DNA of 64,000 nt from Flavobacteriales bacterium (GTDB lineage Bacteria; Bacteroidota; Bacteroidia; Flavobacteriales_D; Crocinitomicaceae), in contig VEQH01000001.1 in assembly GCA_018883325.1 (NCBI GenBank), forward strand, positions 62,001 to 126,000. Direction: 5' to 3'. The number at the start of each line of letters is the position of its first letter. Position 1 is the first letter of the stretch. Of the stretch, positions 1 through 64,000 are shown piece after piece. The notes beneath the pieces are model-generated. The model did no database searches, had not been told where the DNA came from, and worked only from the letters and a program-made list of their open reading frames with translations. A program made the translations under genes and the position numbers.

Positions 1-1082
1 GGTTTCAACCACTTAATCCTGCATCTGTTGAAGAAGCTTGTGGAGAAAGTTCAAGTGATTTTTATCACATGTGTGCTGGAACACTCCCTCTTGGAATCTA
101 CGGTATAGGTTTTCAATATCCTAACTCAGGTGATGGTTTTTGTGGCATAGGATTATTTTATCCTTTGAATACAATAGAGGCAAGGGAAACTATAGAAGTG
201 CGGTTAAAAGAAGCTTTAAAAAGAAAAAGATATTGTGTTTCATGGTCAGCAAATTTGGCAGATATATCAGGTAGAGGTGCGAATGGTGTAGGGGCGTATT
301 TTTCGCAAGACACGGTATTTCAATCAGGTTTTTGGGAGAGAATTCCAGTAACCCCCCAAATAGAAAATTTAGCAATTGTAACAGATACTCAAAATTGGGT
401 ACCTTTTCATCAAAGCTTTTATGCACAAGGAGGTGAGCGATTTATGACAATTAGTAATTTTAGGGAAGGAGATTTAATTGAATCGATTATTGTTGATACA
501 ACTTTACTTTGGCCCTACTACTACTTCGACGATTTCGGCGTTTATGAACTCCCCGAAATTTCGGCAGGGCTTGGTGGAGAGATTGATACTTTGGGAGAGA
601 ATGTAAGTTTACAAGCCAATTGTGAGGGTTGTTGGGACGATTTGGTGTATCGTTGGTGGCCAAGTGCAGGTTTGAGTGATACCACGATTCTCAACCCCAT
701 TGCCACGCCAGAAGTTACCACCACGTATTATTTTGGTTTAATCGACACTTCAGAAACCGTTCCTTGCATTGTCGATTTAGTGGATAGTGTTACGGTTTTT
801 GTTACCATTCCGCAAGATACAGTCGCGCCACCGCCAACGAGTTTTTCGTGGTTGGTTTATCCTTCACCAACGAGTGGTAATTTAACGCTTCAATTCAGCG
901 CACTTATCAATGATAGTCAATTATTGATTATTGATGCACGTGGGCGTTTGGTCAGAAAAATATTTGTCCCAAAACAAACCGAAAGTTTGCCATTGGATAT
1001 TAGCGCACTTGCGGCTGGAGAGTATTTTTTGCAGATGGAGAATGAAAGTTTGAAGGAGAAGAGGAAGATTGTGAAATTTTGA
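1..1082 (+). CDS. Secreted protein with T9SS C-terminal sorting domain (5' partial)
   Basis: The reading frame is already open at base 3 and runs to the stop at 1082, so this is the C-terminal part of a larger gene starting left of the window. The first ATG in the window (69) is not a credible start because the frame is open before it. The middle part carries an Ig-like segment of the kind seen in Bacteroidota surface proteins (YRWWPSAGLSDTTILNP). The last 80 residues form a type A T9SS sorting domain: YPSPTSGNLTL, then IIDARGRLV, then LAAGEYFLQM and a basic end (KRKIVKF). Such domains direct export across the outer membrane by T9SS and are normally removed. The enzymatic or adhesive role lies in the missing N-terminal part and cannot be stated. 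Confidence 0.85.
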   Translation, partial: FQPLNPASVEEACGESSSDFYHMCAGTLPLGIYGIGFQYPNSGDGFCGIGLFYPLNTIEARETIEVRLKEALKRKRYCVSWSANLADISGRGANGVGAYFSQDTVFQSGFWERIPVTPQIENLAIVTDTQNWVPFHQSFYAQGGERFMTISNFREGDLIESIIVDTTLLWPYYYFDDFGVYELPEISAGLGGEIDTLGENVSLQANCEGCWDDLVYRWWPSAGLSDTTILNPIATPEVTTTYYFGLIDTSETVPCIVDLVDSVTVFVTIPQDTVAPPPTSFSWLVYPSPTSGNLTLQFSALINDSQLLIIDARGRLVRKIFVPKQTESLPLDISALAAGEYFLQMENESLKEKRKIVKF

Positions 1083-1105
1083 AAAAATTGCGAATTAAAA
1101 ATTGC

Positions 1106-1376
1106 GAATTGCAAACGAATTTTTCGTAAGCGCTCTGCGCAAACTATTCGTTGGCAAATTTTTAAGCACTATGGGAATGCGTTCGCATTTCCTAAGCATT
1201 CTGTACTTCCGTTTGCAATTCGTAATTCTGTGGTTCGCAATTCCTAAGCAGTCTGTACTTCCGTTTGCAATTCTATCGTTCGCAATTCCTAAGCAGTCTG
1301 TACTTCCATTTTCAAATTTTCAAATCATCTAATTTTCAAATTGTTTATTCGCAATTACTAAGCAGTCTTTACTTCC
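1106..1376. repeat. Cluster of degenerate direct and inverted repeats
   Basis: Four copies of a 29-base unit, roughly TTCGCAATTCCTAAGCAGTC followed by TGTACTTCC, lie at 1182-1210, 1234-1262, 1279-1307 and 1348-1376. Copies two and three are identical; the first and last are degenerate. Spacing is uneven (52, 45 and 69 bases), so this is not a simple tandem array. A 12-base word GAATTGCAAACG at 1106-1117 recurs inverted at 1210-1221 and 1262-1273, so parts of the tract could pair. No gene is recognised in 1083-1450; an open frame across the repeats only translates them. Function unknown. Confidence 0.75.
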
Positions 1377-1399
1377 TTTTTCAATAATAAATCCCCAAC

Positions 1400-1433
1400 A
1401 AAAAAGCCTTCTCGAAATCGAAAAGGCTTTTAA
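1400..1433 (-). terminator. Rho-independent terminator of rpmE2
   Basis: Read on the minus strand, just beyond the rpmE2 stop, there is a hairpin with arms AAAAGCCTTTTCGA and TCGAGAAGGCTTTT (one mismatch), followed by more T. The opposite strand is also T-rich at its end, so it may act in both directions and stop read-through from the T9SS gene as well. Confidence 0.8.
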
Positions 1434-1450
1434 TATTTTGATGAAATTAA

Positions 1451-1705
1451 TTATTTCATGTGACGACCATAACGGTTTTTGAATTTATCAATACGTCCTG
1501 CAGTATCAACGAACTGTGCAATACCTGTAAAGAACGGGTGAGATTTGTGAGAGATATCCAATTTCACTAATGGATATTCGTTTCCGTCTTCCCAAGTGAT
1601 TGTTTCTTTTGTTGTTGTACAAGATGGGCAAAGAAATGCATAATCGTTAGACATGTCTTTGAAAACAACTAGTCTATAATCAGATGGGTGTATATCGTTT
1701 TTCAT
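1451..1705 (-). CDS. rpmE2: 50S ribosomal protein L31 type B
   Basis: An 84-residue protein. The start [19 protein letters not shown], the TKETI word and the end [15 protein letters not shown] match the type B (YkgM-like) L31 family, a protein of the large ribosomal subunit. The gene stands alone, with a promoter-like TAAATTTG box at 1739-1746 and a strong hairpin terminator behind it. Unusual: residues 26-29 are CPSC. From what I know of the family, type B L31 is generally the zinc-free form, replacing the Cys-rich type A under zinc limitation. Two cysteines in CxxC spacing are therefore unexpected, though the second cysteine pair of true type A proteins is not present. Identification is secure; the meaning of the cysteines is open. 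Confidence 0.93.
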
Positions 1706-1738
1706 TATAAATGTATTTTATGTGCTAAAAATGGATTG

Positions 1739-1746
1739 CAAATTTA
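1739..1746 (-). promoter_or_regulatory. Promoter -7 box for rpmE2
   Basis: The minus strand reads TAAATTTG, matching the Bacteroidota -7 consensus TAnnTTTG, 33 bases upstream of the rpmE2 ATG. No clear TTTG -33 box is seen at the expected distance. Confidence 0.5.
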
Positions 1747-1889
1747 GACAAATCTTTTTAAATCACAAGTGTTTTTATTTTTTCTAATCTATTTTTTGAA
1801 CAATTTGAACATTTCTAAGATGATAACTCCATCGAAAGTGGCGATTTGATGTATTTTCAATGCTTATTTTTGATTTTACGAATACTATT

Positions 1890-2813
1890 ATGAAGTTACC
1901 AAAAGCTTATACACTAGAAGAAATAAGTGCCTTGTTAGCCTGTGATTTTATTGGAAATCCATCGCATTCAGTGACTGGCATCAACGAAATCCACATGGTT
2001 GAGGCAGGTGATATTGTTTTCGTAGATCATCCAAAATATTATGACAAAGCTTTAAATTCGGCAGCAACAACCATTATTATTGATAAAATTGTGGATTGTC
2101 CTCCTGGAAAAGGCTTAATTATTTCTGAAAAACCGTTCGATAGTTACAATTGGTTGACGCAACATTTTTCTCCTTTGAGTGCTCCAATTAGCCAAAATCA
2201 ACAAATTATTGATGAAAGCGCCATTATTTACCCAAATGTATTCATTGGTAATAATGTGAAAATTGGAAAAAACGCACGAATTTATGCAGGTGTTTCCATT
2301 ATGGATAATACCGAAATTGGGGATAATGTTGTTATTGGTGCAAACTCAGTCATTGGTCACTTTGCGTTTTATTACAAAAAGAAACCCGAAGGTTACGAGC
2401 GTATGCACACGTGTGGAGGCGTTAAAATTGGCGACAATGTTGAAATCGGTGCGCTTTGTTCTATTGACGCAGGTGTTTCTGGAATTACTTCAATTGGAAA
2501 AGGTACAAAATTAGATAATCAAGTGCATATCGGTCACGACACTGTGGTTGGTGAAAATTGCTTGATGGCGGCTGGCGTTGGTTTGGCTGGATGTGTTCGT
2601 GTAGGAAATAATGTAATTCTTTGGGGACAAGTTGGATGTGCAAGTGATGTAGTTGTTGGAGATGACACTATCGTTTTAGCTCAATCTGGAATTTCAAAAG
2701 ATTTAGAGGGAGGTAAAACGTATTTTGGAAGTCCTTGTGGAGAAGTTAGAGATAAATTTAAAGAAATGGCAGCTTTGAGAATGTTGCCTGATTTTATAAA
2801 AGGAAAAAAGTGA
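1890..2813 (+). CDS. LpxD-like UDP-3-O-acyl-glucosamine N-acyltransferase
   Basis: A 307-residue protein from the chosen ATG. An upstream in-frame ATG at 1860 would add ten residues (MLIFDFTNTI), but MKLPKAYTLEEISALL is the natural beginning of the LpxD N-terminal domain. That domain (about 1-100; EAGDIVFVDHPKYYDKAL) is followed by a left-handed beta-helix of hexapeptide repeats such as IGNNVKIGKNARIYAGVSI. LpxD enzymes add a hydroxyacyl chain to UDP-3-acyl-glucosamine in lipid A synthesis in the cytoplasm. Flavobacteria commonly carry a shorter LpxD-like paralogue of this type beside the true lpxD, and this copy is not in a lpx/fab cluster, so the exact substrate is uncertain. The stop overlaps the next gene's GTG start by 4 bases (GTGA), which suggests translational coupling. 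Confidence 0.8.
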   Translation: MKLPKAYTLEEISALLACDFIGNPSHSVTGINEIHMVEAGDIVFVDHPKYYDKALNSAATTIIIDKIVDCPPGKGLIISEKPFDSYNWLTQHFSPLSAPISQNQQIIDESAIIYPNVFIGNNVKIGKNARIYAGVSIMDNTEIGDNVVIGANSVIGHFAFYYKKKPEGYERMHTCGGVKIGDNVEIGALCSIDAGVSGITSIGKGTKLDNQVHIGHDTVVGENCLMAAGVGLAGCVRVGNNVILWGQVGCASDVVVGDDTIVLAQSGISKDLEGGKTYFGSPCGEVRDKFKEMAALRMLPDFIKGKK

Positions 2814-4027
2814 TCATTCAACATCGAAACATATTAAATCCCGACATCAAGGACACAAAATTGCAGTCCTTGTTGGAGATTACGAATGCCATTAATTCTA
2901 ATTTATCAATTGAGCAACTCATTAAAATCTTCTCCTTCATTTTAAAAGAACAGCTTGGTTTTTCAAAGTTTGTTCTTTTTTTATACCAAGAAGAATGGCA
3001 AGTTCTAGCAAAATCGGGCTACAAAGGGAAAATCGATTTAGAGTTGGTGAATCAGCAATTGGTGCGTTTCAAGGAAATCACTTTGGTAGAATCTTCAAAT
3101 TCTATGGTTTTGAAAGAATTTCAAGCGGTAATTCCAGTTTATCACCAAGAAAAACCTTTAGCTTACTTGCTGATTTCAACACTTGGCAATACGGATTACT
3201 TGGAAGCGAGCCATTTCAATTTTGCGCAAACTTTGTGTAATATAATTGCAGTTGCGGTTGAAAACAGACGTTTGTTCAAGCAAAGCATGATTAAAGAACG
3301 CATCTCGAAGGAATTGGAAGTTGCTTCAGAAATGCAAAAATTATTGTTCCCTTCCGATTTACCTTCGAATCGCAAGATGGACTTGTCTGCAAAATATATT
3401 CCTCGTCACGCTGTTGGTGGAGATTACTACGATTTCATTCCTTTGGGCGACGAAGAATACATTATTTGCATTGCAGATGTTTCTGGAAAAGGCATTAGTG
3501 CTGCTTTATTGATGGCCAATTTCCAAGCAACAATTCGCACACTCTTCAAATACCAACGTTTTGAAATGCCTTTCTTGTTAGAAGAATTGAATAAAATCGT
3601 GATGCGAAGTGCAAAAGGAGAGAAGTTTATTACATTTTTTATCGCGCATTACAACGCTCATACACGCAAAATGAATTATGTTAATGCAGGTCACAATCAT
3701 CCGTTTTTGTTAAATGGGAGAAAAGTGACGATGCTAAAAGACGGCTGCATTGGTTTAGGAATGTTGGATGAATTACCTTACGTAAACGTTGGGAAAATGG
3801 TCTTGAATCCAAACACGACATTTGTGCTTTTTACCGATGGCGTGGTTGAACTTGAAAACGCGGAGGGTGAGCAATTTGGCATTGAACGATTAGTTAAAAA
3901 TGCACAAGCATATTCGCCATTAAAAATGGAAGATATGAACAATATCATTTTTTCCAAACTCGATGAATGGCGAGGAAACCTAACCTTTGTTGACGATACA
4001 GCGATTTTTAGTTGTAAGTTTTTTTAG
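2810..4027 (+). CDS. GAF domain plus SpoIIE/RsbU-type serine phosphatase
   Basis: A 405-residue cytoplasmic protein starting at GTG inside the end of the lpxD-like gene. Residues about 20-165 look like a GAF sensor domain (LLEITNAINSNLSIEQLIKI...). Residues about 185-405 are a PP2C-like SpoIIE phosphatase: ASEMQKLLFPSDLP linker, VGGDYYDFI and IADVSGKGISAALLM with the metal-binding aspartates, GHNHPFLL, and VDDTAIF near the end. Members of this family dephosphorylate anti-sigma-factor antagonists in partner-switching pathways. No anti-sigma or antagonist gene is nearby, so the target is unknown. Sharing an overlapping operon with an lpxD-like gene hints at envelope-linked control, which is inference. 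Confidence 0.85.
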   Translation: MIIQHRNILNPDIKDTKLQSLLEITNAINSNLSIEQLIKIFSFILKEQLGFSKFVLFLYQEEWQVLAKSGYKGKIDLELVNQQLVRFKEITLVESSNSMVLKEFQAVIPVYHQEKPLAYLLISTLGNTDYLEASHFNFAQTLCNIIAVAVENRRLFKQSMIKERISKELEVASEMQKLLFPSDLPSNRKMDLSAKYIPRHAVGGDYYDFIPLGDEEYIICIADVSGKGISAALLMANFQATIRTLFKYQRFEMPFLLEELNKIVMRSAKGEKFITFFIAHYNAHTRKMNYVNAGHNHPFLLNGRKVTMLKDGCIGLGMLDELPYVNVGKMVLNPNTTFVLFTDGVVELENAEGEQFGIERLVKNAQAYSPLKMEDMNNIIFSKLDEWRGNLTFVDDTAIFSCKFF

Positions 4028-4168
4028 GACAATTAAGAATTATACTCTTATTTGATTTTCCTTACATTGCATTAATCCTCAAAGTTATTTTGAAACAAAA
4101 TCGCCCACATTTTATTCCTTAAGTCGCAAAAAAATTGCCAATCCTTCGATTCTGATTAATTTCGCTTT

Positions 4169-5188
4169 ATGTCTAAAACGAGCGATTCCATTCGAATTTT
4201 AAAGCACCTGAATTTCAAACGCGTTTTGAATTTAGTAAGCTTGAAATGGAGTTATTGGTTTTCAAGAGCTACAAAACGTCCGTCACAACTGGGTTTACCA
4301 TTTAGTTTGAGCATTGAACCAACAACGGCTTGTAATTTGGGTTGCCCCGAATGTCCAAGTGGTTTGAAGCAATTCACACGTCCGACAGGGAAATTAGATT
4401 TAGATTTTCACGAAAAATTATTGCAACAAGTCAGCAAAACTGTTTTCTATATCAATTACTATTTTCAAGGTGAACCGTTCTTGCATCCGCAGTTTTTGGA
4501 ATTGATTAAGCAAGCTAAAAAACATAAAATCTACACAGCAACCTCAACAAATGCTCACTTTATCAATAAAGAAAAAGCAAAAGAAATTGTTGCTTCAGGT
4601 TTGGATCGTTTGATTATTTCAATCGATGGTTTAACGCAAGCAACCTACGAGCAATATCGAGTTCATGGCAATCTACAAAAGGTAATCGAAGCGTCGAAAC
4701 ACCTTGTGGAAGCAAAAAAGGAACTCAATTCCCCTACACCACATTTGATATTTCAATTTCTTGCCGTTAAACCTAGCGAACATGAAATTCCAGCTGTCTT
4801 TACCTTGGCTAAAGAAATGAATATTGACGAGGTTCGCATCAAAACAGCTCAACTTTACGATTACAAAAATGGCAATCATTTGATGCCTCAAAATGAAAAC
4901 TATTCGCGTTATCGCTTGCAAAAAGACGGAACTTACAAAATCAAAGGCGACCCTGGAAATCACTGTTGGCGAATGTGGTCAGGCTCTGTCATCACGTGGG
5001 ATGGAAAAGTGGTTCCTTGTTGTTTTGATAAAGACGCGCAACATGTACTCGGCACAATTGAATCAAAAAGTTTTGAAGAAATTTGGAAATCTGAACATTA
5101 CAGTAATTTCAGAAAAGCAGTTTTGCTAAACCGAAAAGCGATTGATATTTGCAGCAATTGCTCGGAAGGAACAAAAGTTTGGGCGTAA
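4169..5188 (+). CDS. Radical SAM/SPASM domain protein
   Basis: A 339-residue protein. After a basic, amphipathic N-terminus (residues 1-45) comes EPTTACNLGCPECPSG, the CxxxCxxC motif that binds the [4Fe-4S] cluster used to cleave S-adenosylmethionine. Downstream are strand motifs of the radical SAM barrel (FQGEPFLHP, TSTNAHFI, RLIISIDGL). The C-terminal third has the spaced cysteines of a SPASM domain (GNHCWRMW, VVPCCFDKD, DICSNC), which bind further iron-sulfur clusters. Such proteins modify peptides or carry out cofactor and small-molecule steps. No precursor-peptide gene lies beside it and it is followed only by a short tandem repeat, so the substrate is unknown. Confidence 0.88.
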   Translation: MSKTSDSIRILKHLNFKRVLNLVSLKWSYWFSRATKRPSQLGLPFSLSIEPTTACNLGCPECPSGLKQFTRPTGKLDLDFHEKLLQQVSKTVFYINYYFQGEPFLHPQFLELIKQAKKHKIYTATSTNAHFINKEKAKEIVASGLDRLIISIDGLTQATYEQYRVHGNLQKVIEASKHLVEAKKELNSPTPHLIFQFLAVKPSEHEIPAVFTLAKEMNIDEVRIKTAQLYDYKNGNHLMPQNENYSRYRLQKDGTYKIKGDPGNHCWRMWSGSVITWDGKVVPCCFDKDAQHVLGTIESKSFEEIWKSEHYSNFRKAVLLNRKAIDICSNCSEGTKVWA

Positions 5189-5199
5189 TTAAATTTTAA

Positions 5200-5227
5200 T
5201 GTTGAATGTTGAATGTTGAATGTTGAA
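5200..5227. repeat. Four tandem copies of a 7-base unit (TGTTGAA)
   Basis: Four exact head-to-tail copies of TGTTGAA lie between the converging stops of the radical SAM gene and the penicillin acylase gene. This is a simple-sequence repeat and probably variable in length between strains; no function is apparent. Confidence 0.9.
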
Positions 5228-5260
5228 TTAATAAATTTTGAAAACATTTAACACTTCAAC

Positions 5261-7318
5261 TTATTTCGGTTTATAAATTCGAACTGCGTCTCTGAAAATT
5301 TCAGCTTTATTCAATGTCATTGGCTTCGTTTTTTCATTGATAAACAACTCCATTTGGTCGGTGTAATGCGGACTATTTTTCATCGAAGAAGCTCCAAAAG
5401 CATTGATTGTTCTAATTTCAACTCCTTTGTCTGAGAATTTGGCAAAATGAATGTATCCATCGCCACCATTCAATCTGTAAATTCCTTTTTTCTTGTCGTA
5501 AAGACTCGATTCTGTTGCTCTAGGAACTTCACTCATACCTCCAGCTGGAAAACTCAAATCACCGCGAATGTGTCGTTGAACAGCTCCTAATGCAGGATAA
5601 ATCGTGTGATGTGTTTTAAGTAAAAACTGCTTTGCTTTTTTCAATGCCCAAACTGCATCTTCCTCACTTAACAATTCATTTCGCATCGTTAGAAAACCAA
5701 TTGAACCCTGAAGTTTTTCGGATAACATTTTATGCACAACCAAGACAATTGAAGCGTTTGTATCTGCAACATCTGCATCAAAATCCCATCGTTTTACAGC
5801 TTGAATTGCATCTTTCAAACGCGGATATTTATTTTCATCTAAAGTAAAAAGCGATTTAAAATGATTGAAATAGGAAGCGTCTTTCAAAAAACTTTTGCTG
5901 TATTTTACCTCGTGAATGTCTTTATCACTAAATTTTCCTTTGTGATTTTCAAAATAACGGTCAAAAAGTTCCGCTCGATTCATTGTAAACAATTGTAATC
6001 CAATAAAATAATCATTCCATTCACACGTTTCCCCTGTACATTCAAGTGGCGAATTATTTGCATTATAAACATAACCACATTCAGGATTAAATACCGTTGG
6101 CTTGCGATTGTAATCAATTAGTTTTTCCCATTTTGTTTTGGAAGAAGTTCCATCAATTGGCAATTTCCAATTTAATTTTGGATCTCTATCTGGAATTTGT
6201 CCCCCAGATTGCAACATAATATTATTGTCCTTGTCAGCATAAACAACATTGAAAAGCGGTAAAGCTTCCATTTTTAGCGCGCTTTCAAATTCATTCCAAT
6301 TAGTAGATTTATTCATTTTATACCATTGTTCAGCTGCTCTTATGTCCATGTAGGCTGGAAAACGAAAAGCGTACTTTCCGTACTTGGTTGAAAAAACAGG
6401 TCCAAATTCTGTGTCGTACAATTTCTTTGTCACCCCAATTTTTAAAAAACCTACTTTCAATTTGAATTTCTCTTTTCTGATTTTAAACTTCTTCCAAGCT
6501 CCGTCGATGAAATACGATTTCCCTTTGGTTTTCAATTTATAAATATCTCCAAACGAGTGAAAATTCACTGTGTGCGTCCAGCCTAGATGTTCGTTATTAC
6601 CAACAAAAATCGTCATTCCACCAGGAAACAAGCCGCCAGTCATATTCCAACCTTCTTCACTTTGAATATGAGCTTCGTACCATGCAAAACCTCCTTCAAT
6701 TGGCTGATGGGAATTTCCAACCAAAAGCGTTTTACCATCTTCCATTAATTCTTTTGCAACAGCAATTCCATTCGATCCTCTTTCATTCGGCGCGTTATAC
6801 ATTTCAATGCGATTTTCTTTTGTTGCCTTCAAAGCCATTCCCATTCCAGCCATTAAACTCAACTTCATCATATAGCCATTCAAAACATCAATTTCGGAAA
6901 TTGGAAATAAATCTTTGTGAATTACTTGTTCAGGATGTTTCTCGGCATAAGCATTTAATCCTTGCACGTAACCATTGAGCACGCGCTTAAATGTATCCGA
7001 CAAAGCACCTTCTTTGTAAAGTTTTGGAACGGTAACATCCAAACTTGTGAATTTCAAGACAAAATCAAACAGCAGACCTTCTTTTCCAAGCACAGAACCA
7101 GCCAACCCTTTTGAAGGCAAGATATTTTCTTGAATACTTAAAAAGTCATCTTCCGAATGTGCCCAAGCTAAACCATACGCAGCTTCAGCATCTGTTTTAC
7201 CAAAAATATGAGGCACACCGTAAGTGTCGCGAACGATTTGAATATTTTCCGGTTGAATGTGTTGGCTTTCAACAAAAAAACTCAATAAAAGGAAGAAAAA
7301 GCTGATGATTGGTTTCAT
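5261..7318 (-). CDS. Penicillin acylase family (Ntn hydrolase) amidase, secreted
   Basis: A 685-residue protein from the chosen ATG at 7318. A longer open frame begins at 7432, but its extra 38 residues partly translate a fold-back repeat element, whereas MKPIISFFFLLLSFFVESQ is a good signal peptide at the start used here. The family hallmarks follow: IQIVRDTYGVPHIFGKTDAEAAYG (A chain start), a spacer ending in ERGSNGIAV whose serine (residue 182) should be the N-terminal nucleophile of the B chain after self-cleavage, then GNSHQPIE, GLFPGGMTIFVGNN and GWTHTVN. Relatives cleave the amide side chain of penicillins, N-acyl-homoserine lactones or cyclic lipopeptides. The substrate cannot be read from the sequence; a periplasmic or secreted location is likely. 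Confidence 0.88.
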   Translation of the reverse strand: MKPIISFFFLLLSFFVESQHIQPENIQIVRDTYGVPHIFGKTDAEAAYGLAWAHSEDDFLSIQENILPSKGLAGSVLGKEGLLFDFVLKFTSLDVTVPKLYKEGALSDTFKRVLNGYVQGLNAYAEKHPEQVIHKDLFPISEIDVLNGYMMKLSLMAGMGMALKATKENRIEMYNAPNERGSNGIAVAKELMEDGKTLLVGNSHQPIEGGFAWYEAHIQSEEGWNMTGGLFPGGMTIFVGNNEHLGWTHTVNFHSFGDIYKLKTKGKSYFIDGAWKKFKIRKEKFKLKVGFLKIGVTKKLYDTEFGPVFSTKYGKYAFRFPAYMDIRAAEQWYKMNKSTNWNEFESALKMEALPLFNVVYADKDNNIMLQSGGQIPDRDPKLNWKLPIDGTSSKTKWEKLIDYNRKPTVFNPECGYVYNANNSPLECTGETCEWNDYFIGLQLFTMNRAELFDRYFENHKGKFSDKDIHEVKYSKSFLKDASYFNHFKSLFTLDENKYPRLKDAIQAVKRWDFDADVADTNASIVLVVHKMLSEKLQGSIGFLTMRNELLSEEDAVWALKKAKQFLLKTHHTIYPALGAVQRHIRGDLSFPAGGMSEVPRATESSLYDKKKGIYRLNGGDGYIHFAKFSDKGVEIRTINAFGASSMKNSPHYTDQMELFINEKTKPMTLNKAEIFRDAVRIYKPK

Positions 7319-7419
7319 GTAGTAGATTGATTTTAGGACTCTTAAAGCTACAATAGAAAATCCAAATTTGAGGTAGAAAAATTGAATTTTAACATTCAAT
7401 CTGAGGAAATTAGAATAGA

Positions 7420-7540
7420 AAGACCGTTTCAAAAGTCGATAATTTAGGCTTTCTAAAAATTTAAACCCGGAGTTTACCCTTGTAAATGAGGATTTTAAAT
7501 TTTTAGAGTAACGACAAGTAGCGAGTTTTGCAACGGTCTT
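7420..7540. mobile_element. MITE-like fold-back element with 5-bp target duplication
   Basis: A 121-base non-coding element. Its ends are imperfect 19-base inverted repeats (left AAGACCGTTTCAAAAGTCG, right reverse-complemented AAGACCGTTGCAAAACTCG). An inner perfect 13-base inverted repeat, CTAAAAATTTAAA at 7453-7465 and its complement at 7494-7506, and a central TTTAC/GTAAA pair make nearly the whole element self-complementary. The flanks carry the same five bases, ATAGA, at 7415-7419 and 7541-7545, as expected for a target-site duplication. There is no transposase inside. It lies between the divergent penicillin acylase and TonB-like genes. The class of the parent insertion sequence is not identified. 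Confidence 0.75.
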
Positions 7541-7605
7541 ATAGAACTATTCAAATACTGGCATAGCTTTTGGTTTGCAAAGATGAATCAATAAAACGTT
7601 AAGCC

Positions 7606-8319
7606 ATGGAATCTAAAAAAACAAAAATCAGCGACTTTGAAGCTACACGTTCAACTCATTTCTTTGTTGGACTTTTAACGATGGGAGGATTGAGTTTAGC
7701 AGCCTTTACTTATTCGAATGAAAGTGAAATCGCTGCTGAGAAAAAGAAAGTGAAACCGATTGAAATTGAATACATGCTTGCTGATCCAAAGCCAGTTGAA
7801 ATGCCAAAAATCAAATTGCCAAATGAACAAAAACAGCCTGAAAAACAACAAGAAGCAACAATAAATATTCAGCACACAGTGGATGAAAATATTTCTAGTT
7901 CAAAAAACACAACTACTGAAATCAAAACTGAAGTGACCCTTGGAGGAATCGATAAAAAATTTGATGTTGAAATTAAAAACGAAGTGATTGTAGATGTTGA
8001 ACCTGAAATCGTTGAAGCACCTACAGTTGAGGCAAAATTTCAAGGTGATTACCCAGCTTTAAAAAAATTCATTGCTAACAATCTAAAATACCCAAAAGAG
8101 GCGATTGAAATGGAGGAAGAAGGAGTTGTTTTCGTTTCTTTTGTTGTGGAAAAAAACGGTGCAATTACCAATGTTGCTGCTTTAAATAAAGTTTCTCCGA
8201 GTTTGGAAAAAGAAGCGATTAGAATTGTTAGATCATTTCCAACTTGGATTCCAGGAGAGGTGAATTTGCAAAAAGTTAGGACTCGCGTGCAACTACCGAT
8301 TAGATTTGAGTTACAATAA
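7606..8319 (+). CDS. TonB-like energy transducer protein
   Basis: A 237-residue protein with a short cytoplasmic head, one membrane segment at about residues 19-35 (HFFVGLLTMGGLSLAAFTY) and a long charged, Glu/Lys/Pro-containing periplasmic spacer. The TonB C-terminal domain covers about residues 140-237 (YPALKKFIANNLKYPKEAIE, GVVFVSFVVEKNGAI, FPTWIPGEV, VRTRVQLPIRFEL). TonB proteins transmit proton-motive-force energy to outer-membrane receptors. No ExbB/ExbD genes or receptor lie nearby. The protein resembles the second TonB-like protein at 32980-33651 in both the membrane segment and the C-terminal domain. A hairpin terminator follows at once. Confidence 0.85.
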   Translation: MESKKTKISDFEATRSTHFFVGLLTMGGLSLAAFTYSNESEIAAEKKKVKPIEIEYMLADPKPVEMPKIKLPNEQKQPEKQQEATINIQHTVDENISSSKNTTTEIKTEVTLGGIDKKFDVEIKNEVIVDVEPEIVEAPTVEAKFQGDYPALKKFIANNLKYPKEAIEMEEEGVVFVSFVVEKNGAITNVAALNKVSPSLEKEAIRIVRSFPTWIPGEVNLQKVRTRVQLPIRFELQ

Positions 8320-8379
8320 TTTTCAATTGAATGTCATCCCTAACGAGAGGAATCTTTTAGACCTTAATTCAATCAAATG

Positions 8380-8405
8380 AAGCCGTTGAAATTCAGCGGC
8401 TTTTT
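8380..8405 (+). terminator. Rho-independent terminator of the TonB-like gene
   Basis: The arms AAGCCGTTG and CAGCGGCTT (one G-U pair) form a compact hairpin ending in a run of five T, about 60 bases after the stop codon. Confidence 0.85.
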
Positions 8406-8440
8406 CTATTTCCTAAAAACCTTGAATTACAAATTAGAAT

Positions 8441-9919
8441 TTACTCCGCCTTTTCTGCTTCCTTCAATGCAAGAACTTCTTCAGGGGTGTATTTTCGAAT
8501 TTTGATGTTGAAATAACCGTAAATGATAGTTGTAATTGGACTTAAAATATTGAAAAAACAATACATCCAATACGTTCCTGTGGCAACATGAAGTACGCTT
8601 GCTTGTGCGGCACCACAGGTATTCCACGGAAATAAAACAGATGTTACGGTTCCAGAATCCTCCAAGGTTCTACTTAAATTTTCTGGTTTTAACCCTCTGT
8701 CTTTAAATTCTTTCGCAAACATTCTACCCGGAACAACGATTGCCAAATATTGATCGGAAGCAGTTGCATTGAAAAACACACAAGATGCTGCCGTCGTTGC
8801 AATTAAACTTCCCGTTGTTTCCACTTTGCGTATTACAGTTGACGTGATTTTTTTCAATAAGCCAGAAACTTCCATTGCTCCACCAAAACACATTGCACAA
8901 ACTATCAACCAAATTGTATTGAGCATACCCGCCATTCCTCGGGTTGTTAGTAATTTATCAACTGCTTCATTTTTGGTAACAATTGTCGTCTCACCTGACA
9001 TTGCATTAATAATTGCTGAATAAGAAGCTTTTAAATAATCGTTTGAAATTCCTGTAAGTTCCTTTATGATTTGAGGTTGAGCAACAATGGCCGCAATTCC
9101 TCCAACTACCGTCCCAACAAATAAAGCAGGCAAAGCATCCACTTTGAAATAAATTAAAACAAAAACGGAAACAGGAACAAGAAACAAAAATGGAGAAATA
9201 TTGAATTTACTTTCCATCGCTTTCAGTAATTCGTTTACACCAACTGAATTATTATCTGTAGTAAGCGTTAAACCAATCACAGCAAAAATGATTAAAGTAA
9301 TCAATAATGTTGGCGCAGTTGTGAAAGCCATGTACCGAATATGTGTAAATAAATCTGTTCCTGCCATTGCGGGCGCAAGATTCGTTGTATCTGAAAGTGG
9401 TGACATTTTATCGCCAAAATACGCACCCGAAATAATCGCTCCAGCAATCATTCCTTCATTGATTCCCATCACAGAACCAATACCTAAAAGCGCTACTCCA
9501 ACCGTTGCAACGGTACTCCAAGAACTTCCTGTAGCTAACGAAACAATTGCGCTAATAATCACAGCGGCCACCAAAAAATAACTTGGATGCATGATTTTCA
9601 ACCCATAATAAATCATCGTTGGAACAACCCCTGAAATCATCCAAGTGCCACTCAATGCACCGATTACCAGAAGAATCAAAACCGCAGACATCGCAGAATT
9701 GATACTTTTTATCATACCTTTTTGAATGTGCTCCCATGTGTAACCCAAGCGAACACCAACAATAGCTGCACAAACAGCAGCAACAATTAATGCAATTTGA
9801 TTTGGGCCATACGTGGCGTTGTCTTTATAAAGAACCACATTCAAAGCTAGTAAAGCAATCAAAATTAATATTGGAAACATAGCTTCCAAAAAATGAGGTG
9901 CGCGCGTGTCTTTTAGCAT
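8441..9919 (-). CDS. nhaC: Na+/H+ antiporter, NhaC family
   Basis: A 492-residue integral membrane protein with about a dozen hydrophobic segments. Family words are clear: SLATGSSWSTVATVGVALLG, GAIISGAYFGDKMSPLSDTT (the conserved GDKMSPLSDTTNLA signature) and, near the end, GTVTSVLFPWNTCGAAQ. NhaC antiporters expel Na+ in exchange for protons, for pH and sodium homeostasis. The length agrees with the family. The gene appears monocistronic: a promoter box lies 14-21 bases upstream of the start, and the next minus-strand gene is separated by a fold-back element. Some family members exchange malate/lactate instead, so the ion specificity is inferred from the family. Confidence 0.92.
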   Translation of the reverse strand: MLKDTRAPHFLEAMFPILILIALLALNVVLYKDNATYGPNQIALIVAAVCAAIVGVRLGYTWEHIQKGMIKSINSAMSAVLILLVIGALSGTWMISGVVPTMIYYGLKIMHPSYFLVAAVIISAIVSLATGSSWSTVATVGVALLGIGSVMGINEGMIAGAIISGAYFGDKMSPLSDTTNLAPAMAGTDLFTHIRYMAFTTAPTLLITLIIFAVIGLTLTTDNNSVGVNELLKAMESKFNISPFLFLVPVSVFVLIYFKVDALPALFVGTVVGGIAAIVAQPQIIKELTGISNDYLKASYSAIINAMSGETTIVTKNEAVDKLLTTRGMAGMLNTIWLIVCAMCFGGAMEVSGLLKKITSTVIRKVETTGSLIATTAASCVFFNATASDQYLAIVVPGRMFAKEFKDRGLKPENLSRTLEDSGTVTSVLFPWNTCGAAQASVLHVATGTYWMYCFFNILSPITTIIYGYFNIKIRKYTPEEVLALKEAEKAE

Positions 9920-9932
9920 AAATAGATTTTAC

Positions 9933-9940
9933 CAAAAATA
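9933..9940 (-). promoter_or_regulatory. Promoter -7 box for nhaC
   Basis: The minus strand reads TATTTTTG (TAnnTTTG consensus), ending 13 bases before the nhaC ATG. Transcription would start about 6 bases later, giving a very short 5' leader of some 5-10 bases. Confidence 0.5.
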
Positions 9941-9978
9941 AGTAATATACCTTTAGAAAATCAATTCTCTATGACTTT

Positions 9979-10140
9979 GAGCCTGTTTAAAATTTATCTA
10001 ATCTCTTTGTTATGCTTCTTTTTGGTTTCGAATTCGTTGGATTTTTTCGTCAGAACTATTCCATTATGACTGCAAAATCCGCCTTTTCTCACTCAAAAAT
10101 AAACTATAACAAATTCGTTTTATAAAATTTAAACAGGCTC
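9979..10140. mobile_element. Second MITE-like element with terminal inverted repeats
   Basis: A 162-base non-coding element. Its ends are inverted repeats of 19 bases (GAGCCTGTTTAAAATTTAT at the left; the right end read backwards is GAGCCTGTTTAAATTTTAT, two mismatches). Inside, CGAATTCGTT pairs with AACAAATTCG (one mismatch) and GGATTTT with AAAATCC, giving a nested fold-back. There is no coding frame of note. TTT flanks both ends, but in this DNA that is weak evidence for a target duplication. It lies downstream of a T9SS protein gene and upstream of nhaC. The parent insertion sequence is not identified. Confidence 0.6.
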
Positions 10141-10177
10141 TTTATATATTAAACTACTTTTTGTTGAGACTATGATT

Positions 10178-11521
10178 TTATATTTTGTTAATTTTCTTTC
10201 TAATGGAACCTTTATCAGTTGTTAATTCAATAATATACGTTCCAGTTTTTAAGTTGGAAAGGTTCATTTTAAAATGTAAACCAACTTCTATTTCACTTTC
10301 GACTAGTTTACCATCCAATTGAAATAATGAAATTTGAATAATATTTTCAATTGAAGAAATCGTCAATTCATCACTCGTAGGGTTGGGATAAACAGAAAAA
10401 CCATCTTCTTCTAACTGTTCTATTGAAGCCAGTTTTAAAATTGGGGCAGGTAAATAATTATCTGTTGTACCGCCGCCATTTGTAGTTTTTAAAATTTGAT
10501 AAATACCAGTTTCAATATTTCTACTCAAAGCATAACCTACATTTTCATTTGAAAAATCAGCAAACGAAATAAACAAATCCTCTGGGTCATCTATTTCTTG
10601 ATAAAAGAAACTATCTCCATCGTCTCTACTACACAATGAAACACCTCCAATTAGTATTATTTGAGAGCCATTGTAGCAAACTTCTGATGTTGTTCCTACA
10701 TAAGGAAAATGCAACACTTTTTGGTTAGCTAATTCTTGGTCATGTATAGAAAGAATTAAGTAATTATTTGATGGATAACCTTGCTCAGGACCGTCTTGCC
10801 CAGAAATCGTGCGAATAAGTTTTGTGCCATTTACATCAAATCCCGAAATACTTCCTTCACCAAAACAAGTATAATCTTCTTGAATATATGTTTGTTGTTC
10901 AAGATTATAGGTTCCAATATATTGACCCCCTAAATATATACCTGATCCATTATATGGAGTTGTCTGCTCATAATCAGGATAATCAACAGGATTCCATGTT
11001 AAACCTTTATCGTTCGTTTGGTAATTTTGAGTTATACAACATCCTATCTTTTCTCTAATTATTGCTACGCTATCATTAAGGAAGGTTAATGCTTTAGCTC
11101 CCATTCCATTGGAAGTTGAATCAATTAGTCGCTCCGTCCAAGAAATACCCCCATCAATAGTTAAATTTAAATATTTTCTTGTGTAAGGAGTTTGATTCGG
11201 TAAATACACAAGATCATAAGTAACTATGTAAATAAAATTCTCGTTTAAGTATTTTAAAGTGCTTATTCCTCTTTCATTAAAAATTAAAGAATCCCAGTCA
11301 ACTCCTCCGTTTAACGAATATTTGACAAAATTGCTCTCCCCAGAATTTGATGTTAATCTTGAATAAACAGAATAAAATACTTTTTGAGGTGAAGGTGAAA
11401 TTAAATCTTGATAGTTATAGTTGTAATAATCTGTTCTATCCATTGTCCTTATTCGATGCCATTGAGTAAGACTAAAAAAAGAACATTGAATAAATGTTAC
11501 TAACAATAAAAAATATTTCAT
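10178..11521 (-). CDS. Secreted T9SS sorting-domain protein, beta-propeller-like
   Basis: A 447-residue protein beginning with a signal peptide (MKYFLLLVTFIQCSFFSL). The body repeatedly shows the pattern of photosystem-stability/BNR-type propellers: SLNGGVDWDSL, TIDGGISWTERL, TNDKGLTWNPV, TNGGGTT. The last 80 residues are a T9SS type A sorting domain (FSVYPNPTSDELTI, LFQLDGKLV, LKTGTYIIEL, KKINKI). The likely location is the cell surface or medium after T9SS export. The ligand or enzymatic role is unknown; BNR-type repeats occur in many structural proteins and do not imply sialidase activity. Confidence 0.82.
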   Translation of the reverse strand: MKYFLLLVTFIQCSFFSLTQWHRIRTMDRTDYYNYNYQDLISPSPQKVFYSVYSRLTSNSGESNFVKYSLNGGVDWDSLIFNERGISTLKYLNENFIYIVTYDLVYLPNQTPYTRKYLNLTIDGGISWTERLIDSTSNGMGAKALTFLNDSVAIIREKIGCCITQNYQTNDKGLTWNPVDYPDYEQTTPYNGSGIYLGGQYIGTYNLEQQTYIQEDYTCFGEGSISGFDVNGTKLIRTISGQDGPEQGYPSNNYLILSIHDQELANQKVLHFPYVGTTSEVCYNGSQIILIGGVSLCSRDDGDSFFYQEIDDPEDLFISFADFSNENVGYALSRNIETGIYQILKTTNGGGTTDNYLPAPILKLASIEQLEEDGFSVYPNPTSDELTISSIENIIQISLFQLDGKLVESEIEVGLHFKMNLSNLKTGTYIIELTTDKGSIRKKINKI

Positions 11522-11699
11522 AATTAAAGTTTGATGATTTAACGTGGTGATTTCAGTTTACGAGAATTTATCTATGTAATTACTTAACTGAATCACTAAA
11601 ATTAAAACAAATGTTATGATTTTCAAAACATAAGTACTTTTTATTTAAGAACTTTGGAATTGATACTATATTTTTTGAACTCCATTCCTCTTCATCTGT

Positions 11700-11707
11700 T
11701 AACTTTG
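11700..11707 (+). promoter_or_regulatory. Promoter -7 box for uvrA
   Basis: TAACTTTG matches the TAnnTTTG consensus and ends only 5 bases before the uvrA ATG at 11713. A TTTG at 11674-11677 could be a -33 box, though the 22-base spacer is long. Transcription would start at or very near the ATG, suggesting a leaderless mRNA. Confidence 0.5.
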
Positions 11708-11712
11708 TTACG

Positions 11713-14463
11713 ATGAATAATTTTATAGAAATCAAGCGGGCACGTGTCCATAATTTAAAGAATTTAAGTGTCAACATTCCGCACGGGAAATTGGTGGTAA
11801 TCACAGGTGTTTCGGGCTCTGGAAAATCGAGTTTGGCTTTTGATACCGTTTATGCAGAAGGACAAAGACGCTTTATCGAAAGTATGTCTTCTTATGCGCG
11901 TCAGTTTTTAGGAAAACTCAATAAACCCGAAGCTGATTACATCAAAGGAATCGCGCCTTCAATTGCAATTCAACAAAAAGTAATTACAAATAACCCACGT
12001 TCTACGGTTGGAACGACAACCGAAATCTACGATTACTTAAAATTATTATTCGCTCGAATTGGTAAAACCTATTCACCAAAAAGCGGAAAGGAAGTCAAAA
12101 AACATACAAGCACCGACGTAATTAATTATTTAAAATCTTTGCCTGAAAACAGCAAAATCGCTGTGCTATGCCCAATTGATTGTGATTTAAAAAAACTTGA
12201 TATCATTTACAAGCAAGGTTTTACACGTGTTTTTTACGACAATCAATTCTATTTAATCGAAGATTTGAAAGAATTAAATAATTCAAAGGAATTGTATTTA
12301 GTCGTAGATAGAATTAGCACCAATTTTTCGGACGAAGACAATCTTTCACGTGCAACGGATTCTGTTTCTATCGCTTTCACAGAAGGAAAAGGCAATTGTG
12401 GGATTCTTAACGAAAACAACATCGAATGGTTCAACAATCGCTTCGAATTAGATGACATTGAATTTCAAGAACCCAATGTACATTTCTTTGCTTTCAACAA
12501 TCCTTTTGGAGCGTGTAAAACGTGTGAAGGCTACGGAATGGTGCTCGGAATTGACGAAGAACTTGTTTTCCCAAATCGAAATTTGAGTGTTTACGAAGGA
12601 GCAATTGCACCTTGGAAGGGCGATTCAATGGGAGAATATTTGAAAGCTTTAACTTTTAACGCGAAGAAATTCGACTTTCCAATTCATCGACCAATAAAAG
12701 AACTAACGAAAGAACAATTACAACTCCTTTGGACTGGTAATCAATACTTTGAAGGACTAACAAGTTTCTTTAAATTTCTAGAAACTCAAACTTATAAAAT
12801 TCAATACCGCGTGATGTTGTCGCGTTATCGTGGCAAAACTTTTTGTCCTGAATGTCATGGAACACGTTTGAGAGGCGACGCTGCCAATGTGAAAATTAAT
12901 GGATTATCGATTCAAGATGTGGTTTTACTTTCGATTGAAGACGCACATTCGTTTTTCTCAAATTTAGAATTGAATGAATTTGACCGAACAGTTTCAAAAC
13001 GAATTTTACCAGAAATTCAACAGCGACTTGGGTTTTTGAAAGATGTTGGTTTGGGTTATTTAACCTTGAATCGAGCAGCAAATTCACTTTCTGGAGGAGA
13101 ATCTCAACGAATAAATTTAGCAACCTCGCTTGGAAGTAGTTTAGTCGGTTCGGTTTATGTACTTGATGAACCTTCGATTGGTTTACATCCGAAAGATACA
13201 GAACGATTGATTACCGTTTTGCAACGTTTAAAAGCACTCGGAAACACAGTGATTATCGTCGAACACGAAGAAGAAGTGATGAAAGCGGCTGATGAAATAA
13301 TTGACATCGGACCAAAAGCTGGCGTTTTTGGCGGTGAAGTCGTTTTTCAAGGAGATTTCACACAATTGAAAGATGCAAAAAACAGTTTAACAGCTGAATA
13401 TTTGACAGAAAAGAGAGTGATTCCTGTTCCTACAAAACGTAGAAAATCAAACAATAAAATCACAATTGAAGGCGCTCGACAACACAATTTGAAAAACATA
13501 AACGTTTCGATTCCGCTGAATAGTTTAGTTTGTATCACTGGTGTTTCTGGTTCTGGAAAATCAACTTTAATCCGCTCTATTTTATATCCTGCAGTTCGGA
13601 AAGAATTGGGATTGAGTAGTGATTTGGTTGGGAAAATGGATGGAATTAGTGGCGATTTAAAACAAATCAAAAACGTTGAATTCATCGATCAAAATCCAAT
13701 AGGAAAATCGTCGCGAAGTAATCCAATTACCTACGTCAAAGCTTTTGATGACGTTCGAGAACTCTATTCACGTCAACCAATCGCAAAAGCTCGAGGCTAC
13801 AAACCTGGATTTTTCAGTTTCAATGTCGAAGGTGGACGTTGTGAAATGTGTGAAGGTGAAGGAACGATAACAGTTGGAATGCAATTCATGGCAGACGTTC
13901 ATTTGAATTGTGATGCTTGTAAAGGAAAACGTTATAAATCAGAAACTTTAGAAGTTGAATATCGAGGAAAAACGATTTACGATTTATTAGAAACAAGTTT
14001 GGAAGATGCTTTGCAATTTTTCAAAGAAGGAAAAGACAAATTAGATCAAAAAATAGTCGATAAAATCCAACCACTTGTGGATGTTGGTTTAGGTTATTTG
14101 AAAGTGGGGCAATCTTCGAGTACAATGTCAGGTGGAGAAGCGCAACGCATCAAGTTAGCATCGTTTTTATCTAAAGGAACCAATGCTCCGTCTACGCTTT
14201 TCATCTTTGACGAACCAACAACGGGCTTGCATTTTTATGACATTGAAAAATTACTGATTGCCTTTAATGCGTTGATCGACCAAGGTCATTCAGTTGTTGT
14301 GATTGAGCACAATACCGAAGTAATCAAGTGTGCCGATTATATTATTGATATAGGTCCTGTAGGTGGAGAGAATGGTGGAAATATCCAGTTTGAAGGAAAT
14401 CCTGAAGAGCTTGTGAAACTTGGAGAGAATGCTACGGCAAGGTTTTTAAGAGAAAAACTTTGA
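11713..14463 (+). CDS. uvrA: Excinuclease ABC subunit A (UvrA)
   Basis: A 916-residue tandem ABC ATPase that recognises DNA damage in nucleotide excision repair with UvrB. The first half has Walker A GVSGSGKS (32-39), the UvrA insertion words (SSYARQFLG, IEGxAP-like [21 protein letters not shown]), signature [12 protein letters not shown] and [12 protein letters not shown]. The second half has [11 protein letters not shown], the complete zinc finger ([12 protein letters not shown] ... CDACKGKRY), signature [12 protein letters not shown] and [12 protein letters not shown]. Oddity: the first zinc module keeps ACKTCEGYG, but the preceding cysteine pair of Escherichia coli UvrA is replaced by FELDDIEF, so this site probably cannot bind zinc. 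No uvrB or uvrC is nearby. The ATG at 11713 begins the conserved [13 protein letters not shown] block, so the start is well supported. Confidence 0.96.
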
Positions 14464-14470
14464 TTTTGAC

Positions 14471-14572
14471 CTAAGGAACTGTCAACAACAATAAATTAAC
14501 GAAAGAAATTAATAAAGAAATAATAGCAACTGTAAGCGCTATCGTACTTCTCTTACTGTGTTCTCTGCTCAT
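14471..14572 (-). CDS. Putative 33-residue single-pass membrane protein
   Basis: A small frame with a polar, basic N-terminus (MSREHSKRST) followed by a continuous hydrophobic stretch of about 22 residues (residues 11-32, IALTVAIISLLISFVNLLLL and on), ending at TAG. That is the layout of a single-pass inner-membrane small protein. Support beyond the frame: on the same strand a TAnnTTTG box (TACTTTTG, 14614-14621) lies 41 bases upstream. It ends 7 bases past the uvrA stop on the opposite strand. I do not recognise a family. It could also be a chance frame in an untranslated transcript, so confidence is moderate. Confidence 0.45.
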   Translation of the reverse strand: MSREHSKRSTIALTVAIISLLISFVNLLLLTVP

Positions 14573-14613
14573 GGTTTAAATTATTTGTAGTAGTGATTTA
14601 TTTTAATAGGCGA

Positions 14614-14621
14614 CAAAAGTA
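14614..14621 (-). promoter_or_regulatory. Promoter -7 box ahead of the small membrane-protein frame
   Basis: The minus strand reads TACTTTTG, a full match to TAnnTTTG, with a predicted start about 35 bases upstream of the small ATG at 14572. The remaining bases of the 14573-14766 gap are AT-rich and show nothing else. Confidence 0.45.
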
Positions 14622-14766
14622 CATAAAGGATTAATACATAAATAGTATTTGATTGTATTTTTTTTTAATTCTGAACGAAAAAAAAGGGAAATTCCTTAAA
14701 ATTCAAATTAAAATCAATTAACTATTAATCAATAAGTTAATGACTAGATTGTTTTCTAAAAAACTT

Positions 14767-15384
14767 TTACAATTTTAAAAGAATATTCAAGCTGTCAACC
14801 ACCATTTGGATTCCCAATGAAAGCACGATAAAACCCATAATTTTTGACATGGAACGAATTCCAGCTTGTCCAAGGTATTTTAAGATTTTTGGAGCAAGAT
14901 AGAAAATAAAGAAAATCACTAAACTCACAACCAAAATTGCAAGAACGGAAATTGTTTTTTCAAGAAAAGTGTCTGTCGTGAGTGATAAATTGATTAACAA
15001 AGAAATGGAACCTGGACCAGCTAAAAGTGGCATTGCTAGAGGACTAAACGAAATATCTTCCTTCACCAAAGATTCTTCTCTCACTTCACCTTGAATATCA
15101 TTTTTGTGTTGTGAATTCAATAACAAAAAGCCTGAGCGCGAAATAATAATTCCACCTGCTAATTTCAAGGCGTGAATTGAAATACCAAAAAACTCAAGAA
15201 TAAAATTTCCGATAAAGAAAGAAACAACGCAAATTATAAAAATATAAACAGCTGTTTTTCGGATGGTTACTCGCAAATGCCCTGGAGAATATCCTGATGT
15301 TAATGAAATAAAAACAGGAATTGCACTCAATGGATTTATCAATGAGAAAAGTGAAATACAACTTGTTATAAATAGGGTTAGCAT
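14767..15384 (-). CDS. MarC family integral membrane protein
   Basis: A 205-residue protein with six hydrophobic segments. MarC/UPF0056 family words are clear: LINPLSAIPVFISLT near the start, LKLAGGIIISRSGFLLL, and SPLAMPLLAGPGSISLLI in the middle (the conserved PLA.P...GPG motif). The frame extends one codon upstream to a TTG, but the ATG at 15384 is the natural start. The function of MarC proteins is not established; they were once linked to multiple antibiotic resistance, but that link has been withdrawn. The gene stands alone between uvrA and the divergent spt-like gene. Confidence 0.88.
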   Translation of the reverse strand: MLTLFITSCISLFSLINPLSAIPVFISLTSGYSPGHLRVTIRKTAVYIFIICVVSFFIGNFILEFFGISIHALKLAGGIIISRSGFLLLNSQHKNDIQGEVREESLVKEDISFSPLAMPLLAGPGSISLLINLSLTTDTFLEKTISVLAILVVSLVIFFIFYLAPKILKYLGQAGIRSMSKIMGFIVLSLGIQMVVDSLNILLKL

Positions 15385-15501
15385 CAATTCCTTTTTCGTT
15401 GAATTAAACTCAACGTATTTGTTTGCAAAAATACAATTTTAATGCTCATATTCTGGTTAATAAAAAAATAATAAAGAAAAGTTCACAATTAGAATATACT
15501 T

Positions 15502-15509
15502 TACTTTTG
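15502..15509 (+). promoter_or_regulatory. Promoter -7 box for the spt-like gene
   Basis: TACTTTTG (TAnnTTTG consensus) ends 22 bases before the ATG at 15532. No exact TTTG -33 box is present at the usual distance. Confidence 0.55.
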
Positions 15510-15531
15510 CAGTATAATTCACTTACAGAAT

Positions 15532-16776
15532 ATGGCAGATATTTTCGAAAAAATCAAAGCGAACAGAGGACCAATAGGTCAACACGCGAAAGAATCACAT
15601 GGATATTTTACCTTTCCAAAATTGGAAGGTGATATTGGACCTCACATGTTATTTAGAGGTAAAAAGAAATTAAATTGGTCTTTGAATAACTATTTAGGGT
15701 TGGCAAATCACCCTGAAGTTCGAAAAGCAGATGCAGATGCTGCTGCTGAATTTGGTTTTGCTGCGCCAATGGGTGCGCGAATGATGAGTGGAAACTCAAA
15801 TTACCACGAACAATTAGAAGCTGAGTTATCCGCTTTTGTTGAAAAAGAAGATACTATTTTGTGTAATTTCGGTTACCAAGCTATGGTTTCTGCAATCGAT
15901 TGTTTAGTGGATCGTCACGACGTGATTGTTTACGATGCTGAATCACATGCTTGTATTTTGGACGGTGTTCGCTTACACATGGGTAAAAGATTCGTTTTCA
16001 AACACAATGACGTTCAAGATTGTGAGAAACAATTGCAACGTGCAACTAAATTAGCAGAAGAAACTGGTGGTGCGATTTTAGTGATTACTGAAGGAGTTTT
16101 CGGTATGCGTGGCGACCAAGGAAAACTTAAGGAAATAGTTGAATTAAAGAAAAAATTCAATTTCCGTTTATTCGTTGACGACGCTCACGGAATTGGTACT
16201 TTAGGTGCTAAAGGTGGTGGTACAGGTCAAGAGCAAGGCGTTCAAGATCAAATTGATATTTATTTCGGAACATTCGCAAAATCATTTGCTTTGATCGGTG
16301 GATTTATTTCAAGTGACGAGCAAGTGGTGGAATATTTACGTTATAACATGCGTTCTCAAATTTTCGCTAAAGCTTTACCTCTTCCATTGGTGAAAGGTGC
16401 TTTGAAACGTTTGGAATTGATGCGCAATCACCCAGAATTAAAAGAAAATCTTTGGAAAATTACCAATGCTCTTCAATCAGGATTGAAAAATGCAGGATTT
16501 GAAATTGGTGTTACAGATTCATGCGTAACTCCTGTTTATTTGAACGGTTCGATTCCAGAATCAACTAATTTAATTTACGATTTAAGAGAGAATTACAATG
16601 TATTCTGCTCGATGGTTGTTTACCCAGTTGTTCCTAAAGGAATGATTATTTTGAGAATTATCCCAACTGCTGTTCACACTTTAGAGGATGTTGAATATAC
16701 AATTGATTGCTTCTCTAAAATTGTTGGTAAATTGAAAGCAGGAGAATATATGTCAGATAAAATTGCTGCAACCTAG
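15532..16776 (+). CDS. Alpha-oxoamine synthase, serine palmitoyltransferase-like
   Basis: A 414-residue PLP enzyme of the KBL/BioF/SPT fold. Landmarks: LNWSLNNYLGLANHPEV near residue 45, GARMMSGNSNYHEQLE, a glycine-poor substrate lid, FVDDAHGIGTLGAKGGG (the Asp and His contact PLP), and TFAKSFALIGGF with the Schiff-base lysine. These enzymes condense an amino acid with an acyl-CoA and release CO2. In Bacteroidota the close relatives make the sphingoid base 3-ketosphinganine from serine and palmitoyl-CoA, or act on cysteate in sulfonolipid synthesis. Choosing between these, or glycine C-acetyltransferase, needs phylogeny. It is monocistronic, with its own promoter box and a shared terminator. 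Confidence 0.8.
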   Translation: MADIFEKIKANRGPIGQHAKESHGYFTFPKLEGDIGPHMLFRGKKKLNWSLNNYLGLANHPEVRKADADAAAEFGFAAPMGARMMSGNSNYHEQLEAELSAFVEKEDTILCNFGYQAMVSAIDCLVDRHDVIVYDAESHACILDGVRLHMGKRFVFKHNDVQDCEKQLQRATKLAEETGGAILVITEGVFGMRGDQGKLKEIVELKKKFNFRLFVDDAHGIGTLGAKGGGTGQEQGVQDQIDIYFGTFAKSFALIGGFISSDEQVVEYLRYNMRSQIFAKALPLPLVKGALKRLELMRNHPELKENLWKITNALQSGLKNAGFEIGVTDSCVTPVYLNGSIPESTNLIYDLRENYNVFCSMVVYPVVPKGMIILRIIPTAVHTLEDVEYTIDCFSKIVGKLKAGEYMSDKIAAT

Positions 16777-16795
16777 TCAGTATCAACATTAAACT

Positions 16796-16827
16796 AAAAA
16801 GAGGTTCAGAAATGAACCTCTTTTTTT
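16796..16827. terminator. Bidirectional terminator between spt-like gene and icmF
   Basis: GAGGTTCA, a four-base loop and TGAACCTC form a perfect 8-pair hairpin bounded by A5 on one side and T7 on the other. It can therefore end both converging transcripts. Confidence 0.88.
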
Positions 16828-16857
16828 ATACTATAAATTAAGAATTTTACAATTGAA

Positions 16858-19800
16858 TCACATATTTCGACGATACTGTCCACCTACTTCAAATAACGCA
16901 TTGGTGATTTGACCCAAAGAAGCATATTTACAAGTTTCCATCAATTCTTCAAACATATTGCGATTGTTGATAGCTGCATCTTGTACTTTTTCAATTCCAG
17001 AAATTGCTTTTTCAGCGTTGCCTTTTTGTAATTCAGCCAGCATTTCAATTTGATATTGCTTTTCTTCTTCCGTTGCACGAATGACTTCTTTCGGTAGTAC
17101 GGTCGGCGAACCTTTTGAACTCAAGAAAGTGTTTACACCAATTATTGGGAATTCACCTGTATGTTTCAAAGTCTCGTAATACAACGATTCTTCTTGGATT
17201 TTAGAGCGTTGATACATTGTTTCCATTGCACCTAAAACACCACCACGTTCCGTGATTCTATCAAATTCAGACAAAACTGCTTCTTCCACCAAATCCGTTA
17301 AATCGTCGATGATGAATGAACCTTGCAATGGATTTTCGTTTTTCGCTAAACCTAATTCACGATTAATAATCAACTGAATCGCCATTGCTCTGCGCACAGA
17401 TTCTTCGGTTGGCGTTGTAATTGCTTCGTCGTAAGCGTTGGTGTGCAATGAGTTACAGTTGTCGTAAATCGCATACAAAGCTTGTAAAGTCGTACGTATA
17501 TCGTTGAAATCGATTTCTTGTGCGTGTAATGAACGTCCCGAAGTTTGAATGTGGTATTTCAACATTTGCGCACGTGGATTTGCACCGTATTTTTTAGCTA
17601 AAGCTTTCGCCCAAATTCTTCTTGCAACACGACCAATTACTGCATATTCAGGGTCGATTCCGTTGGAGAAAAAGAACGATAAATTAGGTCCAAAATCATC
17701 AATACTCATTCCGCGGCTCAAGTAATATTCCACATAAGTGAAACCGTTTGCCAAGGTAAATGCCAACTGCGTAATCGGATTTGCTCCTGCTTCTGCGATG
17801 TGGTAACCGGAAATAGAAACGGAATAGAAATTTCTTACGCCATTATTGATGAAGTATTGTTGCACGTCACCCATCAAACGCAATGCAAATTCCGTCGAGA
17901 AAATACAGGTGTTTTGAGCTTGGTCTTCTTTTAAAATATCAGCTTGTACCGTTCCACGCACTTGTTTCAAGGTATCCGCTTTGATTTGTGCATAAACGTC
18001 TGCTGGTAAAACTTGGTCACCCGTTACACCTAACAACATCAAACCTAAGCCGTCGTTTCCTTCAGGCAATTCCCCTTGATAACTTGGCCGTTTCGTTCCT
18101 TTTTCTTTATAAATCGCAGCGATTTTCGCTTCCACTTCGGCTTCTAAACCATTGGCTTTGATGTATTTCTCACAATTTTGATCGATGGCAGCATTCATAA
18201 AGAATCCCAACAACATCGGAGCTGGCCCATTGATTGTCATTGAAACAGACGTCGCAGGATGGCTCAAATCAAAACCAGAATATAATTTTTTGGCATCGTC
18301 TAAACAGCAAATCGACACTCCTGAATTTCCAATTTTCCCATAAATATCTGGACGAATCGCAGGGTCATTACCGTATAAAGTTACCGAGTCGAAAGCCGTT
18401 GAAAGACGTTTTGCTGGCATTCCCAAACTTACGTAATGGAAACGCTTGTTGGTTCTTTCTGGACCACCTTCACCCGCAAACATACGCGTTGGATCTTCTC
18501 CTTCACGTTTGAACGGGAACAAACCGGACGTATATGGAAATTCTCCTGGGTAATTTTCTTGCAACACCCAACGTAAAATATCACCCCAACTCGTGTATTT
18601 CGGTGAGGCCACTTTTGGTATTTGTGAATGCGAAAGTGATTCGGTGTGTGTTTTTAAACTCAACACTTTATCACGCACTTTGAATTGATATTCAGGGTTT
18701 TTGAACGATTGTTTTTTCTCGTCCCAATTTTGTAAAATCGCCCAGTTTTTCGGGTCGAAATTCATTTTTTCATTTTCAAACGCTTCCTGCAAACCTTTTA
18801 CCAATCGGTCTTTGTCTTCAATCGAAGAATTGCTTATTGTTTGAATTGAAGTGTGTAATCCGTGTAATTTTTCCGCAACTTGAACTTGTTGATTTACCCA
18901 TTTGTCGTAAGCGCGGTTGTTCTCAGAAATCTCTGATAAATAACGTGTTCTGTCAGGTGGAATTACGAAAATTTTCTCTGACATTTCACGAGTAATTTGG
19001 AAAGTAGAATTTAACGGCGCACCTGTTTTCTCTACCACTTTATCCATAATTACTTTGTACAACGAATTCATTCCTGGGTCGTTGAACTGCGAAGCGATTG
19101 TTCCATAAACTGGCATATCGTCCACGTTGCTTTCCCATAAATTATGGTTGCGTTGGTATTGCTTTCTAACGTCGCGCAAGGCATCTAGAGCACCACGTTT
19201 GTCGAATTTATTTAAAGCGATAACGTCGGCAAAATCCAACATATCAATTTTTTCTAATTGCGTAGCAGCACCGTATTCCGGCGTCATCACGTACAAAGAA
19301 ACGTCCGAGTGGTCTAAGATTTCTGTATCCGATTGACCAATTCCAGAAGTTTCTAAAATGATTAAATCGTAGTTTGCTGCTTTCAAAATACTAATCGCTT
19401 CCGCAACGTGTTTTGACAAAGCCAAATTTGATTGACGCGTTGCCAATGAACGCATGTAAACGCGATCACTTTTAATGGAATTCATTCGGATTCTGTCTCC
19501 CAACAAAGCTCCACCCGTTTTACGTTTGGAAGGATCGACAGAAACCACTGCGATTTGTTTGTCTGTAAAATCAATTAAAAAGCGACGTACCAATTCATCT
19601 ACTAAAGACGATTTTCCAGCTCCACCTGTTCCCGTAATTCCTAGAACAGGTACAGATTTCGTTGCAGCAATTGCACGTACTTTATTTAAAACCTCCGTAT
19701 TTTCATCTGCGAAATTTTCAGCAGCAGAAATCACTCTGGCAATCGCGGGAACATTTTTCTCTGCTAATTTTTCTGGCTCGTTGGTGATATTTGTTCCAAC

Positions 19801-20238
19801 TGGGAAATCACATTTTTCCACCAAATCGTTTATCATTCCTTGTAAACCAAGCGAACGACCATCATCAGGGTGATAAATGCGTGTGATTCCGTAGCCATGT
19901 AATTCTTCAATTTCAGAAGGAAGAATTGTTCCTCCTCCTCCACCAAAAATTTTGATATGTGGCGCACCTTTTTCTTTCAATAAATCATACATGTATTTGA
20001 AATACTCGATGTGACCGCCTTGGTAGGAAGTCATTGCAATTGCTTGTGCATCCTCTTGAATGGCGCAATTCACCACCTCTTCCACCGAACGGTCATGACC
20101 TAAATGAATCACTTCGCAACCAGTCGTTTGAATGATACGACGCATGATATTTATCGCAGCATCGTGACCGTCAAAAAGCGAGGCAGCTGTTACAATTCTG
20201 ATTTTATTGATTGGTTTATAAGGCGCAACTTGTTCCAT
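16858..20238 (-). CDS. icmF: Fused isobutyryl-CoA mutase / MeaB-type GTPase (IcmF)
   Basis: An 1126-residue adenosylcobalamin-dependent fusion enzyme. Residues 1-150 are the B12-binding domain, with the cobalt-ligating histidine in DGHDAA (His25) and IFGGGGGTI. Residues about 195-480 are a MeaB/ArgK-like GTPase chaperone ([11 protein letters not shown] at 200-210, [30 protein letters not shown]). Residues about 560-1126 are the acyl-CoA mutase barrel ([60 protein letters not shown]). The order B12-GTPase-mutase is that of IcmF rather than of two-subunit methylmalonyl-CoA mutase. It interconverts isobutyryl- and butyryl-CoA, and related fusions take isovaleryl/pivalyl-CoA. Neighbouring alkB and hydroxyacyl-CoA dehydrogenase genes fit a fatty or branched acyl theme. 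Confidence 0.93.
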
Positions 20239-20546
20239 AATTTGTGTCTTTTTTTAAAGAGCGCTAAAATTAAGAAAAAAAGCCTTTAGGACTAGGATTC
20301 AGAATTGAAAATATGGATTGAAAAGTAAACTATCAAAGCTGGAAAAAGAAAAGACGAGAATTGAATTTGAGTGAAAAGTTAAAAGAGAAAAGTTGAAAAT
20401 GTGCTAATGTGCTAATGTGTTAATGAATAATGTGCTAATTAATAATCTGCTAATGAAGAAATATGCTAACGATAGAATTTAAAAACCAAAAATCCTTTCT
20501 TCGAGTTAAAATCCTAATTCAACATTAAGCATTAAAAATTCAAAAA
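20239..20546. other. Gene-free gap with a TGCTAATG-type simple repeat
   Basis: No gene is recognised in these 308 bases between icmF and the alkB-like gene. Positions 20398-20470 hold about six imperfect copies of a short word built on TGTGCTAA/TAATGAA. The rest is A-rich and unremarkable, and no terminator hairpin for the alkB-like gene is visible. Confidence 0.7.
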
Positions 20547-21587
20547 TTAAATCGTATTTCGCGCTGCTTCCACCCTATTATTCATGACTTTAAAAAACAA
20601 TGGCGGAACCAAAGCCATAAGCATCATTCCAGGATAACCTGTTGGCATTGTTGGAGATTCTTCGTGAGATTCCAGTAGTTGGTAAGGTCTATCAGCTTTG
20701 TAGTGGTGGTCTGAATGACGACTCAATTCAAAGAGTACGATTCTACCTAAAACATGATTTGAATTCCAGGAATGCCAACGTCTAACACGTTCATAAGTTC
20801 CATTTTCTTTTTGTTGTCGCACCAAACCGTAATGTTCGATGTAATTAACCGTTTCCAACAACAAAATACCAATAATTGCAGCAAGCAGAAAAGCGAGCAA
20901 GACCTTAAGTCCAAAAATGAAATAAATACTTGACAGTAAAGTAATATGAAGAAAGGTGTAAATGATCATTCTATTTGTGTAGTGGAAAAAAGTTAATTTT
21001 TGAATAGACAATCTTTCCTTTTCGATTTGCCAAGCTTGTAAATAACTTCCAATCTGTGAACGAAACCAAAAAACAAACAATAATTCATTTTTTCTTGCTG
21101 TTGCAGGATCATTTGGTGTTCCAACGTTGTGATGATGTCCACGATTGTGATAAGGCAAAAAATGATTTTCAAGTGAACTCAAGAGTAGAATTTCACCAAT
21201 TAATTGTTCAACCTTGTTTAAGCGATGCCCCAACTCATGACCGAGGTTGATGCCAATTACACCACACATAATTCCCATTGAAACTGTTTTTCCAACTAAA
21301 TCCAAAGTTGTTGTGCTTCCTGAAATAATGAAGAAAAAATAAATTAAAAATCCCCACTGAATTGGTAACATCAAGTAAAGAAGGAAATCATAATAGTTGT
21401 CATTTGCTGCCAATTCGCGTTCTCTTTCGTCCAAATTTTTAGCGTCAGGTTGAAAAGCCATTTCTAAAAGAGGAACGAGTCCAAAGAAAACAAATACAGG
21501 CAAAAACGTTAGCACACCTGAGTTATTGAAACTGATAAAAACCGTTAATGGTAAGGCTAGAATACTTAGATATTTTAGTTTTTTCAT
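20547..21587 (-). CDS. alkB: AlkB-type membrane di-iron alkane monooxygenase
   Basis: A 346-residue integral membrane protein from the ATG at 21587; an upstream in-frame start at 21638 adds only an atypical extension. The histidine boxes of AlkB are all present: HELGHR (117-122), HNRGHHH (147-153) and RHSDHH (290-295), plus the NYIEHYGL motif (248-255). AlkB hydroxylates the terminal carbon of medium-chain alkanes using a di-iron centre and electrons from rubredoxin. No rubredoxin or rubredoxin reductase gene is adjacent. Related membrane hydroxylases act on other lipids, so alkane 1-monooxygenase is likely but not proven. Confidence 0.88.
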   Translation of the reverse strand: MKKLKYLSILALPLTVFISFNNSGVLTFLPVFVFFGLVPLLEMAFQPDAKNLDERERELAANDNYYDFLLYLMLPIQWGFLIYFFFIISGSTTTLDLVGKTVSMGIMCGVIGINLGHELGHRLNKVEQLIGEILLLSSLENHFLPYHNRGHHHNVGTPNDPATARKNELLFVFWFRSQIGSYLQAWQIEKERLSIQKLTFFHYTNRMIIYTFLHITLLSSIYFIFGLKVLLAFLLAAIIGILLLETVNYIEHYGLVRQQKENGTYERVRRWHSWNSNHVLGRIVLFELSRHSDHHYKADRPYQLLESHEESPTMPTGYPGMMLMALVPPLFFKVMNNRVEAARNTI

Positions 21588-21691
21588 CGCTTGATTTTTT
21601 AAGATAAAAGTAAGCAATGAATTTATTAAAACAAACAAGAATTTCTATTTAAAAAAGCTAAGATTTTTATAAACGAGTCAAGAATTACATC

Positions 21692-21725
21692 AAAAAAAAA
21701 CGACTTCACCTATCTGATGAAGTCG
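21692..21725 (-). terminator. Rho-independent terminator of the hydroxyacyl-CoA dehydrogenase gene
   Basis: On the minus strand the arms GACTTCA and TGAAGTC enclose a 9-base loop, extended by a C-G pair, and are followed by nine T. It lies about 20 bases after the stop at 21746. Confidence 0.85.
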
Positions 21726-21745
21726 CTTTGAAAATATAGAAAAAA

Positions 21746-22636
21746 CTATTTTTTAAAATTCGGAGCAACGATTAAATCTTTTGTACCGTGAGTCCAAGAA
21801 TAGAAACCTTCGCCTGATTTCACTCCTTTTTTTCCAGCAGTAACCATATTCACTAAAAGTGGACATGGTGCATATTTTGGATTTCCGAAGCCATCGTGAA
21901 GTACTTGTAAAATTGCCAAACACACATCTAAACCAATGAAATCAGCTAATTGCAAAGGTCCCATTGGATGTGCCATTCCCAATTTCATAACCGTATCAAT
22001 TTCTTCAACGCCTGCAACACCTTCGTACAAAGAATAAATCGCTTCGTTGATCATCGGCATCAAAATTCGATTGGCGATAAATCCCGGGTAATCATTCACT
22101 TCAGTTGGAACTTTATTTAGTTTTTTTGAAGTTTCCATAATCAAATTCGTCACCTCATCTGATGTTGAATAACCACGAATAATTTCAACTAATTTCATCA
22201 CAGGAACTGGATTCATAAAGTGCATTCCAATTACTTTGTCCGGACGATTTGTAACTGATGCAATTTTAGTAATCGAAATCGAAGAAGTATTTGTTGCTAA
22301 AATTACGTGAGGTTCTGTCGCAGCATCTAAATCTTTGAAAATTTTCAATTTTAAATCGATGTTTTCTGTTGCCGCTTCAACCACTAAATCAATACCTTTT
22401 ACTCCGTCAGGAATAGTTGTGAAAGTGGTAATATTAGAAAGCGTTGCATCTTTATCAGCCTCCGTTAATGCGCCTTTGGCAACTTGACGATCCAAATTCT
22501 TACCAATTGTAGCAATCGCTTTATCCAGAGAAGCTTGCGAAACATCAATTAAATTAACTTTATATCCAAATTGAGCAAATACGTGAGCGATTCCATTCCC
22601 CATCGTTCCAGCTCCAATTACAGCAACATTTTTCAT
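21746..22636 (-). CDS. 3-hydroxybutyryl-CoA dehydrogenase
   Basis: A 296-residue soluble NAD(P)-dependent enzyme. The ATG at 22636 is chosen because MKNVAVIGAGTMGNGIAHVF begins the Rossmann fold (GxGxxG) exactly as in the family; a longer frame adds 26 unrelated residues. Other landmarks are VEAATENIDLKLKIF, ATNTSSISITKIA, IGMHFMNPVPVMKLVEII (with the catalytic His) and DYPGFIANRILMPMINEA. The reaction oxidises (S)-3-hydroxybutyryl-CoA to acetoacetyl-CoA in beta-oxidation or butyrate-type pathways. It has its own promoter box and terminator, so it is probably monocistronic. The exact chain-length range is not evident. Confidence 0.92.
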   Translation of the reverse strand: MKNVAVIGAGTMGNGIAHVFAQFGYKVNLIDVSQASLDKAIATIGKNLDRQVAKGALTEADKDATLSNITTFTTIPDGVKGIDLVVEAATENIDLKLKIFKDLDAATEPHVILATNTSSISITKIASVTNRPDKVIGMHFMNPVPVMKLVEIIRGYSTSDEVTNLIMETSKKLNKVPTEVNDYPGFIANRILMPMINEAIYSLYEGVAGVEEIDTVMKLGMAHPMGPLQLADFIGLDVCLAILQVLHDGFGNPKYAPCPLLVNMVTAGKKGVKSGEGFYSWTHGTKDLIVAPNFKK

Positions 22637-22655
22637 AGTTTGATTTTTTGTTGAG

Positions 22656-22663
22656 CAAATATA
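22656..22663 (-). promoter_or_regulatory. Promoter -7 box for the hydroxyacyl-CoA dehydrogenase gene
   Basis: The minus strand reads TATATTTG (TAnnTTTG consensus), 19 bases ahead of the ATG at 22636. Confidence 0.55.
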
Positions 22664-22792
22664 AGGAGAATAAATAATTGCGAATAAATAGTTGTCACTC
22701 AGCAAAAGATTCAACTTTCGTTTCTAGCTTTAAGTTCGCGATTAGCTTTTTAGTCCAACATTCTATTTTCTCAATTATCGTAATTTTACACA

Positions 22793-24196
22793 ATGAAAAC
22801 CAATGCTCTATCTTTTCGGTTGAAGTCCATTTTATTTCTCGCTTGGTTCCTCACTTTGCCATTTGGCTCGAATTTATTGGGTATTTCTCTAGGTTCTTTT
22901 ACGATTTATCCGAATCTAATTTTGACCTTAGCCTTGATACCGCTGGGATTCTCCAGTTTTAAAAATTGGAACAAATTAGAAATTTCAATTCTGGGATTTC
23001 TATTTCTTTGGTTGCTTTTTGCAATTTTTCAAGGACAAAAGAGTAGCTTTTTGAAAGAAGAAATTTTTGATATTCGTTCCTTAATTATGCAATTCTTGAT
23101 TGCTTTCGTTTTAGTTACTTCCTTTCATTCACTCGGGAAAAACAATTTTTTAAAACATACAATTACTGGTCTTCGGTGTTTTCTTTTTATCCTTTTAAGT
23201 GCTGGAATTGTTGAATTTTTAACTGGAATTCATTTTGCGGGAACGAAAACGCACGAATTTTTAGAACTTTCGGTTGGCAATAATTTCTATGCGCCAATGT
23301 TCATTTACGACAATCAAAATGATTACATCGCGTACTTGTTTTTTACTTATTTGATGCTGTATTTATTCGATGAAAAGTTGAGACAAAACAGCTACCTTCA
23401 ACTGCTTTTCTCATTGATAATCTTTGTTTTTGCAGTCTTTGCTGATTCCAATTTTGCTAAACTTCTTAGCGCTGGAATGATTGTTTTACAACTTGGAATA
23501 CTCTTTTATCAGCAAATTCAAAAGAGAAAAATTCTTGACTTTTTACCTTATGTTGTTGCAATTGTTTTACTGGTAATTACCATTTTCACAAACACACTTT
23601 TCTTTGGCCCGAAATATGAAAACTCAGCCAATTACCGATTAAATGGCGTTCAAATTGTAAACCAAAAAAACGGTAAATTGGAGGTGATTTCAGCAAAGGA
23701 AAAACTTTCAAAATCGGAGCAAAATCAAGTGATTCAATACTTAGATTCAGTGAATACAAAAAGTCCTGAAAATGCTCCAAACTTGCGCAAAAATTTAATT
23801 TTAAACGGAATTGATTTTATTAAATCTGCTCCCATTTTTGGACTTGGACCTGGTGGTTTTGCCTTAAAAATCAAACGAAACGAACACCAACATTTCATTC
23901 ACACGCATACTTCTCCACACAATTTCCCGATTGAAATCATTAGTCAATTTGGTGTTTTTGGTTGGTTTTACTTTGGACTCATTGGCTTTATTGCAATTCA
24001 ATTCTTTAAACTCAGAAAAATCATTTCTAACAGATTCAAAATTGCATTGATTACACTTTTCGTTTCACTTCCGTTTCTTTGGATGATGCCGTCCGCATAT
24101 TTATACCTCTCGATTCATTGGCTATTTTTACCTTTGTTGCTGATTCAATTACTACTAATTCAGGAAAAATCAATTTTGAATGAGCACGAACAATAA
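22793..24196 (+). CDS. O-antigen ligase/polymerase family membrane protein
   Basis: A 467-residue protein with about ten to twelve hydrophobic segments and a larger soluble loop at about residues 275-350. The stretch SAPIFGLGPGGFALKIKRNE, followed by HTHTSPHNFPIEIISQFGVFGW, is the characteristic periplasmic loop end of the Wzy/WaaL (O-antigen ligase-like) family, with the conserved HN and the hydrophobic segment after it. It either polymerises repeat units or joins the polymer to lipid A core. It is the first gene of a tight cluster: its end overlaps the flippase gene by 17 bases. Polymerase and ligase cannot be told apart from sequence alone. Confidence 0.85.
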   Translation: MKTNALSFRLKSILFLAWFLTLPFGSNLLGISLGSFTIYPNLILTLALIPLGFSSFKNWNKLEISILGFLFLWLLFAIFQGQKSSFLKEEIFDIRSLIMQFLIAFVLVTSFHSLGKNNFLKHTITGLRCFLFILLSAGIVEFLTGIHFAGTKTHEFLELSVGNNFYAPMFIYDNQNDYIAYLFFTYLMLYLFDEKLRQNSYLQLLFSLIIFVFAVFADSNFAKLLSAGMIVLQLGILFYQQIQKRKILDFLPYVVAIVLLVITIFTNTLFFGPKYENSANYRLNGVQIVNQKNGKLEVISAKEKLSKSEQNQVIQYLDSVNTKSPENAPNLRKNLILNGIDFIKSAPIFGLGPGGFALKIKRNEHQHFIHTHTSPHNFPIEIISQFGVFGWFYFGLIGFIAIQFFKLRKIISNRFKIALITLFVSLPFLWMMPSAYLYLSIHWLFLPLLLIQLLLIQEKSILNEHEQ

Positions 24197-25445
24197 AGTG
24201 TATTACCGTAATTTCTTGACGATGCTATCGGGCAACACTTTGAGCCAATTGATTCCGTTCATTATTGCTCCCGTACTTTCGCGCATTTTTTCACCCGAAG
24301 AATTTGCTGTTTTGGCAAATTTTATGGCAATTGTTGGCGTAATTGGTATCATTTCAACTGGTCGATTAGAGCTTGCTGTTCCGATTCCTCAAGATCATAA
24401 ACGCGCACAAGAAATTGTTTTTACAGGTCTAATCATCACGCTTTTACTTGGATTACTTAGTGTTTTGATTCCAGTTTTCGCTCTTCAAATCAGTGCGCTT
24501 TACAAAGACGATCAATTGGCGAATTATTTGTGGATGGCGCCACTTTCGGTTGTAAGTTTTGGTTTACTCGGTTTGACAAACAATTGGAATTTGCGCCATG
24601 AAAAGTTTCACTTATTGTCTATTGGAAAAATAGCGCAATCGATTGTCAACAATGGTTTGGCAGCATTGCTAGGCTACATTGGCTGGGGAATTAACGGTTT
24701 GATTATCGCCTGGTTATTATCTCAATATGTCAATATTTTTATTCTATTAATCGGAGTGAATCGCAAAGTGAGTTACAAAGATTTTAGCATCATCACTTTA
24801 AAAACAACGTTGAAGGAGTACAAAGATTTTCCGCTAATCAATTCCCTTCACGCATTCACTGATATTTTCATTACACAATTCTTACTTTATTGGGTCATTT
24901 CAAGTTACTTTGGATTTCTAGAATTGGGATTGTTTGCAATGATGAATAAATATGTGAAAGCACCAATCATTCTCGTTTCAACATCTGTTTCACAACTCTT
25001 TTACGTCGAAGCTGGAAAAGCAATCAACCAAGGAATTTCGTTGTTCCCAATTGTCAAAAAAACGGTTCGAACTTCAGTGCTTTTCGCGATTCCTTTTACG
25101 ATTGTATTGCTCGTTTTAGGTCCTTGGATTTTCAAAATTTACTTGGGTGAAAAATGGGAATCTGCTGGTGTTAATGCGCAGAGTATTGCTCCAATGCTTT
25201 TTTTGTATTTCATCCTCTCCCCTATTTCTGGCTTGCCAATTTTGCTCAACAAACAAAAAGGTGCATTTGCATTCAGTGTTTTGGGTTACTCGTTCACGAT
25301 TCTTGCTTTATTCATAGGTATTTGGCTAAAACTTGATTTCAATAAAACCTTAATCATTTACGGTGCTGCATTTTCGCTATTTTACCTGATGTTGCTAGTT
25401 TGGTATTATTCTCTAATTAAAAGACAAAATGCGCGTATTAATTAA
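24180..25445 (+). CDS. Polysaccharide flippase (Wzx-like, MOP superfamily)
   Basis: A 421-residue protein with about twelve membrane segments. The start (VYYRNFLTMLSGNTLSQLIPFIIAPVLSRIFSPEEFAVLANF) is the standard opening of polysaccharide-transporter proteins of the MOP superfamily: an amphipathic helix, then G-N-x-x-x-Q, P-x-L-S-R-x-F-x-P-x-x-F. Such proteins flip undecaprenyl-linked repeat units across the inner membrane. The gene overlaps its neighbours on both sides by 17 bases, so it is part of one operon with the polymerase/ligase and three glycosyltransferases. Confidence 0.87.
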   Translation: MSTNNKVYYRNFLTMLSGNTLSQLIPFIIAPVLSRIFSPEEFAVLANFMAIVGVIGIISTGRLELAVPIPQDHKRAQEIVFTGLIITLLLGLLSVLIPVFALQISALYKDDQLANYLWMAPLSVVSFGLLGLTNNWNLRHEKFHLLSIGKIAQSIVNNGLAALLGYIGWGINGLIIAWLLSQYVNIFILLIGVNRKVSYKDFSIITLKTTLKEYKDFPLINSLHAFTDIFITQFLLYWVISSYFGFLELGLFAMMNKYVKAPIILVSTSVSQLFYVEAGKAINQGISLFPIVKKTVRTSVLFAIPFTIVLLVLGPWIFKIYLGEKWESAGVNAQSIAPMLFLYFILSPISGLPILLNKQKGAFAFSVLGYSFTILALFIGIWLKLDFNKTLIIYGAAFSLFYLMLLVWYYSLIKRQNARIN

Positions 25446-26340
25446 CGGTTTACCACTTTTTGGAGAACGCTTGGCAAAAGATCTACAAAAGTTTGATAAG
25501 CATTCTAGCTATATCTTTTTTGATACTTATTATTCTAAATGGGCAAAAATTAAATTCTTTTTTCACTTACCTTTTGCAGATTTAGTCATTTCAATGAATG
25601 GAGTTACGGATGAAAGTGGAAGTTTAAATCTCGTAATGAAATTTAGAAAAAAGCTAATCTTACAATGGATGGGAACAGATGTTCTATTGGCAATAGATAG
25701 GTTCAAAAACAAGACAATAAATACAAAATATGTTGATTATTCGAAAAACTTTGTTGATGCAGACTGGCTAAGGGATGAGTTATTAAGTGTTAAAATTAAA
25801 AGCGAAAAATTACATTTTAAATACGTTGAGGTCAATTCACCAATTCAAAAATATAATTCAATTTCAATAATGAGTTATGTACCTCAGAATCGACAAGATT
25901 TTTATGGTATGGATAAGATTATTGAATTAGCGTTGATTTTTCCAAATATTGAATTTCTATTATTCGGATTAGATAAAACAGACAAAATAATCCCTGAAAA
26001 CATTAAACTATTTGGGTGGGTAAATCCCAACGTTTTTAATGAATATTTAAGGAAAACTCCGATTTTTTTGAGATTAACCGAACATGATGGCTTTTCTCTA
26101 GCAGTTTTAGAAGCTTTAAGTTTTGGAGCCGAAGCAATTACAAGCTTTGAATCTGATTTTGTTCATAATGCAAATACAATTGATGAAATAAAAGATGCTA
26201 TAAACACTGCAATTAATGCAATTGAAAAGAGAAATTTTGAACCTAATTTATCGGTAATTGAGATTCTCAATAAAGAATTTAAAAAAGATAAAATCATATT
26301 AAATTACATCCAAAAACTCAAAGAAATTGCAGACAACTAA
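25429..26340 (+). CDS. Putative glycosyltransferase of the polysaccharide cluster
   Basis: A 303-residue protein. The first half is poorly conserved, with an NG-rich start (MRVLINGLPLFGERLAKDLQ) and MGTDVLLAID. The C-terminal half looks like a GT-B fold: FLLFGLDKTDKIIPENIKLFGWVN, then RLTEHDGFSLAVLEALSFGAEAITS, the E-x7-E nucleotide-sugar motif region of GT4-like enzymes. By eye this gene is more AT-rich and uses more ATA/AAT-type codons than the genes on both sides. That may mean separate acquisition, as is common in surface-polysaccharide loci. It overlaps the flippase gene by 17 bases and the next gene by 14. Donor and acceptor sugars are unknown. Confidence 0.7.
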   Translation: MRVLINGLPLFGERLAKDLQKFDKHSSYIFFDTYYSKWAKIKFFFHLPFADLVISMNGVTDESGSLNLVMKFRKKLILQWMGTDVLLAIDRFKNKTINTKYVDYSKNFVDADWLRDELLSVKIKSEKLHFKYVEVNSPIQKYNSISIMSYVPQNRQDFYGMDKIIELALIFPNIEFLLFGLDKTDKIIPENIKLFGWVNPNVFNEYLRKTPIFLRLTEHDGFSLAVLEALSFGAEAITSFESDFVHNANTIDEIKDAINTAINAIEKRNFEPNLSVIEILNKEFKKDKIILNYIQKLKEIADN

Positions 26341-27547
26341 ACGTATAGCTTTAATTACAACTTGGTTTCCTCCGCAAGAAAGTGTGGCGACGAATCGCAT
26401 GTTGGCTTTTGCTGAATTTTTAAGCGAAAGGTTTGAAGTGGAAGTTTTTTGTTTGGCAAAAGAAGAAAAATCCATTGATTGGAAACCGAATATTAAAGTG
26501 CATTACAGCGCTTCGAATGAAATTTTTGAACGCTTGCAAGACAAAACCTCTGACGGAGCTATTTTACACAAAATGAAAGTTGGAACGCGCATTATTTTAT
26601 CGAGAGTAATTCCAAATCCTTTGGTGAAATGGCAAAAATCGACGCTTTCAAAACTAAAACAAATTCATTCTAAAAATAATTTTGATTTCATCATCAGTTC
26701 TTACAGTCCACAAGAAGCACATTTGGTGGCAATTGATTTCAAAAAAGAGTACTCAAAAATTCCTTGGATTGCTGATATGCGCGACGAAATGGCTGCGAAT
26801 CCTTATTTAGATTCCAATACAAAAAATCGATTATTGGCAATAGAAAAAGAAGTCAATTTGTATGCAGATGCCTTGACGACGGTGAGCGAACCTATTTTAT
26901 TAGATTTCAAAAAGTCGATGCCAAACATTCGTTTTTTCGAAGAAATTAGAAACGGATTTAACCATGATTTTAAGCGCGATTTAACTTTAAATTCAACAAA
27001 TAAAACGTTCACGCTTGGCTATTTTGGAACTTTTTATGGTAAACGAAAACCAACGATTTTACTAGAAGCTTTGAAACAATTAACAGCAGAAAATGCAGCG
27101 TTTGACTTTCAATTAGAAATTATTGGAGCGCATCAAAACTTTACGATTCCGAGTGAAATTGCGAGCAAAATAAAAATGCATTCGCCTTTAGCATATAAAG
27201 AAGCAATCGCAAAAATGGCAACAATGGATGCAAACATTCAAATTCATCCGAAAAGCGAGCAAAAAGGAATTTTCACTGGAAAATTATTTGATTACATTTC
27301 AGTTCAAAAACCCGTTTTAGCGTTTGTGGACACCGAAGATGTTGCAGCTCAACTCATTCAAGATTTTAACTGCGGTTATGTTGCCGATTTTTCTGATTTA
27401 GAAGCCAATAAAAAAGTAATTTTAGAAGCCTTTAACGATTGGAAAATGAACCAAATAAAATTTGCAACTAACGAACAAGTACAATCCTTGCATCGAAGAA
27501 ATCAGGTGGAGAATCTCACAAAACTTATTGAAAAATTGATCGCATGA
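26327..27547 (+). CDS. Glycosyltransferase, GT4-like
   Basis: A 406-residue protein of GT-B type. The N-terminus ITTWFPPQESVATNRMLAFAEFL is the typical first strand and loop of this subfamily. The first ATG in frame lies inside that motif (codon 25), so the TTG at 26327, overlapping the previous gene by 14 bases, is the best start. The C-terminal domain shows FTLGYFGTFYGKRKPTILLEAL and the donor-site stretch MDANIQIHPKSEQKGIFTGKLFDYISVQKPVLAF. It ends with a 4-base overlap (ATGA) into the next glycosyltransferase. A role in assembling the surface polysaccharide unit is inferred from the cluster. Confidence 0.8.
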   Translation: MQTTKRIALITTWFPPQESVATNRMLAFAEFLSERFEVEVFCLAKEEKSIDWKPNIKVHYSASNEIFERLQDKTSDGAILHKMKVGTRIILSRVIPNPLVKWQKSTLSKLKQIHSKNNFDFIISSYSPQEAHLVAIDFKKEYSKIPWIADMRDEMAANPYLDSNTKNRLLAIEKEVNLYADALTTVSEPILLDFKKSMPNIRFFEEIRNGFNHDFKRDLTLNSTNKTFTLGYFGTFYGKRKPTILLEALKQLTAENAAFDFQLEIIGAHQNFTIPSEIASKIKMHSPLAYKEAIAKMATMDANIQIHPKSEQKGIFTGKLFDYISVQKPVLAFVDTEDVAAQLIQDFNCGYVADFSDLEANKKVILEAFNDWKMNQIKFATNEQVQSLHRRNQVENLTKLIEKLIA

Positions 27548-28554
27548 AAATCCTACAAGTCGGTCCGAATTCTGTTCATGTTTCCTCTTATATTTCAGCT
27601 TTGAGTGAGATTGAAAAAGACATTTATCTACTTTCAGAAGAAATTTGTGACTTTAAAGGTGTCAAGGAAAATTTTGTGATTTCCTTTCGAAGTTTAAATC
27701 CTTTGAGCGTTTTAAAAAGCAATCGAAAACTCAAACAACTATTGCAGCAATTAAAACCTGATGTCATTCACATGCACCAAGTCAATCGTTCGGCTTATTT
27801 TGTGAGTCGAATTGCGCAAAAATTGAACATTCGGGTAGTAACAACAGCTTGGGGAAGCGATGTGCTTTTGATACCAAAACAAAATGTTTTTTTCAAGTTT
27901 TTGGTGACTCAAACTTTGAAGAATTCTGCAATAGTCACCGCGGATTCGGAAGACATGGTTCAAGCGATGAAAGCATTGCATCCACAAGGAAATTTTAAAC
28001 TTTTACAATACGGAATCGACCCAATTAAAGCTACGGAGAAAGAAAAAATTGTGTATTCCAATCGCTTGCACGAACCGCTTTACAGAATTGAAAAAGTCAT
28101 CGAATATTTCAACGAATTTTCTGCGCAATATCCCGATTGGAAATTAGTGATTGCAGGAACTGGTTCTCAAACCGAACAATTAAAGTCGCTTGTAAATTCG
28201 AGTGAAATAGCAGAAAAAACAAGCTTTGTGGGTTGGCAAAAGAAACCTGAAAACAGCGCTTGGTACGCCAAATCAAGTATTTACATTTCGATTCCATCCA
28301 GTGACGGAACATCTGTTAGTGTTTTAGAAGCGATGTCAGCGGGTTGTATTCCTGTTGTGGCAGATTTACCTGTTTCGCACGAATGGATTGCATCTGGAAA
28401 AAACGGCGTAATTGAAAAGTCAGGTGAAAATCCGTTGTTAAAAGCGCTTGAAATCGACCACGAAGCCTGTTCAGAATTCAATGCAAACCTCATCGATGAA
28501 AAAGCCACAAGAGCAGCAAGTATGAAATTGTTTATTGGATTTTATAAACCTTAA
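27544..28554 (+). CDS. Glycosyltransferase family 4
   Basis: A 336-residue GT-B enzyme and the last gene of the polysaccharide operon. Landmarks are KPDVIHMHQVNRSAYFVSRIA (donor and acceptor domain boundary typical of GT4), TTAWGSDVLL, VTADSEDMVQAM, WKLVIAGTGSQTEQL, TSFVGWQ, and ISIPSSDGTSVSVLEAMSAGCIPVVADLP, which contains the conserved nucleotide-sugar binding region. It is slightly shorter than many GT4 enzymes. It starts inside the previous gene (ATGA overlap). The next gene is convergent, with only 3 bases between the stops and no terminator visible. Confidence 0.85.
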   Translation: MKILQVGPNSVHVSSYISALSEIEKDIYLLSEEICDFKGVKENFVISFRSLNPLSVLKSNRKLKQLLQQLKPDVIHMHQVNRSAYFVSRIAQKLNIRVVTTAWGSDVLLIPKQNVFFKFLVTQTLKNSAIVTADSEDMVQAMKALHPQGNFKLLQYGIDPIKATEKEKIVYSNRLHEPLYRIEKVIEYFNEFSAQYPDWKLVIAGTGSQTEQLKSLVNSSEIAEKTSFVGWQKKPENSAWYAKSSIYISIPSSDGTSVSVLEAMSAGCIPVVADLPVSHEWIASGKNGVIEKSGENPLLKALEIDHEACSEFNANLIDEKATRAASMKLFIGFYKP

Positions 28555-28557
28555 AGT

Positions 28558-29415
28558 CTAAATAAACTCAAAATCAACCCTGCGATTTTTCCGTTTTCCA
28601 TCTTCCGTTTTGTTGCTGTCAACTGGTTTTTTCTCTCCTTTATAATCTGTAACAATTCGATCGCGTCTTAAACCATTTGCTTCGAAAAACAAAATAATTG
28701 ACTCAGTTCTTCTTTTCGATAATTTATTGTTAAAACTATCCGAACCATCAGCATCTGTATGACCTGTGATTTTAATTCTTAAATCCGAATGACTTTTGAC
28801 CATTTTAATCATTTTCAAGAGGTACGATTTATACTCTTCCTTTAAAACATCTTTTCCATAATCGAAATAAACCGATTCAAACTTGAAAGCTTTTAGTTCT
28901 TCCAAACGCTTTATCGGTGAGGATAATCCATTTTCTAAATCGGCATTAAAACGCAAAAACCAAGAGTGGTTCATCAAGGTTTCATTCTTGTCATTAAACT
29001 CAAATTTCGATTTATAGAGAATGATTTTACCTGATGCACTTGGACATTTTTTACTTGTGTAAATGCCTTCAAAATAACCTGATTCTTCGTTGTAGTTTAA
29101 TTTTAGTTGACGCAAACAGGGATCTGTCACTTTTTCGGTTTGTTTCAAAACACGATCTTCTGACAATTCAATTGAACTTGCTGTTTGAGTTTTTCCAGAA
29201 ATCTTAATTACCGAAAAATTAGTTGAATTGTAAATTTCCTCTCGAATTTTCCCATCAATTAAACCGTTGATAACTGAAATTGTCAAATAAATCGGTTTTC
29301 CTTCTTTCCAATTTTTATCATTTTCAACTACTATCCCTTGCCATTCGCCACTTAATTTAAGCTGTGCAAACGAATAGAAATTAATAAGTAAAAATAAAAG
29401 CGCTAGGTTTTTCAT
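28558..29415 (-). CDS. OmpA-family outer-membrane/peptidoglycan-binding protein
   Basis: A 285-residue protein with an N-terminal signal peptide (MKNLALLFLLINFYSFAQ). Residues about 20-140 form a beta-rich domain of unknown function (LSGEWQGIVV... YNEESGYFEGIYTSKKCP). Residues about 175-285 are an OmpA C-terminal domain: VYFDYGKDVLKEEYKSYL, ITGHTDADGSDSFNNKLSKRRTE and the end KRKNRRVDFEFI. This domain binds diaminopimelate in peptidoglycan. The protein probably tethers an outer-membrane or periplasmic module to the wall. The gene is alone and convergent with the polysaccharide operon. Confidence 0.85.
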   Translation of the reverse strand: MKNLALLFLLINFYSFAQLKLSGEWQGIVVENDKNWKEGKPIYLTISVINGLIDGKIREEIYNSTNFSVIKISGKTQTASSIELSEDRVLKQTEKVTDPCLRQLKLNYNEESGYFEGIYTSKKCPSASGKIILYKSKFEFNDKNETLMNHSWFLRFNADLENGLSSPIKRLEELKAFKFESVYFDYGKDVLKEEYKSYLLKMIKMVKSHSDLRIKITGHTDADGSDSFNNKLSKRRTESIILFFEANGLRRDRIVTDYKGEKKPVDSNKTEDGKRKNRRVDFEFI

Positions 29416-29508
29416 TATTGACGTATTCGATTTTTCTCAAAAAATGTTCCAATAAAAAGTAAAGATGAACTATATTCGTTGATTATTGTTTAAAATAAAA
29501 AGTCACAA

Positions 29509-30060
29509 ATGAAATTAATAGCAGCAATGAGCATCGGAATTTTAAGTTTAGCAATGGTTTTAAGCTCTTCAACAGCAAGTAAAGAGTCGATTCATCAATT
29601 CAAAGTAGAAGATATTGAAGGAAAAACATTTGATTTTAGTTCATTGAAAGGAAAAAAAATCATGGTTGTAAATACTGCTTCTAAGTGTGGGTTAACGCCT
29701 CAATACGAAAAATTGGAAGCAATTTATAAAAAGTATAAAAGCAAAAACTTTGTGATTATCGGTTTTCCAGCAAATGATTTCATGTCGCAAGAACCTGGTT
29801 CTGACCAAGAAATTGCTACATTCTGTCAAAAAAATTACGGTGTTACTTTCCCAATGATGTCTAAGATTTCTGTAAAAGGAAACGATATGCACCCAGTTTA
29901 TAAATTTTTAACTGAAAAAAGTAGAAATGGACTGGAAGACAATAAAGTTGAATGGAATTTTCAAAAGTACCTTTTAGATGAAAATGGTTATTTGGTAAAA
30001 GTTATTTCGCCTAGAGTTCAACCAGATGATGCTTCGATTATTGAATGGATTGAAAAGTAA
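29509..30060 (+). CDS. Glutathione peroxidase family thiol peroxidase
   Basis: A 183-residue protein with a hydrophobic, signal-like N-terminus (residues 1-22), suggesting export. The thioredoxin-fold core has the peroxidatic cysteine in NTASKCGLTPQ (Cys60), FPANDFMSQEPG where many family members read FPCNQF, and VEWNFQKYL with the Trp and Asn of the active site. A second cysteine in ATFCQKNYGV is at the place of the resolving cysteine of plant-type enzymes, so reduction by thioredoxin rather than glutathione is likely. The role is peroxide detoxification. It is an isolated gene upstream of gyrB with 144 bases between the two. Confidence 0.9.
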   Translation: MKLIAAMSIGILSLAMVLSSSTASKESIHQFKVEDIEGKTFDFSSLKGKKIMVVNTASKCGLTPQYEKLEAIYKKYKSKNFVIIGFPANDFMSQEPGSDQEIATFCQKNYGVTFPMMSKISVKGNDMHPVYKFLTEKSRNGLEDNKVEWNFQKYLLDENGYLVKVISPRVQPDDASIIEWIEK

Positions 30061-30114
30061 TTATTAGTTGTATTCAAAACACTTCAAACCGTTGAAATAT
30101 TGTTGATAAGTTAA

Positions 30115-32157
<2,043 letters not shown>

Positions 32158-32179
32158 TTTTTCAATCTAAAAATTATAG

Positions 32180-32216
32180 AATCCCACTCGAATTTTTCAA
32201 GTGGGATTTTTTTTTG
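32180..32216 (+). terminator. Rho-independent terminator of gyrB
   Basis: AATCCCACT and AGTGGGATT arms close a short loop and are followed by nine T, 23 bases after the gyrB stop. Confidence 0.9.
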
Positions 32217-32930
32217 TTTTAGTAGATAAAACCATGAAATTCAAGACCGAATCTTGTTCGCTAATATTTATAAAAGTACTCTCACTTCGGTTAAATTCTT
32301 GATTTTTCAGATTAAAGTATTTTTTAACTAGTACGATTATGTGTAGAAAAAGAATTCTAATTAAAACTTACCAAAAGAACTAAACGAAACTAATATTCTA
32401 TTAAAATGAAGTATAAAAATGATGGATCAAGACAAAAACGTGGGGGGAAATAATTTTACAGGATTAATTTTCTTTGTTGAAAAAAGAGAACTTGAATAAT
32501 TACATTGAACTATTAAAGCTCATCTTGTCACCGTTTATGATAGATGATTTTTGAGGCTTAAAAAATGTGTCGTTATTCCTCTATAGATTACCCCAAATTA
32601 AAGCTTAAATCCCCAACATTTTGCACATACACTAGTAATCTCCCTTAATTTTCTTAATGCCTTAATGGTTTGTTTTACCATTAAGAAATTAAGGTTCATT
32701 AAGATTAATTTGACTTAATTTTCAAAAGTGCGCTTTAAGTCCTAAAATCAAAGCATTAAGAGTTTTGGGGGTCGAAATATGTCATTTTTCCTATACTGAT
32801 TGAAGCAGATGTATGCCTAAATCCCTAACATTTTGCATTGGTCTAAAATGATTTCAGATTCAATCAACTTTCTTTTAATACTTCAATTGAACGCAGCGCT
32901 TTTCAATTAGCATATAGTTAAACTTACAGC
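32217..32930. other. Long gene-free gap with degenerate direct repeats and a hairpin
   Basis: About 714 bases with no gene that I can support; only frames shorter than 30 codons occur. Two copies of a 20-base word (TAAATCCC, C or T, AACATTTTGCA) lie at 32606-32625 and 32818-32837 with one mismatch. Weaker similarity extends about 50 bases upstream of each. Between them is a stretch rich in CTTAAT words, including a perfect 9-pair hairpin CTTAATGGT / ACCATTAAG at 32661-32669 and 32677-32685. It may be the remains of a duplicated or mobile element. Confidence 0.6.
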
Positions 32931-32957
32931 AAAAAAAAACCGCTTTACAGCGGTTTT
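32931..32957 (-). terminator. Rho-independent terminator of the second TonB-like gene
   Basis: On the minus strand AACCGCTGTAAAGCGGTT forms a 7-8 pair hairpin with a tiny loop, followed by a run of nine T, 23 bases after the stop at 32980. Confidence 0.88.
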
Positions 32958-32979
32958 ATATTTTGAACTAAGTTAATTC

Positions 32980-33651
32980 TTAATTTAATTGGAAGTTGAT
33001 TGGTAAACGACAACGTGTACGAGCTTTTTTACCTTTTGCCTCACCTGGAGTCCAAGGTGGCATACTTCTAACTACACGTTTTGCTTCTCTATCTAATTCT
33101 TCACTCACACCTTTCTCAACTGCTACGTTTGATACAGAACCATCTGCTTCTACAACGAAAGATAAGAATACTCTTCCTTGCTCATTCATTTCAATTGAAG
33201 TTTGAGGATATTGAATATTTGAGTTAATCCATTTCATCATTGCAGCAGGTCCACCTGGGAAAGTAGCTTCAACATCTGGGAACTCAATAATCTCTTCTAC
33301 AACAGTGATAATTTCTTCTTCAGCAATTTCAACAACTGGTGGAACCTCAACAACTGTTACAGGCTCTTCCTCTTTATTTTCTTCCACAATGATTTCCTGG
33401 TCAGTTACAGGCGCCGGGACGTTAACTTGAGGCGTTTGTGCTGGAGGTGGTGGAGTTTCTTCTTTTTTAACTTCTTGTTGAAACACATTATTAGCTGCTT
33501 TATCATCTAACTTAGATAAATCATCATCAGTATTAATGCTTTGAAAAGTAAATGCGGCTAATGTTAAACCTGCAATGTAATTCAAACCAACCATGAAAAG
33601 ACTTGAGCGCATTCCCTCTGCGTCAGCTTCTATACTTTTTTTTACTTCCAT
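32980..33651 (-). CDS. TonB-like energy transducer protein (second copy)
   Basis: A 223-residue protein: a cytoplasmic head, one membrane segment at about residues 17-36 (LFMVGLNYIAGLTLAAFTF), an acidic and proline-rich periplasmic spacer (EETPPPPAQ, then Glu/Val-rich repeats) and a TonB C-terminal domain (MMKWINSNIQYPQTSIEMNE, VFLSFVVEADGSVSNVAV, RSMPPWTPGEA, RLPINFQLN). It follows gcvH by 43 bases on the same strand, an arrangement I recognise from other Flavobacteriales. It has its own promoter-like box overlapping the gcvH stop. Compared with the copy at 7606-8319, the spacer is acidic rather than mixed-charge. Confidence 0.87.
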   Translation of the reverse strand: MEVKKSIEADAEGMRSSLFMVGLNYIAGLTLAAFTFQSINTDDDLSKLDDKAANNVFQQEVKKEETPPPPAQTPQVNVPAPVTDQEIIVEENKEEEPVTVVEVPPVVEIAEEEIITVVEEIIEFPDVEATFPGGPAAMMKWINSNIQYPQTSIEMNEQGRVFLSFVVEADGSVSNVAVEKGVSEELDREAKRVVRSMPPWTPGEAKGKKARTRCRLPINFQLN

Positions 33652-33689
33652 TGTTTTTTATTTTAACAACAATTTAACAACTATCGTAC

Positions 33690-33697
33690 CAAAATTA
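33690..33697 (-). promoter_or_regulatory. Promoter -7 box for the second TonB-like gene
   Basis: The minus strand reads TAATTTTG (TAnnTTTG), overlapping the gcvH stop codon, with a predicted start about 32 bases before the TonB-like ATG. The gene may therefore be transcribed both with gcvH and alone. Confidence 0.4.
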
Positions 33698-34072
33698 ATG
33701 AACAAGCGCTTGGTAAGCAGCATTATCTAATAATGCATCAATTTCAGCAGGGTTAGAAATTTTAACTTTTACCATCCACCCTGCTCCGTAAGGATCTGAA
33801 TTTACTAATTCTGGATTTCCGTCTAACTCTTCATTAAACTCCAAAATCTCTCCACTCAATGGCATAAATAAATCTGAAACAGTTTTAACTGCTTCTATTG
33901 AACCAAAAACCTCTTCTTGTGCAATTGTTTCTCCAACCGTTTCAATTTCAACATAAACGATATCACCTAATTCACTTTGTGCAAATTCTGTAATTCCTAC
34001 AGTTGCGATATCACCATCAATTTTAACCCACTCGTGGTCTTTTGTGTACTTTAATTCAGCTGGAATATTCAT
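33695..34072 (-). CDS. gcvH: Glycine cleavage system H protein
   Basis: A 125-residue lipoyl carrier. [35 protein letters not shown] opens the barwell fold, [21 protein letters not shown] carries the lipoylated lysine (Lys63), and [15 protein letters not shown] closes it. In the cytoplasm it shuttles the aminomethyl group between the P and T proteins during glycine breakdown. The other gcv genes are not in the window, which is usual for Bacteroidota. It is followed closely by a TonB-like gene and has its own promoter box. Confidence 0.96.
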
Positions 34073-34089
34073 TTTAAAAAAAGTTTTGA

Positions 34090-34097
34090 CAAATGTA
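34090..34097 (-). promoter_or_regulatory. Promoter -7 box for gcvH
   Basis: The minus strand reads TACATTTG (TAnnTTTG), ending 17 bases before the gcvH ATG, giving a leader of roughly 10 bases. Confidence 0.55.
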
Positions 34098-34157
34098 ATA
34101 AAATGAAGGTTGAAAAATTAAGTATCCTTAAAAATATTGCAAAAAATGGCTGTTTTG

Positions 34158-34814
34158 TTAAAAACCTTCAATTTTTGTGTATATTTTACCACTCCAATAG
34201 AGAGCTTTTAGGCTATTGATGTCGTTTTCAAACGTAAAACTAAAGGTTGCTTTAAAAATTCCTTTGTCAAAAGCTTCTTTATCTAAGAACATTTTACCGC
34301 CATTCAAGTGAAAAATTTTAGTAGCCCCATTATTCGGTTTATGATAAGCCCAAGCTGTTAAATAATCGTCCTTGATTCTAAAAAACAAATTACAGTTTGA
34401 AGTTGAATCTTGAATCACACTTCCTTCAAGAACAAAATTTCCGTATCTTCTTACTTTTATGAAATTAGATGGCTTCCAATCATAAAGTGTGCTTCTAGAC
34501 TCCAAAGAATGATATTTCCTAGTTGAGTCGATAATTTGATAGTAGACATCGGTCGAATCGCTTAAAATCAATCCTTCTTCATCCATCATTTTTTGAACGC
34601 GCTCAGAACAGTTTTTTAAACAAGCAATTTGCTGCGCATTGTTTAATCCAATATTTTCTGCGAACGACCATTTTGAGGCAAAGGAAAAATCACCTCGCAG
34701 ATTATTGAACCACTCAATGGGAATTACAATACCATTATCTGTCGAATTATTATTTGACTTCAATAAAAATCCGAAACTCAATAAAAAACAGAATAAAACA
34801 ATACTTTTCCTCAA
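34158..34814 (-). CDS. Hypothetical secreted protein
   Basis: A 218-residue protein that I do not recognise. Residues 1-20 (MRKSIVLFCFLLSFGFLL) look like a signal peptide without a lipobox. The mature part is mixed polar with IEWFNNLRGDFSFASKWSF near the start, two cysteines in CLKNCSERVQ and a third in SNCNLFF, and a C-terminal beta-rich half (FKATFSFTFENDINSLKALYWSGKIYTKI). It lies 39 bases downstream of the lipoprotein serine hydrolase gene on the same strand, so the two may be cotranscribed. The periplasm or outer surface is the likely location. Confidence 0.65.
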   Translation of the reverse strand: MRKSIVLFCFLLSFGFLLKSNNNSTDNGIVIPIEWFNNLRGDFSFASKWSFAENIGLNNAQQIACLKNCSERVQKMMDEEGLILSDSTDVYYQIIDSTRKYHSLESRSTLYDWKPSNFIKVRRYGNFVLEGSVIQDSTSNCNLFFRIKDDYLTAWAYHKPNNGATKIFHLNGGKMFLDKEAFDKGIFKATFSFTFENDINSLKALYWSGKIYTKIEGF

Positions 34815-34853
34815 AGCCTTTTATTATCTAATAAATGAATTCAATAAATCAAA

Positions 34854-36254
34854 TTATCGCTTCGAAAAGTAATAACTGTTCTTTCCTTCCTCAAGAATTA
34901 CGCCTTTTATTCTATCCTTATCAAATTCAACTAATACCTTTCTACCGTGTTTTTTATCTTCAAATGTAACATCAGAAGAAGGAACTAAATGACATTCAAA
35001 ATTTTCACCATTGCATTTCATGATTACTTTTCCTGCTTCGTCGTAAATATAAATCTCTTTTCCAAACTTGTTTTTATATGTTCCAATCAATTTTGAATTG
35101 TATAATTCTTGACTATCAACTACTTTATTTAATGGAAAATGTGAAAGTTTTGAGAAACTTCTTCCCCAATGCACATCAACTTCAGTTGTACCTGTTCGAA
35201 TTATAATTGTATTGTTTTCTGGGTTAACATACACTATTTGTCCACCGTAACCACCTGCGAAAAAATCTGATTTATTAAATACATTTTCCAACGGATAAGT
35301 ATCTAACCAAAAACAATTTGTGTAAGACGTTGATTTTCCTTGAATTGTATCTCTTTTTGCAGTTGCTTTCACCCAATCTTCTGGAATAATTTGTTTCCCA
35401 TTCCAATTGCCATTTTTCAAATAAAGCAAACCGAACTTTGCTAAATCTTTTGGATTTGCTGAAATACCACCAAAATATTTATGAAATCCTTTATCATCTT
35501 TTGAAGAAAGCGCGTTGTATTCCATTCCCATTGGTTCCCATATTTTTTCTTTGAAATAGGTTTCAAAAGACTTTCCTGTTGCTTTTTCAAGACAAATTCC
35601 TAGAAGTTGAGTTGTAATTGATGAATATTGAAACTTTGTTCCTGGCGCATGTCTTAATTTCGTTTTCAAAGCTCTTTTATTTTGGTCTTTAGCGTAATAA
35701 AACAAACCCAATCTCAAAATATCGCCGTAATCATTTTCATTCAAGCCTGAAGTCATTTGTAGCAAATTGTTAATTGTCATTTTCTCTTTCCCGTTGTATT
35801 TAAAAGAAGGGATAAAATCACTCACCAATTGATCTACACTTTTTATATAACCTTCATTTATTGCAATTCCCACCAATGCAGAAGTGAAGGACTTACTAAC
35901 AGAAAATACTGTTCTCAAACTATCTGGTTCAAAACCATTAAAATACTTTTCATAAACGATTGTGTCATTTTTGATAACAATAAACGAAAGTGTTCCTTGA
36001 GAAATCAAAAATTCTTCAGGTGATTTATAATTGTAAACTTTCTTATTATCGTTTGAAATCGCCCATAAAAATTCATCCGGCAAAGTTGAAGTCGATGCCG
36101 ATCTTGGAATATGATAAGGTGTACTTGATTTCTCTATTGTTTCTGTCCTAAAAATCTTATAATCTGTCACATTTGGAACGTTGTAAATGATAGGTCTACA
36201 ACTAGATAATAATACCACAAGAACCAAGCTCTTGAAGAAGACAGATTTTTTCAT
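34854..36254 (-). CDS. Serine hydrolase of the beta-lactamase/PBP-like family, lipoprotein
   Basis: A 466-residue protein. The N-terminus MKKSVFFKSLVLVVLLSSC is a lipoprotein signal (lipobox LLSSC, Cys19). The catalytic SxxK motif is in TVFSVSKSF (Ser118, Lys121). The Tyr of the second motif is in FQYSSITTQLLGI, and a glycine-rich segment, FFAGGYGGQIVYVNPENN, stands where the HxG/KTG motif occurs. Family members include class C-like beta-lactamases, D-aminopeptidases and esterases (EstB type); many are not beta-lactamases. The extra C-terminal part (about 380-466) is beta-rich. It is likely anchored on a periplasmic membrane face; the substrate is unknown. Confidence 0.85.
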   Translation of the reverse strand: MKKSVFFKSLVLVVLLSSCRPIIYNVPNVTDYKIFRTETIEKSSTPYHIPRSASTSTLPDEFLWAISNDNKKVYNYKSPEEFLISQGTLSFIVIKNDTIVYEKYFNGFEPDSLRTVFSVSKSFTSALVGIAINEGYIKSVDQLVSDFIPSFKYNGKEKMTINNLLQMTSGLNENDYGDILRLGLFYYAKDQNKRALKTKLRHAPGTKFQYSSITTQLLGICLEKATGKSFETYFKEKIWEPMGMEYNALSSKDDKGFHKYFGGISANPKDLAKFGLLYLKNGNWNGKQIIPEDWVKATAKRDTIQGKSTSYTNCFWLDTYPLENVFNKSDFFAGGYGGQIVYVNPENNTIIIRTGTTEVDVHWGRSFSKLSHFPLNKVVDSQELYNSKLIGTYKNKFGKEIYIYDEAGKVIMKCNGENFECHLVPSSDVTFEDKKHGRKVLVEFDKDRIKGVILEEGKNSYYFSKR

Positions 36255-36571
36255 CGTTAAAAAAATAAATAATTGATTAATAGAGTTATACAGACAAAAA
36301 AGTTATTTTTTTATGCAAAAAACCTACCTTTTTTCTTTGCTTTGAAATTACAATTTAAAATCCAATTAAACCTCATCAATTTTCAATTTTTTAAAATATT
36401 TTTATGAGTCACTCATTTTTAAGTTTAAATGTTCTTTTTCGCTTATGAATAAGTAAAAATTCAACACGTAAATTAACTTCGTATTACGAGCGATTTGATT
36501 AAAACAAGCAAGCTTTTCTATACTGCCTAGCTAAGCAATAGAAATCACTATTTTTTTTGTAATATTGGTTT
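36255..36571. other. Intergenic region between divergent genes
   Basis: These 317 bases separate the serine hydrolase gene and the divergent esterase gene. No gene is seen. A perfect 13-base palindrome (ATGAGT, C, ACTCAT) at 36404-36416 could be a regulator site, but this is unsupported otherwise. A near-consensus -7 box (TAATATTG) lies just ahead of the esterase start. Confidence 0.5.
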
Positions 36572-37687
36572 ATGAAATCAATGTTATCAGCGCTCTTTTT
36601 ATTTTTCATAACTGTTGCCCAATCGCAAACCCTTGTCTCGATGAGTCACGACGGATTGTTACGCAACTTTATTTATTACAAACCAAGCACTTGGGAATCT
36701 TCTCAAACCTTACCATTACTTATCGTTTTGCACGGTTTAACTCAAACAGCGACTGGAATAATGGAAATTACTGATTTTAATACAATTGCAGAAGAGAATA
36801 ATTTCATTGTTTGCTATCCATCTGGAATTAATAACGCTTGGAACGCAAACATGAACGTTTCTGTTTCGAGCACGGACGATAAAGGCTTCATTGAAAAAAT
36901 AGTTGCTTATTTCCAATTGAATTTCAACACTGATTCACAAAAGCAATATTTATGTGGATTTTCAAACGGTGGATTTATGAGTCATAAAATGGCTTGTGAA
37001 TCCGAGGAGTGTTTCGCTGCAATCGCAACGGTTTCTGGTAACATGAGTGATACGGTTTACGCAAATTGTAATCCTAAATATTTAACTTCTATTTTACACA
37101 TGCACGGAACTACAGATGCCGTTGTCCCCTACTTAGGAAGCATCACAACTGGAGTTTCTGTTTCCCAAACAATGGATAAATGGCAACAATTTTTAGGTTG
37201 TGATCCGAATCCTAGCTCAATTGATTTACCAAATCCTAACCTTTTGGACTTGTCAACGGTTTCAAGAGAAACATACGCTAACTGCAATAACAGCAGCTTA
37301 GAATTAATAAAAATCGCAAACGGTGGACATCAATGGCCTGGAATTTCAACTTTCGTTGGTGGCGTAGGAAATATTAATATGGATATTTACTCACCACAAG
37401 TAATTTGGGATTTTCTAAATGGAAAATCGTGCCCAAATGCAGGTTTAAACGATTTTAATCTAGGTTCAATTTCTGTATTTCCAAATCCATTTAATTCCGA
37501 AATTACAATCGAAATGAATAAAGAAATTGCTTCAATTGAATTAAAAGATTTGAATGGAAAAACACACTTCTTTACGACCCAAAAACTAGGGAAAATTGAA
37601 ACCGATTTTTTAAATTCAGGTATTTATTTCCTGGAAGTCAAAACTTCAGAAAATCAACTTATCATTAAAAAACTAATCAAACATTAA
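36572..37687 (+). CDS. Secreted PHB-depolymerase/feruloyl-esterase-like hydrolase with T9SS domain
   Basis: A 371-residue protein with a signal peptide (residues 1-18, cleaved after AQSQ). The alpha/beta-hydrolase part (about 25-290) shows LPLLIVLHGLTQTATG, the nucleophile elbow CGFSNGGFMS (Ser131), ILHMHGTTDAVVPY with the catalytic Asp and NGGHQWPG with the catalytic His. This arrangement is that of the LpqC/PHB depolymerase/feruloyl esterase family. The last 80 residues are a T9SS sorting domain (ISVFPNPFNSEITI, ELKDLNGKTH, LNSGIYFLEVKT). It should therefore be an extracellular esterase; polyester and hydroxycinnamate esters are both possible substrates. Its stop overlaps the stop of the opposing gene by 4 bases. 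Confidence 0.88.
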   Translation: MKSMLSALFLFFITVAQSQTLVSMSHDGLLRNFIYYKPSTWESSQTLPLLIVLHGLTQTATGIMEITDFNTIAEENNFIVCYPSGINNAWNANMNVSVSSTDDKGFIEKIVAYFQLNFNTDSQKQYLCGFSNGGFMSHKMACESEECFAAIATVSGNMSDTVYANCNPKYLTSILHMHGTTDAVVPYLGSITTGVSVSQTMDKWQQFLGCDPNPSSIDLPNPNLLDLSTVSRETYANCNNSSLELIKIANGGHQWPGISTFVGGVGNINMDIYSPQVIWDFLNGKSCPNAGLNDFNLGSISVFPNPFNSEITIEMNKEIASIELKDLNGKTHFFTTQKLGKIETDFLNSGIYFLEVKTSENQLIIKKLIKH

Positions 37688-39351
37688 CCCTTTCCTGGCT
37701 TCATCCCACCAATCGAAGGTTTCGAAGGAGAAACGGATGGTCTTGCTGGTGATGATGCAGGTTTAGATGGCGAAGAGGATGGTTTATTAACTGGTGAAGA
37801 GAATACTGGTCTTGAATTTATTACAGGTTTTTCGTTTTGCACAGGTGAAGTTGAACTCGGTTTTTCACGCTGAAAATCAGTATTTATTTCTGGTTTTTTC
37901 TCTGGCGAAGAATTATTTTCATTGAGCACACCTTCTTTGCCATTTTCACCTTTATTAACTGGCTCAAAATCATTTCCTTTTGTTGGTTTTTCTGGCTCTC
38001 TTATTTGTGGATTAAAATCTTTTATTGTGCCGTCAGGATTTGCTTCTCTTGGTGTTGAACCTAAAAGACCACCTTCACCAAAAGTTCTTTCATTCGTGTT
38101 TAGAGCTGGTTTTTTGATGTCGTGCAACAATCTTCCGCGCACTGGATTTGTTGGAGTTGGAATTGGATTCGGCGTAATATCTAAAAATCCATTATCAAAA
38201 ATACAACCGCGCATTTCATCGGCAGTAACTCCCATTTGTTCGCAACGACGACGAGCATTTGATTGACGACCCATATCCAAATCGTTCAAGGTGTAATGCA
38301 CTCGTGGAAAAGAACGGTCGGTAAATGAAAGTGTTGAACGTCCATTTCCGTAGTCAAACAAGGTTGTCAAATCGTTAACTCTCCAATCTTCAGCAAAATC
38401 TTTCGCAAGAAAAGCTAAATATTCTTTTTCAGCAAAATCTGAACCTCTTGACAAAGCAGGATTTCCGAAGGTAGAGAAAGATGCATAGACTGGACGAAAA
38501 CTATTGGTACTTCTCGTGTTGAAATCGTCATTCATATCGCCGTTTGCATTCCCAAGTAAACCTTCAAATTCACCTCTATCACAAGCAAAAATTTGAACCG
38601 TTACATTCGCTAATTGCATACTTCCACTCATTCGACTATCAATGATAACCGTTTCACCTGTTGGCCAGGAAATAATATAATTTCTTCCTTCTAGTCGAAC
38701 TGTTCCTCCTCTAGGTAAAAAATACGTTCTTCCTTGAAGCTGAATTGGTTGACCTTCTAAACGAAATGGAGCGCTGTTGAAATCTGGTTTATCTTCGCCA
38801 TAAAAACAAAGTCGGTCTCCCCCAACATTCATAGCGACAGCGGTATTCAGCGAAAAACTTTCACTTTGTGGTTTTTGTCGCGTTTGCACTTCAAAATGTC
38901 CTTTGTTTGATTTTGACAAAACAAATTCACCTACAGTTTGAAAAGAGTAAGTTGCTTTGTCAAAAGAGTTCAAATGTGGATCACCATAACTTCTTCCTGT
39001 CAAAAGCTCACAAAAGCTATGATTTAAAATCATTTCAATTGGCGCCCAATTTGTTCCACTTGCAGCATTTGGATTGCGACCAATTGTTTGAACGGAAGCT
39101 AACAAATCTCTTCTTCTATCCATTGGTACCATTGTCAACATTTCATAAGGCGTAAACTCTTCTGGAAAAGTTCTATCAGGAATCGCTTCACCTTTTGAAA
39201 TGGCACGAAAAGAATTAGCTAACCATTCCCCTCTTACGGGATCCCAACTTTGCAATTGAGATTTAATACTCGCAAAAGAATCATCCGATTGAGACCAAAA
39301 AGAAAGGCTATAAACAAGAAATACTGCTACAAGATAGAATTGTGATTTCAT
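37684..39351 (-). CDS. Secreted protein with von Willebrand factor type D domain
   Basis: A 555-residue protein from the ATG at 39351, which begins a clear signal peptide (MKSQFYLVAVFLVYSLSFWSQ). A longer frame starts at 39393 in a 4-base overlap with the regulator gene upstream; it adds 14 residues and buries the signal, so it is less likely, though coupling is possible. Residues about 115-300 form a VWD domain: CELLTGRSYGDPHLNSFDKA, TYSFQTVGEFVLSKS, FEVQTRQK and GLLGNANGDMNDDFNTR. A low-complexity Pro/Ser/Lys-rich tail (last 120 residues, with SSPSKPASSPARPSVSPS) follows. There is no T9SS domain. VWD domains usually mediate large extracellular assemblies; the role here is unknown. Confidence 0.8.
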   Translation of the reverse strand: MKSQFYLVAVFLVYSLSFWSQSDDSFASIKSQLQSWDPVRGEWLANSFRAISKGEAIPDRTFPEEFTPYEMLTMVPMDRRRDLLASVQTIGRNPNAASGTNWAPIEMILNHSFCELLTGRSYGDPHLNSFDKATYSFQTVGEFVLSKSNKGHFEVQTRQKPQSESFSLNTAVAMNVGGDRLCFYGEDKPDFNSAPFRLEGQPIQLQGRTYFLPRGGTVRLEGRNYIISWPTGETVIIDSRMSGSMQLANVTVQIFACDRGEFEGLLGNANGDMNDDFNTRSTNSFRPVYASFSTFGNPALSRGSDFAEKEYLAFLAKDFAEDWRVNDLTTLFDYGNGRSTLSFTDRSFPRVHYTLNDLDMGRQSNARRRCEQMGVTADEMRGCIFDNGFLDITPNPIPTPTNPVRGRLLHDIKKPALNTNERTFGEGGLLGSTPREANPDGTIKDFNPQIREPEKPTKGNDFEPVNKGENGKEGVLNENNSSPEKKPEINTDFQREKPSSTSPVQNEKPVINSRPVFSSPVNKPSSSPSKPASSPARPSVSPSKPSIGGMKPGKG

Positions 39352-39389
39352 AAGAAAATTTATTTTTTTGAAACAAAAAACGAGCCAAA

Positions 39390-40058
39390 TCAATCATTGA
39401 ATTTGTAACCAACTCCTTTTACTGTTGTGATATAATGATCACCGATTTTCTCTCGAAGTTTTCTAATGTGAACGTCAATTGTGCGATCTCCAACAATAAT
39501 ATCTGTTCCCCAAACTTTTTCAAGAATTACCTCTCTTTTAAACACAAAATTGGGTTTTGAAACTAACAGCGCCAATAATTCAAATTCTTTTTTGGGAAGT
39601 TGAATTTCTTTACCTTCTTTTTCTACCAAATATTTTTCGCGATTAATCCTTAGTTCGTTGCTGTGTGTCTCTTCAACCGTTTTACGTGTTTCATTTCTAC
39701 GCATTAAAGCATTAATTCTACTTACTAAAACTTTTGGCTTAATTGGTTTAGTAACGTAATCATCACCACCCGATTCTAATCCAGCAATCTGACTGTAATC
39801 CTCACTTCTTGCTGTAAGAAAACAAATTAAAATATCTTTATTTTCAGTTGAAGATTTCAATTGCTCACAAACTTCAATACCATCCATTCCGGGCATCATT
39901 ACATCAAGCAGAATTAAATCTGGTTTTTCTTTCCTAACCTCTTCAAGACATTTAATACCATTCTCAACCGTTCGAATAGAATGATTTTCCTTTTCTAAAT
40001 TATACCTAAGAATTTCTCGAATGTCTTCATCGTCATCAACGATTAAAATAGATGCCAT
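39390..40058 (-). CDS. OmpR/PhoB-family response regulator
   Basis: A 222-residue regulator. The receiver domain (1-120) has the acidic pocket VDDDED, the phospho-acceptor in LILLDVMMPGMDG (Asp52), the Thr in FLTARSED and the Lys in DDYVTKPIKP. The C-terminal winged helix (about 130-222) shows LPKKEFELLALLVSKPNFVFKREVILEKVWG and RTIDVHIRKLREKIG, typical of OmpR-type DNA binding. No histidine kinase gene is adjacent; the next gene downstream on the same strand is the VWD protein, overlapping by 4 bases if the longer start is used. Its kinase must be encoded elsewhere. Confidence 0.93.
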   Translation of the reverse strand: MASILIVDDDEDIREILRYNLEKENHSIRTVENGIKCLEEVRKEKPDLILLDVMMPGMDGIEVCEQLKSSTENKDILICFLTARSEDYSQIAGLESGGDDYVTKPIKPKVLVSRINALMRRNETRKTVEETHSNELRINREKYLVEKEGKEIQLPKKEFELLALLVSKPNFVFKREVILEKVWGTDIIVGDRTIDVHIRKLREKIGDHYITTVKGVGYKFND

Positions 40059-40300
40059 TTCATTACTTTTTAATTTGTATTGTAAAGATAATTGAATCTA
40101 TACAAAGACCAACAAAATAGATTCACGAATTGCTGTGAGCTATGAAGCTAAGGAGTTCTCGAAATGAAATAGAAAAAGACCATTAACAAAACACTGAAAA
40201 CAATTTAGAATTCAAGACTTATCTCAAATTCTAGTTCATCTCATTTCAACCTCAAAAAGGAATATCCCTTGAAAAATTCAAAAAAAATCACAAATAACAT
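40059..40300. other. Intergenic region upstream of the regulator gene
   Basis: No gene is seen in these 242 bases ahead of the response regulator on the minus strand. They are AT-rich, and I see no clear promoter consensus or hairpin apart from the small RNA promoter that begins at 40301. Confidence 0.5.
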
Positions 40301-40328
40301 TTTGATATTTTATTTATACATACATTTG
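40301..40328 (+). promoter_or_regulatory. Promoter (-33 TTTG, -7 TACATTTG) of the small RNA candidate
   Basis: TTTG at 40301-40304 and TACATTTG at 40321-40328 match both halves of the Bacteroidota promoter consensus. The 16-base spacer is slightly short compared with 18 in the tRNA-tuf promoter in this window. Predicted start at about 40335. Confidence 0.6.
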
Positions 40329-40333
40329 TCTCA

Positions 40334-40394
40334 GTAGTAGGTTAGGTTGATTGCCGGGAGCTTTGGACAATGTTCAAGGCTCTCGGTGTTTTTG
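40334..40394 (+). ncRNA. Small non-coding RNA candidate ending in a strong hairpin
   Basis: Directly behind a two-box promoter lies a short region of about 60 bases with no reading frame. It contains a single-stranded G/U-rich part (GTAGTAGGTTAGGTTGATTG) and then a 15-pair hairpin at 40354-40386, with arms CCGGGAGCTTTGGAC and GTTCAAGGCTCTCGG (including G-U pairs) and a 3-base loop. Next comes TG and then five T at 40389-40393. This is a complete transcription unit of promoter, RNA and terminator in a gene-free gap between two response regulators. It may belong to the Flavo-1 RNA class known from Flavobacteria; that match is from memory and untested. The hairpin is more GC-rich than its surroundings. 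Confidence 0.6.
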
Positions 40395-40589
40395 GACGTT
40401 TCGTTTCTTTTTCTAACTAACAAAAGACACAATTCCTTTTATGTCCTTTATTGATTCAACAAAAAAATAATTTCATTCATTTCTCTTTTTGAAATTAATA
40501 ACACACAATTTAAGTGAATCAATTCAAAATAATTAAAGATATTTGGAAAGTTTTGAAAATAGATTACCTTTTTAACTAATGCTCAATCA
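40395..40589. other. Intergenic region upstream of the second regulator gene
   Basis: No gene is seen. A near-consensus -7 box, TACCTTTT, lies about 20 bases ahead of the regulator ATG at 40590, and the rest is AT-rich. Confidence 0.45.
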
Positions 40590-41279
40590 ATGAAAATAAA
40601 AGTGCTTTTGGCTGAAGACGATGTCAATCTAGGTCTTGTTATTTCAGATCAACTTAAATCAGATGGATACGCAGTTAGTCTTTGTTGCGATGGCGTTGAA
40701 GCTTTACAAAGATTTAATTCTGAAGATTACCACTTATGTATTTTTGACGTGATGATGCCCAAAAAAGATGGTTTCACTCTTGCAAAAGACATTCGTAAAA
40801 TGAATGCTGAAATTCCGATTTTATTTTTGACAGCCAAATCAATGACGGAAGACAAGGTTCAAGGATTCAATTCTGGTGGCGATGATTATTTGACAAAACC
40901 TTTTAGTGTTGAAGAACTTCAACTAAGAATAAAAGCTTTATTAAAAAGAGTGAATATAAAAGTTGAAAGTGAAGATGAAAAACAAATTCAGATGGGGATT
41001 TATCTTTTCGATGTTGAAAACTACACACTTAAAAACGGAGACGAAATCAAAACACTCACAAAAAAAGAAGCCCACATTTTAAAAGTTTTATACAAATTCA
41101 AAAACCAAGTAGTTCCAAGAGAAGTTATTCTCAATGCTGTTTGGGGGCAAGACGATTATTTCGTGGGAAGAAGTTTTGATGTTTTTATTACCAAACTTAG
41201 AAAATACTTAAGCTTGGAACCTAATATAAAAATCTCTAACATTCACGGTGTTGGTTTTAAATTTGAAATTAAAGAATGA
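40590..41279 (+). CDS. OmpR-family response regulator
   Basis: A 229-residue regulator. The receiver domain has LLAEDDVNLG, the phospho-acceptor in LCIFDVMMPKKDG (Asp53), the switch Thr in LFLTAKSM and the Lys in DDYLTKPFSVEEL. The winged-helix domain (about 135-229) shows LTKKEAHILKVLYKFKNQVVPREVILNAVWG and RSFDVFITKLRKYL. It is a distinct protein from the regulator at 39390-40058, with only family-level similarity. No kinase gene is adjacent. The end overlaps the tsaB start by 4 bases (ATGA), so the two are translationally coupled. Confidence 0.93.
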   Translation: MKIKVLLAEDDVNLGLVISDQLKSDGYAVSLCCDGVEALQRFNSEDYHLCIFDVMMPKKDGFTLAKDIRKMNAEIPILFLTAKSMTEDKVQGFNSGGDDYLTKPFSVEELQLRIKALLKRVNIKVESEDEKQIQMGIYLFDVENYTLKNGDEIKTLTKKEAHILKVLYKFKNQVVPREVILNAVWGQDDYFVGRSFDVFITKLRKYLSLEPNIKISNIHGVGFKFEIKE

Positions 41280-41944
41280 GTAATTTTTTATTGCACATAG
41301 AAACTTGCACGAAGATGTGTTCGGTTGCTCTTTCAGAAAATGGAAAGCTACTTGACTGTATCGAAAACGATGCCGATAATTATATTCACGGTGAATATTT
41401 AACCGTTTACATTGAAGAGATTTTAGCAAAAAATAAGTTGACTCCGTCTCTACTTTCTGCTGTTTCTTTTTCATCTGGTCCAGGTTCTTACACAGGTTTG
41501 AGAATTGGATTATCAGTAGCCAAAGGATTGTGTTTTGCTCTTTCGATTCCATTAATTTCGGTTTCAACACTTAAAGTCTTAGCTTCTTTAGGAAAAGAAA
41601 AATATCCAGGTTCAACTTTAGTTCCAATGATAGATGCGAGAAGAAATGAAGTTTATTGCGAAATTTTCAACCCAGAACTAAAAAGTATAAAACCTCTTTC
41701 TGCTGACATTTTAGACGAAACAAGCTATCAAAACTTTGAACCTTTTGTTTGTTTTGGTGATGGAGCTGAAAAAATGAGCAATCAATGGGAACATAGAAAA
41801 ATTACGTTTGACACATCGATAAAACTATCTGCAAAAGGTCAAGTCGCTCAAGCTTATGAAAAATTCATTAAAAACGAATTTGAAGATGTTGCTTATTTCA
41901 CTCCTTTGTATCTGAAAGAATTTGTGACTGGCGGAGGAAACTAA
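41276..41944 (+). CDS. tsaB: tRNA threonylcarbamoyladenosine biosynthesis protein TsaB
   Basis: A 222-residue protein of the ASKHA fold. ILHIETCTKMCSVAL-like start (LLHIETCTKMCSVALSENG), then FSSGPGSYTGLRIGLSVAKGLCFAL, the most conserved TsaB block, and MIDARRNEVYCEIF. With TsaD and TsaE it forms the complex that puts threonylcarbamoyl on A37 of ANN-decoding tRNAs; TsaB is the non-catalytic dimerisation partner. It is coupled to a response regulator gene upstream by a 4-base overlap, which is an unusual pairing. The stop lies 4 bases from the convergent stop of the M23 peptidase gene. Confidence 0.93.
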   Translation: MSNFLLHIETCTKMCSVALSENGKLLDCIENDADNYIHGEYLTVYIEEILAKNKLTPSLLSAVSFSSGPGSYTGLRIGLSVAKGLCFALSIPLISVSTLKVLASLGKEKYPGSTLVPMIDARRNEVYCEIFNPELKSIKPLSADILDETSYQNFEPFVCFGDGAEKMSNQWEHRKITFDTSIKLSAKGQVAQAYEKFIKNEFEDVAYFTPLYLKEFVTGGGN

Positions 41945-41948
41945 AAAC

Positions 41949-43643
41949 TTACATTTCACTAAAACACAAACTTGCGCACCAAAAAGTAGTATTTCCACAG
42001 AAATCTGTAACCATTAGTTCTAAATTTTGCTCTGAACGAATAAAAGGATTTCGTCTGAAAACCAATAAATTATTTTTCAAATCAAATTCTATTGGATACC
42101 AAACACCTTCAACAAAAAGATGGTATTCCTTGATTCCAGCTTGAGAATCAGAAATTTTCCACGTTACTTTTTCTTTAACAATTAAAGTATCCGTTTCCTT
42201 AAAATTTGAAACCGAAACCGACGGCGCAATTGTGTCAATTTTCACAGAGAAACTACCCAAATATTTAGACTCAGTATGCAATTGATCTGCTTTGAATTCC
42301 GTTGTTAAAGCATGGTTTCCTTTTGAATTTACATTAATATACTGTTTTTCAATTGGGAAATTTGCCAAAGGTTTAATGCTAACTTTGATTGATTTTTGAA
42401 TCGGAACAGAAGCGTCACCTAGAAGCATTTTATCGAGATTAACAAGCTTTTTAGTTGGTTCGTAAAAAGTAAAAAGTGGGATTTCAAATTTCACCTTTGA
42501 ACTTGAAAAAATATAGCTAGAATCTGGAACAAAGTAATCAGTTCGATTAAAAAACGATGGAATTTGAATTGGGTTTTCTCCATTAATCAATACTTTAAAT
42601 TGATATTCAAACGCATTTTGATTGATATCTTTCAAAACAATCTTTAGTTGAGTCGTATCCTTGATTTTAGGCTGAATTGAACCAATTTCTTCCATTTGGT
42701 AAATTTCCAAAGGATTGTACTTGTTTTTGAAAAGCTTGTAAAACTTCTTGTTATTCGTTTTGTATTCATTGTAATCTATGTGGTTATTGACATAGCGAGC
42801 ATCCTCAAATGAAATACGATTGACTTTCGATTGAAAAACGGTGTCTGCATTGCTTACCAAACTATTTTCATACAAACCAAATGAGCTTCCCGTTTTGCCG
42901 ATTGGATCAAAACCGCTAACAGCAATAGCTAAACTTGCCTTGCTTGGTAAAAAATCGTTTGGCAATACTATCATTTGATTTTGATTAATTACGCCTTTTT
43001 TCGACTTTTCAATCTTTATTAATTTTGATTTTCCAGGAATAACGAAACCATTTTCATCAACTGCATAGATTTTCACTGCATTTAAAACTGGCGCCAAAGT
43101 GTCCAAAACTGAAAAACCATTTTTCAAAGGATTCAAAGCAATCTCGGTTTTTGTATCACGAATTTCAAAATGCAAATGTGGCCCTGTTGAATTTCCACTA
43201 TTTCCAGAATATGCAATTAACTCTCCCTTTTTTACCTTCAATTTATTTGAAGTTAAGCTCAAGTCAATTTCATTTAAAAATTCTTTTTTCTGAATTGGAA
43301 GAATGAAGTCGTTAATTCTTTTAGAAAACACAGAACAATGAGCATAAACAGAAGTCGTTCCATTTAGATGGTCGATATACAAAACCTTTCCGTAACCACT
43401 TGGTGAAATCCGAATACGAGAAATATATCCATCAGCAATGGCATGCATCGAAATTCCCTCCCGTCCATTAGTACGAAAATCGAGTCCCATGTGAAAATGA
43501 TTCGGGCGAATGTCTCCAAAAGTAGCACTTAACTCTAATGGAATACCAAGGGGCGAATGGTATGCGTTATCGACAGAAACAAATTGACCAAAACTGCTAA
43601 AAGAAAGAAAAATGGAGATGAAAAATGAAATGAAATTTCGCAT
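41949..43643 (-). CDS. M23 family metallopeptidase, secreted
   Basis: A 564-residue protein from the ATG at 43643; a TTG two codons upstream lies inside the promoter box and is not a likely start. A signal peptide (residues 1-20, cleaved after FGQ) precedes a LytM/M23 domain with the zinc ligands in HFHMGLDF (His51, Asp55) and GPHLHFEI (His158), and VLYIDHLNGTTSVYAH between them. M23 peptidases cut peptidoglycan cross-bridges or act as amidase activators. Residues about 180-564 are beta-rich, with repeated extended segments, and may form Ig-like modules for substrate or partner binding. The role is probably cell-wall remodelling in the periplasm. Confidence 0.9.
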   Translation of the reverse strand: MRNFISFFISIFLSFSSFGQFVSVDNAYHSPLGIPLELSATFGDIRPNHFHMGLDFRTNGREGISMHAIADGYISRIRISPSGYGKVLYIDHLNGTTSVYAHCSVFSKRINDFILPIQKKEFLNEIDLSLTSNKLKVKKGELIAYSGNSGNSTGPHLHFEIRDTKTEIALNPLKNGFSVLDTLAPVLNAVKIYAVDENGFVIPGKSKLIKIEKSKKGVINQNQMIVLPNDFLPSKASLAIAVSGFDPIGKTGSSFGLYENSLVSNADTVFQSKVNRISFEDARYVNNHIDYNEYKTNNKKFYKLFKNKYNPLEIYQMEEIGSIQPKIKDTTQLKIVLKDINQNAFEYQFKVLINGENPIQIPSFFNRTDYFVPDSSYIFSSSKVKFEIPLFTFYEPTKKLVNLDKMLLGDASVPIQKSIKVSIKPLANFPIEKQYINVNSKGNHALTTEFKADQLHTESKYLGSFSVKIDTIAPSVSVSNFKETDTLIVKEKVTWKISDSQAGIKEYHLFVEGVWYPIEFDLKNNLLVFRRNPFIRSEQNLELMVTDFCGNTTFWCASLCFSEM

Positions 43644-43646
43644 AGG

Positions 43647-43654
43647 CAAAGGTA
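43647..43654 (-). promoter_or_regulatory. Promoter -7 box for the M23 peptidase gene
   Basis: The minus strand reads TACCTTTG (TAnnTTTG), ending only 3 bases before the ATG at 43643. The predicted start of transcription falls on or next to the start codon, so the mRNA is probably leaderless. Confidence 0.5.
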
Positions 43655-43786
43655 AGGTTTTAAATAGGGTCTGCTGAAAAACACAAGCAAATATTGTTTT
43701 TGAATCAGACTAAAATGATTAAACAATATTCATTCCTATTTTAGGTATCATTGAGGATTCAATCTTGTCGATTTTAAATTCGGATT

Positions 43787-43816
43787 TTATTTCCGAAACA
43801 TTCATTTCGGAAATAA
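43787..43816. repeat. Perfect 12-base inverted repeat
   Basis: TTATTTCCGAAA at 43787-43798 and TTTCGGAAATAA at 43805-43816 are perfect inverted copies with a 6-base loop, in the roughly 300-base gap between the divergent M23 and coiled-coil genes. There is no T-tract on either side, so a terminator is unlikely; an operator or a structured leader is possible. The rest of the gap shows no gene. Confidence 0.7.
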
Positions 43817-43937
43817 TTGTTTCTATATAAGCTGATATTCAGAATTAAACTATTCTCTGAAAGTTGTATTCGTTTATTTATCTTCAAAAACTTGCAAAAT
43901 ACCTTCCAAAAACTGTTGCTTGTAAACTTAACAATGT

Positions 43938-43945
43938 TAACTTTG
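43938..43945 (+). promoter_or_regulatory. Promoter -7 box for the coiled-coil/zapA/rny operon
   Basis: TAACTTTG (TAnnTTTG) ends 16 bases before the ATG at 43962. It would drive the coiled-coil gene, zapA and probably rny. Confidence 0.55.
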
Positions 43946-43961
43946 TGAAAAGTCAAAAAAA

Positions 43962-44279
43962 ATGACCGAAAACATTCAAAATAGTCTTGATAAAATCCTC
44001 GAAAAAGTTAAATCCATCCATGGAGAACTCGTGAAAGAGCGAAAAAATAATTCTGATTTGGAAAACGAAATTCAACAACTTAGAGCTTCTAATCTTGAAA
44101 TTACTAATCAAGTTTTTTCATTAGAAACTGAAGTTGAAACATTACGTTCGGCATTGCATTTGGCTCAAAACAAAGTTGTTGAAGTTCCTGTTCAGGTACC
44201 AATTATTGGAAAACGAGAAGAGGAAATTGATGAACTTGTAAGAGAAATTGAACACTGTATTGAACAGCTTAAGCAATAG
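43962..44279 (+). CDS. Small coiled-coil protein upstream of zapA
   Basis: A 105-residue hydrophilic protein. Residues about 5-75 show unbroken heptads of a coiled coil (ILEKVKSIHGELVKERKN, LENEIQQLRASNLEITNQ, ETEVETLRSAL). A short loop with VVEVPVQVPIIGK separates it from a second helix, REEEIDELVREIEHCIEQLKQ. There is no signal peptide. It lies 2 bases upstream of zapA in one operon, so a role in division, perhaps comparable to ZapB (a coiled coil that binds ZapA), is a reasonable guess. I do not see sequence identity that would prove it. Confidence 0.7.
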   Translation: MTENIQNSLDKILEKVKSIHGELVKERKNNSDLENEIQQLRASNLEITNQVFSLETEVETLRSALHLAQNKVVEVPVQVPIIGKREEEIDELVREIEHCIEQLKQ

Positions 44280-44281
44280 AA

Positions 44282-44578
44282 ATGAGTAAAGTTTCATTGA
44301 AAATCACCATCGCGGGAAGAACATATCCTTTGAATGTTTTGGAATCAGAACAAGAAAAAGTATTAAAAGCCGCAGATGATATCAACAAGGCAATTGAATT
44401 GTTGAGTAAAAGTTATGCAGTTAAAGATACTCAGGACTTGCTTGCAATGTCTGCTTTACAATTAATTACGCGAAATGTCGCTCAAAGTAAACCAGAAATA
44501 GTAACGATTCCTGCAGATTATACATCTATTGAGGCTTCATTAGAGGAGCTATCTAAGGAAATAGATTCGCTCAATTAG
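44282..44578 (+). CDS. zapA: Cell division protein ZapA
   Basis: A 98-residue protein. The N-terminal strand VSLKITIAGRTYPLNVLESEQEKVLKAADDINKAIELL is the ZapA head, followed by a helix (TQDLLAMSALQLITRNVAQ) and a short coiled-coil end. ZapA tetramers cross-link FtsZ filaments at the midcell ring. It is the second gene of a small operon: a coiled-coil gene lies 2 bases upstream and rny 52 bases downstream, the usual zapA-rny order in Flavobacteriales. Confidence 0.9.
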   Translation: MSKVSLKITIAGRTYPLNVLESEQEKVLKAADDINKAIELLSKSYAVKDTQDLLAMSALQLITRNVAQSKPEIVTIPADYTSIEASLEELSKEIDSLN

Positions 44579-44630
44579 TCTTACTTTCATCCTTTAACAA
44601 CTGAATTATTAATTTATTAGTTGTTTTATT

Positions 44631-46163
44631 ATGGAAATTATTATTGGTTTATTAGTTGGACTTGTTGGTGGAGGAATTGCCACTTTCTTGTTTCAACAAA
44701 CGGCTCTAAAAAACAAAAGTCAGAAAATCGTTAAAGATGCTGAGTTAGAAGCTGAAAACATCAAAAAAGAACGCATCCTTCAGGCTAAAGAGAAATTCTT
44801 AAAATTAAAAGAAGAGCACGAGGCTACTTCAAAAGAGCGCGAGCGAAAAATGCAATCAAATGAAGATCGTTTGAAAGCAAAAGAAAAAACATTAACTCAA
44901 AAATTAGAAGAATTAAACCGTAAGGAAAAAGAAATCGAGAAAATTCAATCTGAATTTGAAACAAAACATACTGCGCTTGACATTCGAACACAAGAATTAG
45001 ATAAAATGCAACAAAAACAAGTTGCTGAATTATCTAAAATTAGTGGCTTATCACCAGAAGATGCTAAAAATCAATTAATGGAAGCATTAAAAGATGAGGC
45101 AAGAACTGGTGCAATGGCAACAATCAAAGAAATCACTGAAGAAGCTAAATTAAACGCAAATAAAGAGGCACGAAAAATTGTTATTCAGTCTATTCAACGT
45201 GTTGCAACAGAACAAGCAATCGAAAATGCAGTATCGGTGTTTAACATTGAATCCGATGAAGTAAAAGGTAGAATTATTGGTCGCGAAGGTAGAAACATTC
45301 GTGCATTAGAGGCTGCAACAGGTGTTGAAATCATTGTTGACGATACGCCAGAGGCAATTATCCTTTCTTGTTTTGATCCTGTTAGAAGAGAAATAGCTCG
45401 TTTGTCTTTGCATCAACTAGTTTCTGATGGTCGTATTCACCCAGCTCGTATTGAAGAAGTTGTTGCTAAAACAAAACGACAATTAGACGAAGAAATCGCT
45501 GAAACAGGTAAAAGAACCTGTATTGATTTAGGAATTCATGGTTTGCATCCTGAGTTAATGCGTATGATTGGACGTATGAAATACCGTTCTTCTTACGGTC
45601 AAAACTTATTACAACACAGCCGCGAAGTAGCCAATCTTTGTGCTATAATGGCTGCTGAACTTGGATTAAATGTTAAATTGGCAAAAAGAGCTGGTTTATT
45701 ACACGATATTGGTAAAGTTCCTGACGAAGAACCAGAATTACCTCATGCTATCTTAGGGATGAAAATTGCTGAGAAATTTGGTGAAAAAGGCGATGTATTA
45801 AATGCTATTGGAGCTCACCACGACGAAATTGAAATGACTACATTAATTTCTCCAATCGTTCAAGTTTGTGATGCTATTTCTGGTGCTCGACCTGGTGCCC
45901 GACGCGAAATTGTTGAAGCTTACATTAAACGTATAAAAGAACTAGAAAACCTTGCATTATCTTATGACGGCGTTCAAAGCGCTTATGCAATTCAAGCCGG
46001 TAGAGAGTTACGTGTTTTAGTAGAAGCTGAAAAAGTGAGTGACCAACGCTCTGAAGAATTGTCATTTACAATTTCTCAACGCATTCAAACTGAAATGACT
46101 TATCCAGGTCAAGTTAAAGTGACTGTTATCCGAGAAAAACGTTCTGTAAATTACGCGAAGTAA
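44631..46163 (+). CDS. rny: Ribonuclease Y
   Basis: A 510-residue membrane-anchored endoribonuclease. Residues 1-24 are the membrane anchor ([19 protein letters not shown]). Residues about 30-150 are a long charged coiled coil. A KH RNA-binding domain follows ([33 protein letters not shown]), then the HD phosphohydrolase domain ([40 protein letters not shown]). It ends with the conserved [16 protein letters not shown]. It initiates mRNA decay in organisms without RNase E or alongside it. Length and domain order agree with the family. Confidence 0.97.
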
Positions 46164-46207
46164 TAAACGAACATAAGCTTTTTATACTTGTTTTTCATAA
46201 AAACAAA

Positions 46208-47248
46208 ATGAAACCTTCAACACTTATTGCTGGTCCGTGTAGCGCTGAAACAAGAGAACAAGTTTTAAAAACGGCAGAAGGATTAAGCCAAATTCCGCTT
46301 GATTATTTTCGTGCTGGTATTTGGAAACCAAGAACTCGTCCTGGAGAATTTGAAGGCATTGGTGATGCTGCAATTCCTTGGATGCAGGAAGTTAAGGCTA
46401 AATTCGGTTTGAAAATTTCCACAGAAGTTGCAAAAGCGGAACATGTTGAGGCAGTTTTAAGAGCTGGTTTTGATATGATTTGGATTGGAGCTCGTTCAAC
46501 TGCAAATCCATTTACTGTTCAAGAAATTGCAGACGCATTGCAAGGTGTAGATATTCCTGTGATGGTGAAAAACCCAACTAATCCTGACTTAAAATTGTGG
46601 ATTGGGGCAATTGAAAGGGTTCAAAAAGCAGGTATTAAGGAAATTACTGCCATTCACAGAGGTTTTTCTGTTTATGAAAAAACACTTTATAGAAACAATC
46701 CAAACTGGCAAATTCCAATTGATTTAAAACAAGAACTACCAACGATTCCTTTAATTTGTGACCCTTCACACATCGGAGGAAGAGATTATTTATTATTGGA
46801 AATCGCACAAAGAGCATTCGATTTAAAGTACGATGGTTTGATGATTGAAACGCATTGTTCGCCAAAAGATGCTTGGACAGATGCTAAACAACAAATTACT
46901 CCAGTAGAACTTTCCAAGCTTTTAAATGCTTTGAAAATTCGTGGAAGACAGGAAATTGAAGAGGAAGAAATCCTAAACTTAAGATCTCAATTAACTTCAA
47001 AAGACGAAGAAATAATCCGACTTCTAAGAGAAAGAATGGAGGTTTCTGGCTTAATTGGAGCGTATAAAAAACAGCATAACATTGCAATTCTTCAAAACAA
47101 TCAATGGGAAGAATCCTTGCGAAAGAACCTTGACAGAGCAAAAAATGCTGACCTTTCACCTCAATTTTCAAATGATTTGTTTCGCTTAATACACCAAGAA
47201 TCAATTCGCATTCAAGCAGAAATTCTTTCAGAAAAGAAAAATGAATAA
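46208..47248 (+). CDS. Bifunctional DAHP synthase / chorismate mutase
   Basis: A 346-residue fusion. Residues 1-245 are a type I-beta 3-deoxy-7-phosphoheptulonate synthase (LIAGPCSAETREQVL, FRAGIWKPRTRPGEFEGIG, WIGARSTANPF, VMVKNPTNPDLKLWIGA, CDPSHIGGRDYLLLEIAQRA, MIETHCSPKDAWTDAKQQ). Residues about 262-346 are an AroQ chorismate mutase (LRSQLTSKDEEIIRLLRERMEVSGLIGAYKKQHNI). It condenses PEP with erythrose 4-phosphate at the start of the shikimate pathway and converts chorismate to prephenate towards Phe/Tyr. The two activities in one chain allow feedback through the mutase domain. It overlaps aroA by 8 bases, so these genes form an aromatic-amino-acid operon. Confidence 0.93.
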   Translation: MKPSTLIAGPCSAETREQVLKTAEGLSQIPLDYFRAGIWKPRTRPGEFEGIGDAAIPWMQEVKAKFGLKISTEVAKAEHVEAVLRAGFDMIWIGARSTANPFTVQEIADALQGVDIPVMVKNPTNPDLKLWIGAIERVQKAGIKEITAIHRGFSVYEKTLYRNNPNWQIPIDLKQELPTIPLICDPSHIGGRDYLLLEIAQRAFDLKYDGLMIETHCSPKDAWTDAKQQITPVELSKLLNALKIRGRQEIEEEEILNLRSQLTSKDEEIIRLLRERMEVSGLIGAYKKQHNIAILQNNQWEESLRKNLDRAKNADLSPQFSNDLFRLIHQESIRIQAEILSEKKNE

Positions 47249-48509
47249 AACTATTTTTCCATTCAATTATCAAGGGCAACTGAATGTAAATAGTTCCAAA
47301 AGCTATGCGCAAAGAGCTTTTATCTTAAGTCTCTTGGCGACAAACGAATCAATTATATATAATTCAGATAAATCAAAAGATGTACTTGCTATCCAAAATT
47401 GTATTCGGCAATTAGGTTCAGAAATCATCCCTTTAGAAAAAGGACTTAAAATAATTCCTCCCGCAAGAAAAAAAATAGAATCGGTAACTTTGAATGTTGG
47501 AGAATCTGGATTAGCCTTACGAATGTTAGGGATTGTTGCTACTTTATTTTCCTCAAAAGTTCAACTTATAGGAGAAGGTTCAATTTTAAACCGTTCTCAA
47601 AAACAACTAATTGAAATATTGGAACAGTTAGGTTTTTTAGTGACACATCAAAACTATAAACTACCAATAAAAATTGAAGGACAAATTAGGAACCAAAACT
47701 TAGTTATAGATGCGAGTGAAGGTTCGCAAGTTATTAGTGGGCTTTTAATCACTCTGCCCTTACTCAATAAATCGTCAAAAATTGAACTAAAAAATATTAC
47801 TAGCCTACCCTATTTGGAAATGACGAGTTCAATTATGGCAAATTTTGGTGTTTCTATCTCTCAAGAATTTAACAAAACGCTTTCATTTGAAGGCAATCAA
47901 GCTTATAAACCAAGTCTTTATACAATTGAAGGTGACTGGAGTGGTGCTGCAAATCATTTGGTTGGAGCGGCAATTTCAGGAAATATTAAGTTAATTGGAC
48001 TTAATTCAAAATCAAAGCAGGCAGATGCAGTGGTGCTTTCTGTTCTGCAAGAATTTGGTGCTGAACTAAAAATATATGAAACAATTGAAGGAGCTGAAAT
48101 TATTAAAGTAAATGAAAAACAAATCAAGAAATCCTTTGAAGTTGATTTAACAAACGCACCCGATTTATTTCCTATTCTTTCCATTTTGGCCTGTGCAGCA
48201 ATGGGTAAATCAACTTTAATTGGAACGAATCGATTATTGAACAAAGAGTCTAATCGATTGCAAGCAATATCTTCAATGTTGGATTCATTTTCTGTTAATT
48301 ATGAAATCGGTGATAATTCAATTTCAATAAATGGATCTGGAAGCATACAACCAACTCAAACTATAAATACTTACAATGACCATCGAATTGCAATGGCCGC
48401 TACTATTGCTGCTTGCTTGAGTAAAAATCCAATTGAATTAACTGAACCAAGTTGTGTAGAAAAATCATACCCTAATTTCTTCAGAGATATTGAAAAGTTA
48501 ACAAATTAA
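47241..48509 (+). CDS. aroA: 3-phosphoshikimate 1-carboxyvinyltransferase (EPSP synthase)
   Basis: A 422-residue enzyme joining PEP to shikimate 3-phosphate in the sixth shikimate step. Landmarks are NVNSSKSYAQRAFILSLLAT (substrate lysine/serine near the start), VGESGLALRMLGIVA (in place of the usual GNSGT, still with the Arg), DASEGSQVISGLLITLPLL, EGDWSGAANHLVGAAI, DLTNAPDLFPILSILACAA and YNDHRIAMAATIAACL. The GESGLAL version of the PEP-site loop is common in Bacteroidota. The ATG lies inside the end of the DAHP synthase gene (8-base overlap). The convergent regulator gene ends 8 bases after the stop. Confidence 0.92.
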   Translation: MNKTIFPFNYQGQLNVNSSKSYAQRAFILSLLATNESIIYNSDKSKDVLAIQNCIRQLGSEIIPLEKGLKIIPPARKKIESVTLNVGESGLALRMLGIVATLFSSKVQLIGEGSILNRSQKQLIEILEQLGFLVTHQNYKLPIKIEGQIRNQNLVIDASEGSQVISGLLITLPLLNKSSKIELKNITSLPYLEMTSSIMANFGVSISQEFNKTLSFEGNQAYKPSLYTIEGDWSGAANHLVGAAISGNIKLIGLNSKSKQADAVVLSVLQEFGAELKIYETIEGAEIIKVNEKQIKKSFEVDLTNAPDLFPILSILACAAMGKSTLIGTNRLLNKESNRLQAISSMLDSFSVNYEIGDNSISINGSGSIQPTQTINTYNDHRIAMAATIAACLSKNPIELTEPSCVEKSYPNFFRDIEKLTN

Positions 48510-48517
48510 AAACAACT

Positions 48518-49153
48518 TTAAAGTTGTAGGTTTACCAAGTATTCATCCAAACTATCCAATTGAGAAAGACCAATCTTATTTTTGATTTTATTTTTGTAAA
48601 CTCGAACTGTACCGTCGGTAATACCTTCTAGAATAGCAATCTCTTTAGATGGTGTATTTTGTCTAAAATAATTACATAAACCAATTTCTTGTTCCGTTAG
48701 CAAAGGATGTTTATTTCTCAAAATATTATCAAATGCTAATTTATCAACCTCCACATTTTCATTTGAACCCTTAATTGACTTTGAATTTTTGCTACTATTA
48801 ATTTCTTCAATTTTTGACTTTAATTTCTCAATTAAAACAGAATAATCACTCTCTGAAGTAAGTTTTGAGTCTTTGATTTCTTTAATAAAGCTATTTTCAA
48901 ACTCCATATACTTTTGTAGTAAATGCTTCAATTCCTTAATTTCTTTTTCCTTGTTTTGAAGAGATTCATTTAGTTTCACTTCATTTTGAGAACTTTTAAT
49001 TTGAGATTTTCTAATACTGCGTTTTTTTGCAGCATTTATTATATTCCTTCTTCTTATCAAAATATATGATAGAATAATTAAGGATGAAATTGAAAAGAAA
49101 AAAGATAAAAATGTGAACAATTCAAACACACTAAACGATATAACATTTGCCAT
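48518..49153 (-). CDS. Membrane-anchored coiled-coil protein with LuxR-type HTH
   Basis: A 211-residue protein. One membrane segment lies at the start (FELFTFLSFFFSISSLIILSYIL, about residues 10-32), followed by a basic stop (RRRNIINAAKKRSIRKS). Residues about 45-125 are a charged coiled coil (NESLQNKEKEIKELKHLLQKY, VLIEKLKSKIEEINSS). A GerE/LuxR-type helix-turn-helix fills the C-terminus (LTEQEIGLCNYFRQN, SKEIAILEGITDGTVRVYKNKIKNKIGL). There is no receiver or ligand domain. It resembles the output part of Bacteroidota TPR-HTH membrane regulators without the TPR part. Signals and targets are unknown. It lies downstream of rpoC but has a 289-base gap and a terminator ahead of it. Confidence 0.75.
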   Translation of the reverse strand: MANVISFSVFELFTFLSFFFSISSLIILSYILIRRRNIINAAKKRSIRKSQIKSSQNEVKLNESLQNKEKEIKELKHLLQKYMEFENSFIKEIKDSKLTSESDYSVLIEKLKSKIEEINSSKNSKSIKGSNENVEVDKLAFDNILRNKHPLLTEQEIGLCNYFRQNTPSKEIAILEGITDGTVRVYKNKIKNKIGLSQLDSLDEYLVNLQL

Positions 49154-49393
49154 TTTCTCTGGATTTAAACTACTTTCTTGGTTTTTTAATTACGTTGAAA
49201 AAAGCTATGCTAACACTGTTTGTTGATTTTTTTTGAATTTTAATTAAGTTAAAGATAATACAAAAAATCATAAATGGTCTTTGAAAAAACACTTAATTCT
49301 TCATTAAAACTTACTCAATTAGTTTTCAAAGTATTACGAAACAATAAAAAATTGCATTATAAAAAATTCTATTGAAAAGATTTTCATTCAAAC

Positions 49394-49421
49394 AAAAAGC
49401 CCAACCTTTCGATTGAGCTTT
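49394..49421 (-). terminator. Rho-independent terminator of the rpoBC operon
   Basis: On the minus strand the arms AAGCTCAA and TTGGGCTT (one G-U pair) enclose an 8-base loop and are followed by a T-tract, about 22 bases after the rpoC stop. Confidence 0.82.
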
Positions 49422-49442
49422 CATGTTTAAATTATAGTTTTG

Positions 49443-52400
49443 TTATGCTTCCACTAATTCATCATAAGCTTCTTGTGAACCTACAATCATTTTTTGGAAT
49501 TCACGAACACCTGTACCAGCAGGAATTAAATGTCCAACGATAACGTTTTCTTTTAATCCTTGTAAGTGATCTTCTTTTCCTGAAATGGCAGCCTCATTCA
49601 ATACTTTAGTTGTCTCCTGGAAGGAAGCAGCTGAAATAAATGATTGAGTTTGAAGTGAAGCACGTGTGATACCTTGTAATAATGGAGTTGAAGTTGCAGG
49701 AATTGCTTCTCTCGCTTCCACTAATTTTTTGTCCTCACGTTTCAATCTTGAATTTTCGTCACGTAAACGTCTTACTGATACTAATTGTCCTTTTTTCAAT
49801 TCAGTTGAATCACCAGCATCTTTAACGAACATCATTCCATAAAGTGCATCGTTTTCTTCCATAATGTCTGCTTTATGAACTGATTGGCCTTCTAGGAAAC
49901 GTGTATCTCCAGAGTCAATAATTTCAGCTTTCAACATCATTTGACGAACAATTACCTCAAAATGTTTATCGTTAATTTTTACCCCTTGTAAACGGTAAAC
50001 CTCTTGGATCTCATTTACAATGTATTCTTGAACTTTAGTTGGACCTTCAATATTCAAAATGTCGTTTGGAGTGATTGCACCATCAGATAATGGTTGACCA
50101 GCTCTTACAAAGTCATTTTGCTGTACCAAGATGTGTTTTGACAATGATACCAAATATTTTCTCACTTCACCTAACTTAGATGTTATGATAATTTCTCTGT
50201 TACCACGTTTAATTGCTCCAAATGAAGCAGTTCCGTCAATTTCAGAAACTACAGCAGGATTTGAAGGGTTACGTGCTTCGAATAATTCAGTTACACGTGG
50301 AAGACCTCCAGTGATATCCCCTGTTTTACCTGCTAGTCTTGGAATTTTAACCAAGATTTCACCAGCTTCTAAAGAATCACCTTCATTTACAGAAATATGT
50401 GCATTTACTGGAATAGAATATTCACGTAATTTCTCTTTCGTTTTAGGATCGATAATGTGAATTGCAGGGCTTTTCTTTTTATCTCTCGTTTCGATAATTA
50501 CTTTTTCAGTAAATCCTGTTTGCTCATCGACTTCTTCACGGAAAGTAATATTTTCAATAATGTTATCAAAAACAACTTTTCCTGAAACTTCAGCAACGAT
50601 TAACGCATTGTATGGATCCCACTTACAAATAACATCACCTTTTTTGACTTTAGAATTTGGAGTAACAACTAACTCAGAACCGTAAGGTACATTTGCTGTC
50701 ATCACAGTAATTCCTGTTTTCTCATCAGTGATTTTTAATTCAGCTGAACGTCCAACAACAATAACTTTAGTTGTACCATCTGAATTTGTTTTCTCAATTG
50801 TTCTTAATTCGTCGATTTCGATTTTACCATTTGCTTTCGCTTTCAAGTCAGAGATATCAGCAATATTCGAAGCTGTACCACCCACGTGGAATGTACGAAG
50901 TGTTAACTGTGTTCCTGGCTCACCAATTGATTGAGCTGCAACTACACCAACAGCATCACCGCGTTGTGCTAATCTGTGATTAGAAAGGTTACGTCCATAA
51001 CATTTTGAACAAACTCCTCTTCTCATTTCACACGTTAATACTGAACGAATTTCTACTTCATCAATTCCTGATTTCTCGATAATTTTTGCAACATCCTCAG
51101 TAATTAATTCACCAGCAGCAACAACAAGTGTTTCAGAATCTGGAAGATAAACATCATGTACAGACGTTCTACCTAAAATACGATCGTATAAAGGTTCAAC
51201 AATCTCATCATTTTTCTTCAATGCTGTAGCAACAATTCCTCTTAATGTTCCACAATCGTTAGAATTGATAACAACATCTTGAGCAACGTCAACCAAACGA
51301 CGTGTTAAGTAACCTGCATCAGCTGTTTTTAAGGCTGTATCCGCCAAACCTTTACGCGCACCGTGAGTAGAAATAAAGTACTCTAAAATCGATAATCCCT
51401 CTTTAAAGTTAGATAAAATCGGATTTTCAATAATTTCTTGAACTGATGCACCAGATTTTTGTGGTTTCGCCATCAATCCACGCATACCAGATAACTGACG
51501 AATTTGTTCTTTAGATCCACGAGCTCCAGAGTCAAACATCATATAAATTGAGTTGAATCCTTGACGGTCAGATTTCAATTGATCCATCAATGTTGCAGTT
51601 AATCTTGAATTTGTATGCGTCCAAATATCAATGATTTGGTTGTAACGCTCGTTGTTCGTAATAAGACCCATATTATAGTTCATCATTACTTCTTTAACGT
51701 CGCCATCAGCTTTAAGAACTAATTGTTCTTTTTCTTTCGGAATGATAATGTCATCAAGATTGAAAGATAAACCTCCTCTAAATGCCATTTCATAACCTAA
51801 ACCTTTGATATCGTCTAAGAATTGAGCTGTGCGAGAAGTTCCACACACTTTCAATACTTCACCGATAATATCTCTAAGTGCTTTTTTAGTCAATACATCA
51901 TTGATGTAACCAACTTCTCTTGGCACTTTTTCGTTGAATAAAACACGTCCACAAGTTGTTTCAATGATCATTAATTCAGGAATACCTTCTTTGTTTAGAT
52001 CGTAAGATTTAACTTTGATGTGTGCGTGTAAGTCTAATTTTTTTTCGTTGTAAGCAATAATTACCTCAGTTGGAGAATAAAAAATACTTCCTTCACCTTT
52101 AACGATTTCTGTTTCCGTTGATTTCTTACCTTTAGTAATATAGTATAAACCTAATACCATGTCTTGAGAAGGTACAGCAATCGGTGCACCATTAGCAGGA
52201 TTCAAGATATTATGAGAAGCTAACATTAACATTTGAGCTTCCAAAATTGCAGCGTTACCTAAAGGTAAATGCACCGCCATTTGGTCACCATCGAAATCGG
52301 CGTTGAATGCCGTCGTTACAAGTGGATGTAAACGAATCGCTTTTCCTTCAATTAATTTAGGCTGGAATGCTTGAATACCAAGTCTGTGTAATGTAGGAGC

Positions 52401-53732
52401 ACGGTTAAGTAAAACTGGATGTCCTTTTAATACATTTTCTAAGATATCCCAAACTACAGGCTCTTTGCGATCAACGATTTTCTTTGCAGATTTTACCGTT
52501 TTAACGATACCACGTTCAATCATTTTACGAATGATAAACGGTTTGTATAGCTCAGCAGCCATATCTTTTGGTAAACCACATTCGTGTAATTTCAAATCTG
52601 GTCCAACAACAATTACCGAACGTGCTGAATAATCCACACGTTTACCTAATAAGTTTTGACGGAAACGACCTTGTTTACCTTTTAATGAATCTGAAAGTGA
52701 TTTTAAAGCTCTATTTGATTCAGTTTTAACAGCACTTGATTTTCTTGAGTTATCAAACAATGAATCAACTGACTCTTGCAACATACGTTTCTCATTACGC
52801 AAGATAACTTCCGGTGCTTTGATTTCAATTAATCTTTTCAAACGGTTATTACGAATAATTACACGTCTGTACAAGTCGTTCAAATCTGAAGTTGCGAAAC
52901 GTCCACCATCAAGAGGAACTAAAGGACGCAATTCAGGTGGAATAACAGGAACAACCTTAACAATCATCCATTCTGGACGGTTGTCAATACGCGTTTGAGA
53001 ATCCTTCATTGCTTCCACAACTTGTAATCTTTTTAACGCTTCGTGTTTTCTTTGAACCGATGTTTCATGTTCTGCTTGATCTCTCAATGCATAAGATAAA
53101 TCTTCTAAGTTCAAACCTTTAAGCAAATCATAAAGTGCTTCTGCACCCATTTTAGCGATGAACTTATTTGGGTCAGAATCATCTAAATATTGATTATCCT
53201 TCATTGCAGGATTATCGATAATATCTAAATATTCTTCCTCAGATAAAAAGTCCATTTTTTTCAAATCTAAACCTTCTACTTCAGCAGTTGCTCCAACTTG
53301 GATTACAACATAACGCTCGTAATAGATGATTTGATCTAATTTTTTAGTTGGTAAACCTAACAAATAACCAATTTTGTTTGGTAATGAACGGAAATACCAG
53401 ATATGTGCAACTGGAACAACAAGAGAAATGTGTCCCATGCGCTCTCTACGAACTTTCTTTTCAGTAACTTCTACACCACAACGGTCACAAACGATTCCTT
53501 TGTATCGAATTCTTTTGTATTTTCCACAGTGACATTCGTAATCTTTAACAGGTCCAAAAATTCTTTCACAAAATAAACCGTCACGTTCAGGTTTATAAGT
53601 TCTGTAATTAATAGTTTCCGGTTTCAAAACTTCACCACTTGAGTTCTCCAGAATTACTTCTGGAGAAGCCAATGAAATGGTAATTTTATTGAAGCTACTT
53701 TGTTTTTTTGGTGTTTCTTTTTTGAAAGCCAT
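49443..53732 (-). CDS. rpoC: DNA-directed RNA polymerase subunit beta'
   Basis: A 1429-residue subunit. The N-terminal zinc site is complete ([21 protein letters not shown]), followed by the clamp and lid segments ([18 protein letters not shown]), the catalytic magnesium loop [12 protein letters not shown], the bridge/trigger region ([46 protein letters not shown]) and the second zinc cluster ([16 protein letters not shown]). The C-terminus ends [11 protein letters not shown]. The length is normal for Bacteroidota. It follows rpoB by 30 bases in the same operon and ends at a terminator. Confidence 0.98.
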
Positions 53733-53762
53733 TTTTTATAACGATTTCGTTTACTAATTCAA

Positions 53763-56700
53763 TTAATCCATGCTTACATTCAAGCAAAGTCCTCTCAACT
53801 CATGTAACAATACATTGAAAGATTCAGGAATTCCTGGTTCAGGAATATTGTCTCCTTTAACGATTGCTTCGTAAGCTTTTGCACGACCAGTTACATCATC
53901 CGATTTAACAGTTAAGATTTCTTGTAGGATATTAGATGCACCAAATGCTTCTAATGCCCAAACCTCCATCTCACCAAATCTTTGACCTCCAAATTGCGCT
54001 TTACCACCCAAAGGCTGTTGCGTAATTAAAGAGTATGGTCCGATTGAACGTGCATGCATTTTATCATCAACCATGTGTGATAATTTCAACATGTAAATTA
54101 CACCAACAGTTGCAGGTTGATCAAAACGTTCACCTGTTCCACCATCATGTAAATATGTTTTACCTGATTTTGGCACACCTGCTTTTGCAGTCCACTCATC
54201 AATTTCGTGAGGTTTAGCACCATCAAAAATTGGGGTTGCAAATTTAACACCTAATTTTTCACCTGCCCATCCAAGAACTGTTTCATAAATCTGACCTAAG
54301 TTCATACGAGATGGTACACCAAGTGGATTCAATACGATATCAACAGGAGTTCCATCAGATAAGAATGGCATATCTTCCGCACGAACGATATTGGCAACAA
54401 TACCTTTATTTCCGTGACGTCCGGCCATTTTATCACCCACTTTTAACTTACGTTTTTTAGCAACATAAACTTTCGCTAATTTCACGATTCCTGCAGGAAG
54501 TTCATCTCCAACTGAAATGTGGAATTTACGACGTTTGTAGTTTCCTAAAATATCATTTGATTTGATGTTAAAGTTGTGGATCAAACGACTGATTAATTGA
54601 TTGATTGCTGTATCAGCAGTCCAATTCAAAGGATTTACGATTGAATAATCTAAAGCGAATAATGCTTTGTGAGTAAATTTCGTTCCTTTTTTAATCAACT
54701 CTTCCTTAAAGTTATTGAAAACTCCAGAAGATTTATTTTCACCTAAAATCAACAATAATTTTTCTACCAATTTTTCTTTCAAATCAGCGAAGTCTTTTTG
54801 GTACTCTGCGTCAATTGTTTCAAGAACTGGTTTATCTTGATTTTTAGATTTTCTATCTTTAATTGCTCTTGAGAACAATTTTTTCTGAATAACTACACCT
54901 CTTAATGACGGTCCTGCTTTTAATGAAGCATCTTTTACATCACCAGCTTTATCACCAAAGATAGCACGTAATAATTTTTCTTCTGGTGAAGGATCAGTTT
55001 CTCCTTTTGGAGTAATTTTTCCAATTAAAATATCACCTTCTTTGATTTCTGCTCCAATTCGGATTAAACCGTTTTCATCAAGATCTTTTGTTGCTTCTTC
55101 ACTTACGTTTGGAATATCTGAAGTTAATTCTTCCATTCCACGTTTAGTGTCACGAACTTCCAAAGAATACTCATCAATGTGAATAGAGGTGAATATATCG
55201 TTACGAACAACTTTTTCTGAAATCACAATCGCATCCTCAAAGTTGTATCCTTTCCAAGGCATGAATGCTACTTTCAAGTTTTGACCAAGAGCTAATTCTC
55301 CTGCTTGTGTTGCATAACCTTCACATAAAACTTGCCCTGCTTCCACTCTATCACCTTTTTTAACAATCGGTTTCAAGTTGATACAAGTACTTTGATTTGT
55401 TTTTTGGAATTTCGTTAATGGATAGCGACTAACCTCACTGTCAAAACTTACAAGTTTATCTTCATCCGTCCAATCATAACGAATTATGATTTCGTTTGCA
55501 TCAACGTATTCAACTACTCCATTTCCTTCTGCATTGATTAATACGCGAGAATCTCTTGCAACTAATCTTTCGATTCCAGTTCCTACAATTGGAGAATTTG
55601 GTCTCAATAATGGAACTGCTTGACGTTGCATGTTAGATCCCATCAAAGCACGGTTGGCATCATCATGCTCCAAGAATGGAATTGAAGATGCTGCAATCGA
55701 TGCAATTTGATTTGCTCCAACATCCATTAAATGTAAATCTTTTGGAGGAAGAACTGGGAAATCACCTTCAAATCTAGCTTTCACTAAATCAGATAAGAAA
55801 TTACCATTGTCATCTATAATCGCATTTGCTTGTGCAATTGTTTTTGAATCTTCTTCTTCAGCTGCTAAATAAATTGGCTCTTCGTGTAAAGCAACTTTAC
55901 CATTTTCAACTTTACGGTAAGGAGTTTCAATGAAACCTAATTTATTCACTTTCGCAAATACACACAAAGAAGAAATCAAACCAATGTTTGGACCTTCCGG
56001 TGTTTCAATCGTACACAAACGACCGTAATGCGTGTAGTGAACGTCACGTACCTCAAATCCTGCTCTTTCTCTAGATAAACCGCCTGGCCCTAGAGCAGAC
56101 AATCTTCTTTTGTGAGTAACCTCAGAAAGTGGATTTGTTTGATCCATAAACTGAGAAAGCTGATTCGTTCCGAAGAATGAATTAATTACGGAAGATAATG
56201 TTTTCGCATTGATCAAGTCAATTGGTGTAAATACTTCATTGTCACGAACATTCATACGCTCACGAATTGTTCTAGCCATACGAGCTAAACCAACACCAAA
56301 TTGAGAATATAATTGCTCACCAACAGTTCTTACACGACGATTTGATAAGTGGTCAATATCATCAATATCTGCTTTTGAATTAATTAATTCAATTAAATAT
56401 TTAATGATTTGAAGGATATCGTTTTTCGTTAAAACTCGAGAATCTTCTGAACTGTCTAAGTTTAATTTTTTATTTAAACGGAAACGTCCAACTTCACCTA
56501 AATCGTAACGAGCATCTGAGAAGAATAATTTGTCAAATACACTTTTCGCCGTTTCATAGTCGGGTGGATCTGCGTTTCTTAATTGACGGTAGATATGTTC
56601 AACCGCTTCTTTTTCAGAGTTAGAAATATCTTTTTGAAGCGTGTTGTAAATAATTGTATAATCAGTAGAATTTGCATCTTCTTTGTGTAAAATCAATGAT

Positions 56701-57572
56701 TTTGCACCAGAATCTAAAATTGCATCTAAGTGATCGTCTGTAATCACAAGTTCTCTATCTAAGATTACTTCATTACGCTCAATAGATACAACCTCTCCAG
56801 TATCTTCATCTACGAAATCCTCAATCCATGTTTTAAGAACTCTTGCAGCTAGACGACGTCCTACTAATTTTTTAAGATTTGCTTTGCTAACCTTAACTTC
56901 ATCAGCAAGACCAAAAATCTCTAAGATATCTTTATCTGTTTCATAACCAATTGCACGGAACAATGTAGTTACAGGTAATTTTTTCTTTCTATCGATGTAT
57001 GCATACATGATGTTATTGATATCAGTAGCAAATTCAATCCAAGAACCTTTAAAAGGAATAATTCTTGCTGAATATAACTTTGTACCATTAGCGTGACGGC
57101 TTTGACCGAAGAAAACACCAGGTGATCTGTGTAATTGAGAAACGATAACACGTTCTGCACCATTTACAACAAATGAACCTTTCGGCGTCATATATGGAAT
57201 TGTACCTAAGTAAACATCCTGAACGATTGTTTCAAAATCCTCATGTTCAGGATCTGTACAATATAATTTCAATTTTGCTTTTAACGGAACGCTATAGGTT
57301 AAACCTCTTTCAATACATTCCTCTATTGAATATCTTGGTGGATCAATAAAATAATCCAAGAATTCTAATACGAATTGATTTCGAGTATCTGTGATAGGAA
57401 AGTTTTCAGCGAAAACTTTGAATAGACCTTCACTATCTCTGTTTTCAGGAGTTGTTTCAAGTTGAAAAAACTCTCTAAATGATTTTAACTGAATCTCCAG
57501 AAAATCTGGGTATTCAAATTGGTTTTTGCTTGAAGCAAAATTAATTCGGGTTGAATTATTTGATGTTGCCAA
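53763..57572 (-). CDS. rpoB: DNA-directed RNA polymerase subunit beta
   Basis: A 1269-residue subunit. Landmarks include the rifampicin-binding region ([53 protein letters not shown]), which shows the usual residues (no resistance substitution is obvious by eye), [27 protein letters not shown], the ATP-proximal [22 protein letters not shown], and [15 protein letters not shown] with the catalytic-site lysines near the end. A terminator-like hairpin lies ahead of the gene after rplL. Together with RpoC it forms the core of RNA polymerase. Confidence 0.98.
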
Positions 57573-57621
57573 GGCTTTATTTTTTTAGGTTATTGTATTC
57601 TTTGTAACAAGATAAATGCTT

Positions 57622-57664
57622 AAAAACAGAACAAGGCATCCGCAAAATTGCGATGCCTGTTCTG
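57622..57664 (-). terminator. Terminator-like hairpin between rplL and rpoB (possible attenuator)
   Basis: On the minus strand, 17 bases after rplL, AGAACAGGCATC pairs with GATGCCTTGTTCT with one bulge and a short CGCAA/TTTTGCG top. The hairpin is followed by five T. rpoB begins 50 bases later with no obvious promoter, so complete termination would silence it; partial termination or processing is more likely. Confidence 0.75.
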
Positions 57665-57680
57665 TGTATGAAGAGGTAAA

Positions 57681-58055
57681 TTACTTAACTTCTACTTCTG
57701 CTCCAGCTTCTTCTAGAGACTTTTTAAGCCCTTCAGCTTCGTCTTTAGAAACTCCTTCTTTCAAAACAGAAGGTGCAGCATCAACTAGGTCTTTAGATTC
57801 TTTCAAACCGTTACCTGTTAATTCTTTTACAAGTTTGACAACTGCAAGTTTGTTAGGACCACCAGCTTTAAGAATTACGTTGAATTCTGTTTGCTCTACT
57901 ACTTCTTCAGCAGCAGCAGCTCCACCTGCCATCATAACCGGTGCCGCAGCCGCTGGTTCGATTCCGTATTCATCTTTAAGAATTGTTGCCAACTCATTTA
58001 CTTCTTTAACCGTTAGGTTTACTAATGTTTCTGCAATTTGCTTTAAATCAGCCAT
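57681..58055 (-). CDS. rplL: 50S ribosomal protein L7/L12
   Basis: A 124-residue acidic protein. The N-terminal dimerisation helix pair ([34 protein letters not shown]) is followed by an Ala-rich hinge ([17 protein letters not shown]) and the C-terminal domain ([39 protein letters not shown]). It forms the ribosomal stalk that recruits GTPase factors. It lies 32 bases downstream of rplJ. Confidence 0.98.
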
Positions 58056-58087
58056 TTTATTTTATTTTAAAAAGGGTTTAATAATAA

Positions 58088-58609
58088 TTATGCTCTTTCT
58101 TCGAGCGTTTTAAGGATACCTGCAATTTTACTTCCAGCACCTGTAAGACCAGATAATACATTCTTAGCAGGACTTTGTAACAATCCGATGATTTCACCAA
58201 CCAATTCTTCTTTGCTTTTCAACGATTCAAGAACTGATAACTGATTGTCACCAATAAACACTGCTTCATCAATGTATGCACCTTTCAAGATTGGTTTTGC
58301 GTTTTTCTTACGAAAATCTGCAATCAATTTTGCTGGAGCGTTTGCAACTTCACTGAACATTACTGAAGTAGAACCTTTCAATGTATCTCTCAATCCACCG
58401 AAATCTTTTCCTTCAACACGATCCATTGCTTTTTCTAACAAAGCATTTTTAACCACTCGCATTTGGATGTTAGATTGAAAACATCTTCTACGAAGCGTGT
58501 TAATAGTATCAACTGTTAATTCTGCAGTATCTGTTAAATAAACAACATTGTTCGCTGTTAAATCAGCTGCCAAATCGTCTATGTATTTTGCTTTTTCTTC
58601 TCTTGTCAT
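58088..58609 (-). CDS. rplJ: 50S ribosomal protein L10
   Basis: A 173-residue stalk-base protein. MTREEKAKYIDDLAADLTANNVVYLTDTAELTVDTINTLRR matches the RNA-binding N-terminal domain, LKGSTSVMFSEVANAPAKLIADFRK the middle, and the last 30 residues form the helix that binds L7/L12 dimers. It is only 11 bases from rplA, so there is no room for a classical L10 leader directly ahead of it. Confidence 0.97.
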   Translation of the reverse strand: MTREEKAKYIDDLAADLTANNVVYLTDTAELTVDTINTLRRRCFQSNIQMRVVKNALLEKAMDRVEGKDFGGLRDTLKGSTSVMFSEVANAPAKLIADFRKKNAKPILKGAYIDEAVFIGDNQLSVLESLKSKEELVGEIIGLLQSPAKNVLSGLTGAGSKIAGILKTLEERA

Positions 58610-58620
58610 TTTCTTAAGTA

Positions 58621-59316
58621 TTAAGCATTAACAGACTTAGCGTCAATTTGAATACCAGGACTCATTGTTGCGCTTAGATAAACACTTTTGATGTAAGTAC
58701 CTTTTGCAGCTGATGGTTTCAACTTGATTAAAGTTTGAATCAATTCATGAGCATTCTCACGGATTTTTTCTCCTTCAAAACTAGTTTTACCTATAGAAGA
58801 GTGAATGATACCGTATTTATCAACTTTAAAGTCGATTTTACCAGCTTTCACTTCTTGCACTGCTTTACCTACTTCCATTGTTACAGTTCCAGTTTTTGGA
58901 TTCGGCATTAATCCACGAGGTCCTAAAATACGACCTAATGCACCAACTTTACCCATTACTGAAGGCATAGTAATAATTACGTCAACTGATGTCCATCCTG
59001 CTTTAATTTTAGCAATATAGTCATCTAAACCAACGAAATCAGCACCTGCTTCAACTGCTTCAGCTTCTTTGTCTGGCGTACACAAAACAAGAACCTTAAC
59101 ATCTTTACCTGTACCATGTGGAAGGGCTACTGTACCTCTTACCATTTGATTTGCTTTTCTAGGATCTACACCTAAACGTACACAAATATCAACGGAAGCA
59201 TCAAATTTAGTGGTTGAAATACCTTTTACCAAATCACATGCTTCTGTTAGAGTGTAAGCTTTTGACAAATCAAATTTTGCCAAAATCTCTTTTCTTTTCT
59301 TTGAAACTCTTTTCAT
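58621..59316 (-). CDS. rplA: 50S ribosomal protein L1
   Basis: A 231-residue protein of the L1 stalk. Landmarks are [42 protein letters not shown], the signature [19 protein letters not shown], and the end [26 protein letters not shown]. It lies 9 bases downstream of rplK. In other bacteria L1 represses its own operon by binding the mRNA; whether that holds here is not visible. Confidence 0.98.
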
Positions 59317-59325
59317 ACCACTAAA

Positions 59326-59772
59326 TTATTTGGATTTTGGTGCTTCACCACCTTTAACTGTAACTCCCATACTTCTTGCAGTACCTGCAACCATACGCAT
59401 CGCTGCGTCAACTGTGAAACAATTCAAATCAGGAAGTTTATCTTCAGCAATTAGACGTACTTGATCCCAAGAAATGGCACCAACTTTAACTCTATTTGGT
59501 TCAGATGAACCTTTTTTGATTTTTGTGTGTTCAATAATTTGAACAGCTGCTGGGGGAGTTTTTAAAACAAAATCAAAAGATTTATCACCGTAAACAGTGA
59601 TAACAACTGGAACAACTTTCCCCATTTTGTCTTGTGTTCTAGCATTAAACTGCTTACAAAACTCCATGATGTTCACACCTTTCGCACCTAATGCAGGACC
59701 GATTGGCGGAGATGGGTTAGCTGCACCACCTTTGACCTGTAATTTGATCAATGCTGCTACTTCTTTAGCCAT
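59326..59772 (-). CDS. rplK: 50S ribosomal protein L11
   Basis: A 148-residue protein. The N-terminal domain has the signature [29 protein letters not shown], and the C-terminal RNA-binding domain shows [20 protein letters not shown]. It forms the GTPase-associated centre with 23S rRNA. A gap of 82 bases separates it from nusG; this gap shows no clear terminator. Confidence 0.98.
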
Positions 59773-59854
59773 ATATATAAATTTGTGTAGTCAAACGTGA
59801 GTAATTAATGGGAAGCTTTAATCATCGTTCTCACTCCTACGGGTTAATACAATT

Positions 59855-60406
59855 TTATCCTTCTTTTTCTACTTGCATGTAACTTAACTCAAGAAGATTT
59901 TTTCTACCGAAAATTTTAACCATAACTTTCAGTTTCTTTTTATCTTCATTGATTTCGTCAATTACACCAGAGAAATTATTGAACGGACCGTCGATAACTT
60001 TGACAGATTCTCCAATAACGAAAGGTATTTTTAATTCTTCTTCGTTTTCTGCTAATTCGTCAACTTTTCCAAGTATTCGATTAACTTCAGATAAACGCAT
60101 TGGAACAGGTTCTCCTCCTTTTACGGTTCCTAAAAATCCGATAACATTTGGAATTCCTTTTATAACGTGCGAAACCTCACCTACAAGTGCAGCTTCGATT
60201 AAAACATATCCTGGAAGAAAGGCTTTTTCCTTGTTTACTTTTTTTCCGTTTTGAATTTTGAAAACTTTCTCCGTTGGGATTAGAACTTGATTCACGTAAT
60301 CGTTCAACTTCATTCTAGTGATTTCCAACTCTAGGTATTCTTTCACCTTCTTCTCTTTCCCACTAACAGCGCGAACGACATACCATTTTTTAACTATTTC
60401 TCCCAT
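59855..60406 (-). CDS. nusG: Transcription termination/antitermination protein NusG
   Basis: A 183-residue protein. The NGN domain begins KWYVVRAVSGKEKKVKEYLELEI, with the GYVLIEAAL strand and VIGFLGTVKGGEPVPM. A linker and the KOW domain (FVIGESVKVIDGPFNNFSGVIDEINEDKKKLKVMVKIFGRKNLLEL) follow. It binds RNA polymerase and supports processivity and coupling. It lies 9 bases downstream of secE. Confidence 0.97.
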   Translation of the reverse strand: MGEIVKKWYVVRAVSGKEKKVKEYLELEITRMKLNDYVNQVLIPTEKVFKIQNGKKVNKEKAFLPGYVLIEAALVGEVSHVIKGIPNVIGFLGTVKGGEPVPMRLSEVNRILGKVDELAENEEELKIPFVIGESVKVIDGPFNNFSGVIDEINEDKKKLKVMVKIFGRKNLLELSYMQVEKEG

Positions 60407-60415
60407 TTGTTATTC

Positions 60416-60637
60416 TTAGAAAGTTCCGTAAATAAATCCAATTAGTCCTTTCCAAAGTGAATCAGCTTCACCTGTAATACCGAAGATATAATCCATTAAG
60501 AATATAACGAGGGAAATCAATACAGAGGATACAACTACAAGAATTGTATTATTCTGTAATTCTTTCCATGTAGGCCAAGTAACATTGTGAACCATTTCAT
60601 GGTATGTATCTTGGAAATATGTTCTAATTTTTGACAC
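60416..60637 (-). CDS. secE: Preprotein translocase subunit SecE
   Basis: A 73-residue single-pass membrane protein. The GTG at 60637 is chosen because KIRTYFQDTYHEMVHNVTWPTWKEL is the conserved cytoplasmic amphipathic helix and the hydrophobic segment follows (TILVVVSSVLISLVIFLMDYIF). A longer open frame to 60715 runs into tRNA-Trp and is not real. SecE clamps the SecY channel. The gene starts 21 bases after the tRNA end, in the conserved tuf-trnW-secE-nusG order. Confidence 0.92.
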   Translation of the reverse strand: MSKIRTYFQDTYHEMVHNVTWPTWKELQNNTILVVVSSVLISLVIFLMDYIFGITGEADSLWKGLIGFIYGTF

Positions 60638-60657
60638 GTACTTTGTATTATGTTGTG

Positions 60658-60730
60658 CACGGGCGGTAGGGCTCGAACCCACGACCAATGGTTTTGGAAA
60701 CCACCACTCTACCAACTGAGCTACACCCGT
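60658..60730 (-). tRNA. tRNA-Trp (anticodon CCA)
   Basis: The minus strand folds as a full cloverleaf of 73 bases: acceptor ACGGGTG / CGCCCGT, D-arm with AGCTCAGTTGGTAGAG, anticodon loop TTCCAAA reading CCA, and T-arm GGGTTCGAGCCC. The discriminator is G, as expected for tRNA-Trp, and no CCA end is encoded. It lies between tuf and secE. Confidence 0.96.
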
Positions 60731-60787
60731 TTAAAAAGGGGAGTTTGATTAAAAACTCCCCTAGTATTAATTTATGTTTTTTACTTA

Positions 60788-61975
60788 TTATGCTACGATT
60801 TCAGTAACCTGACCAGCACCTACAGTTCTACCACCTTCACGGATAGCGAAACGTAAACCTTTGTCCATTGCTACTGGAACGATCAATTTAACATTGATTG
60901 TAACGTTATCACCTGGCATAACCATTTCACGACCATCAGTTAAAAGGATTTCACCTGTAACGTCAGTTGTACGGAAATAGAATTGAGGACGATATTTGTT
61001 ATGGAATGGTGTGTGACGACCACCTTCTTCTTTTTTCAATACGTAGATCTCAGCTTTAAACTCTTGGTGAGGTTTAACAGATCCTGGTTTACAAATAACC
61101 ATTCCACGTTTGATTTGAGATTTCTCAATACCTCTTAATAATAAACCAACGTTATCACCTGCTTCACCACGGTCAAGGATTTTACGGAACATCTCAACAC
61201 CTGTTACAGTAGAAGTTAATTTCAATTCACCCATTCCTAAGATTTCAACTGGCTCACCTGAATTGATAACACCTGTTTCGATACGTCCTGTTGCTACTGT
61301 ACCACGACCTGTAATCGTAAATACGTCTTCAACTGGCATTAAGAAAGGCTTATCAACATCACGTGGAGGAAGTTCGATATATGTATCAACTGCATCCATT
61401 AAATCTTCAACAGTTTTAACCCATTTTTCTTCACCATTCAATGCTCCTAAAGCAGAACCTTGAATAACTGGAGCGTTGTCACCATCGTAGCTGTAGAAAG
61501 AAAGTAACTCACGTACTTCCATTTCAACTAACTCTAATAACTCAGCGTCATCAACCATATCCACTTTATTCATGAATACAACCAATCTAGGAACACCAAC
61601 TTGTTTTCCTAAAAGGATGTGCTCACGTGTTTGAGGCATTGGTCCATCAGTTGCAGCAACAACCAAAATAGCACCGTCCATTTGAGCAGCACCAGTAACC
61701 ATGTTCTTTACGTAATCCGCGTGACCTGGACAGTCAACGTGTGCGTAATGACGGTTTGCCGTTTCATACTCGATGTGAGATGTGTTAATAGTGATACCAC
61801 GTTCTTTTTCTTCAGGTGCATTGTCAATTGAAGAGAAATCACGAACTTTTGCTAATCCTTTAGAAGCTAATACGCTTGAGATAGCTGCTGTTAACGTAGT
61901 TTTACCGTGGTCAACGTGCCCGATAGTACCAATGTTAACGTGCGGTTTGGAACGGTCAAAATTTTCCTTAGCCAT
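60788..61975 (-). CDS. tuf: Elongation factor Tu
   Basis: A 395-residue GTPase delivering aminoacyl-tRNA to the ribosome. G motifs are GHVDHGKT (19-26), DCPGHADY and NKVD. The switch region reads [16 protein letters not shown], domain 2 begins after [19 protein letters not shown], and domain 3 ends [20 protein letters not shown]. The gene sits between tRNA-Thr(GGT) and tRNA-Trp in the large tRNA-tuf-secE-nusG-rpl-rpo operon. Confidence 0.98.
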
Positions 61976-62054
61976 TTTTGTTATTTGTTACTTAGTTAAT
62001 AATATACTTATTTTATAATAGATCCGATGTTCGGATTTAATCCTTTTTATCTTG

Positions 62055-62126
62055 AGCCAATGACGAGATTTGAACTCGTGGCCTCTTCCTTACCAAGGAA
62101 GCGCTCTACCCCTGAGCTACACCGGC
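62055..62126 (-). tRNA. tRNA-Thr (anticodon GGT)
   Basis: A 72-base cloverleaf on the minus strand: acceptor GCCGGTG / CATTGGC (with G-U pairs), D-arm AGCTCAGGGGTAGAGC, anticodon stem CTTCC/GGAAG with loop TTGGTAA reading GGT, T-arm GAGTTCAAATCTC. It is the last tRNA before tuf. Confidence 0.95.
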
Positions 62127-62156
62127 GCTCAATTTTATTTTTTTTCTTTGAAAGTG

Positions 62157-62229
62157 AGCGGGAGACGAGATTCGAACTCGCGACGTTCAGCTTGGAAGGC
62201 TGACGCTCTACCAACTGAGCTACTCCCGC
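62157..62229 (-). tRNA. tRNA-Gly (anticodon TCC)
   Basis: A 73-base cloverleaf on the minus strand: acceptor GCGGGAG / CTCCCGC, D-arm AGCTCAGTTGGTAGAGC, anticodon stem TCAGC/GCTGA with loop CTTCCAA reading TCC, T-arm GAGTTCGAATCTC, discriminator U. Confidence 0.96.
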
Positions 62230-62246
62230 TTTTTTAAACTTTCCTG

Positions 62247-62328
62247 TGGGGGTGGATGGACTCGAACCAACGATACCTTACGGTGACAGATTTACAGTCT
62301 GCTGCAATAGCCACTATGCGACACCCCC
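62247..62328 (-). tRNA. tRNA-Tyr (anticodon GTA)
   Basis: An 82-base class II cloverleaf on the minus strand: acceptor GGGGGTG / CACCCCC, anticodon stem CAGA/TCTG with loop CTGTAAA reading GTA, a long variable arm (CACCGTAAGGTATCG region) as expected for tRNA-Tyr, T-arm GGTTCGAGTCC, discriminator A. Confidence 0.96.
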
Positions 62329-62339
62329 AACAATTTCCG

Positions 62340-62413
62340 AGCCGATGGAGGGATTCGAACCCCCGACCAGCTGATTACAAATCAGCTGCTCTGGCCAACT
62401 GAGCTACATCGGC
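62340..62413 (-). tRNA. tRNA-Thr (anticodon TGT)
   Basis: A 74-base cloverleaf on the minus strand: acceptor GCCGATG / CATCGGC, D-arm AGCTCAGTTGGCCAGAGC, anticodon stem GCTGA/TCAGC with loop TTTGTAA reading TGT, T-arm GGGTTCGAATCCC. It is the first gene of the operon. Confidence 0.96.
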
Positions 62414-62477
62414 AAATTAATGTTGATACATCAAATAAAAGAACTTGTTTAACCCTCAACTGTTGTTTTTGGGAATG

Positions 62478-62507
62478 CAAATGTATGAATCTTTTTTTTA
62501 TCTCAAA
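62478..62507 (-). promoter_or_regulatory. Promoter of the tRNA-tuf-secE-nusG-rpl-rpo operon
   Basis: On the minus strand TTTG (62504-62507), an 18-base spacer and TACATTTG (62478-62485) match both boxes of the Bacteroidota sigma-A consensus. The predicted start, around 62471, is about 58 bases ahead of the first tRNA. It is the best promoter in the window by eye. Confidence 0.8.
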
Positions 62508-62580
62508 GAACTTTTTTAAAAATATTTTAATTTTTTTTTTCTTCTGCTCATTTTTCAAGTTAATCACTCGTTAATATATT

Positions 62581-62588
62581 TAATTTTG
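62581..62588 (+). promoter_or_regulatory. Promoter -7 box for the terminal glycosyltransferase gene
   Basis: TAATTTTG (TAnnTTTG) ends 6 bases before the TTG at 62595. It overlaps the upstream TTG at 62586, which cannot then be the start codon of this transcript. Confidence 0.45.
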
Positions 62589-62594
62589 GAAACC

Positions 62595-63713
62595 TTGAAA
62601 ATAAAAACAGCAATAGTAACAGTTTCAAACGATTTAGCAACAGACAATCGTGTTAATAAGACATGTAACGTACTGAAAGAAAGTGGATATAAAGTTATTC
62701 TCATTGGTAGAAAACGTAAAAATAGCATTCCTCTAAAGTTGCAAAATCACCAATGTATTCGCCTAAATTTATTGTTTGATAAAGGTCCTTTCTTTTATGC
62801 TGAATTAAATATTAGATTTTTCTTTTTTTTACTTTTTTCTTCCGTTGACCTCATTTTTTCGAATGATTTAGACACTTTACCTGCAGCTTTTTTGGCTCAC
62901 AAACTAAAATTTAAGTCAAAACTTGTCTATGATTCGCATGAATTGTTCACCGAAGCCCCCGAACTAGAAGGACGTTTTGTAAAAAAAATATGGGAACGAA
63001 TTGAAAAAATAATATTTCCAAAGTTGAATTATATAATTACAGTGAATGATTCGATTGCAGCAATTTTTAAGTCAAAGTACAATAAAGAATTGGTGGTCGT
63101 TCGAAATATTGGTGAACAAATAAATCTAACGAATATCAAATCGAAGGAAGAGTTGGGACTGCCTACTGATAAAAAAATTATTATTATCCAAGGTTCGGGA
63201 TTGAATGTGGAACGTGGAATTGAGGAAGCGATTGAAGCTATGTTATACGTTCATGGCGCTGTTCTTGTAATTGTAGGTGACGGAGATGTAATTCCAAACG
63301 CTAAAATCCTGGTTGAAAAACTGAAACTTTCGAGTAGAGTCTTGTTTTTTGGGAAAAGACCTTATACTGATTTAATGCAATTTACTCATTACGCAGATAT
63401 AGGTTTAGCCTTGGACAAGCCAAAATCTTTGAATTATAAATTCGCTTTACCGAATAAGCTTTTTGATTACATCAATACACAAACAGCAGTTATTTCGTCT
63501 AATTTGATTGAAATTGAGAAAATAGTAAAACGCTACGAGATTGGATGTGTGATCGAACAAACGGAACCTAAATTAATAGCATCAGCGATTAATAGCTTGA
63601 TTGAGAACCCAGAATTGTTAGCTAACTATCAAAATAATTGTAAAGCAGCAGGAAAAATTGAAAACTGGGAAAACGAAAAAATCAAAATGAAAGCACTGAT
63701 TGATGGATTGTAA
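62595..63713 (+). CDS. Glycosyltransferase family 4
   Basis: A 372-residue GT-B enzyme. The TTG at 62595 is preferred over the TTG at 62586, which overlaps a promoter box. No ATG occurs before the conserved start KTAIVTVSNDLATDNRVNKTCNVLKESGYKVILIGRKRK. The C-terminal half shows KKIIIIQGSGLNVERGIEEAIEAM, AVLVIVGDGDVIPNAKILVEKL, RVLFFGKRPYTDLMQFTHYADIGLALDKPKSLNYKFALPNKLFDYINT, the donor-binding region of this subfamily. It probably adds a sugar to a surface glycan. It is divergent from the tRNA operon and separate from the polysaccharide cluster at 22.8-28.6 kb. Confidence 0.82.
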   Translation: MKIKTAIVTVSNDLATDNRVNKTCNVLKESGYKVILIGRKRKNSIPLKLQNHQCIRLNLLFDKGPFFYAELNIRFFFFLLFSSVDLIFSNDLDTLPAAFLAHKLKFKSKLVYDSHELFTEAPELEGRFVKKIWERIEKIIFPKLNYIITVNDSIAAIFKSKYNKELVVVRNIGEQINLTNIKSKEELGLPTDKKIIIIQGSGLNVERGIEEAIEAMLYVHGAVLVIVGDGDVIPNAKILVEKLKLSSRVLFFGKRPYTDLMQFTHYADIGLALDKPKSLNYKFALPNKLFDYINTQTAVISSNLIEIEKIVKRYEIGCVIEQTEPKLIASAINSLIENPELLANYQNNCKAAGKIENWENEKIKMKALIDGL

Positions 63714-63752
63714 GGCAAAAATCAATTACATTTACTTGAAAATCAAATTAGA

Positions 63753-64000
63753 ATGAGGTTTACATCTTTATCATTAAATGCTATTCGTTCTTCAAAAGCG
63801 TACGAATTTGAAGAAAAATTAATTCAAAAAGATACCATAGGTGCAATTGATAAAATAACTGAATTTCAACCCACTTCTGAAATGGAATCTTTCCATAAAA
63901 CGACTAAAGAAATTTATTCTCACTCTTGGTTGATTAATAAATCCAGTTTAAGTATTGATGATAGTTTAGCTTTGTTTTCAATTGCTTATCAAAGTCCACG
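63753..64000 (+). CDS. Unrecognised protein (3' partial)
   Basis: An open frame of 82 codons starts at ATG 63753, 39 bases after the glycosyltransferase stop, and runs off the window. It begins MRFTSLSLNAIRSSKAYEF and continues with an acidic helical stretch (EEKLIQKDTIGAIDKITEF) and SWLINKSSLSIDDSLALFS. There is no signal peptide or membrane segment in the visible part. The same strand and short gap suggest cotranscription with the glycosyltransferase. I do not recognise the family. Confidence 0.6.
   Translation, partial: MRFTSLSLNAIRSSKAYEFEEKLIQKDTIGAIDKITEFQPTSEMESFHKTTKEIYSHSWLINKSSLSIDDSLALFSIAYQSP

Follow-up and report, generated by a model that had tools for sequence, protein, structure and literature searches.

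In the window, by which we mean the whole 64,000-nucleotide stretch of DNA analysed here, two response regulator genes are separated by a gap of 531 bases. On one side lies RR1, a divergent PhoB-like regulator (39390–40058, minus strand; Pfam Response_reg and Trans_reg_C; NCBIfam PhoB 223.7 bits, below the 296.2 cut-off), and on the other RR2, an RprY-like regulator recognized by Pfam (40590–41279, plus strand; NCBIfam RprY 265.4 bits, below the cut-off of 370), with tsaB behind it (41276–41944, plus strand; NCBIfam TIGR03725, 140.3 bits, above the 69.3 cut-off). Within the gap, positions 40334–40393 of the plus strand look like a free-standing, non-protein-coding gene for a small RNA (sRNA) of about 60 nt, whose 5′ end would fall within a few bases of 40334. 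This extent follows the match to our R1 covariance model (G000:C19:102331–102392, equal to window 40331–40392; 63.4 bits, E = 3.5e-11), a model whose alignment includes the window locus itself.

The predicted RNA begins with an unpaired, C-less 5′ tail, GTAGTAGGTTAGGTTGATTG (40334–40353, plus strand), the first 15 bases of which are nearly invariant in relatives. It ends in a terminator hairpin of 17 pairs with a loop of 3 (40352–40388, plus strand), identified by folding, by a terminator scan and by covariation in relatives, and in a TTTTT tract (40389–40393, plus strand). The hairpin is the sole terminator-like site on either strand of 39000–42000, where shuffled sequence gave an expectation of 1.4. 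Folding of 40335–40400 yielded −26.4 kcal/mol, whereas 200 shuffles averaged −13.75 (s.d. 2.69) and none of them was as stable (z = −4.70). Five bases before the tail stands TACATTTG (40321–40328, plus strand), a −7 box of the TAnnTTTG type that is evident both in the sequence and in relatives. Farther upstream on the same strand are TTTG (40301–40304) and an A-tract (40280–40287) that may act as a UP-like element. The first-pass annotation had placed its elements at or near these positions; its T-tract and its unstructured 5′ part stand, as does its hairpin, which it had described as GC-rich with 15 pairs and which has 17, eight of them G–C.

A blastn search with the 94-base query gave matches in seven of the 60 related genomes searched, one of them being the window's own. 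As blastn favours close copies, loci were gathered through the neighbouring response regulator instead. Among the best 80 of 580 response regulator matches, the exact 15-mer GTAGTAGGTTAGGTT lay upstream of the regulator on the same strand at 40 loci, a near copy at L069 alone, and neither at the remaining 39. At 25 loci lacking the 15-mer, inspection by eye and by model found no sRNA copy between RR1 and RR2 apart from weak matches such as L060 2909–2954 (hairpin only, 11.9 bits). The database records for L008, L025 and L049 are labelled Chitinophaga pinensis, Actinomyces viscosus and Glaciecola amylolytica, respectively, and these labels look wrong.

Forty-one of the 48 loci found were aligned with MAFFT (alignment A1), leaving out L004, L005 and L007, which share contigs with L040, L012 and L013, and L008, L011, L017 and L035, which are 98–100% alike to others. 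In A1 the tail columns show little or no change, and the stem varies in sequence throughout. Double changes were present in 13 of the 13 stem pairs, so that the compensating changes that the first-pass annotation had proposed to look for do occur in relatives, and 97.7% of 520 cells remained paired. The alignment holds 98 double-change cells compared with 27.3 in shuffles, and its covariation score of 0.650 (shuffled, 0.338) was not reached by any of 500 shuffles; pairing fell to 27–58% when the 3′ partners were slid. In this pattern the stem is preserved as a structure and the tail as a sequence. The core does vary in places: AGGTT is duplicated in L027, and TTTAGG replaces TTAGG in L189 and L190.

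The sRNA is concentrated in one family. Of the 299 order genomes searched, 65 contain the 18-mer GTAGTAGGTTAGGTTGAT, one copy each, all of them in the family of the window, f1 (65 of 117), and the 15-mer was present in 2 of 296 genomes of a phylum sample (the own genome and G601). With the R1 model, 153 of 200 family genomes matched at E ≤ 0.001; at E ≤ 1e-5 the model matched 85 of 117 family genomes and, among 182 genomes of the order that belong elsewhere, only G067 (5.3e-6). Across the phylum sample, 11 of 296 genomes matched at E ≤ 0.001, all except G000, G020 and G601 at 32–40 bits. Taishania pollutisoli (L033), a member of Crocinitomicaceae, is a named carrier. G601, from another family of the phylum, contains a full type A copy together with two RRM genes (L119/L206, G601:C120), which would reflect either transfer or a binning error. 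Seven Flavobacteriaceae-like genomes (f17) gave R1 matches of 33–40 bits, and at L207, L209, L210, L211 and L213 the stretch matching the model lies between a stop codon and a terminator.

Several paralogs occur per genome, and they fall into distinct tail types. At E ≤ 0.05, a threshold at which the weakest matches may be chance, a set of 16 genomes gave 13 matches in G167, 12 in G141, 10 in G138, 9 each in G187 and G202, 7 in G616, 6 in G192, 5 each in G123, G213 and G607, and 1–2 in the six genomes of the window's genus. Type A, the type of the window locus, comprises 79 distinct copies; type B (tail GATTTAGGTGGTTAGGTTAGGTTGATTAG) 48; type C (tail CATAAGTAGTAGTAGTTTAGGTT) eight, a ninth, L091, being a type A copy caught by a loose pattern; and types E (tail TTCAGTGAATAGTGGTTAGGTTAGGTT) and F (tail TTTAGTTGTAAAAGGTAGGTTAGGTT) four each. 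UUAGGUU units are common to the five types. The first 22 bases lack C in 73 of 79 type A copies and the first 29 in 44 of 46 exact type B copies, the copies in both counts being non-independent; the window copy is among the six type A exceptions because its stem begins early. Type B shows the same division of labour between tail and stem: 97.8% of the stem cells are paired, with 158 double-change cells compared with 40.2 in an alignment fitted to the model, and the core GGTTAGGTTGATTA and the apical ACgCcCGT scarcely vary. The same terminator loop, nearly invariant in type B, is also frequent among type A copies from other genera than that of the window (alignment A2).

Copies of type B can be clustered and may travel. 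Four tandem type B genes occupy about 800 bases of L294 (794–1586, G192:C2), and type B is present on two IMG/VR contigs, L340 (5941–5963) and L339 (9328–9350). The former also encodes DNA methylases and two Mu-related proteins, a Mu-type portal and a Mu F-like protein, so its type B sRNA is apparently phage-borne; the latter has a transposase and a methylase next to ordinary metabolic genes. On this sequence comparison, the locus appears to belong to a previously uncatalogued multicopy sRNA family of Crocinitomicaceae, with about a dozen copies per genome at most.

The promoter box is conserved along with the RNA. Of 68 distinct upstream regions, 64 have TTTG within the 20 bases that precede the tail. 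When these 64 were aligned on TTTG, an alignment in which the TA column played no part, TA stood at the TAnnTTTG spacing in 64 of 64 rows. Between the box and GTAGTAGG, relatives have 5–9 nt. An exact TAnnTTTG lies within the 25 bases next to the tail in 73 of the 79 distinct copies of type A, compared with 0–4 in each of five 25-base control stretches farther upstream; with one mismatch permitted, the counts were 78 versus 11–24. The second conserved upstream feature of the 64 aligned promoters is an A-tract near −49 (A enriched from −49 to −47). No box at −33 stands out in this profile, and of the two-box promoter first proposed it is therefore the TACATTTG box that is upheld, the TTTG at −33 being present in the window with no conserved counterpart in relatives. 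In type B, 25 of 48 copies have an exact TAnnTTTG and 41 of 48 a box-like word starting at −12, with 0–2 exact boxes in each stretch farther upstream, and all four type F copies have the exact box. Exact TAnnTTTG was found in the last 25 bases of 0 of 8 type C copies (L091 removed) and 0 of 4 type E copies. Type C copies (L199–L201, L257, L265, L322, L331 and L334) carry GTTAGTTTTCATAA directly before the tail in place of TAnnTTTG, possibly a promoter for another sigma factor. Box, tail and stem covariation together support the first-pass reading of a small RNA gene with promoter and terminator, and we regard the locus as almost certainly a real, conserved sRNA gene.

In one genome, G192, the tail has perfect complements that are themselves arranged as genes. 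Five tandem units on G192:C8, two in L341 (715–809 and 1264–1357) and three in L342 (788–882, 1192–1286 and 1567–1666), each consist of TAnnTTTG, AAACAAG, CTAATCAACCTAACCTA, about 20 bases, a second site CTAACCTAACC, and a hairpin followed by TTTTT, for a total of 94–100 nt. They would yield C-rich RNAs in which CTAATCAACCTAACCTA is a 17-nt perfect complement of TAGGTTAGGTTGATTAG. The predicted duplex with the G192 type B sRNA reached −40.4 for five of five units, lower than anything in 100 shuffles per unit, whose minima ran from −34.0 to −38.2. The duplex with the G192 type A sRNA reached −28.2 to −28.8, with 17 bases pairing, a level that shuffled sRNAs also attain (their means run from −24.7 to −26.3 and their minima down to −39.4). 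The five genes are putative sponges for the sRNA tail, a reading that appears strong for type B and that for type A rests on the perfect complement. The complement of TAGGTTAGGTTG was sought in 59 carrier genomes; of the 32 extra matches in five of these (G138, G141, G167, G192 and G202), 27 were sense paralogs, and the other five, all on G192:C8, were the sponge-like genes. No sponge sequence with a box was present beyond G192 in the loci examined. The 17-mer occurred on eight IMG/VR contigs, of which L340 holds a sense type B copy; the other seven have no TAnnTTTG before the complement and score at most 27.2 bits with the R1 model (L348).

These observations allow us to propose how the sRNA would work. 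RNA polymerase would initiate a few bases past TACATTTG and produce a C-less single-stranded tail, GUAGUAGGUUAGGUUGAUUG, before halting at the hairpin some 60 nt on. The tail would then pair with other RNAs in trans, as FopS does with mRNA start regions, complementary sponge RNAs would counter the sRNA where they are present (G192), and an RRM-type RNA-binding protein may participate. Taken as a whole, a stand-alone sRNA gene of a paralogous Crocinitomicaceae family that acts in trans by tail pairing is the reading we judge probable. Action in trans, considered for itself, seems very likely. Base pairing by the tail is somewhat favoured; we would have given it even chances before the sponge-like genes of G192, which raised our estimate and lowered that of a pure protein decoy. 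The pairing of the tail with start regions was no better than that of 30 shuffled tails (309 genes of G138, 311 of G414 and 44 of the window), and its mean was weaker than shuffled in five of six comparisons; this was a weak test with crude gene starts, which drew on the window plus 400 kb each from G138 and G414 and sampled roughly 9% of a single genome. Also against pairing, the sponge-like genes occur in one genome only and the type A duplex stays inside the shuffled range, and the core accepts insertions and repeats, which would be unexpected for a register-sensitive seed. The earlier proposal that the 5′ part is free to pair with targets is thus plausible, with complementary RNAs found in one relative and mRNA targets not found. 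A more elaborate possibility, which we put forward only tentatively, is an RNA-on-RNA layer in which the sRNA tails both pair and load an RRM protein, C-rich tandem sponges soak the sRNAs up at two sites, and copies spread by tandem duplication and Mu-like phages.

CsrB-type RNAs titrate CsrA, and the tail could likewise be a UAG/UUAGG binding array for an RRM-type protein, the sRNAs then being decoys that titrate it. Consistent with this, the unit is kept as its number and spacing vary (GTAGTAGTAATAGTAGTAGG in L188, the AGGTT duplication in L027, TTTAGGTTTAGG in L201), the five tail types, whose 5′ leaders are unlike one another, all contain UUAGG-type units, and the start-region pairing test found no enrichment of mRNA targets. 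The sRNA and RRM_1 (PF00076) also co-occur: among the same 200 family genomes, 147 have both, 6 the sRNA without RRM, 32 RRM without the sRNA and 15 neither (one RRM-negative genome inferred to be G676), giving a Fisher p of 9.5e-7 and, by genus, 16 of 17 versus 2 of 7 (p = 0.003), statistics that ignore kinship. G601, outside the family, carries both. However, the genomes of genus g204 (G608 and G612, 96–97% complete) contain true sRNA copies and no RRM match, and genus g33 has RRM with no sRNA match at E ≤ 0.001. A protein decoy has no need of perfect tail complements such as the G192 genes, and the invariance of the 15-mer exceeds what a loose array requires. We therefore consider a decoy of this kind unlikely, and tail pairing in trans remains the preferred reading.

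The surroundings of the gene bear on whether it could instead act in cis, as a leader (tail plus terminator) that attenuates the response regulator gene behind it. Within the window's genus, several genomes have the tail starting only 72–87 nt before the RR2 start codon, and in two members of that genus that lack the 15-mer (L189 and L190) an altered copy directly precedes RR2, with L191 carrying a more distant version in that place. Yet across loci the distance from tail start to RR2 spans 72–2419 nt, in the window 196 nt separate the T-tract from RR2, and the downstream gene itself varies. In 30 loci chosen by their tails from the 65 18-mer matches, 22 had a divergent RR1 upstream (21 recognized by tblastn, L115 from its reading frame), and the downstream gene was RR2 in 14, LuxE-like in 10, a Na/Pi cotransporter in 1 and, on the opposite strand, GldN in 3 and glutamine synthetase in 1, with L097 ending at a contig edge; for the LuxE-like, GldN, cotransporter and glutamine synthetase genes, one protein each was named by Pfam and the remainder by eye. 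Ten genes flanking paralogs have no family in common. Attenuation in cis is accordingly very improbable to us, and a trans-acting sRNA better suits a gene whose neighbours change.

Other features of the neighbourhood are recorded here for their own sake. At L061 the sRNA is separated from RR2 by a Na/Pi cotransporter with a PhoU domain, and PhoU-type genes are near the sRNA in L112 and L119; a link of the locus to phosphate is only a hint, as RR1 and RR2 score below the curated PhoB and RprY cut-offs. Beside RR1, window positions 37687–39393 (minus strand) encode a 569-residue protein that contains the motif GRSYGDPH and matches no NCBIfam model, and similar proteins adjoin RR1 in L010 and L012.

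The notion that the element is a mere terminator or mRNA 3′ end, its promoter-like box having arisen by chance, has a precedent in the second match of the own genome, L202 (G000:C84:15552–15607, minus strand), where TAGTTAGTAGTAGTAGGTTAGG and a terminator come straight after a stop codon with no box and which reads as a 3′-UTR form, but it is scarcely credible for the window locus, where the upstream gene is divergent, 64 of 68 relatives have the box at a distance of 5–9 nt from the tail and not elsewhere upstream, and UAGG six-mers do not look like a general pre-terminator feature. As a general pre-terminator motif these words gave no clear signal: before 90 terminators of G138, TAGGTT occurred once (0.55 expected) and TTTAGG three times (0.78 expected), and before 44 terminators of G414, TAGGTT occurred once (0.37 expected).

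Last, we compared the free-standing sRNA gene with known RNAs. The first-pass annotation had suggested possible membership of Flavo-1 (RF01705), which an excerpt of PMC2864571 describes as a likely Bacteroidetes RNA that is not cis-regulatory. A cmscan of 40060–40590 at E ≤ 10 gave nine matches, all far below gathering scores and none of them Flavo-1, and the window has no Flavo-1 match at gathering. The Flavo-1 model did match L210 2737–2814 at 80.6 bits as a positive control, and that copy starts with UUUUAGCCCCGAUUG and has a long interrupted stem, the window sRNA differing in both respects. No other Rfam family matched the site, or 20 loci of relatives, at gathering; across the whole window only five tRNAs did, and these form a cluster at 60658–62413 (minus strand). 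The suggestion of a new RNA family should Flavo-1 fail is thus borne out as far as Rfam 15 goes. In the literature search, no paper containing GTAGTAGGTTAGGTT and none on sRNA in Crocinitomicaceae was found, and TTAGGTTAGGTT combined with sRNA gave a single match, on Daphnia telomeres. An extract of the work on Flavobacterium psychrophilum (PMC9723704) describes Rfp18, a candidate trans-acting sRNA with predicted pairing through its third stem-loop; this RNA, conserved in a related genus, is like the window sRNA in being a trans-acting candidate, as far as its description goes.

The nearest analogue appears to be FopS of Bacteroides. According to extracts of its report (PMC11697453), FopS has 14 copies in B. 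thetaiotaomicron, with bands of about 65 and 70 nt, canonical housekeeping (sigma-ABfr) promoters, a conserved single-stranded 5′ stretch, a Rho-independent terminator and one 3′-UTR-derived copy; its sequence occurs in one phage, the RRM-1 protein RbpB binds it, and it represses by pairing near start codons. At gathering score, FopS had no match in 20 loci (17 with members, 3 weak) among 4227 Rfam models, which may not include it. Control by sRNAs in Bacteroidota beyond the gut genera is little charted, and a FopS-like family in environmental Crocinitomicaceae would make 'many short copies' testable as a general strategy of the phylum, with the natural differences among genomes in their tails, numbers of copies, sponge genes and RRM proteins offering ready comparisons. 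Compared by description only, the two families differ in that the present one belongs to a Crocinitomicaceae clade, has several UAG/UUAGG tail types and is met by complementary genes in one genome. Like FopS and GibS of Bacteroides, as those are portrayed in the extracts, it is multicopy, with several paralogs per genome that share an unpaired 5′ part and a terminator, a 3′-UTR copy and an occurrence in phage.
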